Assembly: GCA_020425085.1 (NCBI GenBank)
Contig: JAGQRW010000007.1
Location: 124,001-188,000 of the forward strand
Direction: 5' to 3'
Length of the DNA stretch: 64,000 nt
Origin: Paracoccaceae bacterium
Lineage (GTDB): Bacteria > Pseudomonadota > Alphaproteobacteria > Rhodobacterales > Rhodobacteraceae
Numbering within the stretch: the first letter of the stretch is position 1; the number at the start of each line of letters is the position of its first letter. Under the pieces are notes generated by a model, which was not told the origin of the DNA, searched no databases, and saw nothing but the letters and a program-made list of their open reading frames with translations. Shown here piece after piece: positions 1 to 64,000 of this stretch. The translations under genes and the position numbers were made by a program.

Positions 1-1
1 C

Positions 2-523
2 GGTGTTGCGGTAATCCGCGTCGGTGGTGCCACCGAAACCGAAGTGAAAGAGCGTAAAGACCGTGTTGACGATGCGCTGAACGCAACCCGTGCAGCGGTT
101 CAGGAAGGTGTGATCGTTGGCGGTGGTGTTGTCCTGATCCAGGCCGCCAAGGCGCTGATCGGCATGGAAGGTGAAAACTCCGACCAGAACGCCGGAATCT
201 CGATCGTTCGCAGGGCGCTGGAAGCGCCGCTGCGTCAGATCGCCGAGAATGCCGGTGTTGATGGTGCCGTGGTTGCGGGCAAAATCCGCGAAAGCAAGGA
301 CAAGACCTTTGGCTTCAACGCTCAGACCGAGGAATATGGTGACATGTTCAAGTTCGGCGTGATCGACCCGGCCAAAGTAACCCGCACGGCGCTGGAAGAC
401 GCAGCCTCGATCGCCGGTCTCTTGATCACCACCGAAGCCATGGTTGCCGACAAGCCTGCCAAAGAAGGCGCAGGTGCTGGCGGTGGCATGCCCGACATGG
501 GCGGCATGGGCGGCATGATGTAA
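2..523 (+). CDS. groL: 60 kDa chaperonin GroEL, C-terminal part
   Basis: This is the last 173 codons of the GroEL/Cpn60 chaperonin subunit; the reading frame is open at the left edge, so the gene begins outside the window. GroEL forms the cytoplasmic double-ring that folds proteins with ATP and GroES. The visible part carries the equatorial-domain stretch with [14 protein letters not shown] followed by a GGG turn, and it ends in the Gly/Met-rich tail ([11 protein letters not shown]) typical of bacterial GroEL. The gene is followed by two hairpins. The identification is certain; only the start is missing. Confidence 0.97.
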
Positions 524-533
524 TAATCGGTCT

Positions 534-556
534 GACCCCGGACCTGTTCCGGGGTC
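534..556 (+). terminator. perfect 9-bp hairpin directly after groEL
   Basis: GACCCCGGA (534-542) is the exact reverse complement of TCCGGGGTC (548-556), with a 5-nt loop. It lies 10 bases after the groEL stop codon. No T-run follows, so it may protect the 3' end of the message or act together with the next hairpin rather than terminate alone. Confidence 0.5.
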
Positions 557-572
557 GACTGCTTTGACCATC

Positions 573-601
573 AAAGGGGCTGCCTTCGGGTGGCCCCTTT
601 T
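573..601 (+). terminator. intrinsic terminator of groEL, probably bidirectional
   Basis: AAAGGGGC (573-580) pairs with GCCCCTTT (593-600) around a short GC-rich loop, and a further T follows. On the minus strand the same stem is followed by TTTGA, so it could also stop transcription of the convergent Hint-domain gene that ends at 759. Confidence 0.7.
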
Positions 602-758
602 CAGTTATGTGGCATGATTATGCGCTGGTCGGGCTTGCTGCTGAAGGTCCGGGAAAAACCGGTTTCTTCCAATCTGGCAATCCAGAATAACTATTGCCAT
701 CCTTGCATTCGGCCAGAGTTATCAGAACGAATTTTCTGTCAGCGGCATTCGGGAATGC

Positions 759-2084
759 CTATGCTGCATCAGATCTATCCAGGTGACCGTCTGAAGCCGG
801 TTTGACCTGCTGTCGGTATTCGGTTTCGCGCGTCTCCGCTGCCAGATCCAAATCCCAAGTCCTGATTTCCTTGGCTCTTTGACGGCTTTTTTCAATGTCA
901 TTCGATGCAAGCTGTCGCCGAACCACGCCCACGGCAAGGCACTGGCGCGCTGGTGGGCCGTTCAGGGCGGCATCGGGGGTTGCTGGCGTTCCGTAGATGT
1001 CGCGCAGTGCCTGACATTCGCCAGCCGTCAGTCCGTTCACTACCATCGGCCCCAGCAGGAGCGATTCCGACAGACAGCCATTTGCGACCACGACCTCGTG
1101 CCGTTTGCAGGCGAAGTGTATCCAGGTGATCTCTCGCCTGCCCATCACATGACGGATCCCGCGAAGTGACAAAAGCGATTTTGCCGGGACGAGGGCTTCG
1201 GATTTGAACTTGTCCTGCAGTTGCCCGCCGCCTCCGACAAGAATTCGGTGTTGCGGCGATACGATCAGATTTCGCGATGGTATGCCGGAACCAAGTGCGC
1301 CCGCCCTGATGATAATTGGCCTGGCATCCTTTTCAACCATATCCAGCGGTTGCTGATCATGATGAACCCACAGGATTTTCTGCGCCGCGTTGTCCAGTGT
1401 GCTGACGCTGTCGCCCGGCTGCAACTTGGCAACATCTTGTGGCCCGTCTGGCGTGTCGATCAGCGTCCCGGCGGCATAGCAAACCACCGCTATCTTTTCG
1501 ATGTTCTTCGTGCTCAACCCCTTGGTCTTGGTTACTAATGTGTCGGTCCCCAGATCGCCGTCGATCCCACCTATTGTTGCGTTGGTGCCAACGACGATAG
1601 AGTCATCGCCCGCGCCGGTATTGAGGTATTTGATAGATGCACCATCGCCGATCCTGAAATTGTCGTCGCCACCACCGGTTCTCCATTCCCCCGTGGCGGT
1701 GAAGCCGTTACCGATGTTGATGTTGTCAACCCCGGCTTGTGATCCTGAATACCCGCCAAAGGTGACATTGTCGCCGAGATTGAGGTTTATCGAATTCGTG
1801 GCAGTGGCGTCGATATATGTGTTTGCCAGATTTGCATTGTTCGCAATGTTCACCCAAGGCGATTGATTGCTTCCGAAATTCAGCTGCAATTTGTTTGGAT
1901 TTGACTGTTCTACCAGGATTTCAAAATTGACGGGAACTCTATAAGCCGAAATGAAATTCACCAGCCCTTCGGCTGAGGGGTCGATGAAAAAAACGTCGCC
2001 ATCGGCAACCTTGATGTCGCCTGCATATATCTGACCAGGACCAAGCGGGTCGGTGCTTTTTCCAACAATTGTGTAAATACCCAT
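759..2084 (-). CDS. Hint-domain (hedgehog/intein-type) protein
   Basis: A 441-residue protein whose N-terminal ~195 residues are rich in Asn, Gly and Asp (for example GGGDDNFRIGDG at about 137-148 and GAGDDSIVVG at about 157-166), a pattern like the beta-roll of secreted RTX-type proteins. It is followed by a Hint_2-type module starting at Cys202 (CYAAGTLIDTPDG), with SPQHRIL at 276-282 and a second conserved block ending in VVVANG (331-336). Proteins of this layout are common in Rhodobacterales and are thought to be secreted by type I systems; function and substrate are unknown. No N-terminal signal peptide is visible, which fits type I export. The start ATG at 2084 has only a weak upstream AAGG. 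Confidence 0.82.
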   Translation of the reverse strand: MGIYTIVGKSTDPLGPGQIYAGDIKVADGDVFFIDPSAEGLVNFISAYRVPVNFEILVEQSNPNKLQLNFGSNQSPWVNIANNANLANTYIDATATNSINLNLGDNVTFGGYSGSQAGVDNINIGNGFTATGEWRTGGGDDNFRIGDGASIKYLNTGAGDDSIVVGTNATIGGIDGDLGTDTLVTKTKGLSTKNIEKIAVVCYAAGTLIDTPDGPQDVAKLQPGDSVSTLDNAAQKILWVHHDQQPLDMVEKDARPIIIRAGALGSGIPSRNLIVSPQHRILVGGGGQLQDKFKSEALVPAKSLLSLRGIRHVMGRREITWIHFACKRHEVVVANGCLSESLLLGPMVVNGLTAGECQALRDIYGTPATPDAALNGPPARQCLAVGVVRRQLASNDIEKSRQRAKEIRTWDLDLAAETRETEYRQQVKPASDGHLDRSDAA

Positions 2085-2282
2085 GGCGTCGCCTTTTTTA
2101 CGAATTGATTCGATCCTTGGTTCGAAAACTTGCAGATGCTTTTCAACAAAGGATTAACACCGCTATTCATGCGGTGCAGAAGATCGGGATATGGCGGCCA
2201 TCCGTCGCCAGATCCTGGGTTTGGCGAAACTGAAAATGCGCGACAGGGTAGCATTCCGGCTTTGGGAAATTATATTCACCTC

Positions 2283-3014
2283 ATGAAACGCGCCCTGATT
2301 GCCGGATTTTCCCTTTTGTTGCTTTCACCCGCCGCGATGGCTGAGGAATGTGTGCTGTTGCTGCATGGGCTGGCGCGAACCTCGGCCTCGCTCGTGGCGA
2401 TGGAACTCGCGCTCAAGGCAGAGGGTTACAAGACCGTCAATGCCTCATACCCGTCGACCGAAGCGACGATTGAGGAACTGTCGGCAGATGTGGTTCCGGC
2501 GGCACTGGCGCAATGCGGCGCGCGGCGGGTCAATTTCGTCACCCATTCCATGGGGGGCATTCTGGTGCGCGCCTATCTGGAGGGGGCAAGGCCTGAAAAC
2601 CTTGGCCGGGTGGTGATGCTTGCGCCACCCAATCACGGCAGTGAGATTGTCAATGAATTTGGTGATCTGAAGTTGTTCAAATGGCTGAACGGCCCGGCAG
2701 GCATGGAACTTGGCACCGGCAAGAACGCGTTGCCAAGCAAATTGGGTGCCGCCGATTTCGAAGTCGGCATTATCGCCGGCAAGATGTCGGTCAGCCCGTT
2801 GTTTTCCTATGTGATCGAGGGCGAGGATGATGGCAAGGTTTCCGTCGAAAGCACCCGGCTTGAGGGCATGAAGGACCATATCGTTCTGCCCAGTACCCAT
2901 ACCTTCATGATGCTGAATCCGATGGTGATTGCCCAGACCATCACGTTCTTGCAAACCGGCGCGTTTGATCCGGAATTGTCGCTTGCGGATTTTCTGAAAA
3001 AAAGCCTGCGCTAG
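2283..3014 (+). CDS. secreted alpha/beta hydrolase, lipase-like
   Basis: A 243-residue alpha/beta-hydrolase, probably a triacylglycerol-lipase-like esterase acting outside the cytoplasm. I chose the ATG at 2283 because it begins a clear signal peptide ([10 protein letters not shown], hydrophobic core, cleavage near AMA|EE at 20/21); the open frame extends upstream but that part has no coding character. The oxyanion-type HGLAR lies at 28-32 and the nucleophile elbow THSMGG at 87-92 (Ser89); a late STHTF motif near the C-terminus probably supplies the catalytic His. Its stop codon lies in a CTAG palindrome shared with the stop of the convergent purK. The substrate cannot be told from the sequence. 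Confidence 0.85.
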
Positions 3015-4087
3015 CTTTTGGCACTGATGATGCGGTTGATATGTCCCATCTTGCGCCCCTCGCGGCTTTCGGTCTTGCCGTAAAGGTGGATACCCGCCGA
3101 AGCGTCGCCCGCCAGCGTAGCCGGGTCGTCCGCATCGCTGCCGATCAGGTTGGTCATCACCACATCGGAGTGACGCGCACCATCGCCGAGCGGCCAGCCG
3201 GCAATGGCGCGGATATGCTGTTCAAACTGGTCGATGACACAACCATTCTGGGTCCAGTGGCCGGAATTATGCACCCTTGGCGCGATTTCGTTGACCAGCA
3301 ACCCCTGATCGGTCACGAACAGTTCCACCCCCATCACACCGACATAATCCAGCGCATTAAGGATCCGCCCGGTCAGGATTGCCGCATCGGTTTGCTGGCC
3401 AAGGCCGAGATTGGCCGGAACCGTGGTGGTATGGAGGATGCCGTTTCGGTGAACGTTCTCGCCGGGGTCATAACAAATCACCGTGCCATCCATCGAACGC
3501 GCACCTATGACCGATACCTCGCGGCTGAAATCGACCATGGCTTCCAGGATTACGGGCGCACCCTTCAGGGCCTGGAATGCGGCCTCAGCCTCATCCGGTT
3601 TGCCGATCCGCACCTGCCCCTTGCCGTCATAGCCAAACCGCCGGGTTTTCAGGATGGCGGGCAGGCCGATCCGGTCAATCGCGTCTTGCAGGTCGTCAAG
3701 GCTGTCAACCACGCTGAAGGCGGCGGTTGCAAGGCCAAGATCGGTCAGAAACCGTTTTTCCAGAACCCGATCCTGCGAGGCGGCCAGTGCTGTGCGGCCC
3801 GGCCTGACCGGTTTCAGGGTTTCGATCAGATCAAGGGTTTCGGTCGGGATATTCTCAAACTCAAACGTCACCACATCGACGTTTTCGGCAAAGGCGGCTA
3901 CGGCGGGCAGGTCAAGATAATCCGCCTTGATCACCTTCGCCGCCACAAGGCCCGCGGGCGGACTGTCGCCAGGTTCGAAAATATGGCATTGAAACCCAAG
4001 TCTTGCGGCCGCAACCGACAGCATGCGGCCGAGTTGTCCACCGCCAAGAATACCGATCCTCGCGCCTGACGGCAGTGGTTTATTCAT
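3011..4087 (-). CDS. purK: 5-(carboxyamino)imidazole ribonucleotide synthase
   Basis: PurK is an ATP-grasp enzyme that makes N5-CAIR from AIR, bicarbonate and ATP in de novo purine synthesis. The 358-residue protein starts with the ATP-grasp fold signature [13 protein letters not shown] and contains the expected FEFENIP and [17 protein letters not shown] blocks. I place the start at the ATG at 4087, which overlaps the purE stop (ATGAATAA) by 8 bases and so suggests translational coupling; a start 12 bases further upstream is possible. It is the second gene of a purE-purK pair. Confidence 0.95.
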
Positions 4088-4580
4088 CTTCTGGTACATC
4101 CGGGATGGAGGCGCTCAGGTCGGCCCGCCAACGTTCAAGCCTTGCGGCCAGTTCCGCATCGGCAAGCGCCAGAATTGCCGCCGCCATCAGCCCGGCATTG
4201 ACCGCCCCGCCAGATCCGATCGCCATGGTGCCGACGGGATAACCGCGCGGCATCTGCACGATGGAATATAGCGAATCCACCCCAGACAGCGCCTTGGTCT
4301 CAATCGGAACACCCAGTACCGGCAACCGGGTTTTAGATGCCATCATGCCCGGCAGATGCGCCGCCCCACCGGCCCCTGCGATGATCACTTGCAGGCCACG
4401 CGAAACCGCAGTCTTTCCGTATTCCCACAGTCGGTCCGGGGTACGGTGGGCCGAAACGATCCGGGTCTCATAGGCCACGCCAAGTTGATCGAGGATTTCC
4501 GCCGCACCACGCAGGGTTGGCCAGTCCGACTGACTGCCCATGATGATGCCCACCTTGATTTCGGCCCTGATTTCGGCCAT
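4080..4580 (-). CDS. purE: N5-carboxyaminoimidazole ribonucleotide mutase
   Basis: PurE (class I) converts N5-CAIR to CAIR, using the product of PurK. The 166-residue protein has the substrate-binding GSQSDW at 15-20, the catalytic-His motif SAHRTP at 43-48, and the [11 protein letters not shown] loop. The start at 4580 (MAEIRAEIK) gives the usual family length; an upstream ATG at 4613 would add 11 residues with no family resemblance. It is the first gene of the purE-purK pair, 51 bases downstream of a DUF465 gene on the same strand. Confidence 0.96.
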
Positions 4581-4631
4581 GACCCCGACCCCGCAAGTTG
4601 AAAGAAGCGGCACTATAACGAAATCAGGCGC

Positions 4632-4850
4632 TCAGGCAATGATATCTGGGGTCAGTTCATCCTCGATCCTGGTGATCCGATCCTTTAGCGCCAGTTTCTT
4701 CTTTTTCAGCCGCTTTAACGTCAGTTGATCCCCGACACTGCCCGCCTGCAAGGCGGCGATGGCGGCGTCCAGATCACGATGTTCCTGGGTGAATTGCCGC
4801 AATTCGGTCCTGAGGACCTCGATCCTGTCCATTTCATGGCTGGTGGTCAT
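4632..4850 (-). CDS. YdcH/DUF465 family small protein
   Basis: A 72-residue, highly charged, mostly helical protein with the DUF465 core: HRDLDAAI in the first half and LKRLKKKKLALKDRI in the second, which is the family hallmark and predicts a short coiled coil. The family is widespread in proteobacteria and its function is not established. It lies just upstream of purE on the same strand, and divergently from the heat-shock gene, so it may share the purEK transcript. Confidence 0.88.
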   Translation of the reverse strand: MTTSHEMDRIEVLRTELRQFTQEHRDLDAAIAALQAGSVGDQLTLKRLKKKKLALKDRITRIEDELTPDIIA

Positions 4851-4932
4851 GGGGTGCTTTGCTGCCGATTTTTGGTTTGGCGCAAGACTACACTTACGTC
4901 GGGTTCAGGCAAAGAGTTATTGCGCCCTTGCT

Positions 4933-4960
4933 CTTGCCAAGTTGCATTACTGTTCCCATA
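4933..4960 (+). promoter_or_regulatory. RpoH (sigma-32)-like promoter for the hsp20 gene
   Basis: CTTGCC (4933-4938), 16 bases, then CCCATA (4955-4960) followed by T-rich sequence. This resembles the sigma-32 pattern CTTGAA-N13-17-CCCCAT, with two mismatches in the -35. It lies 67-94 bases before the Hsp20 start codon, as expected for a heat-shock gene. This is inference from motif and context only. Confidence 0.4.
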
Positions 4961-5026
4961 TTTTCCATACGGTTGCCGATAACGGGGCCGAAAATCGAAA
5001 GTCGCTTAGGAAAAGGGCTTGATGAA

Positions 5027-5440
5027 ATGACCAAGATGACATTTGCCACCCACCCGTTTCTGTTGGGGTTTGAGCAGTTGGACCGGCTGGTTGAACGTAC
5101 CGCTAAAACCGGTAATGATGGCTATCCGCCTTACAACATTGAACAATCCGCCGAAGATCGGTTCAAGATCACGCTGGCGGTGGCGGGGTTTTTACCGGAT
5201 GATATGTCGATTACGTTGGAAAACCGGCAGTTGACAGTGCGCGGTCAGCAGAATGACGACAATGATGGGCGCGTGTTTCTGCACCGCGGCATCGCCGCCA
5301 GGCAGTTTCAGCGCAGTTTCGTTCTGGCCGACCGGGTCGAAGTCACCGGTGCCTCGATGGAAAACGGGCTTTTGCATATCGAACTGCGCCAGGCGAACCC
5401 TGAAAACGTCGTGCAGACAATAAAGATCACCAGAGGATAG
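5027..5440 (+). CDS. Hsp20/alpha-crystallin small heat-shock protein
   Basis: A 137-residue IbpA-like holdase that binds unfolding proteins in the cytoplasm. The alpha-crystallin core runs from about residue 33 to 130: YNIEQSAEDRFKITLAVAGF, then MSITLENRQLTVRG and a late region with GIAARQFQRSF and MENGLLHIEL, the A-x-x-x-F-x-R-x-F / G-x-L hallmarks of the family. The start at 5027 (MTKMTFATHPF) gives the usual short N-terminal arm; 5036 is an alternative. A DUF1150 gene follows after 9 bases, so the two are probably one heat-induced operon behind the RpoH-like promoter. Confidence 0.93.
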   Translation: MTKMTFATHPFLLGFEQLDRLVERTAKTGNDGYPPYNIEQSAEDRFKITLAVAGFLPDDMSITLENRQLTVRGQQNDDNDGRVFLHRGIAARQFQRSFVLADRVEVTGASMENGLLHIELRQANPENVVQTIKITRG

Positions 5441-5449
5441 GAGGCGGCA

Positions 5450-5680
5450 ATGAACCATAAATACGATTTCGGGGTGGATCCCAAAGCACCGATTGTCTAT
5501 GTCCGGCCGATCCTGGTCGAGGATTTGCCGCCGGAAGTGCGTCAACATGTTGGCAGCGGGCTGTCGAAACTATACGCCGTGCATGATGTGGACGGTCAGC
5601 GGTTGGCGCTGGTTGCCGACCGCAAGCTGGCCTTTGCGCTGGCGCGCCAGCATGATTTCACGCCGGTCAACGTGCATTAG
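5450..5680 (+). CDS. DUF1150 family protein
   Basis: A 76-residue protein with the DUF1150 signature: a VYVRPILVEDLP opening, then LYAVHDVDGQRLALVADRKLAF. The family is restricted mainly to alphaproteobacteria and is regularly found next to small heat-shock genes, as here. A strong ribosome binding site (GGAGG) lies just before the ATG. No catalytic motif is visible; function is unknown, and an accessory role in the heat-shock response is inferred from position only. Confidence 0.9.
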   Translation: MNHKYDFGVDPKAPIVYVRPILVEDLPPEVRQHVGSGLSKLYAVHDVDGQRLALVADRKLAFALARQHDFTPVNVH

Positions 5681-5697
5681 TTCTTGGGTTAGCCCTG

Positions 5698-6495
5698 TTA
5701 TTTGAAGGCCGGATTGCGTTTCTCGACATTGGCCATCACCGCTTCAACCTGATTGGTGCTGCCGATGATCGGGGCCTGCAATTCCGCCTCAAGCTTCAGG
5801 CCCGCGCCGGGGGCGGCTGCCCAAGTCTGTTCCACAAGCTTCTTAGCACCTTTCAACACCTCGGGCGAACGCGTGACCAGTTCCGCTGCAAAGGCCCGTG
5901 CAGCGGTCAGCGGGTCGTCGGCCAGGCGGGTGACAAGGCCAAGCGAGTATGCCTCGTCAGCGTTCAGAATGCGGGCGGTCATCATCAGTTCCTTGGCCTG
6001 ATCGGCACGCAGCAGTTTGGGCAGGTTCTGGGTGATGCCCATATCCGGGATCAGACCCCATTTGCTTTCCATGATGGAAAACCGCATATCGGGGGATGCG
6101 AAGCGAAAATCTGCGCCCAAGGCAATCTGTGCGCCACCCCCGAACACCGCGCCTTGCAAGGCAGCAATCACCGGCATTTCAAGTTCTTGCCAGACAAAGG
6201 CGGGTTTCTGGAACGGATTGGCAACCTCGCCTGCGGGCAGTTCCAGCATTTCGCGACGGATCTCGTCCAGCCTGCCGATCATCGAACCAAAGGTGCTGGT
6301 GTCGATCCCGGCACAGAAATTGCTGCCCTCGCCATATAGCACCACAGCCCGCACATCGTGGTTGCCCTTCAGGCCTTCACCGGCCTCGGCGATGGCCCTG
6401 AACATTTCCGGATCAAGTGCGTTCATCTTTTCCGGGCGATTCAATGCCACCTCGGCAACATGGTTTTTGATGCTGATGTTGACGCGATCTGTCAT
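5698..6495 (-). CDS. enoyl-CoA hydratase/isomerase (crotonase) family protein
   Basis: A 265-residue crotonase-fold enzyme acting on an acyl-CoA in the cytoplasm. The N-terminal NRPEKMNAL, the first oxyanion-hole block CAGID (61-65), the second GAVFGGG (115-121), and MESKWGLIPD (142-151) are all present. A glutamate occurs at about position 143 and an aspartate at 151 where a second acidic residue is expected; this pattern is seen in crotonase members that are not simple hydratases. The start at 6495 was chosen because the upstream extension has no homologous look. The exact substrate cannot be assigned. Confidence 0.88.
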   Translation of the reverse strand: MTDRVNISIKNHVAEVALNRPEKMNALDPEMFRAIAEAGEGLKGNHDVRAVVLYGEGSNFCAGIDTSTFGSMIGRLDEIRREMLELPAGEVANPFQKPAFVWQELEMPVIAALQGAVFGGGAQIALGADFRFASPDMRFSIMESKWGLIPDMGITQNLPKLLRADQAKELMMTARILNADEAYSLGLVTRLADDPLTAARAFAAELVTRSPEVLKGAKKLVEQTWAAAPGAGLKLEAELQAPIIGSTNQVEAVMANVEKRNPAFK

Positions 6496-6618
6496 TTGGC
6501 GCTCCAAAAGTTCCGGTTTGGTGCAGATTGGCTTGTTCGGGATGCCGCTGCAAGGGTGTTGTCGGGTGACTTGTGATGTTGTTCGCGGCAATCTAGACTT
6601 GACGCAGGCAGTGCCGGC

Positions 6619-8580
6619 ATGAGGTGGGAAATGCGCTGGATAATCCGGGTGATCGGGGCGATTGCGATTCTGTCGATCATCGTTTTTATCGGCTTCGCGC
6701 TGTTGCCCGCCGAAAAAATCGCCGGATTTGCCGCGCGGGAATTGTCACAACGAACCGGGCGTGATGTCAGGTTCACCGGCAGGATCAGGCTAGTGTTCTA
6801 TCCGGTGCTGGGCATCAGGACCGATGGCGTTCTGATCGGCAATGCCCCCTGGTCGAAATCCGGCCCGATGCTTGAGGCTGAGAGCCTGCTGATCGGGGTC
6901 AAATTGCAGCCGCTGTTTTCAGGCGATGTGAAGATTAGGGAATTCAGGGCGATCAACCCGGTGGTCCGGCTGGAAAAGAACCGGGACGGCGTTGGAAACT
7001 GGGAACTGACCCCGGCGAATCCGGAAGCGGCAAGGCCCGAAGGGGCGGCAAGCGGCAGCAGACTCAAGGATTTATCGCTGGCAGATGGTCGCATCAGCAA
7101 TGGCCGGATCATCTATGTCGATCATCAGAGCGGCAGGGATTTTCGGCTGGAAAAGGCCGATCTGGCGGTGGTTCTGTCCGGGCTGGCCGGCCCGGCAACG
7201 CTGTCGGGGCAGGCGGAGTATGGCTCTGAGATTGTGTCGCTGAACGCCAGAATCGCTGAATTCGGGATGTTTTTGTCGGGCGGTCTGACCGGTCTTGATT
7301 TGATAGCCGAGACGGATTTCGGATCACTTGGTTTCAAAGGCCGTGCCGGGATTTCGCCGCTTATGGCGGATGGAGATCTTGTGGTCAGGACCAGCGATCT
7401 GGCAAAAGCGGCCGGCATGGCCGGAATATCGGCGGGATTTGCCAAAACCCTTGACGCCAGCGGCAGGTTTACCTTGGCCGAAAACGGCAATGCTTATCTG
7501 CGCGGCATGACACTGGTGGTTGACGGCAACGCGCTGAATGGTGATCTTGATCTAACCGTCGGCAAAAACCCGAAACTTAGCGCCAAACTGACCGCAGGTG
7601 CACTGGACCTGAAAACAGTGCTTGGAACCAAGACGGCTGGCGCGACGGGCGATGCCGGCGCAACTGCCGAGACCGGCTGGTCAAAAGAAAGGATCGACCT
7701 TGGCGGTTTGCATGCACTGGATGCGGATGTGGCATTTTCCGCTGATTCCGTCGACCTTGGTGGCATCAGACTGGATCGCACCAAGTTGCGTGCCAAACTC
7801 GACAAGGGACGGCTGGTGCTGGGGCTTCAAGAGGTCAACGCCTATGGCGGCAATATCGGCGGCGAATATGTGATCAACGCCCGCGGCGGCCTGTCCATGG
7901 GCGGTGACATCAACCTCAGGGCGATCCGGCTGCAACCGCTTCTGATCGACATGGCCGGGTATGACCGCTTGAAGGCCAAGGCGGATTTTTCGGTGAAGTT
8001 CCTGACTTCGGGCAACAGCATGGATGAAATGATGCACAGGCTTTCCGGTTCAGGCAGGCTTGATATAGGCGCTGGCGAATTGCTGGGGCTGGATCTGGCA
8101 GGAATGCTCAGAAATCTGGACGCGTCATATCGCGGTGAAGGGGCAAAGACCATTTTTTCCGCCATCTCTGGCAGTTACATGATCAATGACGGGGTTCTGA
8201 TCAACGACGATCTGAAATTCGCCAGCAATCTGGTGGATGCCACCGGCAAAGGAAAGGTCAATATTGCAGCCCGTACTGTCGAATATCGCCTGACGCCCGT
8301 AACCTTTTCCGGTCGCAATCTGAACGAGATGGGCGGCGTCACCGTGCCGCTGCTGATTAAAGGTCCCTGGGCCAGGCTGAACTACCGCCCGGATCTTCAA
8401 GGACTTCTGGACGCCGAACTGGCGAAGAAAAAACAAGAGGCCGAGGAAAACCTTAAGGCTGATCTTGAACGTCTGCGCCAGAATGCCGGGGAAAAGGTGC
8501 AACAGGAAATCGACAAGGCGGTCGAGGACGGGCGCGAACGGCTTTTGGACGAGCTGCGCAAACGGTTACAGGGTCAATAA
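6619..8580 (+). CDS. AsmA family envelope protein
   Basis: A 653-residue AsmA-like protein with one N-terminal membrane anchor (about residues 8-29) and a long periplasmic beta-rich body. The first ~110 residues hold the AsmA N-terminal signature (GRDVRFTGRI, then NAPWSKSGPMLEAES, and LFSGDVKIREF). The C-terminal AsmA_2 part includes SGSGRLDIGAGELLGLDL and a final module ending before about 600. The last ~50 residues are a charged helix rich in Glu, Lys and Gln, likely a coiled coil. AsmA-like proteins are linked to phospholipid transport between the membranes and outer-membrane protein balance. It stands alone, 123 bases from the divergent crotonase gene. Confidence 0.9.
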   Translation: MRWEMRWIIRVIGAIAILSIIVFIGFALLPAEKIAGFAARELSQRTGRDVRFTGRIRLVFYPVLGIRTDGVLIGNAPWSKSGPMLEAESLLIGVKLQPLFSGDVKIREFRAINPVVRLEKNRDGVGNWELTPANPEAARPEGAASGSRLKDLSLADGRISNGRIIYVDHQSGRDFRLEKADLAVVLSGLAGPATLSGQAEYGSEIVSLNARIAEFGMFLSGGLTGLDLIAETDFGSLGFKGRAGISPLMADGDLVVRTSDLAKAAGMAGISAGFAKTLDASGRFTLAENGNAYLRGMTLVVDGNALNGDLDLTVGKNPKLSAKLTAGALDLKTVLGTKTAGATGDAGATAETGWSKERIDLGGLHALDADVAFSADSVDLGGIRLDRTKLRAKLDKGRLVLGLQEVNAYGGNIGGEYVINARGGLSMGGDINLRAIRLQPLLIDMAGYDRLKAKADFSVKFLTSGNSMDEMMHRLSGSGRLDIGAGELLGLDLAGMLRNLDASYRGEGAKTIFSAISGSYMINDGVLINDDLKFASNLVDATGKGKVNIAARTVEYRLTPVTFSGRNLNEMGGVTVPLLIKGPWARLNYRPDLQGLLDAELAKKKQEAEENLKADLERLRQNAGEKVQQEIDKAVEDGRERLLDELRKRLQGQ

Positions 8581-8583
8581 GGG

Positions 8584-10029
8584 TCAAACCAGTTCGCGGC
8601 CCAAGGCAAGCACGGTATCAGCCAGCAGGTCAAGATCGGCAAACTGGGTGCGGTGGTTGGTGATATTGACTCGGATCGCCAGCCTGCCGTCGATTTTGGT
8701 GGTCGAAGGCGCTGCCACACCGGTTTCCTGCAGTCGGATCACGATCTCACCATTGATCCGGTCCAGCCGGGTTTCATCCAGACCGCCGGGGTTGAAGCGA
8801 AAACAGGTGATGTTCAGGGCGGTTGGTGCCAACCCCTCAAGCTCGATTTCGGCAGCAACGCGGGTAGCCAGATGTTGGGCTTGCAGGCAGTTCTGGGCGA
8901 TCTGCGCGCCGATCCGTTCCAGGCCGAAATGCGCCATTTGATACCAGATTTTCAGCGCCCGAAACCCACGCGACAGTTCCGGGCCGTATTCGCAAAACCA
9001 CGGATTGCCCGCCGCCAACCCTCGGTTCGCAGCACCAAGATAATCCGGGCGCTCGGAAAAGGCCTGGCGCTGATCCTCGGCATTTCGTACCAGAACCATG
9101 CCGGCGTCGTAATTCACATGCATCCATTTGTGAAAATCAAAAGCCAGCGAATCCGCCTTTTCGATCCCGGCCAACAGCGGTTTCAAAGGATTCGACAGAA
9201 CTGCCAACGCACCGAAAGCGCCATCCACATGCAGCCAAAGGCAGTGCTTTTCGGCGATTTCGGCAAGCGCGTTCAACGGGTCGATTGAACCGACATTGAC
9301 CGACCCTGCTGTTGCGATGATGCAAAAGGGGGTGATACCGTTTGCAAGATCGCCAATGATGGCCGCTTCCAGTGCTTTGGGGTCCATCCTGAAATCAGCG
9401 TCAACCGGGATGGGACGCAAGGCGTTCTTGCCCAAGCCCAGGATATCGAAACTGCGGGCAATGCAGCTATGCGCCTCAGCCGAAGCATATCCGACCAGCG
9501 GTTTTTCCATCGCCGCCAATCCCTGATCGCGCAATTCCGTACCGCCACATTTGTTCAGTGCCGTTTTCAGCGCAATCAGCGTTGCCATCGAGGTGCCGGA
9601 AACCACCAGTCCGCCCGCCGTATCGGGCAAGCCGAAAACGCAGCGACACCAGTCGATTACCTGTTTTTCCACCTCATTGGCCAAATGATCGCGCCCGCCG
9701 AGATTGGCGTTCATGGCCGCAGTAAAAATGTCAGGGATAAGCCCCTGTACGGTTCCGGACCCATGCACCCAACCGAAGAATCGCGGATGGGTATTGCCGA
9801 TGTCATAGGGCAAAAAATCGCGCACTATCCTTTGGTTCAGGCTTGCAATATCGCTGCCCATTATTGGCAGTTCCGCGCCAAGCGAGGCGCGGATATCATC
9901 TGGCACGCGCTGCCATACCGGCAGGTTGCCTCGTGTTTCCAGATGGCTGATCGCGTTATCCAGTGCGTCGTGGGCAAGCTTGCGGAAATCCTGCCAGTCC
10001 TCTGGCTCCAGTGTTGAATTCCGGTCCAT
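8584..10029 (-). CDS. PLP-dependent group II decarboxylase (aromatic-L-amino-acid decarboxylase type)
   Basis: A 481-residue member of the DDC/GAD-type group II decarboxylases, which use pyridoxal phosphate to decarboxylate amino acids. Visible landmarks are NTHPRFFGWVHGSG near 79-92, SGTSMAT (144-150), the cofactor-binding HVDGAFG (267-273), and the Schiff-base lysine in FDFHKWMHVNYD (Lys301). The start at 10029 (MDRNSTLEPEDW) avoids an unconserved 34-residue extension. The family is often annotated as aminotransferase class V-like in this group, and the substrate (aromatic amino acid or other) cannot be told from sequence alone. It is a single gene, convergent with asmA by a 3-base gap. Confidence 0.88.
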   Translation of the reverse strand: MDRNSTLEPEDWQDFRKLAHDALDNAISHLETRGNLPVWQRVPDDIRASLGAELPIMGSDIASLNQRIVRDFLPYDIGNTHPRFFGWVHGSGTVQGLIPDIFTAAMNANLGGRDHLANEVEKQVIDWCRCVFGLPDTAGGLVVSGTSMATLIALKTALNKCGGTELRDQGLAAMEKPLVGYASAEAHSCIARSFDILGLGKNALRPIPVDADFRMDPKALEAAIIGDLANGITPFCIIATAGSVNVGSIDPLNALAEIAEKHCLWLHVDGAFGALAVLSNPLKPLLAGIEKADSLAFDFHKWMHVNYDAGMVLVRNAEDQRQAFSERPDYLGAANRGLAAGNPWFCEYGPELSRGFRALKIWYQMAHFGLERIGAQIAQNCLQAQHLATRVAAEIELEGLAPTALNITCFRFNPGGLDETRLDRINGEIVIRLQETGVAAPSTTKIDGRLAIRVNITNHRTQFADLDLLADTVLALGRELV

Positions 10030-10182
10030 GTCCAAGATCCTTTGCTCTGCGCGGTAATGTTTGGCACCGCGCTTATCAGGTCGCAAGTGGCATGGACCTT
10101 GCAGGAATGTCGTTTTGAGGGATGACGCCACCGTTTTCGGCGACTAGGAAAGTCTGATCAGAGGCGAAAATGCAGGCGGATC

Positions 10183-12198
10183 ATGGCAATTCTATTGGGG
10201 GTTGATACAGGCGGCACATATACCGACGCGGTTCTGCTGGAGGATGAGGAGCGGGTTCTTGCCACCGCCAAAGCCCTGACCACGCGGCACGATCTGGCGG
10301 TCGGCATCGGGCAGGCAATCCACGCGGTTCTGGACAAGAGCGGCATTGATCCGGCGGAAATCGCGCTGGCGTCGCTGTCAACCACCCTGGCCACCAACGC
10401 GCTGGTCGAGGATCAGGGCGGGCGGGTTGCGCTGATTGCCATTGGGTTTGATCCGGCCGACCTGAAACGTCAGGGGCTGGAAGAAAGCCTGCGCGGTGAT
10501 CCGATATTCCTGATCCGGGGCGGTCACGGGCATTCTGGTGAAAGGCTGGCCGAACTGGATGTTGCCGCCCTGAACCACGCACTGGACGGGATCGGCCAAG
10601 GGATAAGCGGTTTCGCGGTGGCAGGTCAGTTTGCGACGCGCAACCCGGAACATGAACTGGCGGTGCGCGATTTGATTATCGCGCGCACCGGCAAACCGGT
10701 ATCGTGTTCACACGACCTTAGCGCCCGCCTGAACGGGCCGAAACGCGCCATGACGGCGGTTCTGAATGCGCGCCTGATCGGCATGATCGACCATCTGATT
10801 TCCGCCGCCGAGGGGCTGCTTGTGTCGATGGGTATCGACGCACCCTTGATGGTGGTGCGCGGCGACGGGGCGCTGATCTCATCGGCGATGGCACGGCTTA
10901 AGCCGATTGAAACCATCCTTTCCGGGCCTGCCGCCTCGTTGGTCGGGGCGCGGTGGCTGACTGGCGAAACCGATGCCATGGTGTCCGATATCGGCGGCAC
11001 CACCACCGACATCGCCATTCTTCGCGGCGGCAAGCCAACCATTGATGCCGAAGGTGCCCGAGTCGGCGGCTTTCGCACCATGGTCGAGGCGGTCGCCATG
11101 CGTACCCACGGCCTTGGCGGCGACAGTGAGGTGCATATGGTGCAGAGGGGCCTTTCGGCGGGGCTGCGTCTGGGACCAAGGCGGGTATTGCCGGTATCGC
11201 TTTGCGCCATGGACTGGCCGGAAATGGTGCATGAGGTGCTCGACCGTCAATGCGCCTCGGAACGGGTGGGCGAATATGATGGGCGTTTCATTGTGCCGAT
11301 GAAGATGCGCCACAGTTTTGCGGATGGATCAAGCGAGCGTGAGCAGTGGCTGCTGGAAAAGCTGGAGGACCAAGCCAAACCCATGAACCGGATCATTTCC
11401 AGCCGCATGGATCTGATGACGCTGGAGCGGCTGGTGTCGCGTGGCCGGGTGATGGTGTCGGCGCTAACACCTTCGGATGCGTCGCATGTTCTGGGTCAAC
11501 AGGGCGGCTGGGATGCCGCGGCGGCCCGAAAGGCGCTGGCGCTGTTTGCACGGCAACGCACCGGCGGCGGTGTGGCGCAGGCGGCAAACGCCGAAGACAT
11601 GGCGCGTATGATCGTTGACCAACTGGTTGCCCAGACTACCGAGGCGCTGTTGATTTCGGCCTTTGCCGAAGATGGTGCCGATTGGGACGAAATCGCGCCC
11701 GAAACCCTTGCGCGGCACGTTCTGACCCGACAGGGCCTTGCCGGATACCGTGGATTGCTGGCGTTAAATACCCGGCTTGATTTGCCAGTGGTGGGGCTGG
11801 GTGCCTCGGCCCCGAATTATTATGGTGCCGTCGGCGAGCGGTTGCGGGCCAGGATGATCCTGCCGGATCATGCCGGGGTGGCGAACGCGTTGGGGGCAGT
11901 GGTCGGCCAGGTATCAATCCGTGTTGCCGGTTCGATTACCTGCCCGTCCGAAGGTTGCTACCGCGTGCATTTCCCCGATGGCCCCAAGGATTTCACATCA
12001 GAAGAAACGGCCATGTCGGCGCTGGAAAACGACCTGTCCGAGCGGGCGATGGCTGGCGCGAACGAGGCTGGCGCCGGCGAAGTGCGCCTGAGGATCGAAC
12101 GCGACCTCAGACGTTCCAGTATCGAAGGCCGCGAGGTTTTCGTCGAGGCATTGGTCCGGGCCATCGCCTCGGGCCGCCCAAGGATCGCGTTGGGCTGA
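10183..12198 (+). CDS. hydantoinase/oxoprolinase A-subunit family protein
   Basis: A 671-residue HyuA-type ATP-dependent amidohydrolase subunit. The N-terminal actin-like phosphate loop GVDTGGTYTD (6-15), the ATT-type STTLATNAL, and the second actin-like loop VSDIGGTTTDIAIL show the Hydant_A_N and hydantoinase_A domains. These enzymes cleave cyclic amides such as hydantoins or 5-oxoproline, normally with a HyuB partner. No HyuB gene lies beside it here: downstream is an unrelated A+T-rich gene, upstream is the divergent decarboxylase. Members of this single-subunit type are found in Rhodobacterales, and their substrate is not known. Confidence 0.85.
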   Translation: MAILLGVDTGGTYTDAVLLEDEERVLATAKALTTRHDLAVGIGQAIHAVLDKSGIDPAEIALASLSTTLATNALVEDQGGRVALIAIGFDPADLKRQGLEESLRGDPIFLIRGGHGHSGERLAELDVAALNHALDGIGQGISGFAVAGQFATRNPEHELAVRDLIIARTGKPVSCSHDLSARLNGPKRAMTAVLNARLIGMIDHLISAAEGLLVSMGIDAPLMVVRGDGALISSAMARLKPIETILSGPAASLVGARWLTGETDAMVSDIGGTTTDIAILRGGKPTIDAEGARVGGFRTMVEAVAMRTHGLGGDSEVHMVQRGLSAGLRLGPRRVLPVSLCAMDWPEMVHEVLDRQCASERVGEYDGRFIVPMKMRHSFADGSSEREQWLLEKLEDQAKPMNRIISSRMDLMTLERLVSRGRVMVSALTPSDASHVLGQQGGWDAAAARKALALFARQRTGGGVAQAANAEDMARMIVDQLVAQTTEALLISAFAEDGADWDEIAPETLARHVLTRQGLAGYRGLLALNTRLDLPVVGLGASAPNYYGAVGERLRARMILPDHAGVANALGAVVGQVSIRVAGSITCPSEGCYRVHFPDGPKDFTSEETAMSALENDLSERAMAGANEAGAGEVRLRIERDLRRSSIEGREVFVEALVRAIASGRPRIALG

Positions 12199-12333
12199 GG
12201 TTTTCGGTGTTGGGGAATGGGCGTTTGTTGGCGAGTGTTCGTCTCTCCTTGGTAGCAAAACCACCAAGAAAAGCGTCTACGATTCCGGGGGGGCACCTCA
12301 TGGCGCGGGATTTGTTGCGGGGAATCGCATTGT

Positions 12334-13317
12334 TTATTTTGCAATCCAAATCTTTTCATGCTTTTCGGGGTATGTCCCATTCGACAACCTTACTTCGGAT
12401 GATACATAGCCGCGCTGAACTGATTTCAGTCCTGCCCAATACTTCCGAAGGTCTCTTAGACGAGAATGATTTAAGTAATCGAGGTGGTGGCTTTCAAATG
12501 GATGCCCCTTGTTCAGCTTCAAAAATGAAACGAATCTGGGCGCTTCGCCTTTCACCTTCATGAGTTCATTGTGTGCTTCTTGGATCTGAAACATTGCTTT
12601 TTCGAAAATGCCCTCAGTTGCTTTTCGAAAATCGTCGTGACAACTGGCTAAGCACTCAACGAAACCGCGTGTAAAAAACTTCAAATCGAGGTGCTGATAT
12701 CCTAGCTTTTTGACTTCCTTCTTAGTGGTGGCTCTAATCTTGCGGGAATTGCAGAATTCCACTACCGAAATCTTGGGATCCACTGTAATCCGCTCGCGTG
12801 ACGGGCCTTCATCACGAATGTCCCCTGTTTCGGAATGTGCTGAACTGCCTAGGGTGATTGAATCCATCGGAAGCTGCTTGTGCAGCGCATGGTTTCGAAG
12901 CGCGTGCATGACTCTGTATTCAAGGCGGTTGTCAAACACTGAATGAAAGTTTGGTTCAAGATTGATTTCCGTCGCTGTCAGTTTTGACAGTTGTTTCATG
13001 CGCTGATGCAATTGTTCCTCATAGGCTCTGGAAGTAGTAAGCACTAAAATCAACTTGAGATTGACGATCTGCCTTGTTTCGTCGAAGAAACGGTGCATAT
13101 CACGTTGTATGTCAGGTTGGTAGTAATACCTGATCCCCACGCCAAGTAGACACTCTTCAAATTCCAGAAAAGCGTTTGCAAACAGTGTGAACGCTTCCTC
13201 GGTATCCCAAATAAGCTTGATTACCTCTTTGGCATGAAGCAATGCGTCGTAACGTGCCTCATCAATGTCAATACTGGACCCATTTAGAAAACTCTCTTTC
13301 AACTGAAATTCAGGCAT
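12334..13317 (-). CDS. unknown protein with a HEPN-like RX4H motif, probably horizontally acquired
   Basis: A 327-residue protein I do not recognise. It is soluble, mostly alpha-helical and Cys-poor, with no signal peptide or membrane segment. Residues 136-149 read VMHALRNHALHKQL, matching the R-N-x3-H (RX4H, Arg141 and His146) signature of HEPN ribonucleases inside a helix-rich stretch. Sampled composition is about 43% G+C (78 of 180 bases counted in three 60-base lines), well under its neighbours, which suggests transfer. It has no partner gene: the hydantoinase gene and a flavin reductase flank it, with 135 and 241 bases of non-coding DNA. An effector or defence role is possible but only inferred. 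Confidence 0.6.
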   Translation of the reverse strand: MPEFQLKESFLNGSSIDIDEARYDALLHAKEVIKLIWDTEEAFTLFANAFLEFEECLLGVGIRYYYQPDIQRDMHRFFDETRQIVNLKLILVLTTSRAYEEQLHQRMKQLSKLTATEINLEPNFHSVFDNRLEYRVMHALRNHALHKQLPMDSITLGSSAHSETGDIRDEGPSRERITVDPKISVVEFCNSRKIRATTKKEVKKLGYQHLDLKFFTRGFVECLASCHDDFRKATEGIFEKAMFQIQEAHNELMKVKGEAPRFVSFLKLNKGHPFESHHLDYLNHSRLRDLRKYWAGLKSVQRGYVSSEVRLSNGTYPEKHEKIWIAK

Positions 13318-13462
13318 GACACAACCTATTGATATTGAATTGTTTGCACCCGCAACTTGATCAAAAGTTAGATCAGGAGCAACTCAAAAAATGCGCACCG
13401 GCATTTTGGGAAAACCAGGGCGCAGGTATTCTGCCCGCTTTCGTGTGAGTGAACAGCCCAGC

Positions 13463-13513
13463 CGGTTAATGCATGGATCTGTTCGGGATTTCCTTGCATT
13501 AGCTCGGTTAACC
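13463..13513. repeat. inverted and direct repeats in an intergenic region
   Basis: TAATGCA (13467-13473) and TGCATTA (13495-13501) are exact inverted repeats. CGGTTAA occurs directly repeated at 13463-13469 and 13505-13511, and the second copy is part of the palindrome GGTTAACC (13506-13513). The site lies between the A+T-rich gene and the flavin reductase. It may be an operator or a scar of the insertion of the neighbouring foreign gene; neither is proven. Confidence 0.3.
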
Positions 13514-13558
13514 GCCCCCTGGGGCAGCCAGCCCCCAACGATGGCCAGTCAGGGTTGC

Positions 13559-14143
13559 CTAGTCGTCCGGTCGCGCCAGTTCGAACACCTCGCGCACCAC
13601 CGCGTAATCCCGATAGCCAAGCCGCGCCATCGGGTTAAACCGGGTCACGTCAAACCGGCCACGGACGATACATGCATCATCCAGATACACCCCCGTCACC
13701 TCGCCGAAAATCACATGGTTATCCTTGCCCTTGATTCGCCGGATTTCGGTCATTCGGCATTCCAGCGCGGCGGGTGCAGCGGCCACGCGCGCGCAATCAA
13801 TGGTTTCGCATTCCGCCTTTTCCAGCCCCACGGCAATAAATTCATCCACATCCGCAGGAAAACTCTCGGATGTGGCGTTCATCTGATCCAGCAACGCCTC
13901 AGACACGATATTTACGCAGAACACCCCGGTTTCAGCGATCTTTCTGATCGAATCCTTGTAGGCGATACTGGCGAACATCACCTGCGGTGGCTGATAGGCG
14001 ATGGCGTTGAAAAACGAATAGGGCGCGAGATTGTCGCTGCCATCCGTCCCGCGCGAAGAAATCCAGCCGATCGGGCGCGGGGTGACGATGGCGCCAAACG
14101 GCGAATGCGGCAGGCCGTGGCCAGCTTGCGGGCGATAAAACAT
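13559..14143 (-). CDS. flavin reductase family protein (FMN-binding split barrel)
   Basis: A 194-residue flavin-binding protein of the flavoredoxin/flavin reductase group. Landmarks are the TPRPIGWISSRG stretch near 21-32, NLAPYSFFNAIAYQPP, FCVNIVSE, and the C-terminal half with HVIFGEVTGVYLDD. Such proteins bind FMN and reduce flavin or an oxyanion substrate using NAD(P)H in the cytoplasm. The gene is transcribed alone, divergently from a GNAT gene with ~112 bases between them. The specific partner enzyme is unknown. Confidence 0.88.
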   Translation of the reverse strand: MFYRPQAGHGLPHSPFGAIVTPRPIGWISSRGTDGSDNLAPYSFFNAIAYQPPQVMFASIAYKDSIRKIAETGVFCVNIVSEALLDQMNATSESFPADVDEFIAVGLEKAECETIDCARVAAAPAALECRMTEIRRIKGKDNHVIFGEVTGVYLDDACIVRGRFDVTRFNPMARLGYRDYAVVREVFELARPDD

Positions 14144-14255
14144 GGCTTTTCCTATCTATCGGCATTTGCCCCCTGACTAGCTGCATGCTAAAAAGATAGA
14201 AAGGCAAAACAGGTTTCGTGCTGGCGAAACACACTTGATCGGGTGACGCCAACGA

Positions 14256-14747
14256 ATGTTCCGCCTTTCCCCTGAAACGCCCGAAGACAAGGACGAGGTC
14301 GAATATCTCTATGACCTCACCTTTGCGCCGGGGCGGGGGGCGCTAAGCTCCTATCGTTTGCGCGAAGGGGTGGCGCAGGTGCCTGAACTGTCGCTGCTGG
14401 CGCGCGATGAATACAACACATTGGCGGGTGCTATCCGCTATTGGCCGATAAAGATCGGGCCGAAGGGTCATGAGGCCCTGTTGCTTGGTCCGGTGGCGGT
14501 GCATCCAACCCATCAGGGCGAAGGTCTTGGGGCGTTGCTGATCGGAGAAAGTCTGTCTCGGGCCCGTGTTTTGGGTTGGCAGCGTGTCATCCTGATCGGT
14601 GATCAACCTTATTACGGCCGTTTTGGTTTTGAACGCTGCCGCGCCATCCATTTTCCACCCCCCACCAACCCGGAACGCCTGTTGTCAAAGGAACTGGTTG
14701 CAGGGGCGATGAAAGGGGTGCGTGGCATGGTACGCAAATTCGCCTGA
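14256..14747 (+). CDS. GNAT family N-acetyltransferase
   Basis: A 163-residue acetyltransferase of the YhbS-like type. The acetyl-CoA motif A is seen as LLGPVAVHPTHQGEGLGALLIG, followed by LIGDQPYYGRFGFE, which is the hallmark C-terminal segment of this subgroup. The reaction is transfer of an acetyl group from acetyl-CoA to an amine; the substrate is not predictable. It ends 21 bases before the convergent ptsP gene. Confidence 0.88.
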   Translation: MFRLSPETPEDKDEVEYLYDLTFAPGRGALSSYRLREGVAQVPELSLLARDEYNTLAGAIRYWPIKIGPKGHEALLLGPVAVHPTHQGEGLGALLIGESLSRARVLGWQRVILIGDQPYYGRFGFERCRAIHFPPPTNPERLLSKELVAGAMKGVRGMVRKFA

Positions 14748-14768
14748 CTCCGAATGCCGGCCAGCGGC

Positions 14769-17012
14769 TCAGAGTGTGGTCAGCCAGTGTTCCACCGCCC
14801 CCCGGACCGATTGCGCCCCCGATGTGCGCGCCATGTCGATGACCGCCCGCACTTCGCCAAGATCGACCCGGCGCAGCATATGCTTGACCGGCCCGATCGA
14901 GGCCGGGCGCATCGACAGTGATTTCAGCCCCATCGCGGCAAGGCACAAGGCCTCGACCGGGCGGCCCGCATCTTCACCACAGAATGAAACCGGTGTTCTG
15001 TTCTGATCGCAGCGCGCAACGATCTGTTCAAGAAAGGTCAGAAAGCTGACATTCAGCGTGTCATATCGGCGGCGCACCCGTTCATTTTCCCGGTCGGCGG
15101 CAAAAAAGAACTGTTTCAGGTCATTGCCGCCGATGGAAATGAAATCGGCCATTTCAAAGAACTGGTCCGGCGCGAATGCCAGCGATGGGGTTTCCAGCAT
15201 GGCACCGATCTCGATCTTGTCCGGCACATTATGTCCAAGGCGACGTTCGCGCGCCACTTCGTCAAAAACAGCTTGCCGCGCCTGGCTGAATTCCTCCATC
15301 TGGGCAACGAACGGGAACATGATGGTCAACGCCCGACCATCCGCCGCGCGCAACAGCGCCTGCAACTGCATGCGCATCACGCCCGACTTGTCCAGCGCCA
15401 GCCGGATCGCCCGCCAGCCCATGGCCGGATTGGGTTCATCCTCGCGTTTCATATAGGGAAGCACCTTGTCCGAACCGATATCAAGGGTGCGAAACACGAT
15501 CCTTCTGCCTGCCGCTCGGTCCATGATCCGCTTGTATAGACTGGCCAGATCGGATCGGCGCGGCATGGTGTTGCGAATGAGGAACTGCAATTCGGTACGA
15601 AACAGGCCAACCCCTTCGGCACCCGAGTTTTCCAGACTGGGCAGATCGGCCATCAGGCCCGCATTCATGTGCAAATGGATGGTTGTCCCGTCAACCGTGG
15701 TGGCTGGCTTGTCACGGATCGAGCGGTATTTTTCCTGGGCCACCTCCTGCATGGCGATCTTGTCGCGAAAGGCGGCAGTAAGGGCTTCGTCGGGCCTGAG
15801 ATGCGCAAGCCCCTGATCGCCATCGACCAGGATCAGATCACCGTTCAGCGCCTCACGCGTGATCTTTTCCGCATGAATCACCAGCGGAATCGCCATCGCC
15901 CGCGCAACGATAGTCGCATGTGAGCCGACCGAGCCTTCCTCCAGCACGATACCTTTCAGTTTCTTGCCGTATTCCAGCAATTCGCCCGGCCCGATATTGC
16001 GTGCTACCAGAATGGCATCATCCGGTATTTCACGCGATCCATTATGCCCCTGACCGGTCAGCAGCCGAAGCAGGCGATTGGAAAGATCGTCAAGGTCGTG
16101 CAACCGTTCCCGAAGATAAGGATCGGGCACCCGCGCCATGCGTATCCTGGTGGCCGATTGTTCCTTTTCCACCGCAACCTCGGCGGCAAGGCCGGAACGG
16201 ATGTCTTCCTCCATCCGCCTCATCCAGCCTTTGGAATTGGCGAACATGCGGTATGCCTCCAGCACCTGCCGGTGTTCCTCATGCGCCGCCCCGACCTGGC
16301 TGTTCAGCATGTCGTCGACATCGCCCTTGAGGGTGTCCATCGCTTCATGCAGACGCAAAATTTCCGCGTCCGGGTCGTCGGCAACCGGGTTGGCAATGAC
16401 GATATGCGGATCATGCAACAGGACGTGGCCAGCAGCGTTGCCTTCCTGTGCGACGCCACCGCGAAACATCACGGGTTGCTGGTGCAGCGCGGACAGGGCG
16501 GCACCTTCGCCGACAAAGGCGCCTAGCTCGGTCATTTCGGCGATCACCATTGCCACCACTTCCAGGCCATAGGTCTCGTCGTCGGTAAATTCGCGTGCCT
16601 TGCGGTTCTGAACCGCCAATACACCGCGCATTTCCCCAAGACGCTGGATCGGCACCCCAAGGAACGAGGAATAAATCTCTTCACCGGTTTCGGGCATGTA
16701 GCGAAATCCGGGTTCGCTGGTGGCGTTTGGGGTGTTGATCGGCCGCGCCTCTCGGGCGACGCGCCCGACGATGCCTTCACCGATCCTCAGGCGGGTCTTG
16801 TGCACCGATTCTGGGTTTAGACCTTCGGTGGCGCAGAGTTCCAGCGTTTCGGGGTCGCGCAATAGGTAGATCGAACACACTTCGGCCCCCATCGAATCAG
16901 CGATCAGATGGGTAATGTTGTCCAGTCTCTCCTGACCCGCACCTTCAAGCGCCAGAGTGTCGCGCAGGCGTTTCAGCAGATTTCGGGACTTCAATCCTGT
17001 TGATTCGGCCAT
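14769..17012 (-). CDS. ptsP: phosphoenolpyruvate-protein phosphotransferase, nitrogen-type EI (EI-Ntr)
   Basis: A 747-residue EI-Ntr that passes phosphate from PEP to NPr in the nitrogen-related phosphotransferase relay. Order of parts: GAF domain (about 20-165), EI N-terminal helical region (about 180-320), phospho-His domain with GSHATIVARA (active His365), and the PEP-binding C-terminal barrel with GLFRTELQFL, RTLDIGSDK and FSIGGNDLKQF-like motifs (the last as FISIGGNDLKQFFF). The start at 17012 (MAESTGLKSR) follows the lysC stop by 13 bases, so lysC and ptsP are probably one transcript, as in other Rhodobacterales. Membership in EI-Ntr rather than sugar EI follows from the GAF domain. Confidence 0.95.
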   Translation of the reverse strand: MAESTGLKSRNLLKRLRDTLALEGAGQERLDNITHLIADSMGAEVCSIYLLRDPETLELCATEGLNPESVHKTRLRIGEGIVGRVAREARPINTPNATSEPGFRYMPETGEEIYSSFLGVPIQRLGEMRGVLAVQNRKAREFTDDETYGLEVVAMVIAEMTELGAFVGEGAALSALHQQPVMFRGGVAQEGNAAGHVLLHDPHIVIANPVADDPDAEILRLHEAMDTLKGDVDDMLNSQVGAAHEEHRQVLEAYRMFANSKGWMRRMEEDIRSGLAAEVAVEKEQSATRIRMARVPDPYLRERLHDLDDLSNRLLRLLTGQGHNGSREIPDDAILVARNIGPGELLEYGKKLKGIVLEEGSVGSHATIVARAMAIPLVIHAEKITREALNGDLILVDGDQGLAHLRPDEALTAAFRDKIAMQEVAQEKYRSIRDKPATTVDGTTIHLHMNAGLMADLPSLENSGAEGVGLFRTELQFLIRNTMPRRSDLASLYKRIMDRAAGRRIVFRTLDIGSDKVLPYMKREDEPNPAMGWRAIRLALDKSGVMRMQLQALLRAADGRALTIMFPFVAQMEEFSQARQAVFDEVARERRLGHNVPDKIEIGAMLETPSLAFAPDQFFEMADFISIGGNDLKQFFFAADRENERVRRRYDTLNVSFLTFLEQIVARCDQNRTPVSFCGEDAGRPVEALCLAAMGLKSLSMRPASIGPVKHMLRRVDLGEVRAVIDMARTSGAQSVRGAVEHWLTTL

Positions 17013-17025
17013 CGGCCCCTGTTTC

Positions 17026-18264
17026 TCAGGCTGCGTTGTCCAGTTCGAACGCATCATGCAGGGCTTGCACGGCGAGTTCCATATATTTCCGATCGACCAG
17101 CACAGAAACCTTGATTTCCGAAGTGGTGATCACCTTGATGTTCACACCTTCGGCGGCCAGTGCTTCGAACATCCGTGCCGCAACCCCGGCATGACTGCGC
17201 ATGCCGATGCCGACCACGGAAATCTTGCAGACGTTTTTGTCTGCAATCAGGTCGCGAAAATTGATCGAGCCCTTGGCCTTTGCCGCCTCCATTGCCTTTT
17301 CGGCGCGCGCCACCTGATTGGTCGGGCAGGAAAAGGTCATGTCGGTGCGACCGTCCTCGGAAATGTTCTGCACGATCATGTCGACATTCACCCCGGCCTC
17401 GGCCAGGGGCATGAAGATGGCCGCTGCAATGCCGGGGCGGTCGGCCACCGACACCAGAGTCATCTTTGCCTCGTCGCGGGAATGGGCGACACCGGATACA
17501 ACGTTGCTTTCCATGATTTCCTCCTCATCGCACACCAGGGTGCCGGAAGTTTCGTTTGACTCTTCAAAGCTTGACAGAACACGCAGGCGAACCCTGTAAC
17601 GCATCGCCAGTTCGACCGAGCGGGTTTGCAGGACCTTTGCGCCAAGCGAGGCCAGTTCAAGCATTTCTTCATAGGAAATGCGGTTGAGCTTGCGCGCCTT
17701 GTCGGTGATCCTGGGGTCGGCGGTATAAACGCCGTCGACATCGGTATAGATATCACAGCGTTGCGCCTGCATCGCGGCGGCAAATGCGACCGCGGTCGTG
17801 TCCGATCCGCCGCGCCCCAGCGTGGTGATGCGCCCATCGGGCGCCAGTCCCTGAAAGCCGGCGACCACCGCGACCTTCATGCCTTCGGCGAATTTGGCAT
17901 CCAGGTTGGCCGTGGGAATATCCTCGATCCTGGCCGCACCATGTGCCGAGGTGGTTATTACCGGCACCTGCCAGCCCTGCCAGGAACGGGCGGGCACGTC
18001 GTATTCCTGCAATGCCAGCGCCAGAAGGCCGGCTGTAACATTTTCGCCCGATGACACGATCGCATCGTATTCGCGCGCATCATATAGCGGCGAGATGCTG
18101 TCGACCCAGCCGACCAGTTCATTGGTCTTGCCCGACATCGCCGAAACGATGACGATCACGTCAAAGCCATTTTCGACCTCGCGCTTCACTTTTCGGGCAA
18201 CATTCCTGATGCGGTCGATATCCGCCACGGATGTGCCACCAAATTTCATCACCAAACGCGGCAT
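17026..18264 (-). CDS. lysC: aspartate kinase
   Basis: A 412-residue aspartate kinase, the first step of the pathway to lysine, threonine and methionine. It has KFGGTSV (7-13) for ATP binding, the FRS-type VVAGFQG...GRITTLGRGGSDTTAVA catalytic stretch, and two C-terminal ACT domains (from about residue 265), including VGIGMRSHAGVAARMF. The length and the KFGGTSVAD start are those of the alphaproteobacterial single-function enzyme, which is usually feedback-inhibited by lysine and/or threonine. It precedes ptsP on the same strand with 13 bases between. Confidence 0.97.
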   Translation of the reverse strand: MPRLVMKFGGTSVADIDRIRNVARKVKREVENGFDVIVIVSAMSGKTNELVGWVDSISPLYDAREYDAIVSSGENVTAGLLALALQEYDVPARSWQGWQVPVITTSAHGAARIEDIPTANLDAKFAEGMKVAVVAGFQGLAPDGRITTLGRGGSDTTAVAFAAAMQAQRCDIYTDVDGVYTADPRITDKARKLNRISYEEMLELASLGAKVLQTRSVELAMRYRVRLRVLSSFEESNETSGTLVCDEEEIMESNVVSGVAHSRDEAKMTLVSVADRPGIAAAIFMPLAEAGVNVDMIVQNISEDGRTDMTFSCPTNQVARAEKAMEAAKAKGSINFRDLIADKNVCKISVVGIGMRSHAGVAARMFEALAAEGVNIKVITTSEIKVSVLVDRKYMELAVQALHDAFELDNAA

Positions 18265-18375
18265 CGTAACCCTTTCAACAAGGCCAGTTCATCTCGCGCT
18301 GCTTTCTAGGGCGCAGCACCGGCAAGAGCAAGAGGATCAATCGACCTTGCGGCGCATAGCGATGAGGCAATCGGT

Positions 18376-19041
18376 TCAGTCGAGTTTTTCGCCATCATAA
18401 GCCAGAAAACCACCTGTGGTTTCCGGGCCGAGTTCGCGGATTCGTTCGATCAGGCCGCCCGCCGAGGTTGCGATATCGACATCGGCCATCTTGCCGCCCA
18501 TGTCGGTCCTGACCCAGCCGGGATGATAGGCCCCGACCGCGATATCAAGCGGTTTCAGATCATGCGCCAGATTGGCCGCCAGATTGATCGCCGCTGCCTT
18601 GGAGGCGCGGTAGATATAACTGCCGCCTTTGGCATGTGCGCTCAGCCCCATTTTCGAGGCGATGATGGCAATTCGGGCATTCCCGGCCGCCTGAAGGTTG
18701 GGCAATAGGTTCTGCACCGTCAGAAACGCACCGGTGACGTTGACCGCGAAGGTCTGCTGCCAGAGTTCCGGCTTGAACCCCTGCGCCAGGCTTTCGGGTT
18801 TGTCGAGGTAAATGCCGGCATTGCAGATCACCACCGACACCGCGCGCCCGTCAAGCGCGCTGTTCAGCCCGTCGAACGAGGCCTGATCGGTAACGTCCAG
18901 AATGTGCCATTCAGCAAGATGGTCAAGTTCGGCAGGAATTCGGTTGCGGGTGGTGGCGATGACGGTTTCGCCCATTTCGGCATATTGGCGAACCAATTCA
19001 AGACCGATCCCCCTGTTTGCGCCGGTTACCAGAATTGTCAT
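18376..19041 (-). CDS. short-chain dehydrogenase/reductase
   Basis: A 221-residue classical SDR that uses NAD(P)H. TGANRGIG is at 6-13, NAG at 74-76, and the catalytic Tyr144/Lys148 pair sits in YIYRASKAA. It is shorter than the usual 250-residue members but complete in its Rossmann fold. It follows the DUF1178 gene on the same strand with 18 bases between. The substrate cannot be assigned. Confidence 0.88.
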   Translation of the reverse strand: MTILVTGANRGIGLELVRQYAEMGETVIATTRNRIPAELDHLAEWHILDVTDQASFDGLNSALDGRAVSVVICNAGIYLDKPESLAQGFKPELWQQTFAVNVTGAFLTVQNLLPNLQAAGNARIAIIASKMGLSAHAKGGSYIYRASKAAAINLAANLAHDLKPLDIAVGAYHPGWVRTDMGGKMADVDIATSAGGLIERIRELGPETTGGFLAYDGEKLD

Positions 19042-19059
19042 GCGTCCCTCGGATGTTGT

Positions 19060-19503
19060 TCAGTTGCTGCGGCGGACGTACCACGGCAGGGGAGCGACGG
19101 GAATACCGTCCTCCAACAGGGCGCGTGCCTCATGTGGTGCGGCTTCGCCGATAATTGCCCGTTCAGGCGATTCACCTTCGTGAATGGCGCGTGCTTCGCG
19201 CGCGAAATCGCGACCGACATCTTCCGAGGTCGCCATGATCTTGGCGCGCAGCATGGCAAGGGCCTGTTCAGCCGCCGATGCCGGTTCAGACAAATTCGCG
19301 CGACCGGGTTCGTTGGGCGTCGGTTTGGCAGCGTTTCGTGCCGGTGTAACGCCTGGAGACATAATTGCCTTTTCGACCTTGCCGCTGCCGCAGATCGAAC
19401 AGTTGATCATCTGTCCGCCGGAAAGCCGTTCAAAGGCATGGGCCGACTGAAACCAGCTGTCAAAGCGGTGTTCCTGATCGCATTTCAAGGTATATCGGAT
19501 CAT
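19060..19503 (-). CDS. DUF1178 family protein
   Basis: A 147-residue protein of the DUF1178 family. The N-terminal half is MIRYTLKC followed by HRFDSWF, and Cys8, Cys35 and Cys38 (in INCSICGS) suggest a small metal-binding site. The second half is the family core including DVGRDFAREARAIHEGE and GEAAPHEARALLEDG. The function of the family is unknown. It is common in alphaproteobacteria and often sits beside NUDIX genes, as it does here (the NUDIX gene lies upstream on the same strand). Confidence 0.9.
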   Translation of the reverse strand: MIRYTLKCDQEHRFDSWFQSAHAFERLSGGQMINCSICGSGKVEKAIMSPGVTPARNAAKPTPNEPGRANLSEPASAAEQALAMLRAKIMATSEDVGRDFAREARAIHEGESPERAIIGEAAPHEARALLEDGIPVAPLPWYVRRSN

Positions 19504-19602
19504 GGTTCTGGTTCATATCTGCGTTGTCATATTATCAAGTATAGCAGAAAGCGCCGTTGACAAGGTGAAAAGATCAGGTTGTCCTGATTGCCGCAGTTGA
19601 AC

Positions 19603-20121
19603 CTACAACAATTTCGGATCGAACCGGCGGATGATCTTTTTCAGTTTCGGTTCGCGCACCAGCATTGCTGCGGTTTCCGGGCTGAACCACCTGATCTTGC
19701 GCTGACCTTTTTCCTTGTATTTACGAGCGAGTTTCCGGACCTTCAGCGGAAAGACAAAAGCCTCGCAGGGGCGCTGACTCTGACGGTTCCGGTTTCTCCC
19801 GAGCCGGTAGCGCCCAAGTGACATATCGTGGATACTGCCCTTTACGCCGGCTTCCTCGAACGCTTCCTGCGCGGCGGTCTCATCTGGCGACATGCCCTTC
19901 ATCGGCCAGCCTTTCGGCATGATCCAGCGGCCAGTGCGGCGGCTGGTTATCAACAGGATCTCATGCCCTTCGTTTTTTCGAAGCCGATAGCAGAGGGCGG
20001 CAAACTGCGTGGATTTACCCGATTTTCGGGCGACTTGCTGGATCGGTACCATGAATGTATTCCGGGCTTGTGCCGCCCGGTTCCCTTGCCTTGCTGCCTC
20101 ATTCGGGCCATTGGTGGCCAC
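19603..20121 (-). CDS. NUDIX hydrolase
   Basis: A 172-residue protein of the NUDIX fold that hydrolyses a nucleoside-diphosphate-linked substrate. The NUDIX box is near residues 71-93 and ends in QEAFEEAGV; the usual REUXEE Arg is replaced by Gln, as is common in a Rhodobacterales subgroup related to diphosphoinositol polyphosphate hydrolases. The C-terminal third is very basic, with many Lys and Arg. The true start may be at an internal Met (about residue 24, MVPIQQ). The substrate is unknown. Confidence 0.8.
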   Translation of the reverse strand: MATNGPNEAARQGNRAAQARNTFMVPIQQVARKSGKSTQFAALCYRLRKNEGHEILLITSRRTGRWIMPKGWPMKGMSPDETAAQEAFEEAGVKGSIHDMSLGRYRLGRNRNRQSQRPCEAFVFPLKVRKLARKYKEKGQRKIRWFSPETAAMLVREPKLKKIIRRFDPKLL

Positions 20122-20179
20122 TGATTTGCAGGCAGACTAGCGCCATAAAACGCTGCTTGTCCAGTGTTTTGCGCGGGAT

Positions 20180-20770
20180 TCAGCGCGATGCGCGGCGATC
20201 GCGGCGCGACGACATCGGCTGGAACGCCACCGCAACATGCGCTTCGCAATAGGGCTTGCCCTGCTGTACCGGATGGCCGCAGAACCAGAAGTCATCGGTC
20301 GCGGGATCACCGATCGGCCATTTGCAGGTGCGTTCGGTCAGTTCCATCAGCTTCAGGCGGCGGGCGGTCTTTTCCACCGCTTTCACATTCGCCAGCGCCT
20401 CGGCGCTGATTTCGTTGGCGCTGGGTTGCGGCGGCAGCGGCTGGCCTGCCTTGATGATCGGCTTGCGCGGCGGGATCGGCAGATTGCGCGACGGAATGAC
20501 CGTGGCGTTAGGATTCGCCGGTTCCTCTTGCTTGGGCTTGGCAGCGACAGCGGCGGGTTTTTCGGCTGTTGTGTCCTTTGCCGCCGGTTTGTTTACGGTT
20601 GTGGCAGGTTTTGCCGACGCTGCGGCGCGGTTGGACAGGCCCAGGCGATGCACCTTGCCGATCACCGCATTGCGGGTCACGCCCCCCAGTTCCTTGGCGA
20701 TCTGGCTGGCGCTTTTGCCATCGCCCCACATGGTTTTCAGGATTTCCACACGTTCATCGGTCCAGGACAT
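20180..20770 (-). CDS. gcrA: GcrA cell-cycle regulator
   Basis: A 196-residue GcrA. The first 45 residues form the helix-turn-helix that recognises promoters containing methylated GANTC sites (MSWTDERVEIL, then WGDGKSASQIAKELGG and TRNAVIGKVHRLGLSNR). A Pro/Ala/Lys-rich linker of about 80 residues follows, and the C-terminal part carries the sigma-70-binding module with RTCKWPIGDPATDDFWFCG and GKPYCEAHVAVA. GcrA acts with RNA polymerase-sigma70 and the CcrM methyltransferase to time cell-cycle genes. It is divergent from the ABC permease gene, with about 132 bases between. Confidence 0.96.
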   Translation of the reverse strand: MSWTDERVEILKTMWGDGKSASQIAKELGGVTRNAVIGKVHRLGLSNRAAASAKPATTVNKPAAKDTTAEKPAAVAAKPKQEEPANPNATVIPSRNLPIPPRKPIIKAGQPLPPQPSANEISAEALANVKAVEKTARRLKLMELTERTCKWPIGDPATDDFWFCGHPVQQGKPYCEAHVAVAFQPMSSRRDRRASR

Positions 20771-20902
20771 TCAACTTCTCCATCTATGATCCGGTGCAGG
20801 AGGGCATGGCTCGACCGCCCCGGCAAAATCTGTGACCCCCCATTGTAACCACTGCCGGGGCGGTTACAAGGTCAGTATGACAAGATATTGTTCGAGGGTG
20901 AC

Positions 20903-21715
20903 ATGGCGGTAAAGACAAAGATGCAGGGAATGGGTACGCGGCGTTTTGGTCGCGTCAACTGGCTTGGGCTTTATACCTTGACCCTTCGTGAAGTGGTGAG
21001 GTTCAGTTCGATCTGGACCCAGACAGTTCTGGCACCGCTGATCACCGCCGCCCTATACCTCCTTGTGTTTCATCTGGCCATCGGTACCAGCAGGGGCACG
21101 GTGATGGGCGTTGATTTCACGCATTTCCTGGCCCCCGGCATTCTGATGATGAGCGTCATTCAGAATGCGTTTGCCAATACGTCCAGTTCCATCGTTGCCT
21201 CAAAGGTGCAGGGAAACATCGTCGATACCCTGATGCCGCCGCTGTCGCCGCTGGAACTTGTGGTTGGCTATACCTTGGGCGGCATGATCCGTGGCGGGGC
21301 AGTGGCGCTGGCGGTCATTGTTGCCTGCTTTCCGGTATTGGGGCTATGGATCGTTCATCCGGTCTGGGTGCTGGTCTTTCTGGTTCTTGCCAGCGCGCTC
21401 TTGTCGCTGATCGGCATTCTGGCCGGGATCGTGTCCGAGCGGTTTGACCAGATGAACGCGTTCACCAATTTCATCATCATGCCGCTCAGCTTTCTTTCCG
21501 GCACCTTTTATTCGGTGGAAATCCTGCCACCGACCTTGCGTTATATCACCGAATACAACCCGGTTTTCTATCTGATCGACGGTATGCGCTATGGCGTTAT
21601 TGGCGTTTCGGATGCCTCGCCCCTGTTTGGGGCGCTGGTGGTTCTGGCGCTGATACTGGCGCTTGGCTGGTGGTGCTGGCGCTGGTTTTCAAGCGGCTAT
21701 CGGCTCAAGTCTTAG
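20903..21715 (+). CDS. ABC-2 type transporter permease
   Basis: A 270-residue inner-membrane permease with about six transmembrane helices, of the ABC-2 (YadH-like) family. Landmarks are LREVVRFSSIWTQTVLAPL at the N-terminus, VDFTHFLAPGILMMSV, and the family motif with FSGTFY-type SFLSGTFYSVEILPP. The start at 20903 is preceded by GAGGG; an upstream in-frame TTG was rejected. The matching ATPase is not next to it, so the partner must lie elsewhere. It overlaps the convergent EamA gene by 11 bases. The exported substrate is unknown. Confidence 0.85.
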   Translation: MAVKTKMQGMGTRRFGRVNWLGLYTLTLREVVRFSSIWTQTVLAPLITAALYLLVFHLAIGTSRGTVMGVDFTHFLAPGILMMSVIQNAFANTSSSIVASKVQGNIVDTLMPPLSPLELVVGYTLGGMIRGGAVALAVIVACFPVLGLWIVHPVWVLVFLVLASALLSLIGILAGIVSERFDQMNAFTNFIIMPLSFLSGTFYSVEILPPTLRYITEYNPVFYLIDGMRYGVIGVSDASPLFGALVVLALILALGWWCWRWFSSGYRLKS

Positions 21716-22622
21716 GGTCGGGAACGGCAATCGGCAGGGCGGCGCGTCTGGCAAGCCCTTCGCGCCATGCCAGAAAGACGACTCCCAACAGGATCACCAC
21801 GGCACCGATGATGCTGATCAGATCGGGCCTTGTGCCAAACCAGGCCATGTCGTAACCCGTGGCGAAAATCAGCGTTGAATAGGCAAATGGCAATGCAACG
21901 CTGAAATCAGCCCGGCGCATCGCAGCAATGAAAAGCGCCTGTGCTGCCAGCATCGACAGACCGATCCCCGCCATCATCAGCCATTGTTGCTGGCTTGGCC
22001 ATATCCAGATGAAACTGGCCATTGACCCGGCAAAGAAAACGCCGACCGTACTGTTGACCACCAGGATTTGAAAGGGTGCTTCGCGGGCGCTGATATATCT
22101 GAGAATGACCATCTCAAACCCGATGGCCACGGCTGAACCAACCGCCAGCATTTCCGCCAACTGAAACGCACCCGAGCCGGGCCGCAACAGGATCAGCGCC
22201 CCCAGAACCGTGATTGCCGCCGCCAACCAGCGTTTGCGGTCGGTCTTTTCGCCAAGCAGCAACACCGCCAGCACCATTGCTGCCACCGGACCCAGAAAAC
22301 TGATGGCGGTGGCATCCACAACCGGAATATGGGTTACGGCGATAAACAGCAACACCATCCCCAGCCAGCCAAAAAAGATCCGCGCGGCGTGGATTTGATA
22401 AGCGGGCGCAGCAAGTTTTTGCCGCCAGATCAGCCGTACCAGCATCAGCGCCAAAAAGGCGAAACCGTAGCGTCCGGCGACGATCTGAAACGGATGCATG
22501 GCAGCGCCACCAACCCCCTGTCCAAGTGCCTTGGCCAGAACCATGACAGCACCAATCAGCGCCGAGGCGACCAGCACCAGCAAAATGGCAACAATGGGTT
22601 TTGGGGTAGGGGGCGTGGACAT
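21705..22622 (-). CDS. EamA (DMT) family transporter
   Basis: A 305-residue drug/metabolite transporter with ten predicted membrane helices and the two EamA repeats (about 10-145 and 160-290). Motifs include PIVAILLVLVASALIGAVM at the start and LGPVAAMVLAVLLLGEKTDRKRWLAA at the end of the first repeat. Such proteins move small metabolites across the inner membrane. The 3' end overlaps the convergent ABC-2 permease gene. The substrate cannot be deduced. Confidence 0.85.
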   Translation of the reverse strand: MSTPPTPKPIVAILLVLVASALIGAVMVLAKALGQGVGGAAMHPFQIVAGRYGFAFLALMLVRLIWRQKLAAPAYQIHAARIFFGWLGMVLLFIAVTHIPVVDATAISFLGPVAAMVLAVLLLGEKTDRKRWLAAAITVLGALILLRPGSGAFQLAEMLAVGSAVAIGFEMVILRYISAREAPFQILVVNSTVGVFFAGSMASFIWIWPSQQQWLMMAGIGLSMLAAQALFIAAMRRADFSVALPFAYSTLIFATGYDMAWFGTRPDLISIIGAVVILLGVVFLAWREGLARRAALPIAVPDPKT

Positions 22623-22784
22623 GTCGGACCTTTCCTTTGTTTGGCGGCTATATGTCCGGCTGGCCGGGTGGGTTGCAAGCCCGCTTTTGTCGCGGCAATG
22701 ATTTTGGCCAGTGGTGCAACCGCAATTTGACTCGCCCCGGACTTTGCGTCAAACCGTGAGCTTCCGTTCTGAAAGGTTTTCAAG

Positions 22785-23969
22785 ATGATCCCAGCCGTTC
22801 TTCCGACTTATGCGCGCGCGCCTCTGTCTTTCGTCAAGGGCGAAGGAAGCTGGCTGATCGAGGCGGACGGCACGCGATATCTTGACCTTGGCGCGGGAAT
22901 TGCCGTGAATGCCCTTGGTCACGCGCACCCGAAACTGGTCGAAGTTCTGAAGGCACAGGCCGAAACCCTTTGGCATACATCAAATCTATACAACATCCCG
23001 AACCAGGAAAAACTGGCCGAGGCGCTGGTGGCGGCGACATTCGCGGACACGGTTTTCTTTACCAATTCCGGGGCCGAGGCGATGGAATGTTCGATCAAGA
23101 TGGCGCGAAAATATTTCAGCCATGCTGGCACACCCGAGCGTAACAGGATCATCGCCTTCAACGATGCCTTTCATGGCCGCACCCTTGGCACCATCGCCGC
23201 CGCCGGGGGCGAAAAGCTGCTGAAAGGTTTCGGTCCGGTGCTGGACGGGTTCAAACATGTGCCCTTTGGGGATCTTGCGGCCTGCGAGGCAGCGATCGAC
23301 GGGGAAACCGCCGCCATCCTGATCGAACCGGTTCAGGGCGAAGGCGGCATCGTGCCGGCCGATGACGGGTTTCTGAAGGGGTTGCGTGCGCTCTGTGATG
23401 AACATGGCCTGCTGCTGATCTTTGACGAAATCCAGTGCGGCATGGGCCGTACCGGGCGGCTGTTTGCCCATGAATGGTCCGGCGTGACCCCGGACATCAT
23501 GGCCATCGCCAAGGGCATTGGCGGCGGCTTTCCACTGGGCGCGTGCCTTGCGACCGAGCGTGCCGCGGCGGGCATGGTGGTGGGTACACATGGTTCGACC
23601 TATGGCGGCAATCCCCTGGCCTGCGCGGTCGGCCTGGCGGTGCTGGAAACCATCGCCGAGCCCGGATTCCTGGCCGAGGTGAACCGCAAGGCCAGCCTGC
23701 TGCGTCAGAAACTGGAAGGTCTGGTTGCAGCCCATCCCGAAGTTTTCGTCGAGGTGCGCGGCCTTGGCCTGATGATCGGGCTGGTCTGCAAGGTGGCAAA
23801 TGTCGACGTGGTCAAGGCGGCCTATGGCGAACATCTGTTGACGGTTCCGGGCGGGCAGAACGTGATCCGCCTGTTGCCGGCCCTGACCATCAGCGATGAG
23901 GAAATCGCCGAAGGCATCAGCCGGCTTGACCGCGCGGCCTCGGAAATCGAGCTGGCGGGGCAGGCCTGA
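22785..23969 (+). CDS. argD: acetylornithine aminotransferase-type class III aminotransferase
   Basis: A 394-residue PLP enzyme of the acetylornithine/succinyldiaminopimelate transaminase type. The N-terminus [19 protein letters not shown] is the ArgD pattern. The cofactor stretch [15 protein letters not shown], the [12 protein letters not shown] metal/PLP motif, and the Schiff-base lysine in [13 protein letters not shown] are present. It makes N-acetylornithine in arginine synthesis. argF follows after 55 bases, so the pair is probably one transcription unit. Confidence 0.95.
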
Positions 23970-24024
23970 TCGCCGCAACAAGGCATGGTCATAGTAACAG
24001 CGCTGCTGCATGAGGGATGAGGCA

Positions 24025-24951
24025 ATGAAGCATTTTCTTGATATCGACAAGACCGACAGCGGCGATTTGCGCGGCATCATAGATCAGGCACGGGACATGA
24101 AGGCCGCCCGCGCCGGGCGACCGAAAGGCGCGCCCGATGATGTGTTGCCGCTGGCCGGGCATATGGTGGCGCTGATCTTTGAAAAACCGTCAACCCGGAC
24201 CCGGGTATCGTTCGATGTCGGGGTGCGCCAGTTGGGTGGGCAGACCATGGTGCTGTCGGGTGCCGACATGCAGCTTGGCCATGGCGAAACCATCGCCGAC
24301 ACGGCGCGGGTGCTAAGCCGGTATGTCGATCTGATCATGATGCGCACGTTTGAACAGGACACGCTGCTGGAGATGGCGGAATACGCCACGGTGCCGGTGA
24401 TCAACGGGCTGACCAACCGCACCCATCCCTGCCAGATCATGGCCGATGTGATGACGTTCGAGGAACATCGCGGCCCGATTGCCGGGCGCAAGGTGGTGTG
24501 GTCGGGCGATGGCAACAATGTCTGCGCCTCGATGGTGCAGGCGGCGGGGCAGTTCGGGTTCGACTTCACCTTCACCGGTCCGGCGCAACTGGATCCCGAG
24601 GCGGAATTCATCGGCGAGGCGCGCCGCAAGGGTGTCAACATCAGCGTCGAGCGTGACGCGCGGAAGGCGGTCGCGGGGGCCGATCTGGTGATGACCGATA
24701 CCTGGGTTTCCATGCATGACAGCCAGTCATCGCGCGAGCGGCGGCACAACATGCTGCGGCCCTATCAGGTGAATGCGGAACTGATGCGCCATGCCAAGCC
24801 GGACGCCTTGTTCATGCACTGCCTGCCGGCGCACCGCGATGAAGAGGCGACATCCGAGGTGATGGACGGCGCCAATTCGGTGGTGTTCGACGAGGCGGAA
24901 AACCGGCTGCACGCGCAAAAGGCGGTGATGCGCTGGTGCCTTGGGCTTTGA
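24025..24951 (+). CDS. argF: ornithine carbamoyltransferase
   Basis: A 308-residue enzyme that makes citrulline from ornithine and carbamoyl phosphate. It has the carbamoyl-phosphate loop [14 protein letters not shown], the HPCQIMAD stretch, and the ornithine-binding HCLPAHR near the C-terminus. The start at 24025 (MKHFLDIDK) is preferred to one 15 bases upstream because it matches the family's N-terminus and has an AGGA-like site (GATGAGGCA) before it. It is next to argD. Confidence 0.96.
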
Positions 24952-25156
24952 TGCAGGTGTCGAGGCGGCCTTGACCCCGGTTTTTGCTGGCTTCAGTGGC
25001 GGTTATGCGGGCGCATGGCGGACATAACCTGATCCGTGGTGCAAACGGCAGTCAGGGCCTGCGGGCAGGGGCGGCATGCGGGGTTGCCAGGCAGCCGGGT
25101 TGCGTGGGTTCGCCGCCCGCACCGCATGAGTATTTCGGCAATAAAGAAACGGCGGA

Positions 25157-26623
25157 TCAAAGGTCGAGCTTGCCCTGGGCGCGGTGGTCCGCCTCACGCG
25201 GGGCTTTTTTGAAGGTGTCGTCACGCCGGGCGGGCAGGATCAGGGCGCGGTCGCGCAGATCCATTGCCTGCTGGATGGTGACGATCTGGATGCGCGGCAC
25301 CGGTGCGAAACCTTCGACGGTGCATTGGCCGGCGCTGGCGGCCTCGGCCACCATGGGTTTGGTGGGCTCCGTCAGGGTGAGGAAGATGCCGATCGCGGCA
25401 CCTTCGCGTTCAATGACGCCGCGCAGGTCGCGGATCATGGCGACGCCGACGTTTTCACCGGCCTTGACGCTGACGATGGCGCGGTCGGTTCGCCCGAAAT
25501 AGATGTTGCCGTCGATGCCCTTGTCGGCACCTTTTTTCGACTGGTTGCCGGGCTGGGCGTTGATCAGCGACAGCGCCCATTTTTCAAACTCGAAATAATA
25601 ATTCTTGTCGTCGCGGCCGCGATTGGCCAGATCGCGCGCACCGGCGATGTCCTGTGGCACGCCGTGGGTGGTGAATTCGACCTTGGGAAAGGCATCGCGC
25701 AGGCGCTTTTCGATCAGGCCGATGGCAAGGTGGGTGACATCAATGCCGATCCACTGGCGGTCGAGCTTTTGCGCCGCATGGACGGTGGTGCCGCAACCGC
25801 AGAACGGATCGAGCACCACATCGCCGGGGTTGGACGAGGCGTTGATGATGCGTTCCAACAGGGCGACGGGTTTCTGGGTGGGGTAGCCAAGGCGCTCTTT
25901 TGAGACAGGTGCAATAACTGGAATGGGCCAAACAGTATTCAATGGAACAGTCGACTCATCGCTAGTTTCTGCGGTTGGGTTTCGATGTCCAGTTTCATCG
26001 AATGTTACATTTTGCTTCTTACCCTTCCAACGCTTCTTGGAGCTTTCGGACGCTTCTTGATAGAGAGTGTTAAAGACACCGGGTTCAGAACTCTTGGTAT
26101 AATAGAAAATTACGTCGTGCATTCTTTGGAAACGCCTAGCTTTTGTCGGCCACCGCCGATAACTCCAGATTATTTCATTTTGGAAATTTGCCGCCCCAAA
26201 TACCGCATCCAGCAATATCTTCAGGTAATGGCTCGCGGTCGGATCGCAATGCAGATAGAGGCTGCCGGTGGGTTTCAACACCCGGTGCAGCTCCAGCAGG
26301 CGCACCGCCATCATCGCCAGATAGGCCATCATGTCGTTGTCGCCCAGAAACCCGCGCATGGCGTTCAGCATCGAGGCGGCGGCGCCGTTGCCCGAACGGC
26401 GCACCTCCTGAAAGGCGGACTCGGCTGAGTCGTTCCAGTGCCAGGTGTCATCGAACGCCTCGATCTGGGCGGCGCTTTGGTTGCCTTGCGGGCCTTTGAA
26501 CAGCACGTTGTAGCTGGCGTTGGAATTGAACGGCGGATCGAGATAGATCAGATCGACGCATTCATCGGCAATGCTTTTGCGCAGCACCGACAGGTTGTCG
26601 CCATAATAGAGGTGATTGGTCAT
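25157..26623 (-). CDS. beta-class DNA methyltransferase fused to a nuclease-like domain
   Basis: A 488-residue site-specific DNA methyltransferase. The motif order is DPPF (29-32) early, then a recognition region (about 150-240), then FCGCGTT (274-280), typical of the beta class (N6-adenine or N4-cytosine). The last ~150 residues are not part of the methyltransferase fold: they contain GADKGIDG (365-372) and AIVSVKAG (382-389), followed by VAMIRDLRGVIERE, resembling the Mrr-like PD-(D/E)xK layout with an x-V-K catalytic element. DNA at 25921-26220, covering about residues 135-235, has 133 G+C of 300 by my count (44%), against 70% in a sample 5' of it, so the recognition part looks imported. 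No separate restriction gene is adjacent. Confidence 0.85.
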   Translation of the reverse strand: MTNHLYYGDNLSVLRKSIADECVDLIYLDPPFNSNASYNVLFKGPQGNQSAAQIEAFDDTWHWNDSAESAFQEVRRSGNGAAASMLNAMRGFLGDNDMMAYLAMMAVRLLELHRVLKPTGSLYLHCDPTASHYLKILLDAVFGAANFQNEIIWSYRRWPTKARRFQRMHDVIFYYTKSSEPGVFNTLYQEASESSKKRWKGKKQNVTFDETGHRNPTAETSDESTVPLNTVWPIPVIAPVSKERLGYPTQKPVALLERIINASSNPGDVVLDPFCGCGTTVHAAQKLDRQWIGIDVTHLAIGLIEKRLRDAFPKVEFTTHGVPQDIAGARDLANRGRDDKNYYFEFEKWALSLINAQPGNQSKKGADKGIDGNIYFGRTDRAIVSVKAGENVGVAMIRDLRGVIEREGAAIGIFLTLTEPTKPMVAEAASAGQCTVEGFAPVPRIQIVTIQQAMDLRDRALILPARRDDTFKKAPREADHRAQGKLDL

Positions 26624-26783
26624 GTCGCGCCCGTTTTTGCCAAGTCTAACCGGATGTTGCGGCTTCGACTAGGGTTAAGACGGCGGGGCCGGAAAATTGC
26701 CGGGGCCATGGAAAATGTGGCCGGGGCACTTTTCTGTGGCCGGGTGTTGGGGTAATCAGGTTCATGGCTAAAGGGGGAGTTTC

Positions 26784-27665
<882 letters not shown>

Positions 27666-27667
27666 TG

Positions 27668-28528
27668 CTACAGGCCGTGACCGCCGCCATAGGCGTTTTT
27701 GGCCGGGGGTTGCCAGCCGGTTAATGCGCCGTCCCTGGGTTTGAACACCTCGATCAGCAGCGGATGGCAGGTGGTGTTGTCGCTGGAATGTTCATTCGAG
27801 CAGTCGCCGCCGGGGCAGGCCGACAGGGCCGCGAGCAAGTCGATCTCGGCAAAGAATTCGATATGGTCGCCCGGGCGGACCGGGCTGGCCTTCATGATGT
27901 ATTGGTGGGTATCCAGGCTAAAGCCGGTGCACATGAAGACGTTGAGGACATCGTGCACAAGTGCTTCGGCCTGCCCCAGCGGGATGGCGGAACAGGCGGC
28001 AAGGGCGCGGATCAGGTTCGAGTGGCAGCAATGGTGGTAATCGGTGCCGTTCAGCAGGCGGTTGGTATAGGGATCGCAGCGCGTGCCGATCACGTCATGC
28101 ACCGAGCAGCCGTCAGCGTCCCAGCCGTACCAGTCGAGCGTATCATCGGTAATCGTCGCCATTGGCCGCATGTTCGGAAAGCTTGACCACAGGCAATCGC
28201 CGGTAGAGACATGGGTGCCGTGCAGGGCGCGGGTCTTGCCGGAATAGAACCGCTCAAGCGGGTCATCGGCATTCCAGAGGTTGAGGTCGCCAACCTGCGG
28301 CCCGTCAACCGAAGTGATGCGAAAGAAATGCCCTTGGGGTATGCGGATGCAGCGCGCCTTGCGCGGGGGGACCAGCACTTCGTCCATCTTGTCAAGCTGT
28401 TGGCGTGCCGAAAGGTACAGCGTCATGGGGCGAGCGGGCAGCGTGGTTGCAGGATAGCAGATCACCGGCTTGATGGCCCTGCGGGCGCTTGCATCGGCTG
28501 GGGCCGGGTTGGTTGACGGCGGTTTCAT
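27668..28528 (-). CDS. DUF1989 (urea carboxylase-associated) family protein
   Basis: A 286-residue protein of the DUF1989 family, related to the UAAP1/UAAP2 proteins found with urea carboxylase. Landmarks are PQGHFFRITSVDGPQVGDLNLWN, and a Cys/His-rich stretch (DYHHCCHSN, and NVFMCTGFSLDTHQYIM) which probably binds a metal. In this window there is no urea carboxylase or allophanate hydrolase nearby. The start at 28528 is preceded by GGAG at 7 bases. Convergent with mtnP. Function not established. Confidence 0.88.
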   Translation of the reverse strand: MKPPSTNPAPADASARRAIKPVICYPATTLPARPMTLYLSARQQLDKMDEVLVPPRKARCIRIPQGHFFRITSVDGPQVGDLNLWNADDPLERFYSGKTRALHGTHVSTGDCLWSSFPNMRPMATITDDTLDWYGWDADGCSVHDVIGTRCDPYTNRLLNGTDYHHCCHSNLIRALAACSAIPLGQAEALVHDVLNVFMCTGFSLDTHQYIMKASPVRPGDHIEFFAEIDLLAALSACPGGDCSNEHSSDNTTCHPLLIEVFKPRDGALTGWQPPAKNAYGGGHGL

Positions 28529-28694
28529 GTTGCGACTCCTCGTGATCCCTGGCTGTATCTTTGTCGCCGGGATTGGCAATGACAAGCGTCATCCGGCAAA
28601 TGCGCTTGTTGAACCCAGGGAATTTCGGATACACAGGGCGGGTGCGATCTGTCTGCCAGCGGCGGCAGGCAGGCTTGGGGGGCGGGTCAAGGCG

Positions 28695-29792
28695 ATGACG
28701 GCGGTTCTGCGTTTTCTGGTACTGGGGCTGCTTGTGATCCAGCTTTCGGCCTGTACGCCGCGCGGCAAGCTGTCCTATGCGCCGATGATCGAGGCGGCCA
28801 GTGTCAGCACGATTTTCATTGCCACCACGCGAAATAAGGGTCTGCCGTCCGAGGGGTATAGCGGTCGGCGTTCGCCCGGCGTGCAGTATGGGCGGTATTC
28901 GGTTTCGGTGCCGCCGGATCACAAGCCCGGCAACATCGAATGGCCAAACCGCAAGGTTGATCCAAGCCGTGATTTCGTGACCGTCGATGTCACCGAATTC
29001 AGCAATGCGGCGCAGTTTCGGGCCGATGTGAACAAGGCCACCGCCAGCCTGAATAACCCCCGCCACGAAGCGGTGGTATTTGTTCACGGTTATAACAATA
29101 ACTTCGCCGAAGGACTGTACCGGATCACGCAACTGACCCATGATCTGAACGTGGATGCGGTCAAGATCCTGTATTCCTGGCCCTCGGCCGGCAAGGCGGG
29201 TGGTTATGTCTATGACCGCGACAGCGCAATGTTCTCGCGCGACGGCTTGCAGAAACTTTTGGAAAATCTGGCAAAAACCAATATTCGCAAGGTCTATCTG
29301 GTGGCGCATTCCATGGGCGCACAGCTTAGCATGGAAACGCTGCGCCAGATGTATATCGAAGGGTCACCTTCGATCCGCGCCAAACTTGGTGGTGTCATCC
29401 TGATGTCGCCGGATATTGATCTTGACGTGTTCAAAACCCAGTTGAACCGCATCAAGCCAATTCCCAAGCCCTTTGTGATCTTTTCATCGCGACGTGACTA
29501 TGCTTTGCGCCTTTCCGGCCTGCTTACCGGTGATCGCCAGCGTCTGGGCAACCTCAGCAATGTGACGGAACTAGCGGAGTTCAAGATCCTGGTGGTCGAT
29601 ATTTCGGATTTTCAGGACGGTCAGGACCGTTTGAACCATTCCAACTATGCCACCTCGCCAACCATCCTGAGGCTGATGCGTTCCCTGCCGGAGCTGGATC
29701 GTCGGTTGACCCCGAACAACCTTAATATTCCAGGTCAGATCGAGTTTGATCAAAACGCGGCCTGGGTTGTTCCCGACATCCGTACCGATTAG
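28695..29792 (+). CDS. lipoprotein alpha/beta hydrolase (DUF900 type)
   Basis: A 365-residue alpha/beta-hydrolase of the DUF900 type. The start at 28695 gives a lipoprotein signal peptide ending in LSAC (lipobox, Cys20), so the protein is predicted to be anchored in the membrane. [15 protein letters not shown] supplies the oxyanion loop, and [14 protein letters not shown] holds the nucleophile Ser. No in-frame upstream extension is needed. Substrate unknown. It is followed immediately (after 35 bases) by apt on the same strand. Confidence 0.85.
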
Positions 29793-29827
29793 GCATGTCG
29801 GTAAAAACCCAACCCCCGGAGGAACTG

Positions 29828-30367
29828 ATGGCAAACCCCCCAACTGTCAAGGATTACATCCGCACCATTGCGGATTTTCCACATCCGGGGATCATGTTTC
29901 GCGATGTGACGACTCTGTTTGCCAATGCACGTGGCTTTCGCATGGCGATCGACCAGTTGCTGCATCCCTTCGCGGGCGAGGAGATCGACAAGGTGGTCGG
30001 TCTGGAAGCACGCGGTTTCATTCTGGGTGGCGCCATTGCCCACCAGTTGTCGGTAGGATTCGTGCCAATCCGCAAAAAGGGCAAGCTGCCGGGATCGACC
30101 ATCGAACAGGCCTATACGCTGGAATATGGCGAGGCGGTGATGGAAATGCACGACGATGTGCTTGAACCGGGCCAGCGTATCCTCGTTGTTGATGACCTGC
30201 TGGCTACCGGAGGTACTGCCGAGGCGGGAATCAGGCTGATTGAACGGGTCGGTGCCGAGGTGGTCGGCTGTGCCTTCGTGATCGACCTGCCGGATCTGGG
30301 CGGGCGTGCCAAGCTGGAAAAGCTCGGCATGCGGGTGCATGTCCTTTGCGCCTTTGAAGGTGCCTGA
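29828..30367 (+). CDS. apt: adenine phosphoribosyltransferase
   Basis: A 179-residue type I PRTase that makes AMP from adenine and PRPP. Typical signatures are [15 protein letters not shown] near the start, [11 protein letters not shown], and the PRPP-binding loop [17 protein letters not shown]. The start at 29828 is favoured over 29795 because the strong GGAGG lies 6-8 bases before it. It recycles the adenine released by mtnP. It lies directly after the DUF900 lipoprotein gene. Confidence 0.96.
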
Positions 30368-30710
30368 ACCGGTCGCCCCGCAGCGCATCATGGCGCGACA
30401 GGTTCCATTTCGCGAACAATGTCCCGGTATTTTCACCGATCCGCCACAAAGTTAACCTAATGTTCAAATAGATCAGCTTCATTGGTCGGCGTGACGAGTA
30501 GCTAAGGCAGCCCGGGACGACCATCCCCCCTCCGTGTGTTGGAGGGGGGCCTGGCAGCAACGCCGGCTACAAACGTTCCCTGATTTTGCCAGCGACCGAG
30601 CGAGGGCCGGCCCTCGCGCTCCCGGAGTATTTACCGAACAATTAGGGGCGACCCATCCTGCATGGATTTTGGGGCTTTTCATTGCGCGGGTTCTTTGTAT
30701 AGTCTGCAGC
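30368..30710 (+). other. intergenic region with two strong inverted repeats before the leuA leader
   Basis: 343 bases without a gene. It contains a GC-rich hairpin, CCCCCCTCC (30525-30533) with GGAGGGGGG (30541-30549) and a 7-nt loop, and an 18-base perfect palindrome (30600-30617, GCGAGGGCC|GGCCCTCGC). Neither is followed by a T-run. The palindrome could bind a dimeric regulator. A TATAGT box at 30698-30703 is a good -10 candidate for the leuA transcript, although the -35 (TTTTCA, 15-base spacer) is weak. Confidence 0.45.
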
Positions 30711-30797
30711 ATGAACATGCGTGCGGATAACTTAGTGGCTGGTCTGGCAATTGCTGCCAAAGACGGTTTTTCGCGGCTACTTCTTAGCTGCCTCTGA
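30711..30797 (+). CDS. leuL: leuA leader peptide with a Leu-rich end
   Basis: A 28-codon open frame, MNMRADNLVAG... ending SRLLLSCL-stop, lies directly before leuA; six of the 28 codons are Leu, with three in a row just before the stop. The stop codon sits inside the first strand of the hairpin set described for 30791-30852. If transcription starts from the TATAGT box at 30698-30703, the AUG is at or near the 5' end, so translation would be leaderless, as described for the trpL uORF in Sinorhizobium. This is an interpretation of the sequence, not shown by data. Confidence 0.65.
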   Translation: MNMRADNLVAGLAIAAKDGFSRLLLSCL

Positions 30798-30852
30798 GCG
30801 TGTCTGACAAGGCGCGTCCGCTCAGAGGGTTGGTAAAGCGCGTCGGTCAGAC
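30791..30852 (+). promoter_or_regulatory. attenuator-like set of alternative hairpins before leuA
   Basis: Segment 1, CCTCTGAGCG (30791-30800), is exactly complementary to segment 3, CGCTCAGAGG (30819-30828). Segment 2, GTCTGAC (30802-30808), is exactly complementary to segment 4, GTCAGAC (30846-30852), with extra pairing between GCGCG near 30812 and 30838. Pairs 1:3 and 2:4 interlock, so only one can form. Ribosome position on the Leu codons of the leader peptide could choose between them. No T-run follows, so control may be through Rho or leuA translation rather than a classical terminator. Confidence 0.6.
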
Positions 30853-30885
30853 ATAGTCGAACAGCTAAGCAAACGGAACATATCC

Positions 30886-32445
30886 ATGACCCAGAACCCC
30901 AAATCCGAACAGGATCGCGTGTTGATATTCGACACCACATTGCGTGACGGTGAGCAATCACCGGGTGCAACCATGTCGCATAACGAAAAGCTGGAGATTG
31001 CAGCACTGCTTGACGAGATGGGCGTTGATATTATCGAGGCCGGTTTTCCCATCGCTTCGGAAGGCGATTTTGAGGCGGTGAGCGAGATCGCCAAGCTGTC
31101 GAAAAATGCCGTCATCTGCGGGTTGGCGCGGGCCAGTTTCACCGATATCGACCGCGCCTGGGAGGCGGTGAAACATGCTGGTCAGCCGCGAATTCACACT
31201 TTCATCGGCACCTCGCCGCTGCATCGCGACATCCCCAAACTCAGCATGGACGAGATGGCCGAACGTATTCACGAGACCGTCAGCCATGCGCGCAATCTTT
31301 GCGACAATATCCAGTGGTCGCCGATGGATGCGACGCGCACCGAACACGATTACCTTTGCCGCGTGGTGGAAATCGCCATCAAGGCCGGTGCCGGCACCAT
31401 CAACATTCCCGATACCGTCGGCTATACCGCGCCGCGTGAAAGTGCCGATCTGATCCGGATGCTGCTGGAACGGGTGCCGGGGGCGGATAACGTGATCTTT
31501 TCCACCCATTGCCACAACGATCTTGGCATGGCGACCGCCAATGCGCTGGCGGCGGTCGAGGCCGGTGCGCGGCAGGTTGAATGCACCATAAACGGCCTTG
31601 GCGAACGCGCTGGCAATACCGCGTTGGAAGAGGTGGTGATGGCGCTGAGGGTCAGGAACGACATCATGCCCTGGCAGACCGGCATTGATACCACAAAGAT
31701 CATGCAGGCCAGCCGTATGGTGGCCACGGTTTCGGGCTTTCCGGTACAGTTCAACAAGGCAATCGTCGGCAAGAACGCCTTTGCCCATGAAAGCGGCATC
31801 CATCAGGACGGCATGTTGAAAAACGCCGAAACCTTCGAGATCATGCGCCCTTCGGATATCGGTCTGACTGAAACCAATCTGGTGATGGGCAAACATTCCG
31901 GTCGTGCCGCGCTCAGATCAAAATTGTCTGATCTTGGCTATGAGATGGGCGACAACCAGTTGAAGGATGTGTTCGTGCGCTTCAAGGCGCTGGCGGATCG
32001 AAAGAAGGAAGTTTACGACGACGATCTGATTGCGCTGATGACAGACAGTAATACCAACGCCGCCAACGACCGGCTTCAGGTCAAGCATCTGAAGGTGATT
32101 TGCGGCACTGAGGGGCCACAGACCGCTGATCTTGTGCTGGTGATTGATGGCGTCGATCATCAGGTCAACGCCACTGGCGACGGGCCGGTTGATGCCACCT
32201 TTGCTGCGGTCAAGGCGCTGTTTCCCCATAATGCGCGGTTGCAGCTTTATCAGGTGCATGCGGTGACCGAAGGCACCGACGCGCAGGCCACCGTCAGTGT
32301 CCGGATGGAAGAGGACGGCAAGATCGTTACCGGCCAGTCCAGTGATACCGACACCGTGGTTGCCTCGGCCAAGGCATATGTCAACGCGCTGAACAAGCTC
32401 TTGATCCGCCGCACCAGATCGGCACCAGACGCGATTGCGTCTTGA
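30886..32445 (+). CDS. leuA: 2-isopropylmalate synthase
   Basis: A 519-residue enzyme for the first committed step of leucine synthesis (condensation of acetyl-CoA with 2-oxoisovalerate). The N-terminal catalytic TIM barrel contains the metal/substrate motif DTTLRDGEQSPG and the metal HxH in STHCHNDLG, and the C-terminal third holds the leucine-regulatory domain (from about residue 390). A leader peptide rich in Leu and alternative hairpins precede it, so leucine supply is likely to control expression. A G-U-containing hairpin after the stop (32460-32488) could be its 3' end. Confidence 0.97.
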   Translation: MTQNPKSEQDRVLIFDTTLRDGEQSPGATMSHNEKLEIAALLDEMGVDIIEAGFPIASEGDFEAVSEIAKLSKNAVICGLARASFTDIDRAWEAVKHAGQPRIHTFIGTSPLHRDIPKLSMDEMAERIHETVSHARNLCDNIQWSPMDATRTEHDYLCRVVEIAIKAGAGTINIPDTVGYTAPRESADLIRMLLERVPGADNVIFSTHCHNDLGMATANALAAVEAGARQVECTINGLGERAGNTALEEVVMALRVRNDIMPWQTGIDTTKIMQASRMVATVSGFPVQFNKAIVGKNAFAHESGIHQDGMLKNAETFEIMRPSDIGLTETNLVMGKHSGRAALRSKLSDLGYEMGDNQLKDVFVRFKALADRKKEVYDDDLIALMTDSNTNAANDRLQVKHLKVICGTEGPQTADLVLVIDGVDHQVNATGDGPVDATFAAVKALFPHNARLQLYQVHAVTEGTDAQATVSVRMEEDGKIVTGQSSDTDTVVASAKAYVNALNKLLIRRTRSAPDAIAS

Positions 32446-32459
32446 AATCAACAAAAACG

Positions 32460-32488
32460 GATGTCTGCCGGTAAAGTTGGCGGGCATC
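32460..32488 (+). terminator. hairpin after leuA
   Basis: GATGTCTGCC (32460-32469) pairs with GGCGGGCATC (32479-32488) over 10 positions including two G-U pairs, with a 9-nt loop. No T-run follows. It may mark the leuA 3' end; weak evidence. Confidence 0.35.
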
Positions 32489-32551
32489 CAGACAGGTGGA
32501 AAATGCCATTCGACTGGGCGAAATCGCGCCCATTGCGGTTGATAACTCCTC

Positions 32552-32581
32552 TTTACGGGGCTTCCTGCAAACGCTTATAAG
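32552..32581 (+). promoter_or_regulatory. candidate promoter of the mre operon
   Basis: TTTACG (32552-32557), an 18-base spacer, and TATAAG (32576-32581) resemble a sigma-70 promoter (four and five matches to the consensus). It lies 67 bases before the MreB start codon, in the only gap ahead of the rod-shape operon. Unproven. Confidence 0.35.
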
Positions 32582-32629
32582 AAGCGAGTTTTGCGACTGG
32601 CAGAGTCGTTAATCCAATGCAGATTTTGA

Positions 32630-33685
<1,056 letters not shown>

Positions 33686-33715
33686 CCGGGGTGATCGGAG
33701 ACCAGAGGAAACCAA

Positions 33716-34606
33716 GTGGCGCGTGACCGACAGGCAGATCAGGAATACGGCAGGTCGATCCGGCGGGTTCTGATTGGCGTCTTGGTGATTCTGCTGCTGG
33801 GGATTTTCCTGTTGTGGCGCATTGACAATCCCAGAGTTGAACAGTTGCGAACAGCGATGATCGACCGGATCGTTCCCAGTTTCGACTGGGCGCTGGTGCC
33901 GGTGACCAATCTGGCGCGGATGGTGGGAAATTTTCAGTCCTATACCAATATCTATGAACAGAACCAGGAACTCAGGCGCGAGTTGCAGCGGCTCAAGGGC
34001 TGGCGCGAAGCGGCACTGCAACTGGAACAGAAGAACGCCAAGCTACTTGATCTGAACAAGGTCAGGATCAATCCCAAGCTGACCTATGTGACCGGTGTTG
34101 TGCTGGCCGACAGCGGTTCACCATTTCGGCAATCGGCGTTGATCAATGTTGGTCGCGCGGATGGGGTGATGGATGGCTGGGCCACCATGGACGGGCTGGG
34201 GCTGGTTGGCCGCGTCTCTGGCGTTGGCGAGACGACTTCGCGGGTGATCCTGCTGACCGACAGCAACAGCCGCATACCCGTCACCATCCAGCCATCCGGG
34301 CAAAAGGCCATTCTGTCCGGCACCAATACCCCCTATCCGGTGATCGAGTTTCTGGAAACCCCGGAACTGGTGAACCCCGGCGACCGCGTGATAAGTTCGG
34401 GCGACGGCAAGGTATTTCCGCCAGACATTCTGGTCGGTCAGGTGGTGCAGGGGCGTGATCGGCGTCTTTTGGTGCAACTGGCGGCCGATTATCAGCGGCT
34501 GGAATTCCTGCGGGTTCTGCGTTCTAGTCCGACCGAAAAGATCGGCGTATCGGATGAACTGGTCGGCACCGAGCCGCCGAACGGGGAAAACGGTGATGGC
34601 GGGTAA
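33716..34606 (+). CDS. mreC: rod shape-determining protein MreC
   Basis: A 296-residue MreC with a GTG start preceded by AGAGGA at a good distance. Residues about 17-34 form the membrane anchor, a coiled coil covers about 75-112, and the beta-sheet-rich periplasmic core runs to about 270. It links MreB to PBP2 and RodA across the membrane. mreC overlaps mreD by 11 bases, showing tight coupling. Confidence 0.94.
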   Translation: MARDRQADQEYGRSIRRVLIGVLVILLLGIFLLWRIDNPRVEQLRTAMIDRIVPSFDWALVPVTNLARMVGNFQSYTNIYEQNQELRRELQRLKGWREAALQLEQKNAKLLDLNKVRINPKLTYVTGVVLADSGSPFRQSALINVGRADGVMDGWATMDGLGLVGRVSGVGETTSRVILLTDSNSRIPVTIQPSGQKAILSGTNTPYPVIEFLETPELVNPGDRVISSGDGKVFPPDILVGQVVQGRDRRLLVQLAADYQRLEFLRVLRSSPTEKIGVSDELVGTEPPNGENGDGG

Positions 34607-35138
34607 TGCGGTTCTTGCCGGTCTGTGGCTGGGTCGCCTGGCGTATTTCGGCTGTGCGGCGGCAATTCTGTTTTTTGCATTGGCACCGCTGGGATTCGTG
34701 CCGAAATTCACGCCACAGCCCGACCTGTTGCTGTGCCTGACCTTTACTTTCGTGCTGCGGCGCCCGGAATTTGCGCCGGTATGGCTGGTGGCGGCGGTGT
34801 TTCTGCTGGCCGACATCCTGTTGCTTGGTCCGCCGGGATTGTGGACGGCGATCGTGGTCCTTCTGACCGAATTCACCCGCACCCAGGAATATCGGTTTCG
34901 AGAACAGCCGTTTCTGTTTGAATGGGCCTTCGTTGCCGGTGCGATGTTTCTGGCGCTGCTGGCCAACCGGCTGCTGCTGGTGGTCGCGCTGGTGCCGCTC
35001 AGCAGCTTCGGGGCCGTGACACTGCACTATCTTGTGAGCGTGCTGGCCTATCCCTTGGTGGTGCTGTTCTGCTATTTCTTTTTGCGAATCCGCAAGATTT
35101 CGCCCGATGAGGCGATCCGCTATGGGCACAGGTTATGA
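34596..35138 (+). CDS. mreD: rod shape-determining membrane protein MreD
   Basis: A 180-residue inner-membrane protein with about five to six membrane helices. MreD completes the MreBCD complex. The start at 34596 (MAGNAVLAG) overlaps the mreC end by 11 bases and lies 4 bases overlapping with the following mrdA start. MreD is poorly conserved, so the assignment rests on position, size and hydrophobicity. Confidence 0.88.
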   Translation: MAGNAVLAGLWLGRLAYFGCAAAILFFALAPLGFVPKFTPQPDLLLCLTFTFVLRRPEFAPVWLVAAVFLLADILLLGPPGLWTAIVVLLTEFTRTQEYRFREQPFLFEWAFVAGAMFLALLANRLLLVVALVPLSSFGAVTLHYLVSVLAYPLVVLFCYFFLRIRKISPDEAIRYGHRL

Positions 35139-37054
35139 ATCCGAACGACCGCAACACCAGGAATGGCCTTCGCCGGATAACCCGGCGTGGGCTTATCGTG
35201 ACTGGGCTTCAGGCCGGATTCATCGGCCTGCTGGCAGCGCGTCTAAGGTATCTGCAAGTCAACCAGGCTGAGGAATTTCGCCTTCTGGCAGAAGAAAACC
35301 GCGTCAACATCCGCCTGTTGCCACCGGCGCGCGGTCTGATATTCGACCGCAACAATGTGCCGATTGCCGAGAATCACCAGAATTACCGTATCGTCATGGT
35401 ACGCGAGCAGGCCGGCAATGTGGACGAGGTGCTTGCCCGGCTGACCCGTATCGTGCCGCTGAGCGATGAGGATTATGCACAGGCGCTTGACTCGTTGAAA
35501 CGTCGCGCTGCGTTTGTGCCGATCACCATCGCCGAACAACTGACCTGGGATCAGGTCGCCGCGGTTTCCGCCAACGCACCTGCCTTGCCCGGTGTCACCG
35601 CCGAGGTGGGGCTGACGCGGTTCTATCCGCTTGGCAGCGATTTCGCGCATATCGTCGGCTATGTCGGGCGTGTGACCACCCGTGATCTGGAAAAGGTTGA
35701 CGATCAGGATCCCCTGTTGCAGATCCCGAAATTCCAGATCGGCAAAAGCGGTGTCGAGCTCAAGATCGACCGGAGCCTGCGCGGTTTTGCCGGAATCAAG
35801 CGGATCGAGGTGAACGCCCTAGGCCGGATCATGCGTGAGATCGACAGGAAGGAAGGGCGTTCGGGCGCCAATGTCCAACTGACCATCGACGCCAATGTGC
35901 AGAACTACCTCGAAGCGCGGATGAACGGGCAAAGTGCAGCTGCGGTGGTGATGGACGTAAATAACGGCGAGTTGATCGCGGTCGGATCCGCCCCCTCGTT
36001 CGATCCCAACAAGTTCGTCACCGGCATATCCACGGCCGAATACCAGGCGCTGAACGACGACCCTTATCGTCCGTTTGCCAACAAGACAGTGCAGGGTACC
36101 TATCCGCCCGGTTCGACCTTCAAGATCATTGTCGCCCTTGCAGCGGTCGAGGGCGGCTTGATCGACCTTGACGAAACCGTCACCTGCCGTGGCTATATGG
36201 AACTTGGCAATCAGCGGTTTCACTGCTGGAAACGCAGCGGCCATGGCAAATTGAACCTGCGCGACAGTCTGAAACATTCCTGCGATGTGTTCTATTACGA
36301 AATGGCGCAACGCGTGGGGATCGAAAAGATCGCCGAGATGGCGCGACGCTTTGGTCTGGGTGAGCGGCTGGATCTGCCGCTGAACGGCATTGCCGCCGGG
36401 CTGATGCCGACCAAGCGGTGGAAGCAGCGGGTGATCGGATCCGAATGGCGCATCGGTGACAGTCTGAATGCGGCCATCGGGCAGGGCTTTGTGCTAACCT
36501 CGCCAATGCAGCTTGCTACCATGACGGCAAGGCTGGCCTCGGGCCGGGCGGTGGTGCCGAAATTGTTGAAATCGGTGGACGGTGCAAAAACCCAGACGGC
36601 ATTTCCGCCCGATCTCGGTATTTCCGCATCGTCGCTGAGGGCGGTACGCGACGGCATGTTCGCGGTATCCAACGAGCGGGGCGGCACCGCCTATTCGACC
36701 CGGATCGCCGAAAAGACCATGCGCATGGCCGGCAAGACTGGCACCAGTCAGGTTCGCCGCATCACCACCATGGAACGCCGGCAAGGCGTCACCCGCAACG
36801 AGGATCTGCCATGGGAACGCCGCGACCACGCGCTGTTCGTGGCTTTTGCGCCCTATGATGCGCCGCGATATGCCGTTTCGGTGGTGGTGGAACATGGCGG
36901 CGGCGGTTCCGCATTTGCCGCCCCGATCGGCCGCGACATCCTGCTGGAGGCGCTTTATTCTGGTCCGCCACCGATCGAGGCTTATCCCGCCAGCCAGCGC
37001 ACCCGCATCATGAACGAGCGCAAGAACCTTCCCCTCAGAAGGCCCGAGGCATGA
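35135..37054 (+). CDS. mrdA: penicillin-binding protein 2
   Basis: A 639-residue class B PBP, the transpeptidase for rod-shape growth. One membrane anchor lies near residues 15-40. The pedestal domain follows, then the transpeptidase domain with the active serine in PPGSTFKI (Ser327), the second motif in HSCDVFYYEM, and KTGTS (Lys534). It works with RodA, encoded next, the glycosyltransferase. The start overlaps the mreD end by 4 bases (ATGA). Confidence 0.97.
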   Translation: MNPNDRNTRNGLRRITRRGLIVTGLQAGFIGLLAARLRYLQVNQAEEFRLLAEENRVNIRLLPPARGLIFDRNNVPIAENHQNYRIVMVREQAGNVDEVLARLTRIVPLSDEDYAQALDSLKRRAAFVPITIAEQLTWDQVAAVSANAPALPGVTAEVGLTRFYPLGSDFAHIVGYVGRVTTRDLEKVDDQDPLLQIPKFQIGKSGVELKIDRSLRGFAGIKRIEVNALGRIMREIDRKEGRSGANVQLTIDANVQNYLEARMNGQSAAAVVMDVNNGELIAVGSAPSFDPNKFVTGISTAEYQALNDDPYRPFANKTVQGTYPPGSTFKIIVALAAVEGGLIDLDETVTCRGYMELGNQRFHCWKRSGHGKLNLRDSLKHSCDVFYYEMAQRVGIEKIAEMARRFGLGERLDLPLNGIAAGLMPTKRWKQRVIGSEWRIGDSLNAAIGQGFVLTSPMQLATMTARLASGRAVVPKLLKSVDGAKTQTAFPPDLGISASSLRAVRDGMFAVSNERGGTAYSTRIAEKTMRMAGKTGTSQVRRITTMERRQGVTRNEDLPWERRDHALFVAFAPYDAPRYAVSVVVEHGGGGSAFAAPIGRDILLEALYSGPPPIEAYPASQRTRIMNERKNLPLRRPEA

Positions 37055-38190
37055 GCTATCTGGTTCACAATCTGAAAACCGTGCCTAGCGGACCGCGTAA
37101 GGTGCTATACCTCAACTGGCCACTGATCCTTTTGGTAACCGCCGCCGCCTCGGTGGGTTTTTTGATGCTCTATTCCGTGGCGGGCGGCAGTTTTGACCCC
37201 TGGGCATCGGCGCAGGCCAAGCGGTTTGCGCTGGGTTTCGTAATGATGCTTCTGATCGCCATGGTGCCGATCTGGTTTTGGCGCAACATGGCGGGGTTGG
37301 CTTATGTGGTGGCGCTGATCCTGTTGGTCGCGGTCGAATTTGCCGGTGACATGAACATGGGTGCAAGGCGCTGGATCAACCTTGGTTTCATGCAGCTTCA
37401 ACCCTCGGAATTGATGAAGATCACGCTGGTACTGGCGCTTGCGGCTTATTACGACTGGCTGGATATTTCCCGAACCTCGCGCCCCTTGTGGGTGGCGGTG
37501 CCGTTGTTGATCACGGCCGTGCCGATGTTTCTGGTGCTCAGGCAGCCCGATCTCGGCACTGCCCTGCTTTTGGGTATCGGCGGTGTCCTGATGATGTTTC
37601 TGGCGGGTGTTAGCTGGAAATACTTCATGGCGGCCATTGCCACGGCAGGTATTGCCATCACCGTCGTGTTCCAATCACGCGGCACCCCTTGGCAGATGCT
37701 GAAGGATTATCAGTTCAAGCGGATCGACACGTTTCTCGATCCTTCAACCGATCCCTTGGGGGCGGGATACCACATCACCCAGTCCAAGATTGCCCTTGGA
37801 TCCGGCGGCTGGGGCGGGCGAGGGTTCATGCAAGGCACGCAAAGCCGGCTGGATTTTCTGCCGGAAAACCAGACCGATTTCATCTTTACCTCGCTGGCCG
37901 AGGAACTGGGCTTTGTCGGTGGGGTATCGCTTCTGGCGATCTATGCCCTGATCATCGCCTTTTGCGTCACTTCGGCGCTGACCAACCGCGACCGGTTTGG
38001 TGCGCTTCTTACACTTGGTGTTGCCAGCACGTTCTTTCTTTATTTTGCCGTCAACATGTCGATGGTGATGGGCATGGCACCTGTTGTCGGGGTGCCGCTG
38101 CCGCTGGTATCCTATGGTGGCACGGCCATGCTGGTTCTGATGATGGCATTCGGGCTGGTACAATCGGCGCATGTCCACAAACCGCGATAG
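37051..38190 (+). CDS. rodA: peptidoglycan glycosyltransferase RodA
   Basis: A 379-residue SEDS glycosyltransferase with about ten membrane helices, which polymerises lipid II for sidewall growth. The SEDS signatures RFALGFVMMLLIAMVP, ARRWINLGFMQLQPSELMKI and the late EELGFVGG and GVPLPLVSYGGT motifs are present. It overlaps mrdA by 4 bases. This is the last core rod gene; the next gene starts after 9 bases. Confidence 0.97.
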   Translation: MSYLVHNLKTVPSGPRKVLYLNWPLILLVTAAASVGFLMLYSVAGGSFDPWASAQAKRFALGFVMMLLIAMVPIWFWRNMAGLAYVVALILLVAVEFAGDMNMGARRWINLGFMQLQPSELMKITLVLALAAYYDWLDISRTSRPLWVAVPLLITAVPMFLVLRQPDLGTALLLGIGGVLMMFLAGVSWKYFMAAIATAGIAITVVFQSRGTPWQMLKDYQFKRIDTFLDPSTDPLGAGYHITQSKIALGSGGWGGRGFMQGTQSRLDFLPENQTDFIFTSLAEELGFVGGVSLLAIYALIIAFCVTSALTNRDRFGALLTLGVASTFFLYFAVNMSMVMGMAPVVGVPLPLVSYGGTAMLVLMMAFGLVQSAHVHKPR

Positions 38191-38199
38191 GAAAAATTT

Positions 38200-39141
38200 A
38201 TGCCTGCAAAAGTCCTGTTTGCCGGGCGTCCCGCCATCTGGCCGGTTTACCGTGAAACCCTTGCCGCCGCCTTTGATCGCAAAGGCATAAGGGCAGAGCT
38301 GTTTGACCGTTGTGACGACCCGGCAACAGTGGACTATATCGTTTATTCACCCAACCAGGCCCTGACCGATTTTCGCCCCTTCACGCGCCTCAAGGCAGTG
38401 CTGAGCCTGTGGGCCGGGGTTGAGACCATTCAGACGAACCAGACCCTGACAGCACCGCTGGCACGGATGGTCGATGCCGGGTTGACCGACGGGATGGCGG
38501 AATGGGTGCTCGGGCATGTCATGCGATATCATCTTGGCATCGACCGGCATCTTTTCGGTCAGGATGGCATCTGGCGCGGTGCTGACCCGGTGCCACCGCT
38601 TGCACGCGACCGTGCCGTCGGCATCCTGGGTCTGGGAACGCTTGGCCTGGCCTCGGCGCGGTTGTTGCAAGCGGTGGGGTTTCAGGTTTCCGGCTGGAGC
38701 CGCAGGCCGAAAACCGCCTCCGGCATCCGTGGTTTTTCAGGCAGGGAAGGCTTGCACCAGATCCTTTCATCGTCGGAGATTTTGGTGCTGCTGCTGCCGC
38801 AAACTGCGGCAACCAAGAATATTCTTGATACTGAAACCCTCGGAATGCTGCCTGAAGGTGCCGTCATCATCAATCCGGGGCGTGGTGCGCTGATCGACGA
38901 TCAGGCGTTGCTGGCGTCGCTGGATAGCGGGCAGATCGGTCATGCGACGCTGGACGTTTTCCGTCAGGAGCCGCTGCCGGCCGATCATCCGTTCTGGACA
39001 CATCCGCGTGTTACCGTCACGCCGCACATCGCCTCGGAAACCCGACCGGAAACCGCATCGGACTGTATTGCCGAAAACATTCGCCGTGGCCAAGCGGGTG
39101 AACCGTTTCTGCATCTTGTGGATCGTGGCGAAGGCTATTGA
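38200..39141 (+). CDS. ghrA: glyoxylate/hydroxypyruvate reductase A-type
   Basis: A 313-residue NAD(P)H-dependent 2-hydroxyacid dehydrogenase of the GhrA group, reducing glyoxylate or hydroxypyruvate. The cofactor loop GILGLGTLGLASARLL, the INPGRGALID strand and the late EPLPADHPFW / TPHIAS region, which carries the catalytic His, identify it. It starts 9 bases after rodA and is probably co-transcribed with the rod operon, though a functional link is not evident. Confidence 0.9.
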   Translation: MPAKVLFAGRPAIWPVYRETLAAAFDRKGIRAELFDRCDDPATVDYIVYSPNQALTDFRPFTRLKAVLSLWAGVETIQTNQTLTAPLARMVDAGLTDGMAEWVLGHVMRYHLGIDRHLFGQDGIWRGADPVPPLARDRAVGILGLGTLGLASARLLQAVGFQVSGWSRRPKTASGIRGFSGREGLHQILSSSEILVLLLPQTAATKNILDTETLGMLPEGAVIINPGRGALIDDQALLASLDSGQIGHATLDVFRQEPLPADHPFWTHPRVTVTPHIASETRPETASDCIAENIRRGQAGEPFLHLVDRGEGY

Positions 39142-39237
39142 TCTGATTGCAGGTGATGATTGCGAACCATTGACCTTTTTGTGGTTCCGCGATTTAGTTA
39201 TCTTTGAATAACCAATCAACGGCAAGGTGGTCATATC

Positions 39238-39717
39238 ATGGGAAAATCATGCAAATTCTGCTGGGGGCTGAGCGCGGTGCTGATCGCCGGGCTGGCCTAT
39301 GGCGCTTACAAGTTCATCGTTGTCGGCAGTGTCGAGACGGGTGTTGACGGGCGATCGGTGGTGTTGCTGTCACCCGATGAACGCCTGAAGGTACTGGGTG
39401 AAATGCGCGGTCTTCTGGAAGCTGTGCAGACCATCACAAGCGCCCTTGTCGATGGTGACATGAAGACGGTTGAAACCACAGCCCGCTCGGTCGGCATGGC
39501 CGCCGCCGAAGGGGAATCGCCGGCGATGATGGCCAAGCTGCCGCTGGAATTCAAAACTCTGGGCCTTGCGACCCACAAGGGGTTTGATGACCTGGCCGAT
39601 CTGGCCGCAGGTGGTGCGGTGCCAATGGCGGTTCTGGGCAATCTCAGCACGCTGATGCTGAACTGCACCTCATGCCATCAGGGGTATCAGTTGAAGGCAA
39701 CCGCAGCAGCCGACTGA
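39238..39717 (+). CDS. membrane-anchored cytochrome c'-like protein
   Basis: A 159-residue protein with an N-terminal membrane segment (about residues 10-29) and a four-helix-type body, ending in a single heme-binding CTSCH (Cys143 and Cys146, His147) close to the C-terminus. C-terminal CxxCH with a helical body is the layout of class II cytochromes c (cytochrome c'). The protein would face the periplasm. A small Cys/Gly-containing start (KSCKFCWG) precedes the anchor. A role in electron transfer or in NO/CO sensing is possible, but not shown. It lies after ghrA and before the convergent MORN gene. Confidence 0.72.
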   Translation: MGKSCKFCWGLSAVLIAGLAYGAYKFIVVGSVETGVDGRSVVLLSPDERLKVLGEMRGLLEAVQTITSALVDGDMKTVETTARSVGMAAAEGESPAMMAKLPLEFKTLGLATHKGFDDLADLAAGGAVPMAVLGNLSTLMLNCTSCHQGYQLKATAAAD

Positions 39718-39751
39718 AAAGGGGTGCAGGCCGCAGGGAAGGTGTCGCGCG

Positions 39752-41161
39752 CTATTCTTCCACCAGCCGCCCGTCAACCCAGTTTCCGGCCCTGACCTCG
39801 CCGCTGGCATATTGCATCTTGCCTTCGCCCTGGCGTTTGCCCTTTTTGAACAGCCCGGTATAGATATCGCCGTTGGCATAGGTGGCGACGCCTTGGCCGT
39901 CGATCTCACCATCTTTCCATTGGCCGGTATATTTGAACCCGTCGGGCATGGTGATCTCGCCCTGACCGGCCCGTTGGCCGGCGCTGAATTCGCCCTTGTA
40001 GACGGTACCGTCGGAATAGGTCGCGACACCCTGACCATGTCTCAGGCCGTCTTTCCACTCGCCGACATATTTATAACCGTCGCCATAGGTCATGGTGCCG
40101 ATGCCGTGATTCTTGGCGTTCTGGAACTCGCCCTCATAGACCAGGCCGTTGGCGTAGCGGGCTATTCCCTTGCCCTCGATCACGCCTTTGACCCAGCTTC
40201 CTTCATAGGTTGAGCCGTCGGAATAGGTGATCTTGCCGGTGCCGTCCGCTAGATCGTCCTTGAATGAGCCGACATAGACCGAGCCATCTGGGTATATCAC
40301 CTTGCCCTGACCTTCGATCCGGCCTTGCACCCATTCGCCGTCGTAAACAAAGCCATCGGTGCCGGTGAACAGGCCCTTGCCGTGGCGCTTGTCGTTGACG
40401 AAACCACCCTCATAGGTATCGCCGTTCTGGTAGCGAACGATGCCGGTGCCGTGGCGCTGACCGTTGACCAAAGTGCCTTCGTAGACATCGCCGTTCACCT
40501 GGGTAAGAACACCAAGCCCGTTGATCTGGCCGTTTTTCCAGGCCCCTGCATAGGATAACCCGTCAGGCATCTTCAACTCGCCCTGACCTTCGCGCACCCC
40601 GTTGACGATTTCGCCTGCATAAACCGCGCCGTCGGGATAGGTGATGGTGCCCTTGCCATCCTTGACGCCCTTTACCCAGGTGCCGTCATAGCGGTAACCG
40701 TTGGGACTGGTCATCACCCCCTTGCCGTCATGCAGCGCATTGTCGAATTCGCCTTCATAGACCACGCCGTTGGCGTAGCGGGCCACACCGGCGCCTGAGA
40801 TCTTGCCGTCGACCCAGTTGCCGACATAGGTGCTGCCGTCGGAGAAGATGATCTTGCCCTGACCCTCGGGCTTGCCGGCGATGAAGCTGCCGGTATAGGT
40901 CGAGCCGTTGGGAAAATGTGCCTCGCCCTGGCCGCGAATCTCGCCGTCCACCCAGTCGCCGGTATATTCGTAACCGTTCGGCAGGCGATAGGTACCGTGG
41001 CCGTCTTGCTTGCCGTCCTTGAAGGTGCCTTCGTAGACGCCACCGTTTTCATATTCGCGGGTCACGACCTCGTTCTGGGATTGTGCCCGCACCGGCGCCG
41101 TTGGCGACGCAAGTAGGATTGCCAGGCCAAGCGCCCGCAGAATGCTGAAACGTGTCGTCAA
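39752..41161 (-). CDS. secreted MORN-repeat protein with 18 tandem repeats
   Basis: A 469-residue protein with a signal peptide (residues 1-26, ending near VRA|QS) followed by 18 consecutive 23-residue MORN repeats plus a final half repeat. Each repeat reads like G-x-x-Y-x-G-x-W/F-x-x-G-x-x-x-G-x-G-x-x-x-x-x-(N/D), uninterrupted from about residue 40 to the end. MORN repeats form extended beta-hairpin sheets that bind lipids or other proteins. The bacterial ones have few known roles. It is antiparallel to, and divergent from, nadE, and converges on the cytochrome c'-like gene. Confidence 0.92.
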   Translation of the reverse strand: MTTRFSILRALGLAILLASPTAPVRAQSQNEVVTREYENGGVYEGTFKDGKQDGHGTYRLPNGYEYTGDWVDGEIRGQGEAHFPNGSTYTGSFIAGKPEGQGKIIFSDGSTYVGNWVDGKISGAGVARYANGVVYEGEFDNALHDGKGVMTSPNGYRYDGTWVKGVKDGKGTITYPDGAVYAGEIVNGVREGQGELKMPDGLSYAGAWKNGQINGLGVLTQVNGDVYEGTLVNGQRHGTGIVRYQNGDTYEGGFVNDKRHGKGLFTGTDGFVYDGEWVQGRIEGQGKVIYPDGSVYVGSFKDDLADGTGKITYSDGSTYEGSWVKGVIEGKGIARYANGLVYEGEFQNAKNHGIGTMTYGDGYKYVGEWKDGLRHGQGVATYSDGTVYKGEFSAGQRAGQGEITMPDGFKYTGQWKDGEIDGQGVATYANGDIYTGLFKKGKRQGEGKMQYASGEVRAGNWVDGRLVEE

Positions 41162-41354
41162 ATCCTGTATCCGAAGCTGTTCGGCTCCGGCCTCCGCCTC
41201 TGGTTGTCCACCGGACGCACCCGCCCGACGGCAAGTCTAAGCTGTTGGCATTTCGCTGACAAATGTTTTTCGCCCCGATTTCAGCCTGAACCGCTTTCCC
41301 TTGGGCCGAGTTCTGTTAAACAGACCGCGCGAATATCCACTTGGAGAGTTCAAG

Positions 41355-43013
41355 ATGTCAGATCGCTTTCGCCTGACACTGGCGCAGCTTAACCCGACCG
41401 TCGGAGATCTGGCGGGCAATGCCGCCAAGGCGCGGGCGGCGTTCGAGGTTGCCAGGGCGGCGGGGGCTGACATGCTGGTACTGCCGGAAATGTTCATTAC
41501 CGGTTATCAGGTTCAGGATCTGGTGCTGAAACCCGCCTTTGTTGCCGATGCCATGGCGCATATCGTCGATCTGTCGCGCGCCTGTGCCGATGGTCCGGCG
41601 ATAGGAATCGGCGGGCCGCTGGCCGAGGACGGGGCGCTTTATAATGCCTTTTATGTGCTGCAAGGCGGCGAGATTTCCGCCGTGGTGCGCAAGCACGAAC
41701 TGCCCAACACCCAGGTTTTCGACGAGTTGCGTCATTTTGATCAGGGCCCGATCAGCGGTCCCTATTCGATCAATGGCGTGCGTATTGGCACGCCGATCTG
41801 TGAAGACGCCTGGCACGAAGACGTGGCCGAAGCGCTGGAGGAATCCGGGGCGCAAATTCTGGTGGTGCCGAACGGTTCACCCTATTACCGGCAGAAATTT
41901 GAACGCCGCCTCAACGCCATGGTGTCAAGGGTGATCGAAACCGGCCTGCCGCTGGTCTATCTCAACATGGTGGGTGGGCAGGATGATCAGGTGTTCGATG
42001 GCGGCTCGTTCGTGCTCAACCCCGGCGGTGTGCTGGCGATGCAGATGCAGATTTTCGACGAGGACATCGAGCATGTGGATTTTGAACAAGGCCCTGACGG
42101 CTGGCATGCGCTGCGCGGGGTTCTGAAAACCTTTCCCGATGAATGGGAGCAGGATTACCGGGTGATGGTCGAGGCGTTGCGCGATTACCTGCGAAAATGC
42201 GGCTTCAAAAAGGTGCTGCTGGGGCTTTCGGGCGGTGTTGACAGCGCCATCGTCGCCACCATTGCGGTGGATGCTTTGGGGGCTGAAAATGTGCGCTGCG
42301 TGATGATGCCGTCGGAATATACCTCGCAAACCTCGCTGGATGACGCTGTTGCCGTTGCCAATGCGCTTGGCTGCCATCTGGATACGATTTCCATTGCCGC
42401 CGGGCGCGCCGCCATCACCGAAACGCTGGCGCCGGTATTTGCCGGGCTGCCACCCGATCTGACCGAGGAAAATATCCAGTCGCGTTTGCGCGGCCTGCTG
42501 TTGATGGCGCTTTCCAACAAGTTCGGCGAGATGCTGTTGACCACCGGCAACAAGTCCGAAGTGGCGGTCGGCTATGCCACCATCTATGGCGACATGGCGG
42601 GGGGGTATAACCCGATCAAGGATCTTTACAAGATGCGGGTGTTTGAAACCTGTCGCTGGCGCAATGCAAACCACCGCGACTGGATGCGCGGACCAAAGGG
42701 CGTGGTCATTCCGCCAGAGGTGATCGAAAAACCCCCTACGGCGGAACTGCGCGACAATCAGAAGGATGAGGATTCACTGCCGCCCTACGAAATTCTGGAT
42801 GGTATCCTTGAACGCCTGATCGACAAGGATCAATCCGTCGCCGAGGTGGTTGCGGCGGGGTTTGATCGTGCCACGGTCAAGCGGGTGGAACACCTGATCT
42901 ATATCTCGGAATACAAACGCTATCAGGCGGCACCGGGTCCGCGCACCAGCGGCAAGGCGTTCTGGCTGGACCGGCGTTATCCCATCGTCAATCAATGGCG
43001 CGACGACGACTAG
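41355..43013 (+). CDS. nadE: glutamine-dependent NAD+ synthetase
   Basis: A 552-residue two-domain enzyme that makes NAD+ from deamido-NAD+ using glutamine. The N-terminal nitrilase-type glutaminase domain has its triad at Glu45 (LPEMF), Lys113 (VRKHELPN) and Cys149 (PICEDAW). The C-terminal synthetase domain carries the PP-loop LGLSGGVDSA at about residue 290. The start at 41355 is preceded by GGAGAG at a good distance; an upstream start at 41301 was rejected. The promoter region is shared with the divergent MORN gene. Confidence 0.96.
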   Translation: MSDRFRLTLAQLNPTVGDLAGNAAKARAAFEVARAAGADMLVLPEMFITGYQVQDLVLKPAFVADAMAHIVDLSRACADGPAIGIGGPLAEDGALYNAFYVLQGGEISAVVRKHELPNTQVFDELRHFDQGPISGPYSINGVRIGTPICEDAWHEDVAEALEESGAQILVVPNGSPYYRQKFERRLNAMVSRVIETGLPLVYLNMVGGQDDQVFDGGSFVLNPGGVLAMQMQIFDEDIEHVDFEQGPDGWHALRGVLKTFPDEWEQDYRVMVEALRDYLRKCGFKKVLLGLSGGVDSAIVATIAVDALGAENVRCVMMPSEYTSQTSLDDAVAVANALGCHLDTISIAAGRAAITETLAPVFAGLPPDLTEENIQSRLRGLLLMALSNKFGEMLLTTGNKSEVAVGYATIYGDMAGGYNPIKDLYKMRVFETCRWRNANHRDWMRGPKGVVIPPEVIEKPPTAELRDNQKDEDSLPPYEILDGILERLIDKDQSVAEVVAAGFDRATVKRVEHLIYISEYKRYQAAPGPRTSGKAFWLDRRYPIVNQWRDDD

Positions 43014-43021
43014 TTCATGCA

Positions 43022-43795
43022 TCAGCGCAGGCGCGGCGGCGCCTCCGGGTCCATCCCCGGTGCGCCGATGGTCGCTGTGCTGGGGGCCTTTGGCAGATCA
43101 AATTTCAGCGCCACCCGCTCCAGCCTTGCCACCAGGGGTGCGTCGTGGGCAAGGAATGCGACATCAAGCGTGGCCGCTTGATGACTGAAACTGACGACCT
43201 CGCTGGCGCCGCGCGTCAGCGCCGGTTCTGCCCAGTGTTTGGCGTCGACAAAAGCCAGAAGAATACCGGTTGAGCCATCGTCATATACAGCACCGGCCAG
43301 ATAGGCGCTATCGGCCAGCCCCGCCGCTGCCGCCAGCTTGCCGTCAAGCGCCCTTGGCAGATCTTCGGGAATGCCGAACGGGGTTCTGACCTCGACCAGT
43401 CGTCGTTCGGTTTCCATTGCCTGATTGCCCAAAACCTCCAGCAGCCAGGAAATCGCCTCGGCCGGCAGCAGGATGGCCGAAGGCGCAACCCCCGGATTCA
43501 CCGCCAACCCCAGATCCTGACCGACCAGCAATGCGGCCAGGCTCCGCCCGGACAGCGAGGCATAGGGCTGCGGTGTTTCGGCGAATTCCGCCAGCCTGTC
43601 GGCGCGGTCAAACACCAGCACATAAGATTTTCCCTCGACCGGAAAAATCTGCGGGTCCAGCCGGTCGCCATCGGGTTCCTTTTTCAACAGCAAGAACAAT
43701 TCGACCTCGGCCAGGCGTTCATAAAACCTCAGACGTGCCGCATCGTCATCGGGTCTTGCCGCCATTGTCTGATGCGCCTGATCAAGCGGAGTCAT
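43022..43795 (-). CDS. SseB family protein
   Basis: A 257-residue protein of the SseB family. The N-terminal half contains FYERLAEVELFLLLKKEP, VEGKSYVLVFDRADRLAEF and LAALLVGQDLGLAVNPG, all typical of SseB-type domains. The protein is cytoplasmic. SseB proteins are linked to serine sensitivity in E. coli, and their biochemical role is not settled. It overlaps the UDG-like gene by 4 bases on the same strand. Confidence 0.85.
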   Translation of the reverse strand: MTPLDQAHQTMAARPDDDAARLRFYERLAEVELFLLLKKEPDGDRLDPQIFPVEGKSYVLVFDRADRLAEFAETPQPYASLSGRSLAALLVGQDLGLAVNPGVAPSAILLPAEAISWLLEVLGNQAMETERRLVEVRTPFGIPEDLPRALDGKLAAAAGLADSAYLAGAVYDDGSTGILLAFVDAKHWAEPALTRGASEVVSFSHQAATLDVAFLAHDAPLVARLERVALKFDLPKAPSTATIGAPGMDPEAPPRLR

Positions 43796-44415
43796 GGGTT
43801 TTGCCTTTCGTCATGGTGAACAATCGCCGCGATGGACGCGCGCAGTTCCGGCACCAGCTCGGCCTCGAACCAGGGGTTTTTCTTCAGCCATGCGGTATTG
43901 CGCCAGCTTGGATGTGGCAATGGAAAAACCTGCGGCTGATGCGCGCGCCATGCGGCGACGGTCTGACTGACATTGGCCTTATGTTCTTTGCCAAGATGCC
44001 ATTTCTGCGCATGGCTGCCAATCAAAAGGATCAGTTCCACCCGACCCAACGCCGTCATCACCCGGCCATGCCATGTCCGGGCACAGATCGGCGGTGGCGG
44101 CAGGTCGCTGCCCTTGGTATCATAGCCCGGAAAACAGAATGCCATCGGCAGGATCGCAACCATGTCCCGATCATAGAAAACCCTGCGATCCAACCCCATC
44201 CAGTCGCGCAACCGCTCGCCAGAACGGTCATCGAATGGCACACCGCTTTCATGCACCTTCAGGCCAGGTGCCTGTCCCGCTACCAGTATCCGCGCCCCGC
44301 TTTGCAGCCAGTAGATCGGCCTGGGCGTATGGGCTGTGGCCGTTGCGGCAAATCGTTCGGCGCAGAGACGGCATGCCCTGATTTCAGGCGCCAGCTGTTC
44401 CAGTGTTTCCGACAT
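43792..44415 (-). CDS. uracil-DNA glycosylase family protein
   Basis: A 207-residue member of the UDG superfamily. It carries the water-activating loop AGQAPGLKVHESGVPF and the DNA-contacting LPHPSWRN loop. Four Cys (Cys15 and Cys18 in CRLC, and two more in the FCFPGY / PICART region) could hold an iron-sulfur cluster, as in UDG families 4 and 5. The residue usually needed for strict uracil specificity cannot be checked without a structure. It overlaps SseB by 4 bases, so the two are co-transcribed, maybe with the antiporter operon upstream, 56 bases away. Confidence 0.8.
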   Translation of the reverse strand: MSETLEQLAPEIRACRLCAERFAATATAHTPRPIYWLQSGARILVAGQAPGLKVHESGVPFDDRSGERLRDWMGLDRRVFYDRDMVAILPMAFCFPGYDTKGSDLPPPPICARTWHGRVMTALGRVELILLIGSHAQKWHLGKEHKANVSQTVAAWRAHQPQVFPLPHPSWRNTAWLKKNPWFEAELVPELRASIAAIVHHDERQNP

Positions 44416-44471
44416 CGCCGGAACCTAGCATGGCGGTGGGCGTGCTCAAGCCCAAAACGGTGCTTTGGAGT

Positions 44472-46175
44472 TCAAAATTTCAGGAAACTCACCACCAGTG
44501 TTACCCCCAAAAGGACGGCGATCCACAACACCATGGATCCGGTCGGCCAGACCTGCGCCATCCTCCCTTCAGGCCCGTGCGAGGCATAGAGCCGCTGGTA
44601 GATTCCCAGCATTCGACGCTGCCAGAACGCCGAATGCGCGTGCCAAAGGCGCGTCACCACAACCGCCAGCCAGGCAATCAGGCGCGGCAGGGCGCGGCGG
44701 TAAATCCAGTCGAAATCAAGGTTTACCGCACGAATTTCCGGCGGATGGATGCCGGTACGCATCAGGACGCCAAACGCCAGCAGCGCAAAGAACAATAGCT
44801 GCAACTGCCCGGCCACATGACCGATGGTATAGGGATGGAACACCACCTCATAGGGCAGCAGGGCATATAGCGGATCGGGATAGATGCCGATGGTTATGCA
44901 AAGCGCCGCCGTGATCCCCATCGCCCAGAGCATATGGGCCGGTGCCTCTTTCGGGCGCAGGCCGCTGTCGTGATAAAAGAAGGTGAAGAACGGAATCTTG
45001 ATGCCGGAATGGCTGAGCACCCCGGCCGATGCAAATACCAGCACCCCCCAGATGATCGGATAATGCTGCGACGCGGTCGCATCCAGAATCAGCGATTTGG
45101 TGACAAACCCGGAAAACAGCGGAAAGGCGGAAATCGACGCCGCCCCCACCAGACAGAACAGCGCGGTTTTCGGCATGGTGCGGTAAAGCCCGCCAAGTTC
45201 CGATGCCTTTGACGTACCGGTCCGGTAAAGAACTGCCCCGACCGACATGAACAGCAATGCCTTGTAAAGGATATGCGCGAATGCATGGCTGACGGTGCCG
45301 TTCAACGCCATCTCGGTGCCGACGCCGATGCCGACCACCATGAAACCCAACTGGTTGTTGAGGCTATAGGCCAGCACCCGGCGCAGATCGTTCTCGATCT
45401 CGGCAAAGAAGATCGGGAACAGCGTCATGATGGCACCGATATAAATCAGGATCTCGGTGCCGGCGAACCCCCGCGCCAGTGCGTAAACCGCTAGCTTGGT
45501 GGTGAACGCCGACAGGATAACCGTGCCGGTCACGGTTGCCGCCGGATAGCTGTCTTGTAACCAGTTATGCAGCAAGGGAAAGGCACATTTTATGCCAAAA
45601 CTCAGGAAAATCAGCCAGGTGGCAGGGGAGCCCAGCGTCATGGTTTCAAATGTCATCGACCCGGTTTCGCGCCAATAAAGCGCCGCCCCTGCAAGCAATA
45701 TCACGCCCGAGCCGACCTGAATGATCAGATAGCGCATGCCGGTGTGATAAGCGCCTTCGGTACGCCGCGCCCAGATCAGAAAGACCGAGGCGATGGCGGT
45801 GCCTTCCCAATAGAAGAACAGCGTCATAAGATCGCCCGCGAAAACCGCGCCGATGGCGGATCCGGCATAAACCAGTGCCGCCACCTGTTGCACCCGGTCG
45901 TTCACATGCCATGCGTAGAGGTTGCCCAAAAACGCCGCCAGACAGAAGATCAGTGCAAACACCCGGCTAAGCTTGTCAACGCGCATCAGTTCAAGGTTCA
46001 GGCCGAAAAACTCGGTTCTGGCGTAAATCCCCTCGGGCAGCATCCAGACCTGCCAGGCGGCCAGCAGTGGCACCAGCAGCAGCAACGCCCCGCGCGCCCG
46101 GGTCTGTGGCAAAAGCGGCAGGATCAATGCGGCTGCGATATATAGAAACGCGGTCGGGATCAGTTCAATCATCAT
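44472..46175 (-). CDS. Na+/H+ antiporter subunit D-like (third copy)
   Basis: A 567-residue NuoL/M/N-type proton channel subunit, the third of its kind in the operon. About 14 membrane helices. The key proton-path residues are visible: Glu in FFYWEGTA (TM5 region), Lys in SFGIKCAFPLLHNWL (TM7), Lys in SAFTTKLAVYAL (TM8) and Lys in HILYKALLFM and FVTKSLI later on. The long C-terminal tail (after about residue 470) has a DFDWIYRR segment and a final membrane helix. The start at 46175 overlaps the preceding small gene by 11 bases. It resembles the MrpA N-terminal half more than MrpD. Confidence 0.85.
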   Translation of the reverse strand: MMIELIPTAFLYIAAALILPLLPQTRARGALLLLVPLLAAWQVWMLPEGIYARTEFFGLNLELMRVDKLSRVFALIFCLAAFLGNLYAWHVNDRVQQVAALVYAGSAIGAVFAGDLMTLFFYWEGTAIASVFLIWARRTEGAYHTGMRYLIIQVGSGVILLAGAALYWRETGSMTFETMTLGSPATWLIFLSFGIKCAFPLLHNWLQDSYPAATVTGTVILSAFTTKLAVYALARGFAGTEILIYIGAIMTLFPIFFAEIENDLRRVLAYSLNNQLGFMVVGIGVGTEMALNGTVSHAFAHILYKALLFMSVGAVLYRTGTSKASELGGLYRTMPKTALFCLVGAASISAFPLFSGFVTKSLILDATASQHYPIIWGVLVFASAGVLSHSGIKIPFFTFFYHDSGLRPKEAPAHMLWAMGITAALCITIGIYPDPLYALLPYEVVFHPYTIGHVAGQLQLLFFALLAFGVLMRTGIHPPEIRAVNLDFDWIYRRALPRLIAWLAVVVTRLWHAHSAFWQRRMLGIYQRLYASHGPEGRMAQVWPTGSMVLWIAVLLGVTLVVSFLKF

Positions 46176-46509
46176 GCGTTGCCCGATCAAGCCCCCGTTC
46201 GGGGTAGGATTCGCTGTCGATGGCCTTGTTGCCGTAATAATCCTCGGGGCGGCGGATCAGGACGCGCAGCAGTTTTGCCGCAAGGATCAAGGCGGTGAAC
46301 ATCACGAAACCGTAAAACCCGAAAAAGCCGGGGATATTTTCCACCGCAAAATGCCCATGTTTTTCGTAGGTAAAATCGGCAAGAAACAGCAGGCCGCAAA
46401 ATACCGCCAGACCCCAGAATATCCGGTTGGCGGCACCTGGCCTGTCAACCAGCCCGAACAGTCGGGACAGGGGACTGTAGCTGGAAGTATCCTCATTCTT
46501 CGCGTTCAT
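46165..46509 (-). CDS. small two-helix membrane protein in the antiporter operon
   Basis: A 114-residue protein with two predicted membrane helices, about 28-45 (NRIFWGLAVFCGLLFLADF) and about 62-82, and a charged cytoplasmic tail with the RRPEDYYGNKAI segment. Such small proteins appear between NuoL-like subunits in some alphaproteobacterial antiporter operons; I do not know of a name or function. Its start at 46509 is 10 bases after the upstream subunit's stop, and its end overlaps the next gene by 11 bases. Confidence 0.65.
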   Translation of the reverse strand: MNAKNEDTSSYSPLSRLFGLVDRPGAANRIFWGLAVFCGLLFLADFTYEKHGHFAVENIPGFFGFYGFVMFTALILAAKLLRVLIRRPEDYYGNKAIDSESYPERGLDRATHDD

Positions 46510-46519
46510 GCTATCCCCT

Positions 46520-47974
46520 TCAGTTTTCCACGATCGGCGCCAGGAATGACAGGATGTCACCGGCGAAAAAGAACAGAACGATGCAACCGATAGCCGTCAT
46601 GGCCGGCGGCAGCCAAACCAGCACACCGGGTTCAGAAGCGCCGCCAGCCATCGCGGGCGGCAGGAAAAAGCCACGCGCCACCACCGGCAGCAGATAGGCG
46701 ATGTTCAACAGCGACGACACCATCAGAACCACGATCATCACCCATTGCCCGGTATCGGCCGATGCCAGTACCAGCAGCCACTTGCTCCAACTGCCACCCA
46801 TGGGCGGCAGGCCGATGATCGAAAGGCTGCCGATCAGAAATGCCACAAAGGTGATCGGCATGGCACGGCCAAGTCCGGTCATCTGGCTGATCTCGGTCTT
46901 GTGGGTGGCGACATAGATACTGCCGGCGCACATGAACAAGGTGATCTTGCCCATCGCGTGCATGGCGATGTGCATGCCCCCGCCCAGCACCCCCATCGAG
47001 GTCGCCAGCGCCATACCAAGGGTGATGTAGCTAAGCTGTGAAACCGTCGAATAGGCCAGCCGCGCCTTGAGGTTATCCTTGGTCAGCGCAATCACCGATG
47101 CGGCGACGATGGTAAACGCCGCCAGCCACATCAGCCAGACTGACGCGCCGGTTGCGGCCAGAAAGTCGATGCCGAAAATGTAGACGCCGACTTTCAGCAT
47201 GGTGAAAACCCCGGCCTTGACCACCGCCACGGCATGCAAGAGCGCGGAAACCGGCGTTGGGGCCACCATGGCTGCGGGCAGCCAGCGGTGAAACGGCATC
47301 AGGGCCGCCTTGCCGATGCCAAAGGCGTAAAGCGCCAGCAGTATCGCCACCATCGGCCCGGCGATATGCCCTTCGAGAATGCCGCCCTTGGTAAAATCAA
47401 GCGTGCCGGTCAGGGTCCAGGTCCAGATCACCGCCACCAGTTGCAGCCCGATCGAGGTGCCGATCAGCACCGCCAGATAGGTACGAGCGCCACGGATCGC
47501 CTCGGGCGTTCCCTTGTGGGCGACCAAGGGATAGGTCGACAGGGTCAGCAGTTCATAAAACAGGAACAGCGTGAACATGTTGGCGGCAAAGGCGATGCCC
47601 ATGACGCTGGCAATGGCAATGGCGAAACAGGCAAAGAAACGCGTGTGATGGTCCTCGCGGTTTTCGCGCATATAGCCGATGCCATAAAGATGCGTGAGGA
47701 TCCAGAGGCCTGAGGCGACGATGGCGAACAACAGGCCCAGAGGTTCGACGTTGAACGCCAGGTCAAGCCCCGGCATCACCTGAAACAGGGCAAAGGCGGT
47801 GGTCGTGGTGTTGCCGACATCGCCAAGGATCGTCAGCACCAGAACAAAGGTCAGGACTGACGCAGCCAAGGTCACGCCATCGCGAAGGTTCGGCTGATCG
47901 CGAAGGATCATGTTGGTAACGCTTGCCAGTGCGGGCACCAGCATCGTCAGCAATATGGCGGTGTTTGTGTCCAT
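46520..47974 (-). CDS. Na+/H+ antiporter subunit D-like (second copy)
   Basis: A 484-residue NuoL/M/N-type subunit with about 14 helices. The conserved Glu lies in FLFYELLTLSTYPL, and Lys residues lie in FGIGKAALMPFHRWLPAAM and AVAVVKAGVFTM. It follows the first D gene by 5 bases. In a classical Mrp operon one subunit D is found; here there are three D-type subunits, so a split MrpA or a fused complex is likely. Predicted to form part of the membrane arm that exchanges Na+ or K+ for H+. Confidence 0.87.
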   Translation of the reverse strand: MDTNTAILLTMLVPALASVTNMILRDQPNLRDGVTLAASVLTFVLVLTILGDVGNTTTTAFALFQVMPGLDLAFNVEPLGLLFAIVASGLWILTHLYGIGYMRENREDHHTRFFACFAIAIASVMGIAFAANMFTLFLFYELLTLSTYPLVAHKGTPEAIRGARTYLAVLIGTSIGLQLVAVIWTWTLTGTLDFTKGGILEGHIAGPMVAILLALYAFGIGKAALMPFHRWLPAAMVAPTPVSALLHAVAVVKAGVFTMLKVGVYIFGIDFLAATGASVWLMWLAAFTIVAASVIALTKDNLKARLAYSTVSQLSYITLGMALATSMGVLGGGMHIAMHAMGKITLFMCAGSIYVATHKTEISQMTGLGRAMPITFVAFLIGSLSIIGLPPMGGSWSKWLLVLASADTGQWVMIVVLMVSSLLNIAYLLPVVARGFFLPPAMAGGASEPGVLVWLPPAMTAIGCIVLFFFAGDILSFLAPIVEN

Positions 47975-47979
47975 GGCCG

Positions 47980-49506
47980 TTACCTCATCCCTGATGTTCC
48001 GGCCATCAGGCCCTCGGCTGCGGCGCGAGCGGCGCTGATGGTCAGGTCGGTATCAAGGCCGAAATAGACACATGCCAGCGCCATCACCCAAAGCGGCAAC
48101 AGCATCGACAGTGGTGCCTCTTTTACAATCACATCGCCCTTTGGTGCTTTCAGATACAAGACCTCGATCACCCGCCAGACATAAATCACCGCCAAGAGGC
48201 TGGAGGCGACGATCAGGATCGCAATCAGCCACCAGCCCTTTTCCAACGCCGCCTCGACCAGCACCCATTTCGAGATGAAACCGGCGGTTCCCGGCACCCC
48301 GATCAGGCTGAGCCCGGCGATCACCACCGCCGCCGAGGTCCAGGGCATGCGACGCCCGGCCCCTTCGATATCATCAAGGAATGAGCCGCCAAGGCGCAGC
48401 GCATAGATCCCGACCCCCATGAACAGCGCCGCCTTGGTGATGCCATGGTTGAACAGATGCACGATGGCGGCGGTCAGCCCGGTTTCGGTCAGAAAGGCGA
48501 TCCCCAGCAGCATGTAACCGATCTGCGCGATGCTGGAATAGGCCAGCATGCGTTTGAAATCCGACTGGAACACGGCAATGAAACTGGCCGCAAACATCGC
48601 CAGCAAGGCAAACGGCAGGATGATGAATTCCAGTGTGTTTACTTCAAACAGAAACACCGGCTGAAAGACCGAGAACATGAACCGCATGAGAACGTAAACT
48701 GCCACCTTGGTCGAAGTTGCCGCAACGAATGCGGTCACTGCCGAAGGCGCAAAGGTGTAGGCGTTCGGCAACCACAGATGCAAAGGATAGATAGCCACCT
48801 TCAGCCCGATGCCGACGACGATAAAGGCGAACGCCGCCCTGACGGTGCGGTTGCCAGCCTGATCCACCAATCGCTCGGCGATATCGGCCATGTTGAGGGT
48901 ACCGGTCGCCATATAAAGCAGGCCCAGACCGATTACGAAAAAGGTAGCACCGATGGTGCCCATGATCAGATAATCATAAGACGCCGTCAGTGCCCGTTTG
49001 TCGCGATAGGATCCCTGCGCGATAAGCACATAGGTTGCCAGCGATGAAATCTCCAGAAACACGAACACGTTGAACGCATCACCGGTGACCGCCACCCCCA
49101 AAAGCCCGGTCAGGCACAACAGGAAAAGCGCATAAAACAATGTGTTCTGGCGGTCGGGGATCTCGGCACGCACGCTTTCGCGGGCAAACGGCAGGACCAC
49201 CACGGCAATGGCGGTGACCAAAAGCAGCACAAACGCATTGGCGGCATCCACCCGGTATTCGATCCCAAGCGGCGGTGCCCAGCCGCCGAGGTGATAGGAA
49301 ATCACCTCACCGCCAATAACCCGCATCAGCAACAGAAACGAAATGACCAGTGAAATCGCACTTGCAGCGAATGCAATCGACCAGGCCAGGCGGCGGCTGC
49401 CAATGAACACCAGCAGCGGAGCGGCCACAAACGGCACCAGGACCACCAGCACCGGCAAATGGTCGCCAAGGCTGGCGCTGACATGGTGGATATTTTCGGT
49501 CGTCAC
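47980..49506 (-). CDS. mnhD: Na+/H+ antiporter subunit D-like (first copy)
   Basis: A 508-residue MrpD/NuoN-type subunit, starting with a GTG that overlaps mnhC by 4 bases (GTGA). The conserved Glu sits in FVFLEISSLATYVLIAQ, and the Lys in VGIGLKVAIYPLHLWLPNAY plus ATSTKVAVYVLMRF. This is the copy closest to MrpD by sequence. It would pump or exchange protons in the antiporter complex. Confidence 0.88.
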   Translation of the reverse strand: MTTENIHHVSASLGDHLPVLVVLVPFVAAPLLVFIGSRRLAWSIAFAASAISLVISFLLLMRVIGGEVISYHLGGWAPPLGIEYRVDAANAFVLLLVTAIAVVVLPFARESVRAEIPDRQNTLFYALFLLCLTGLLGVAVTGDAFNVFVFLEISSLATYVLIAQGSYRDKRALTASYDYLIMGTIGATFFVIGLGLLYMATGTLNMADIAERLVDQAGNRTVRAAFAFIVVGIGLKVAIYPLHLWLPNAYTFAPSAVTAFVAATSTKVAVYVLMRFMFSVFQPVFLFEVNTLEFIILPFALLAMFAASFIAVFQSDFKRMLAYSSIAQIGYMLLGIAFLTETGLTAAIVHLFNHGITKAALFMGVGIYALRLGGSFLDDIEGAGRRMPWTSAAVVIAGLSLIGVPGTAGFISKWVLVEAALEKGWWLIAILIVASSLLAVIYVWRVIEVLYLKAPKGDVIVKEAPLSMLLPLWVMALACVYFGLDTDLTISAARAAAEGLMAGTSGMR

Positions 49507-49943
49507 GTTGCGCGTCCACCCATGGCTTGACCGTGACGCTGGTTTTCGGCGTTAGCAATGGCCTGTTCGATCTCCAGAATCCGTTCTTCTTCGATCGAGT
49601 CGTATTCCTCGCGGATGCGCACGATCAGCGCCAGACCCAACGAGGTGGTGGCGATACCGACCACGATCGCGGTCAGGATCAGAACATGCGGCAGGGGGTT
49701 GGAATAGACCACATCGGGGTCGATGTTCAGATCAATCGGAAAGATCGGCGCAGTGCCGCCGGTGACTTTGCCCATCGAAATATAAAGCATGAAAACCGAG
49801 GTCTGGAAAATGTTCAGCCCGACGATCTTTTTTACCAGATTGCCCTTGGCAACCACGATATAAAGACCGGTCATCATCAGCACGATGAACAACCAGTAGT
49901 TCAGATGCCCGACGATGAACGGCCAGGTGAATTCTTCCAGCAT
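49503..49943 (-). CDS. mnhC: Na+/H+ antiporter subunit C
   Basis: A 146-residue NuoK-like membrane subunit with three predicted helices, corresponding to MrpC. Landmarks are LYIVVAKGNLVKKIVGLNIFQTSVFML and DPLPH-type NPLPHVLILTAIVVGIATTSLGLALIVRI. The start at 49943 is favoured over 49952 by GAGGA at 9 bases. A charged C-terminal tail of about 40 residues (rich in Glu) is longer than in standard MrpC. It overlaps mnhD. Confidence 0.9.
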   Translation of the reverse strand: MLEEFTWPFIVGHLNYWLFIVLMMTGLYIVVAKGNLVKKIVGLNIFQTSVFMLYISMGKVTGGTAPIFPIDLNIDPDVVYSNPLPHVLILTAIVVGIATTSLGLALIVRIREEYDSIEEERILEIEQAIANAENQRHGQAMGGRAT

Positions 49944-49945
49944 GG

Positions 49946-50917
49946 CTACCATTCCTCATCGCTCAGGATTGGCGGGCGGGCGGCGAAGGCGTAATAGATC
50001 GCCACCATCACTCCGGTCACGGTAATGCCGACACCAAGTTCCACTAAAAGTATGCCGTAATGCTGGCCGTGTTCCGGGTGTTGCGGGTTGAGGGCGCTGT
50101 AATCCAGAAAGTTGAACCCGACGAAAAAGCTGTAGATGCCGGTGCCGGCATAGATCAGCACCCCAAGCGCCACCAGTTTATGCACCAGCCAGGGCGGCAG
50201 CACCATCTGCACCTGATCAAGGCTGAAGACAACGCCGTAAAGGATGAAGGCGACCGCCATGATCACCCCGGCCTGAAAACCGCCGCCCGGCGAATAATCG
50301 CCGTGAAACTGCACATATAGTGCGAACAGCATGATCAGGCCGACCAGCAGTTTGGTTACCACCCTGAGGATGAGGTGGTGGCGCATCAGGCTTGCCCCCT
50401 CTTTCGTGTTGCCTTCGCCGTCGCGGCGGCGGCGCAGCAAGCGGATCAGTGCCAGAACCCCGATCCCGGCGGTAAATACCACGGCGGTTTCCCCCAGCGT
50501 GTCATAACCGCGATAGCTGGCCAGAATTCCGGTAACGATGTTCGGCACGCCGATTTCATGCGGGCTGCGCTGGATATAATCGGGCGAAACATGGGTCTGC
50601 GCCGGCGCTTCGGGAGAACCGAAATTCGGCATGTCCATGGTGCCATAAATCAGGGCGGCACCCGTGACCAGAACAACAATCAAAGGCGGCAGGGGTGAGC
50701 GGCGGACCGGCCTTTCAAACCGCGAAGTCAGTGCCAGCGTGCCAAGAAGCAGAACCGTGGATATACCTGCCCCGACTGCCGCCTCGGTAAAGGCCACATC
50801 CACTGCGTCCAGCGTTACCAGTAACAGAGCCGACAACAGGCTGAACACGCCCGACAGCATGACGATGGCGAATAGGCTGCGGGTGCGCACCACCGTGATG
50901 GCGGTTGTTACCAGCAT
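49946..50917 (-). CDS. Na+/H+ antiporter subunit, DUF4040 + MnhB fusion
   Basis: A membrane subunit of at least 323 residues. The N-terminal part has the DUF4040 signature (VDVAFTEAAVGAGISTVLLL), and the C-terminal half the MnhB signature (HGDYSPGGGFQAGVIMAVAFIL). Thus the C-terminal MrpA segment (DUF4040) is joined to MrpB rather than to a NuoL-type MrpA. The first ATG is at 50917, but it lacks a ribosome site, and the frame continues upstream (TFIDITLFS) with good family resemblance and no ATG/GTG/TTG. The real start may be a rare codon, perhaps ATC at 50950. Confidence 0.85.
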   Translation of the reverse strand: MLVTTAITVVRTRSLFAIVMLSGVFSLLSALLLVTLDAVDVAFTEAAVGAGISTVLLLGTLALTSRFERPVRRSPLPPLIVVLVTGAALIYGTMDMPNFGSPEAPAQTHVSPDYIQRSPHEIGVPNIVTGILASYRGYDTLGETAVVFTAGIGVLALIRLLRRRRDGEGNTKEGASLMRHHLILRVVTKLLVGLIMLFALYVQFHGDYSPGGGFQAGVIMAVAFILYGVVFSLDQVQMVLPPWLVHKLVALGVLIYAGTGIYSFFVGFNFLDYSALNPQHPEHGQHYGILLVELGVGITVTGVMVAIYYAFAARPPILSDEEW

Positions 50918-50969
50918 GCTGAACAGGGTTATGTCGATGAAGGTTTCGATACTCTGGCCGCCTTTTGGT

Positions 50970-51332
50970 TCAACTGTCGTCCGGATCCGATTGATAATCA
51001 GGTTCCGCCCCGGTCAGGCCCGGTGCCTCGTGCGGGCGCAGCCCGGAAACCAGTGCGGCGTTGGCCACAGCATGGGTCGCGGTCGGGCCGGTAATGAACA
51101 GAAAAACGCCGATGATCACCAGTTTCACGGTAACCAGCCCCAGCCCGGCCTCGATCGCCATGCCGACCAGCAACAGGATCACCCCCGCTGAATCGGTGAT
51201 GGATGCCGCATGCAGGCGCGACCAGAAATCCGGGAACCGCCAGATGCCGAATGCCCCGACGATGGCAAAAAACGATCCTGACAGGATGAACAGCCATCCA
51301 AGCACGGAAAGGGCGATTTCGAATGTGGTCAT
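50970..51332 (-). CDS. mnhG: Na+/H+ antiporter subunit G
   Basis: A 120-residue MrpG/MnhG-type protein with about three membrane helices. The hallmark AFGIWRFPDFWSRLHAASITDSAGVILLLVGMAIE is present. Overlap of 4 bases with mnhF upstream. It belongs to the membrane antiporter complex; no catalytic role is known for this subunit. Confidence 0.92.
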   Translation of the reverse strand: MTTFEIALSVLGWLFILSGSFFAIVGAFGIWRFPDFWSRLHAASITDSAGVILLLVGMAIEAGLGLVTVKLVIIGVFLFITGPTATHAVANAALVSGLRPHEAPGLTGAEPDYQSDPDDS

Positions 51333-51634
51333 GATTCGACCTCGATCTCTGTTTCGTCCTCGGTGCCGTTGGAGGAAATGTCACCAATGGCCCGGTAGCG
51401 AAAGAATTTCAGGATGGCGATGGTGCCAACGAAATTGATCAGCGCATAAAGCAGCGCGATGTCGAGGAAATCCGGTCTTCCGGTCAGAAAACCGAGAATG
51501 CCGATGAACAGAACCGTATGGGTCCCGAATGCGTTCAGCGCCAGCACCCGGTCGTAGAGCGTTGGGCCGGAATAAAGCCGGATCAGCACGAAAACCATGG
51601 CGATGAAAATCGCGATTGCCGCAAGCTCAAACAT
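51329..51634 (-). CDS. mnhF: Na+/H+ antiporter subunit F
   Basis: A 101-residue MrpF/MnhF-type subunit with three membrane helices: LAAIAIFIAMVFVLIRLYSGPTLYDRVLALNAFGT, then the family pair of helices around DIALLYALINFVGTIAILKF. The start at 51634 overlaps the mnhE stop by one base (TGATG), typical of coupling. MrpF takes part in the stability and sodium path of Mrp complexes. Confidence 0.92.
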   Translation of the reverse strand: MFELAAIAIFIAMVFVLIRLYSGPTLYDRVLALNAFGTHTVLFIGILGFLTGRPDFLDIALLYALINFVGTIAILKFFRYRAIGDISSNGTEDETEIEVES

Positions 51635-52116
51635 CACGTCGTCACCCGGCGCTCGGTCAAGCTGACGTGACGATCCATTTCTGCCAGTGCCAGATTGTCT
51701 TCGGCACAATAGGCCAGCGCATGAACCAGAAAATCATTTGGGCCAGATTCAACCGAAATGGTGCCGGGCGTCAGGGTGATCGAATTGGCAAACAGAACCT
51801 GTGCGAGGTCGGTTTTCTGGCTGAACGGCACCTTGAAAAGATGCTGGCGGATCGGCATCTTTGGCGACAGCACAATCCGGGTCACCGCCCAGTTTGCCTT
51901 GGCGATTTCCACCAGCAGCCATGCCAGATAACCGATGAGTGCCAGCGGTTTCAGGTCTAGCTGCACCCGGTCGCCATCGGCGGCATCCATCCGCCGTGTC
52001 ACCACCATGATCAGCACCACCGATACTGCCCCGAAACCGACGATCATCGGCTTGTAGATGCCCGACATCAACAGCCATAGCGCGAACAGAAACACTGCGG
52101 TGAAAATCGTTCTCAC
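51634..52116 (-). CDS. mnhE: Na+/H+ antiporter subunit E
   Basis: A 160-residue MrpE-type subunit with two to three membrane helices (starting VRTIFTAVFLFALWLLMSG) followed by a cytoplasmic domain with NSITLTPGTISVE and HALAYCAE. The GTG start at 52116 has GAGGGCAG upstream; the longer ATG-started frame (52281) was rejected because it runs into the intergenic region. This is the first gene of the antiporter operon E-F-G-(DUF4040+B)-C-D-D-x-D. Confidence 0.9.
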   Translation of the reverse strand: MRTIFTAVFLFALWLLMSGIYKPMIVGFGAVSVVLIMVVTRRMDAADGDRVQLDLKPLALIGYLAWLLVEIAKANWAVTRIVLSPKMPIRQHLFKVPFSQKTDLAQVLFANSITLTPGTISVESGPNDFLVHALAYCAEDNLALAEMDRHVSLTERRVTT

Positions 52117-52513
52117 TGTCTGCCCTCGCCCAATTCGCCCCTGCCTGTCAACCGATTGCGGTTCAGGCAGGATGCGGCCCTTCAGTTTGCGGTAACATAG
52201 GAAAGAAATCCTTGGGTGTACATATCTGGAGGGCGACAATCCGTGGTCTCGCAGATTTATCCGCAAACCTTGACCGGGCATTTTGCCGAACTGGCCTGCA
52301 GCTTTGGCAGGACGGACCGTCGATTGTCGTGAAAAGGTGTCAATTTCCTGCTATTTTGGCACCGATCCCGGATAATCTGTTGCAACCGGCAACTTTACCG
52401 CCACATAGTATCGCCAACAGGTTCAACCGTCTGATCAGCATATGTTAGGACCTGAGGAATAAGCCTGCGAATGCAATGCCGGCAGATTGAAGTAAAGAGC
52501 GGGATCTTTCCCA
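52117..52513. other. intergenic region between the antiporter operon and the capsule genes
   Basis: About 400 bases with no gene. It should hold the divergent promoters of mnhE (minus) and the kpsT-like gene (plus). I see no strong hairpin, and no clear -35/-10 pair that I would call. Short open frames here have no homologous look. Confidence 0.5.
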
Positions 52514-53173
52514 ATGCTTGAGTTCGTTAATGTCTCCAAGTCCTTCTGGACGGGAAAACAGCGCAAGGTCATTCTTGATCAGGCGTCGTTCAGGGTCGAA
52601 CTTGGCAACAGCATGGGCATCCTCGCGCCCAACGGCACCGGCAAGACCACGATCATCAACATGATGGCCGGGCTGGAAAAACCGGATGAGGGGCAGATCA
52701 TCCGAAAATCCCGCATCTCGTTTCCGCTGGGATTCATGGGCGGTGTGATGAACAAGCATACCGGCACCGAGAATGCCCGTTATATCGCACGCCTATATGG
52801 CCTGGATTCCGATTACGTCGAGGCATTCTGCCGATACCTGACCGATATCAAGGAATATTTTGATATGCCGGTCGGCACCTATTCCGCCGGAATGCGGTCA
52901 CGGTTTTCATTTGCCTTGATGCTGGCGCTTGAATTTGACATTTACCTGATCGACGAAGGTATGCCGGGCACAACGGATGTGGAATTCAACCGCAAGGCCG
53001 GCTCGATCCTGCAGGACCGGCTGGAAAGCTCGACTGTGATAATCGTGTCGCATCAGGCGCGAATACTGGAAAAATTCTGTCGGTCGGCGGCGGTTCTCAG
53101 GGATGGCAAACTGATCATGTTCGACACTTTGGATGAAGCCAAACAACTGTATGACTATGAATCCCAAGCCTAA
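52514..53173 (+). CDS. kpsT: polysaccharide-export ABC transporter ATPase, KpsT-like
   Basis: A 219-residue ABC ATPase of the capsule/polysaccharide-export type (KpsT/Wzt short form). Walker A is APNGTGKTT (38-46), the signature YSAGM (123-127; the usual LSGG is replaced, as in KpsT) and Walker B YLIDEG (144-149) followed by MPGTTDVEFNRKA. No ABC permease (KpsM) lies beside it. The next gene overlaps it by 17 bases and is KpsE-like, so capsule export is the likely job. Confidence 0.88.
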   Translation: MLEFVNVSKSFWTGKQRKVILDQASFRVELGNSMGILAPNGTGKTTIINMMAGLEKPDEGQIIRKSRISFPLGFMGGVMNKHTGTENARYIARLYGLDSDYVEAFCRYLTDIKEYFDMPVGTYSAGMRSRFSFALMLALEFDIYLIDEGMPGTTDVEFNRKAGSILQDRLESSTVIIVSHQARILEKFCRSAAVLRDGKLIMFDTLDEAKQLYDYESQA

Positions 53174-54800
53174 GAAGTTCCGCATAAGGCGCACGGGCAG
53201 CGGCAGTATTGCAGCTTCGCCCCAGTCAAACGGCGATAAGGCCGATGTTGAACCCGTCGCCGACAGAACTGCCGCAAGCTCGGCGAAACCCCGGCAGGAC
53301 AGCCCGCAGGCAACTGATTCTGCCAGTAACCCGCCGCCATCTTCACCGCAGCGTCTTTCGCCGGACGAGGAAAGCTTTCTGACCCCGCGCGAGGAAATCG
53401 AACAGATCAAACGCGAAGGCCTGACCGGCCGGCAACTGCGCGTGGCACGACGTGAGGCGCAGAAGCACGGGCTGAACCCGGCTTCGGATCTCGACGCGGT
53501 GCGCCTGTTGCGCAAGAACGGCATCGACCCGTTCAAACGCAGCGACCTTCTGGAACTGGTGGTCAGTGATCAGGATGACAACGGGCCGCAAACCCTGCCT
53601 GCCGCCATCCGCCATGCGCCGCCACCGTCGATTCGCGTGCTAAGCCCCGAAGAGCGCGCCCGCGATGTGATGAAGGTCCAGCGTGACCTGGCCCGCCGCC
53701 GCCGCAAACGGCTGGTTCTGTTGCTGGTGAAGCTGGCGTTTTTCGTGTTTCTGCCGACCGCGCTGGCCGGATATTACTTTTACGTCGTGGCAACGCCGAT
53801 GTACGCCACCAATTCGGAATTCGTGATACAGCAGGCTGAAACTGCCCCGACCAGCGGCCTTGGCGGTTTGTTTGCGGGCACCGGCATGGCGACATCGCAG
53901 GATTCGATCACGGTACAAAGTTATCTGAACTCACGTGATGCGATGATCCGGCTGGATCAGGATCATGGTTTCAAGAAACACTTTCAGGCAGCAAACATCG
54001 ACACGCTGCAACGCCTGGCCCCCGATGCCAGCAACGAGGCTGCCTATCGGATCTACCAGAAGCGGGTCAAGATCGGCTATGACCCGACCGAGGGGATCGT
54101 CAAGATGGAGGTGATCGCCGCCTCGCCCGAAGCCAGCGAGGAATTCTCCAATGCTTTGATCGGCTATGCCGAGGAACAGGTCGACAATCTGACCCAACGC
54201 CTGCGCGAAGATCAGATGCAGGGTGCCCGCGAAAGCTATGAAGCGGCGGAAAACAAGCTGACCGAGGCCCACCGTCGGGTTCTGTCGCTACAGGAACGGC
54301 GCGGAATCGTCAGCGCCGAAAGCGAACTTGCCGGGCAGATGCAGCAGATCAACACCTTTGAGCTGGAGTTGAAGAACCGCCGGCTGGAACTGGCGGAGCT
54401 TCTGGACAATCCGCGCCCCAACGCCACCAAGGTTGAGATCGCGGAAAAGGCGATTGAACGACTAGCCAAGCTGATCAGTGACATGCGCGCCCGCCTGACC
54501 GATAGCGACAACGGTTCCAATTCACTTGCCAAGACTCAGGGCGAGTTGGTCATTGCCCAGGCCGACGTGGCAACAAGGCAACTGATGCTCAGCCAGTCGT
54601 TGCAACAGCTTGAATCGGCACGGGTCGAGGCCAACCGCCAGGTGCGATATCTGTCGCTTGGCGTGCGCCCGGTGCCACCGGACGAGCCGACCTATCCGCG
54701 CGCCTTTGAAAACACCATTCTGGCGTTTCTGGTGTTTGGCGGCATCTACCTGATGATCAGCCTGACGGTTTCGATCCTGCGCGAACAGATATCAGGCTAA
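53157..54800 (+). CDS. kpsE: capsule polysaccharide export inner-membrane protein, KpsE-like
   Basis: A 547-residue polysaccharide co-polymerase/exporter protein. The first ~170 residues are charged and include a predicted helical region (LTGRQLRVARREAQKHGLNP). A membrane helix follows near 190-210 (LVKLAFFVFLPTALAGYYFYV), then the Wzz-like periplasmic part with a coiled coil (about 330-440; many Glu, Gln and Arg), and a second membrane helix close to the C-terminus. It would contact the outer-membrane channel KpsD and the KpsMT transporter. The start at 53157 (MNPKPKKFRI) overlaps kpsT by 17 bases; 53151 is an alternative. Confidence 0.85.
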   Translation: MNPKPKKFRIRRTGSGSIAASPQSNGDKADVEPVADRTAASSAKPRQDSPQATDSASNPPPSSPQRLSPDEESFLTPREEIEQIKREGLTGRQLRVARREAQKHGLNPASDLDAVRLLRKNGIDPFKRSDLLELVVSDQDDNGPQTLPAAIRHAPPPSIRVLSPEERARDVMKVQRDLARRRRKRLVLLLVKLAFFVFLPTALAGYYFYVVATPMYATNSEFVIQQAETAPTSGLGGLFAGTGMATSQDSITVQSYLNSRDAMIRLDQDHGFKKHFQAANIDTLQRLAPDASNEAAYRIYQKRVKIGYDPTEGIVKMEVIAASPEASEEFSNALIGYAEEQVDNLTQRLREDQMQGARESYEAAENKLTEAHRRVLSLQERRGIVSAESELAGQMQQINTFELELKNRRLELAELLDNPRPNATKVEIAEKAIERLAKLISDMRARLTDSDNGSNSLAKTQGELVIAQADVATRQLMLSQSLQQLESARVEANRQVRYLSLGVRPVPPDEPTYPRAFENTILAFLVFGGIYLMISLTVSILREQISG

Positions 54801-54803
54801 GCG

Positions 54804-55637
54804 ATGAAAACCGTAACCATAGGCGACATCGCGGTCGGCAACGACCTGCCCCTGACCCTGATAGCCGGGCCATGCCAACTGGAAAGCCTGGATCACGCCC
54901 AGATGATTGCCGGCACCATGAAGGAGGCATGTCATGCCGCGGGCGCCGGCTTTATCTTCAAAAGTTCCTATGACAAGGCCAACCGCACCTCGCTTGCCGG
55001 CCAGCGTGGGCTGGGCATGGTCGAGGGGCTGAAGGTGCTGGAAGGTATCAGGAAAACCATCGGCGTGCCGGTTTTGACCGATGTGCATACCGCCGATCAA
55101 TGCGCCGAAGTCGCCAGCGTTGTCGATGTTCTGCAAATCCCGGCGTTCCTGTGCCGGCAGACCGATCTGCTGCTGGCGGCAGGGCGTACCGGGGCGGCGA
55201 TCAACGTCAAGAAGGGGCAGTTTCTGGCACCATGGGAAATGCCCAATGTCGCCGCCAAGATCGCCTCGACCGGCAATGATCGCATCCTGCTTTGCGAACG
55301 CGGCAGCTCGTTCGGCTATAACACGCTTGTGGTCGATATGCGCAGCCTGCCACAGATGGCGGCAACCGGCTATCCGGTGGTGATGGATGCCACCCATTCG
55401 GTGCAGCAACCGGGCGGGCAGGGCAGTTCGTCCGGCGGGCAGCGGCAATTCGCGCCGGTGATGGCGCGTGCCGCAGTATCGCTTGGCATTGCTGCCGTAT
55501 TTGCCGAAACCCATCAGGATCCCGATAGCGCGCCCAGCGACGGGCCAAACATGATCCATCTGGACCAGATGGCGGATTTGATTACCAGCCTGATGGCATT
55601 CGACCGGCTGGCAAAATCAAACCCGATTTCCATCTGA
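54804..55637 (+). CDS. kdsA: 3-deoxy-8-phosphooctulonate synthase
   Basis: A 277-residue enzyme that makes KDO-8-phosphate from PEP and arabinose-5-phosphate. KDO is needed in lipopolysaccharide and in KDO-containing capsules. Signatures include LIAGPCQLE, FKSSYDKANRTS, and GLKVLEGIRKTIGVPVLTDVH. It follows kpsE by 3 bases and is followed by the phosphohexomutase gene, so it is part of the capsule/LPS block. Confidence 0.96.
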   Translation: MKTVTIGDIAVGNDLPLTLIAGPCQLESLDHAQMIAGTMKEACHAAGAGFIFKSSYDKANRTSLAGQRGLGMVEGLKVLEGIRKTIGVPVLTDVHTADQCAEVASVVDVLQIPAFLCRQTDLLLAAGRTGAAINVKKGQFLAPWEMPNVAAKIASTGNDRILLCERGSSFGYNTLVVDMRSLPQMAATGYPVVMDATHSVQQPGGQGSSSGGQRQFAPVMARAAVSLGIAAVFAETHQDPDSAPSDGPNMIHLDQMADLITSLMAFDRLAKSNPISI

Positions 55638-55659
55638 ATCCTTTTGCCGGAGCATTCCC

Positions 55660-57156
55660 TTGGCCAAACCTCTTTCAACCGTCACCCTGAACAGCTGGGA
55701 ATTTCTGCGCGATGCAATGATCGCACCCACCGGTTTTCGCGAATACGACGCGCGCTGGAAATATCCCGAGGAAATCAATCTGCCGGGGATCACCGAACTT
55801 GGCCTAGGCCTTGGCACCCAGATGCATGAGATGGGGATCGAACCGGTGATTGCCGTCGGCAACGATTACCGCGACTATTCGCTGACCATCAAGAACGCGC
55901 TGATGCTGGGCCTGATCCGGGCAGGCATTCATGTCAGGGATATCGGCCCTTGTCTGTCGCCGATGGCCTATTTCAGCCAGTTCCACCTGAATGCCCCGGC
56001 GGTCGCCATGGTCACTGCCAGCCATAATCCGAACGGCTGGACCGGGGTCAAGATGGGTTTTGAGCGTCCGCTGACCCATGGCCCGGATGAAATGACCCGA
56101 TTGAAAGAGATCGTTCTGAACGGCGACGGGCGCGACCGTCCGGGCGGTGGCTATGAATTCGTCGATGGCGTGATGGACGCCTATATAGATGACCTTTGCG
56201 GTGATTTCAAAATGTCCCGCAAGCTGAAGGTGGTCTGTGCAACCGGTAACGGCACCGCCTCGGCCTTTGCGCCACGGGTGCTGGAACGCATCGGGGTCGA
56301 GGTGGTGGCCTCGCACAATCGGCTGGATTATACGTTCCCGCATTACAACCCCAATCCCGAAGCCTTGGAAATGCTGCACGACATGGCTGAAACCGTGCGC
56401 ACCAGCGGTGCCGATCTGGCACTAGGGTTTGACGGTGACGGCGATCGCTGCGGTGTGGTGGATGACGAAGGGGCCGAGATTTTTGCCGACAAGGTCGGCG
56501 TCATCATGGCCCGTGATTTTGCCAAGCTCTATCCCGGATCGACCTTCGTCGCCGATGTCAAATCCACCGGCCTGTTCGCCTCGGATCCCGAGCTTTTGAA
56601 ACATGGCGCAAAGGCCGATTACTGGAAGACCGGCCACAGTCACATGAAACGTCGGGTCAAGGAAATCGGCGCACTGGCGGGATTTGAAAAATCCGGCCAC
56701 TACTTCTTGGCCGAACCGATCGGGCGCGGCTATGATTGCGGTATGCGGGTGGCGGTGGAGATCTGCAAGCTGATGGATCGCAACCCGGCCATGAAAATGT
56801 CCGACCTCAGACGCGCGCTGCCGGTCACCTATTCCAGCCCCACCATGTCTCCCCATTGCCCCGATACCGAGAAATACGCGACACTTGATCGCATCGTCGC
56901 CAAACTGGTCGAACGCGGCAATCAGGGCGGCAGTCTTGGTGGGCGCAAAATCTCAGACGTTGTGACGGTGAATGGCGCGCGGGTGATGCTTGATAACGGT
57001 GGCTGGGGACTGGTCCGCGCCTCCAGCAATACCCCGAACCTGGTCGTCGTCTGCGAAAGCCCGGACAGCGATGCCGAATTGCGGGCGATCTTCGCTGATC
57101 TTGATCAGGTGATCCGCACAGAACCCGGCATCGGGGATTATGACCAGACGCTTTGA
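55660..57156 (+). CDS. phosphomannomutase/phosphoglucomutase family
   Basis: A 498-residue alpha-D-phosphohexomutase. The phosphoserine loop is TASHNPNG (Ser121), the metal loop DGDGDR lies at 258-263, and the sugar-binding block is seen in EKSGHYFLAEP and the C-terminal domain. It interconverts 1- and 6-phosphates of glucose or mannose and would feed sugar nucleotides into surface polysaccharide. The start is a TTG at 55660 with GGAG 7 bases upstream; the first in-frame ATG (about residue 20) would remove part of the first domain. Glucose or mannose preference cannot be told. Confidence 0.9.
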   Translation: MAKPLSTVTLNSWEFLRDAMIAPTGFREYDARWKYPEEINLPGITELGLGLGTQMHEMGIEPVIAVGNDYRDYSLTIKNALMLGLIRAGIHVRDIGPCLSPMAYFSQFHLNAPAVAMVTASHNPNGWTGVKMGFERPLTHGPDEMTRLKEIVLNGDGRDRPGGGYEFVDGVMDAYIDDLCGDFKMSRKLKVVCATGNGTASAFAPRVLERIGVEVVASHNRLDYTFPHYNPNPEALEMLHDMAETVRTSGADLALGFDGDGDRCGVVDDEGAEIFADKVGVIMARDFAKLYPGSTFVADVKSTGLFASDPELLKHGAKADYWKTGHSHMKRRVKEIGALAGFEKSGHYFLAEPIGRGYDCGMRVAVEICKLMDRNPAMKMSDLRRALPVTYSSPTMSPHCPDTEKYATLDRIVAKLVERGNQGGSLGGRKISDVVTVNGARVMLDNGGWGLVRASSNTPNLVVVCESPDSDAELRAIFADLDQVIRTEPGIGDYDQTL

Positions 57157-57205
57157 CTGCTGACAACTTGAAGGGTGTTGCCAATGCATGGTTCACAGAT
57201 GCAGT

Positions 57206-58387
57206 TCAGGCCACCTGTCCCGCCGCCCAGCCTGATGACCAGGCCCACTGGAAATTATAGCCGCCCAGCCAACCGGTCACATCCACCACCTCACCTATGA
57301 AATATAGCCCCGGCACCGACTTTGCCTCCATGTTGCGGGCATCAAGGGCGTCGGTTGAAACGCCGCCAAGCGTGACCTCGGCGGTGCGATAACCCTCGCT
57401 TCCGATCGGTTTCAGCCGCCAGGTATTTATCGCTCCGGCCAGTTCCGTCAACTCGGCCTGGGTCAAATCCGCAAGGTTCTTTCCTGTCGGTATCTTTTCG
57501 GCCAACAGCACCGCCAGCCGCTTTGGCAATACCGCCGCCAGCGCTGTCGCCGGCATTTGCCGCCCTGCCTTGCGCCGGGCGCGTTCCAGAAATGCTAACG
57601 CATCTTGCCCCGGCATCAGATCGACCAGAATCGCATCCCCCTCGCGCCAATAGGACGAGATTTGCAGGATCGAAGGGCCCGACAGGCCGCGATGGGTGAA
57701 CAGTAAACCCTCTTCGAAATGCGTACCGTTGCAGGAAACTGCCGCCCTTGCAGACAACCCCGCCAAAGGCCGCAACCGGACCATATCAGCATCGGCAAAG
57801 GTCAGTGGCACAAGGCCGGGCCGGGTCACGACCAGTTCCAGCCCGAACTGCCGGGCGATTTCATAGCCAAACCCGCTTGCCCCCATTTTCGGGATCGACC
57901 GGCCACCCGTGGCGATTATCAGAGATTCCGTACCGATCACCCCGCGCGGGGTTTCCAGTCGAAATCCAGCCTCATATCTTTCCACCGCACCGACACCGGT
58001 TTGCAATCGCAGCACCACCCCGGCATCGCGCATGTCGGCCAGCAGCAGATCAACGATCTTCATTGCGCTTTCATCACAGAAAAGCTGGCCCAGGGTCTTT
58101 TCGTGCCAGCCGATCCCTGCCGCATCAAGTCGCGCGATGAAATCCCATTGGTTATAACGACTAAGGGCCGAGATGGCGAATTTCGGGTTTGCGGACAGGA
58201 AAGAGTCGGCAGAACAACGAAGATTGGTGAAATTGCATCTGCCACCACCGGAAATGCGGATCTTTTCGCCCGCCGAGTGGTTATGATCCAGCACTAGAAC
58301 CCGGCGCGAGCGGCGCGCACACTCGATCGCGCACATCATCCCCGCCGCCCCGGCACCGACAATCACTGCATCAAACTGTTCCATCAC
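57206..58387 (-). CDS. NAD(P)/FAD-dependent oxidoreductase of the HI0933/BaiN type
   Basis: A 393-residue flavoprotein. The N-terminal dinucleotide-binding loop is VIVGAGAAGMMCAIECARRSRRVLVLDHN, followed by GGGRCNFTN (the family's second hallmark), and a late GEVVDVTGWLGGYNFQWAWSSG that closes the FAD fold. Members are related to gut bile-acid reductase BaiN, but most are of unknown function. It stands alone on the minus strand, convergent with the phosphohexomutase. Confidence 0.9.
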   Translation of the reverse strand: MMEQFDAVIVGAGAAGMMCAIECARRSRRVLVLDHNHSAGEKIRISGGGRCNFTNLRCSADSFLSANPKFAISALSRYNQWDFIARLDAAGIGWHEKTLGQLFCDESAMKIVDLLLADMRDAGVVLRLQTGVGAVERYEAGFRLETPRGVIGTESLIIATGGRSIPKMGASGFGYEIARQFGLELVVTRPGLVPLTFADADMVRLRPLAGLSARAAVSCNGTHFEEGLLFTHRGLSGPSILQISSYWREGDAILVDLMPGQDALAFLERARRKAGRQMPATALAAVLPKRLAVLLAEKIPTGKNLADLTQAELTELAGAINTWRLKPIGSEGYRTAEVTLGGVSTDALDARNMEAKSVPGLYFIGEVVDVTGWLGGYNFQWAWSSGWAAGQVA

Positions 58388-58476
58388 CCGCGTTTAAGGG
58401 CGGTAATATTCCAAGGCAATCCCCACATTTTGGACTTGAAGACGGTGCGCATGTTTCGTACATAACCCCGCACAGT

Positions 58477-58551
58477 TGGGGTGTGGCCTAGTGGTAGGGC
58501 AACGCTTTTTGGTAGCGCAGATCGTAGGTTCGAATCCTACCACCCCAGCCA
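58477..58551 (+). tRNA. tRNA-Gln (anticodon TTG)
   Basis: A complete cloverleaf of 75 bases including an encoded CCA. Acceptor stem TGGGGTG (58477-58483) pairs with CACCCCA (58541-58547). The D stem is GCC/GGC, the anticodon loop is TTTTGGT with anticodon TTG at 58509-58511, and the T stem GTAGG/CCTAC is exact. The first anticodon-stem pair (58502 with 58518) is A-C, a mismatch. Downstream is an A+T-rich stretch leading to a recombinase remnant. Confidence 0.95.
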
Positions 58552-58561
58552 GACGCATAAC

Positions 58562-58581
58562 ATATTGATATTACTCAATAT
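58562..58581. repeat. A+T-rich inverted repeat after tRNA-Gln
   Basis: ATATTGA (58562-58568) is the exact reverse complement of TCAATAT (58575-58581), with a 6-nt loop, 11 bases after the tRNA end. It may be a 3' processing or termination signal for the tRNA transcript, or part of an old integration site. The surrounding sequence is lower in G+C than the tRNA. Confidence 0.35.
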
Positions 58582-58762
58582 TATAGGCTTTTCACCCGTG
58601 TTTTTGGGGTTCGTTTACGGTACCGATACGCCCCAGACCGAAACCTTCCGAAGATATACAAGATTCTGTAAAAAGTCTGGAAACAGGCTTTGCACGCTAG
58701 CAGTTTGTACTCACCGTGATGCAGAGACGATCCTGGTTTTCAGGTAGGAGGATAACTTTTGC

Positions 58763-60283
58763 TCAGATCGAGCGGAAAATTTCGCGCTGGTCTTTCCAGC
58801 TGGCGGGATACGCGTGGCGCAACAGCCATTCCGTTGTCAGACCAATCGGTTGGCGTCCTTCAAAGACATCTCGGATGACCTCGGGTGCCAGGAATGCGAG
58901 CTCGACAAGTTGCTGAATCCGGCGACCGGTTACACCTTCGATCTCTCCTATTTCTGTGAAGGTCTGACCCGATATTATCATTGCCAGATACCGGTTTGCT
59001 CTGGCTATGTTTCTGAACAGCGTTTCGTCGCGCGGCGCAACAGCGCCGGCAAGAATTATCCTGGTTTCCACTCCGCGCTTTCGATGCCGGAACTCCGAAC
59101 TGACCGCCGTTAAATCACCGTTGATGCGATCGGCGCCCACACCCAGATACTCAGCGACTGCCTCATGGTCCAGCGTCGCAGATATCCTGCCCCGGGTGAT
59201 ATCCATGCGCTTAATAAGGAAAAAGGTTTCTGTGCAAGGTGATCGCATTTTCTGATCGAGCTTTGAAAGCTGCTCAAGAAACACGGCAAGTTCTTCTGTT
59301 GTAACATCAAAAACGATGTTCGCGGCGACTTCCGGATCTACAAGATATCCAGCTACCAGCCTCGCGACTGCACTTTCCAGTTCGGGACCGGGTAAACGCC
59401 ATCCGCCAGGATCTTTTGTTCCGGAGTTGCGGATCAACCGGTGAGACACATAGTAACGAAGTCTGCGACCTTTCGCGGTTTTGGTATGGCTCGGTGTAAG
59501 GCGATCACCCGTTTCATCAAACACCTTACCGGTTAGCAGCGACACATGCTTTTTTTCTCCACCCTGGTTTTGAGCTTTTCCCGATCGCGCCATGACCGCA
59601 CCCGTTTGCAGCTGTTCCTGCAACTGATCCCAATCCTCGGGCGCAATGATGGGCGGGTGCATTCCGGGATAGACTTTTGCATGGTGTCGAATCCTGCCCG
59701 CATAAATCGGGTTGGTCAGGATGTGATAGATGTGACCAAAGCTGAAATCCGTTCCGCCTTTCAATTGGCCTGAAGACAGTTTCCGCACGGCTGTTTTCAG
59801 TTCCAGCTTGTCGACCTCTGTTTTCGCAGTTCGGACATTTCCGTGCCGACGATAAAGATCATATATTGTCCGGATAATCCTGGCATCCGCTTCCTTGATC
59901 TTCAGTGTCCTTCCGTCCGGCTCGTAGCCAAGCGGGACATTGCCGCCCATCCACAGGCCTTTCTTCTTGGATGCCGCGATCTTGTCCCGGATAATGCCGA
60001 CGTCAAATGTAAGATCATCTGACATCAGCGTGCCCAGTTCTGCCGCCAGAAGGTCAATGTCGGCGAAACGTTCCCGCACCGCGACACCCCCGCCAAGATG
60101 GTCTACTTCGTAGTTTCGGCTGCGGTTGAGCTGGACGTGACGGGTCAGAAGTGGCGACTGGGCCGGGGTTGGATATTTGGCCGGATATGTCTGCTCATGT
60201 TTCGCCCGCAGGGCGCTGGGGATCGCGTCATCGCGCCCACGATATTGCTGGTGCCAGAAGATGACCGTTTCTGCGGTTGCCAA
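58763..60283 (-). pseudogene. large serine recombinase, decayed, lacking its catalytic domain
   Basis: A 506-codon frame with a typical serine-recombinase C-terminal part from about residue 98 onward: IRDKIAASKKKGLWMGG, then a DGRTLKIKEADARIIRTIYDLY recombinase domain, HIYHILTNPIYAGRIRHH, and a zinc-ribbon/coiled-coil-like part. The first ~97 codons do not resemble the expected N-terminal resolvase domain (no catalytic Ser motif, no YxRxS-type start). The expected ~190 residues are missing or replaced, so the enzyme is probably inactive. It lies just beyond tRNA-Gln and is likely the remains of an integrated element. I saw no repeated tRNA end at the other side. Confidence 0.7.
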
Positions 60284-60417
60284 AGCTCAGCGCGGTGATC
60301 CAGCGCGCCATTCGCGAAAAAGCCTGCACACACGGTATTGCATTCGAGCAGTTGCCGCTACAGACGGGGACATCGGCTTGAGGCGGTTGGTTCACGCAGG
60401 GTTGCGCAATTCCATCA

Positions 60418-60633
60418 TCACTCTGACGGATCATCCTGAAGGGTGCGCAGTGCCTTTTTGATCTGTCGCAGCCGCTCGGTTCGATCCACGCCTTCCATAC
60501 CATCCTCGGACGCGCGCATATAGTCCTTCTTGTCGTCGCGCCAATCTTCGAGCATTTTGATTTTCTCTTCGCGGGCTATCGTTTCATCGCGCAAAAGTTC
60601 GTCCGGTGTCTCATATTTTCCAAAATACGCCAA
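60418..60633 (-). CDS. small conserved hypothetical protein
   Basis: A 71-residue charged helical protein (TTG start, reads (M)AYFGKYETPDELL, then REEKIKMLEDWRDDKKDYMRASEDGMEG and RLRQIKKALRTLQ). The start is supported by GGAGAC upstream and by the similarity of this layout to small alphaproteobacterial proteins; the longer upstream frame has no coding look. Function unknown. It lies between the recombinase remnant and the MFS gene. Confidence 0.65.
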   Translation of the reverse strand: MAYFGKYETPDELLRDETIAREEKIKMLEDWRDDKKDYMRASEDGMEGVDRTERLRQIKKALRTLQDDPSE

Positions 60634-60947
60634 AACAGGTCTCCTCTGAACAGCATGGGTTAGAATAGTAGCCCAAGAATGGTTCTGGCAACAGTTCAAC
60701 GGATACATTGACCGGGCATCTGCAAGTTCGTTGCATTCGTTTGTGTCCATGTCAGGTATTTGCTGGGCGATATCGGCCCGTGGATCATGGTGACAGATCC
60801 CGAAGATTGTAACGAAAGACTCCACGCGCCTGATAGCCCATTGCAATGCGGGGTTTCAGGATGGCTGCGGCCAAATCTGCACTCCAGAAGCCCGGCTTCG
60901 GCGCTCTGCAACAAGCGGTGCGGCACAATGGTCTGTCTCGGACGGCG
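60634..60947. other. intergenic region upstream of the small conserved gene
   Basis: About 310 bases with no gene that I can support, between the 71-residue gene and the 3' end of the MFS transporter gene. Small open frames in other phases have no family resemblance. No terminator is obvious. Confidence 0.4.
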
Positions 60948-62234
60948 TCAACGCTCTTGGCCCTCCATAGGCTTGTCTCGCGCTTTCTCCTCAGGTTCGG
61001 CACGTGGATCGAGCGCCATCACTGCAGGTGAAATATCCGGAAGCGGCACGAACTTTTCCCGCTCGCCTTGGGGTATTTGCGGCGCCGATTTGACCCGGAA
61101 TAGAACGAATATCGCATAGGTGATCGCAATCAGCGATTCAAACACGAAGAATGACGCAGGCCCAAAGACCGACATGAGCATGGAAGCCAGCAGTGGGCCT
61201 ATAGTGGCGCCGATCGAATAGACCATCAGCAATCGCCCCGACGCTGCGACATAGTATCGCCGGTCCAGCCGGTCGAATGTCTGTGCAACGCAAAGCGGAT
61301 AGACGCTGCTGATCGCGCCGCCGAATGCCAACGCCATGACCATAAGGGCAATCAGCGGCACCCCGTTGGCAAACGACAGCGACAAAAGCCACCATGACAC
61401 ACCGACTGCAATCAGTATGACGGACATTACGATGCGCCGGTCATACCTGTCGGCCAGCATGCCTACGGGCAACTGAAAGCCGAGCCCTCCCAATACGACG
61501 ACACTCATGAACATCGCGGCTTCGGACGCGCTCAGTCCGACCTGGCGGGCAAAGACAACGGCCAGTGCATAGAACGAGCCGATCAGCATACCAGCGACAC
61601 CTGCGCCAACCACGCCCACTTTCGAGGCTGCATAAATTTCTCTTACCCGCAAAACGCGAATGTTGCTGATATCGGGCTTGCCCAGACGCGTCACCGCGAT
61701 GGGAATGAGCGACAGGCCGATCAGAGCCGAGGACAGCATCAGAAGGTCGCTGCTCTGAACCGGCGCCACGTTCACCAGCGACTGGCCTCCGGCAATCGCG
61801 AGATAGAATACCAGCATATAAAAGCCCAGTACACGTCCACGTGTCTCGTTGCTGCTGCGTTCGTTGAGCCAGCTTTCAACCGAGGTTGCCATCCCGGCGA
61901 TGCAAAAGCCGTTGATGACCCGCAGGACCACCCATGCCACCGGGGTAAAGAAGAAATCATAGGCCAGGCAGACCGCAGCAGTCAGCGCCGCGAAGGCCGA
62001 GAAGGCGCGGATATGGCCAATCCGCAGGATGACATGTTTGGCTCTCAGTCCGCCGAAGGCCAGCCCCATATAATACGCCGCCATGATTGCACCAATCAGC
62101 GCCACCGGATAATCTGCCGCCTCCATGCGAAGTGGCAGCACCACGCCTAGCAGGCTGTTGCCCGCAGTGAAGGCGGCGGATCCACCTAGTAATGGTCTCA
62201 CTGCGGCGAGGGTTTCACGTATATTCTGGGTCAT
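60948..62234 (-). CDS. MFS transporter (YcaD-like)
   Basis: A 428-residue major facilitator with 12 predicted helices. Landmarks include the loop 2-3-like GLRAKHVILRIGHIRAFS, ESWLNERSSNETRGRVLGFYM (a hallmark of the YcaD group) and QLPVGMLADRYDRRIVM in the second half. The C-terminal ~45 residues are charged and cytoplasmic. It probably moves a small substrate or a drug across the inner membrane. Substrate unknown. Confidence 0.87.
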   Translation of the reverse strand: MTQNIRETLAAVRPLLGGSAAFTAGNSLLGVVLPLRMEAADYPVALIGAIMAAYYMGLAFGGLRAKHVILRIGHIRAFSAFAALTAAVCLAYDFFFTPVAWVVLRVINGFCIAGMATSVESWLNERSSNETRGRVLGFYMLVFYLAIAGGQSLVNVAPVQSSDLLMLSSALIGLSLIPIAVTRLGKPDISNIRVLRVREIYAASKVGVVGAGVAGMLIGSFYALAVVFARQVGLSASEAAMFMSVVVLGGLGFQLPVGMLADRYDRRIVMSVILIAVGVSWWLLSLSFANGVPLIALMVMALAFGGAISSVYPLCVAQTFDRLDRRYYVAASGRLLMVYSIGATIGPLLASMLMSVFGPASFFVFESLIAITYAIFVLFRVKSAPQIPQGEREKFVPLPDISPAVMALDPRAEPEEKARDKPMEGQER

Positions 62235-62326
62235 GGCTTTGATCCGGGTATTCTGTCCCGCTCAGGAAACAGGGCGCGTTCCAACGTATATAACCGGAAT
62301 CAAAGGCATCGGTAATGTATGAGTGC

Positions 62327-62352
62327 AAAAGCCCCGGCGGGTGCCGGGGCTT
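62327..62352 (-). terminator. intrinsic terminator of the dps gene
   Basis: GCCCCGGC (62331-62338) is the exact reverse complement of GCCGGGGC (62343-62350), with a 4-base loop, and is flanked by AAAA on the left. Read on the minus strand, the hairpin is followed by TTTT, as expected for termination after dps, whose stop is at 62384. Confidence 0.85.
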
Positions 62353-62383
62353 CCTGATCATGGATAGATCTGAGCCGATGTGA

Positions 62384-62878
62384 TTATGCAGAAGTGGCGC
62401 GCAGCATCCAGGCGGCTTTTTCATGAAAGCCCGCGCGTGCGGTTGCAAGATCGGCCGTTACCGGATCATCGGCAACCTCTGCCGCCGCCACCAGTGCACG
62501 CATGCGTAACGCCAGGGCTTCATGGTCGGACAAGAGGTCATTGATCATACCATCCGCTGTGAGGCTTGCATCGGCGTCCTGTCCATTGGGGCCGGCGGCC
62601 AGAATTTCGGCACTGATCATCACAGGCTTGCCCAGTGCCCTGATACGCTCGGCCAGCACGTCCACGGCGGTGAACATGTCGGTATATTGCTGTTCCGTCA
62701 GATCGTGGAGCGTCACGAAGAGCGGACCGGTCACGTTCCAGTGGTAGATCTGGGATTTAAGAACCAGGCGATATGTGTCGGCCAGAACCTCGTTAAGTGT
62801 AATGATCACGGATGCGATCTTTGAGGTGTCAAAAGTGGTGATTTCGGCTGTGGTTTTTCTGTCCGCTGAATGCGTCAT
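62384..62878 (-). CDS. dps: Dps family DNA-binding ferritin-like protein
   Basis: A 164-residue Dps. The ferroxidase-site signature is visible: SQIYHWNVTGPLFVTLHDL, then EQQYTDMFTAVDVLAERIRALG. Dps oligomers store iron and protect DNA from oxidative damage in the cytoplasm. The start at 62878 is preceded by AAAGGAGA at a good distance. It is a single gene followed by a clear terminator. Confidence 0.94.
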   Translation of the reverse strand: MTHSADRKTTAEITTFDTSKIASVIITLNEVLADTYRLVLKSQIYHWNVTGPLFVTLHDLTEQQYTDMFTAVDVLAERIRALGKPVMISAEILAAGPNGQDADASLTADGMINDLLSDHEALALRMRALVAAAEVADDPVTADLATARAGFHEKAAWMLRATSA

Positions 62879-63042
62879 GGATGTCTCCTTTGTGTGTTGA
62901 GGTGTGTTGAGTGAAATGTGGTGCTGATCGCGCACCGGCACCACTGCAGGCGCCACGACCGAACCCCGGCGAGGCTTTGCAACCTGCGGCAACGATCTGC
63001 CAAGACGCCGTTACGGTGAGGTGTTGGCAGCGCGGGGCGTGG

Positions 63043-63351
63043 TCAAGCGGGGTACACGACTGAAGTCGGTGCTTTTTCCCTGCGGGCCGGTTCCACTACC
63101 GCAACCGCAACCTGACGCCTGAGTCTTCCGTTGTCGAACAAACCATCTACCACGCGCGGAATGTCGCCGCGATAGATACCCAGATCCCTGAGTACCCGGT
63201 TATCCATCGCCTGAAGTTCGCTGATGGCCTCGTAGCGTTCCATGTTCTTTCTGATGGCCTGAAATACCTGCCGGAAGATACCGGCGAACTTGCTGCGCCG
63301 AATACGGCTGTTGCTGAGGTCGAGCGTTTCACGAGTGTTATAGTTGGTCAT
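63043..63351 (-). CDS. DUF1127 family protein
   Basis: A 102-residue protein. The C-terminal half has the DUF1127 core: ISELQAMDNRVLRDLGIYRGDIPRVVD, in which the R-x-L-x-D-I/L-G-I pattern is typical. The N-terminal part (NTRETLDLSNSRIRRSKF) is longer than in most members. A strong ribosome site (GGAGG) precedes the ATG at 63351. DUF1127 proteins in alphaproteobacteria have been linked to stress and sRNA-mediated regulation. A GC-rich hairpin lies about 190 bases upstream. Confidence 0.85.
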   Translation of the reverse strand: MTNYNTRETLDLSNSRIRRSKFAGIFRQVFQAIRKNMERYEAISELQAMDNRVLRDLGIYRGDIPRVVDGLFDNGRLRRQVAVAVVEPARREKAPTSVVYPA

Positions 63352-63836
63352 GTCATCCTCCAAATCAGGTATACTGTTGTCGAGACATCGGCGGCCTGAC
63401 TGTGGGCACAGGGCATCACGATCCCGCCGCAATATCTCGGCGCCATTGTCTTGTTCATTTGATCAAGGTGAGATCAGAACCCCCGAGGCGTGGACAAGCA
63501 AAGGGCCTGCCCGCCCGGGGTTACCGGCGGTTCAGTAGTCTTTCCGCGCTGTGCGGAAACCTCTTGTGGAAGCTGAACATCATCATACTTTGAATATGGC
63601 CATCTCCGTGTTCGGTTTCAAGCCAGCTTGACCCGACCGTGACCTTTTGGGCACTAAACGCTCTGCCGGTAAATTACGTCGATACGATACAAGATGTCAC
63701 TTTGGCCTTTTATCGAGAGAATCTCGCCGTTAACGCGCTTTTGGCAATTCATCTGTCCGGTGACTTGTCCTCACGCGTCTTGTCGCCGTAGCTTGTTGAA
63801 AGTCGGCACGGGCCGGGCAAAGATGGAAAGGTGGCG
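63352..63836. other. intergenic region before the FUSC-family gene
   Basis: About 485 bases without a gene I can support. It holds a perfect 7-bp hairpin, TTTCCGC (63541-63547) with GCGGAAA (63553-63559) and a 5-nt loop. Divergent promoters of the DUF1127 gene (minus) and the FUSC-like gene (plus) are expected here, but no convincing -35/-10 pair stands out. A small RNA cannot be excluded. Confidence 0.4.
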
Positions 63837-64000
63837 ATGGATAATCTGGGCTGGCAGTTAAGACACGCGCTGCGCATGGTTGTGGCTGGGGTGGCGGCTT
63901 ATCTGCTGGTCTTTGCGCTTGGGCTTGCCGCAGATTTTTCGACCGTCATCACTGCGGTTTTCGTCACCCAAAGCAATGTTGGTGGTTCCTACCGCGTTGC
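63837..64000 (+). CDS. FUSC-family protein, N-terminal part
   Basis: The first 54 codons of a membrane protein, cut off by the end of the window. It reads MDNLGWQLRHALRMVVAG, then a hydrophobic helix and DFSTVITAVFVTQSNVGGSY, matching the N-terminus of FUSC/aromatic acid exporter-type proteins. Only this part can be seen, so the full function is uncertain. The start ATG at 63837 has GGAAAGG upstream. Confidence 0.65.
   Translation, partial: MDNLGWQLRHALRMVVAGVAAYLLVFALGLAADFSTVITAVFVTQSNVGGSYRV

Follow-up and report, generated by a model that had tools for sequence, protein, structure and literature searches.

A beta-class DNA methyltransferase fused to an Mrr-type nuclease domain: a candidate single-chain restriction-modification enzyme with an exchangeable recognition segment

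Restriction-modification enzymes of Type IIC/IIG, such as MmeI, BpuSI and Eco57I, carry nuclease and methyltransferase in one chain and share one specificity module between both activities, as outlined in part of PMC4081073. They have no ATPase domain, and they cleave unmodified DNA with stimulation by AdoMet. According to the same part of PMC4081073, Type IIC enzymes mostly combine a gamma-class methylase with an N-terminal nuclease, and their specificity is free to diverge, since any change in it affects cleavage and methylation alike. BtgZI, an exception within Type IIC, has an N-terminal methylase followed by a C-terminal PD-D/EXK variant in which Glu is replaced by Gln (PMC4081073, in part). 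In the Type ISP enzymes LlaGI and LlaBIII an Mrr-like nuclease, typically of the PD-QxK kind, is fused to a methylase; here the nuclease is N-terminal, the methylase belongs to the gamma class, the recognition domain is C-terminal and a translocase is present in addition (PMC3874165, in part). E. coli Mrr, a Type IV enzyme which attacks modified DNA and carries a winged-helix domain, possesses an Mrr_cat domain with PD-QxK (PMC12707154, in part). Finally, Cfr10I, NgoMIV and Ecl18kI (PD-xxK-E) lack the acid before xxK, which is supplied from elsewhere, while the Lys is kept (PMC551604, in part).

The gene described here lies in a window (the whole stretch of DNA analysed) of 64,000 nucleotides and encodes, from an ATG start, a protein of 488 amino acids on the minus strand (25157..26623), which is matched by the Pfam families N6_N4_Mtase and Mrr_cat. 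A spurious ORF was considered and rejected; the plus-strand reading over 25157-26623 is merely the complement of this gene. The initial annotation had proposed a methyltransferase with about 150 extra C-terminal residues, and both statements stand: the extra residues are present (about 330-488), the sequence motifs on which the proposal was based lie where it had placed them, and both Pfam matches are beyond chance. The protein shares with Type IIC/IIG the single chain without any Pfam ATPase domain. It departs from these enzymes, in most of which a PD-D/EXK nuclease at the N-terminus precedes a gamma-class methylase with NPPY, by a beta-class methylase with DPPF, a recognition segment inside the methylase and a C-terminal Mrr-like nuclease. 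BtgZI, likened to the fusion by description and not by sequence, differs in its alpha-class methylase. A helicase-like translocase as in Type ISP is absent, since Pfam finds no helicase or ATPase domain in the 488 residues, and in contrast to E. coli Mrr the nuclease domain is joined to a methylase. The best reading of the sequence is an enzyme that would work like Type IIC/IIG and departs from it in the class of its methylase, the order of its domains and the family of its nuclease. A description of a beta-class methylase with a C-terminal Mrr-like nuclease was not found in the literature searched (mostly open journals, with REBASE outside its scope), so that a prior listing is possible.

The methyltransferase part is matched by N6_N4_Mtase over residues 23-298 (1.3e-51). 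Its N-terminal half (residues 1-149; 26177..26623, minus), delimited by Pfam, alignment identity and the model, contains motif IV, the catalytic DPPF at residues 29-32 (26528..26539, minus), whose D29, P30 and F32 occur in 223 of 226 relatives, the other three having gaps. The C-terminal half (residues 244-318; 25670..25894, minus), delimited by Pfam and alignment identity, contains the SAM-binding motif I, FCGCGTT at residues 274-280 (25784..25804, minus), with G276 in 226/226 and G278 in 223/226. The variable segment is located in between, and the order motif IV, recognition segment, motif I defines the beta-class amino-methyltransferases. Judged by profile match and motif order together, the protein is a beta-class amino-methyltransferase, and from DPPF the methylation product is probably N6-adenine. 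Seven NCBIfam families matched the protein, all of them methyltransferases and every one below its curated cut-off; the best 25 of 75 PADLOC matches were likewise all methyltransferase families, and the best PHROGs match was phrog_67, a DNA methyltransferase. Furthermore, a model of the full-length protein (pLDDT 79.7) gave EcoP15I Mod, RsrI, CcrM, BceJIV and MboIIA as structural matches.

The resemblance of the C-terminal part to an Mrr-like PD-(D/E)xK fold, which had also been proposed together with a profile and structure comparison for its verification, is borne out by both approaches. The nuclease domain (residues 343-452; 25268..25597, minus) matches Mrr_cat above the curated cut-off (3.2e-8, 34.1 bits against 21, residues 344-430), as do 87/87 relatives of the domain at E up to 0.1. 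More weakly, the same region of the full protein matches the Pfam family NA-iREase1 (2.9e-6, 27.7 bits against a cut-off of 27; 29.2 bits for the nuclease domain alone), which is also matched by 87/87 domain relatives, with a best-member E of 1.2e-13 versus 2.3e-11 for Mrr_cat. This family of NACHT-associated inactive REases is named for a lost active site, whereas here D371 and K387 are kept in 226/226 relatives. A domain-only model built from the 87 relatives (pLDDT 90.4) shows the order helix-strand-strand-helix-strand, and its closest fold in the PDB is EcoO109I (4e-4), followed by EcoT38I, BspD6I, FokI and Ecl18kI. Only three matches, all of them EcoO109I, reached an E of 0.001, and the TM-scores for the restriction enzymes named are modest (0.42-0.54). 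From rank 6 on the non-catalytic RPB5 appears among these matches; it was obtained again in the comparison with viral models, together with several proteins named restriction endonuclease. The sequence profile of the domain gave two PDB matches, both Vps33 (E about 0.08-0.09), which were taken as chance.

For the analysis of the active site 226 distinct full-length relatives were aligned, obtained from 328 candidate ORFs in 411 loci once identical sequences and those loci that lack a full-length ORF had been removed. They comprise 138 rows from viral contigs, 77 from genome contigs, seven from genome searches, three from phage records and the window protein, and form 209 clusters at 90% identity and 157 at 70%. 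The acidic motif D367-x-G-x-D371 (25511..25525, minus), which includes GIDG (369-372), and the half-motif S385-V386-K387 (25463..25471, minus), which overlaps VKAG (386-389), are located on the translation, with IRDLRG following at 397-402. D367, G369, D371, K387 and G389 are invariant in 226/226 relatives, and V386 occurs in 225. For comparison, 22 rows were fetched with the NA-iREase1 family, two of which are members of the fusion family and one of which does not cover the site; in the remaining Mrr-type proteins D and K stand at the same aligned positions in 19/19 rows covering the site, although two of these (L218, L223) look like one ORF counted twice. Since these proteins retain D and QxK in 19/19 rows, the label "inactive" does not describe the ones sampled. 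Two options had been left open at the outset, a protein that methylates and cleaves or a methylase with a decayed nuclease. The active bifunctional enzyme is favoured by the alignment, with D371 and K387 in 226/226 and a third carboxylate that looks compensated; a decayed nuclease is disfavoured and, with D367, D371 and K387 invariant, was rejected at the level of the family.

In the Mrr-type half-motif the second residue before the Lys is Q (or E/D), with D or E in PD-(D/E)XK enzymes generally and Q in Mrr, whereas the window protein has Ser at this position. Across the 226 rows residue 385 is Ser in 155, Gln in 65, as in the PD-QxK of E. coli Mrr, and Glu in six. An acid in the following helix, at the position of R398-D399 in the window protein (25427..25432, minus), varies with the type of row: it is found at 398 or 399 in 152/155 S-type and 62/65 Q-type rows (three rows of each type being the exceptions) and in 0/6 E-type rows. 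Fisher tests gave 5e-9 (E versus the rest) and 6e-7 (S-type versus outer Q rows), with rows that are related by descent. In a FastTree tree calculated without columns 385, 398 and 399 there were three changes to or from E385, and in three independent pairs the helix acid was absent where E385 was present (mean 3.0 of 3 over 200 pairings); the sign test on these pairs gave p 0.25, as three pairs cannot reach significance. The other Mrr-type rows are all QxK; for them the helix acid is optional, being present in 11/19. It seems from this distribution that the third carboxylate has been relocated to the following helix in the S-type, in a pattern as in Cfr10I-like enzymes, and such compensation would be hard to explain if the domain bound no catalytic metal. 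The half-motif of Cfr10I reads SVK, as in the window protein; Cfr10I, NgoMIV and Ecl18kI are stand-alone Type II enzymes, whereas the fusion family varies between S, Q and E at 385 and has its acid 11-12 residues after the Lys. The S/Q/E switch inside one family would offer a direct test of how PD-(D/E)XK sites relocate a carboxylate. The six relatives with a classical ExK half-motif are L236, L237, L241, L369, L062 and L075, and the helix acid is absent from all of them.

Between the two methylase halves lies the hypervariable target-recognition segment (residues 150-243; 25895..26176, minus), whose composition is foreign-like (GC 0.45 and GC3 0.42, the GC3 of the core being 0.78 and that of the nuclease part 0.81). 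The segment is AT-richer than the core in 71/79 genome rows and 66/80 viral rows, the window ranking 11 of 79, so that a low segment GC is common in the family, not unique to the window gene, and may in part be amino-acid bias. When the window protein is compared with L022, identity reaches 88% and 92% in the two methylase halves and 84% in the nuclease, but only 13% over residues 152-243; more generally, 301 of 460 pairs with close core and nuclease have less than 35% identity in the segment, gaps being counted as differences. Single linkage of 78 genome sequences at 60% resulted in one core cluster, three nuclease clusters and 37 clusters of the recognition segment. In AU tests of a clade with the sphingomonads the segment was compatible (p 0.565), the nuclease rejected it (p 4.8e-11) and the core was neutral (p 0.256), with quick methods, short alignments, a segment tree of few columns and long branches, and a sphingomonad group that was named after the likeness had been seen in the alignment. 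As the core does not reject this clade, the mosaic claim rests on the nuclease versus the recognition segment. On these alignments the segment is a swapped cassette, mosaic relative to core and nuclease. If one segment sets both marking and cutting, extreme diversity is to be expected, as described for Type IIG in part of PMC4081073. Anti-restriction methylases could also show a variable segment, but would not need a conserved nuclease.

The window's genome contains one full copy of the gene, besides which only 53 residues of a different ORF match. The gene is flanked by argF (24010-24951, plus) and the gene of methylthioadenosine phosphorylase (26784-27665, plus) within a housekeeping region with argD, leuA, mreB and mreC. 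In the genus, three of ten genomes, the window's included, gave a match at E <1e-50, two of the ten being under 85% complete, and both other copies are broken. In G004 (L412 1903-2946) the recognition segment is interrupted by a transposase-type ORF (rve/DDE-type), and the copy in G007 (L416 1256-1720, minus) is an N-terminal remnant that resembles the window protein over residues 1-100 and diverges from it beyond them. While argF occurs in 10/10 genus genomes, with argD beside it in all ten, what follows argF varies, and a clean empty site for the insertion is therefore not definable in these ten genomes. Of 190 genomes drawn from the class, ten, counting the window's own, match at E up to 1e-60, and several of these matches are confined to the methylase part. 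The few genomes matched and the broken genus copies indicate that the gene is patchy and often lost. The family profile matches another, small genome of the class (G183, 1.7 Mb, one contig) four times at E up to 1e-60, in three places. In G048 (L413) the methylase part and the nuclease part overlap briefly and are encoded in different frames, which may be a broken copy or a natural two-gene version. In three of the 80 genome loci (L037, L043 and L078, the last being a named Sphingomonas strain) one stop codon splits the gene into two consecutive ORFs of the same frame.

When each bacterial or archaeal species was represented by a single genome, 408 stretches were seen to encode a relative, fused or not (tblastn E up to 1e-3), and viral contigs contained 302 such stretches, 80 of each being kept for analysis; three further viral scans yielded 62, 54 and 58 loci. 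At 1e-30 the phage collection has 35 matching records, of which 28 match over at least 80% of the query, and Mycobacterium phages Dori and Amgine, Streptomyces phages of the Werner kind and Marinitoga MPV1 are among the carriers. The phage records annotate these relatives as methyltransferase or methylase. Of the 32 plasmid records with a match seven cover at least 80%, and the rest match mainly the methylase part, which means that the methylase exists without this nuclease too. The Psychrobacter plasmid pA40P2 (L417 1714-3688) carries a related methylase beside a separate restriction endonuclease gene of the ApaLI family, a two-gene counterpart of the fusion.

The neighbour clusters of the relatives were identified in part. 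The most recurrent genome-locus neighbour identified is an H+-pyrophosphatase gene, which is located 0.1-2.4 kb away in 16/80 loci (L064-L066, L068-L073, L078, L080, L092-L095 and L097), all of them Sphingomonas or sphingomonad records, and which also lies beside the broken copy in G048. It was rejected as a partner, because it is absent from the window's own genome, and taken as a fixed chromosomal site. In L042 gatB adjoins the gene, and a neighbour in L028 and L062 matches DUF4177 weakly. Next to the viral relatives, a CI-like S24 repressor recurs most often (11 loci), followed by a tyrosine integrase (nine) and a serine recombinase (nine); together these occur in at least 24/80 viral loci, a lower bound because the flanks are at most 4 kb. 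Four of the 35 phage records were examined by their annotation, and an integrase lies within 4 kb in 4/4, with an immunity or CI-like repressor near the gene in two. Temperate phages often keep lysogen-protecting cargo near the integrase or repressor, and the neighbourhood of lysogeny genes fits a defence role.

We regard it as probable, judging from these sequence comparisons, that the fusion is a single-chain, ATP-independent restriction-modification enzyme with one recognition segment for both activities and a helix-supplied carboxylate. The beta-class methyltransferase would read the DNA sequence via its interchangeable middle segment (residues about 150-243) and methylate the site, while the Mrr-type nuclease at the C-terminus, which this segment would also keep on the DNA and which probably acts as a dimer, would cut the unmethylated site. 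Its active site would consist of D371 and K387 with the third carboxylate provided by the following helix (D399) and not by the strand (S385). An exchange of the shared segment would alter both activities at once, and this would account for how extremely diverse the segment is. As a tentative extension, it seems possible that the segment cassette is exchanged across Alphaproteobacteria and phages, that the third carboxylate moves between strand and helix in one family, and that temperate phages, which would carry the gene beside integrase and repressor, use it as a lysogeny-linked marker of self and non-self against their rivals. If the enzyme cuts, more than 200 distinct genes of bacteria and phages, which read as plain methylases in the annotated records, would be complete one-gene defence systems, and counts of "orphan methylases" would need correction. 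With its exchangeable segment set in a frame of about 500 residues that otherwise stays the same, the family would provide specificities in the manner of a natural library.

The restriction-modification reading has to account for the broken state of both other genus copies, which shows that the gene is easily lost and was counted against it. Several observations would suit a solitary or anti-restriction methyltransferase whose Mrr-like domain does not cut and only helps to hold DNA, as inactive PD-(D/E)XK domains do. Phages commonly carry protective methylases and relatives were found in 302 viral stretches, Ser replaces Glu/Gln in the half-motif, RPB5 is among the fold matches, and the "inactive" family NA-iREase1 matches the window protein as well as all 87 domain relatives. 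However, the sampled proteins matched by that family retain D and QxK in all 19 rows covering the site, and the invariance of D371 and K387 together with the apparent compensation of the carboxylate is beyond what a mere DNA-holding domain would need; a non-cutting domain thus appears unlikely to us.

Membership in the Mrr_cat family raises the further question of whether the nuclease is modification-dependent (Type IV-like, as Mrr) and cuts foreign methylation, while the methylase marks its own genome or competes for sites. E. coli Mrr and MspJI-type enzymes with an Mrr-like nuclease are modification-dependent, as described in part of PMC12707154, but in these enzymes a separate domain, a winged helix or an SRA domain (PMC12707154, in part), senses the modified base. 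Pfam found no winged-helix or SRA-type sensing domain in the fusion protein, and a nuclease cutting the product of its own methylase would be expected to kill the cell, which renders this alternative distinctly improbable. It is very improbable, finally, that the fusion belongs to a multi-gene system and depends on a nuclease, helicase or regulator encoded by another gene. Partner proteins are indeed used by Type III Mod and BREX methylases, and nuclease genes were seen near some relatives, namely MRE11-type genes in 2/4 annotated phages (about 1.4 kb away in Amgine and 3.4 kb in Werner), an S1/P1-nuclease gene adjacent to the relative on a Bradyrhizobium plasmid and one SNase-domain protein as a viral neighbour. 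These nucleases, however, differ from place to place, and the recurrent neighbours identified are housekeeping or lysogeny genes (H+-pyrophosphatase, gatB, integrases, repressor). Moreover, no nuclease or helicase family is present among the 19 neighbouring ORFs of the window scanned with Pfam, and hence no separate Res helicase-nuclease gene beside a mod gene as in Type III; the scan covered these 19 neighbours out of the ORFs of the window, and three of them without a Pfam match overlap other ORFs. The statement of the initial annotation that there is no separate restriction gene nearby holds for this set.

Two further genes near the fusion gene are worth recording. The gene of the cell-cycle regulator GcrA (20180-20770, minus) is located about 4.4 kb from it; GcrA acts with CcrM methylation, and a link with adenine methylation could be asked. 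A DUF1989 gene (27668-28585, minus) adjoins the methylthioadenosine phosphorylase gene and is weakly similar, below the cut-off, to urea-amidolyase-associated proteins.
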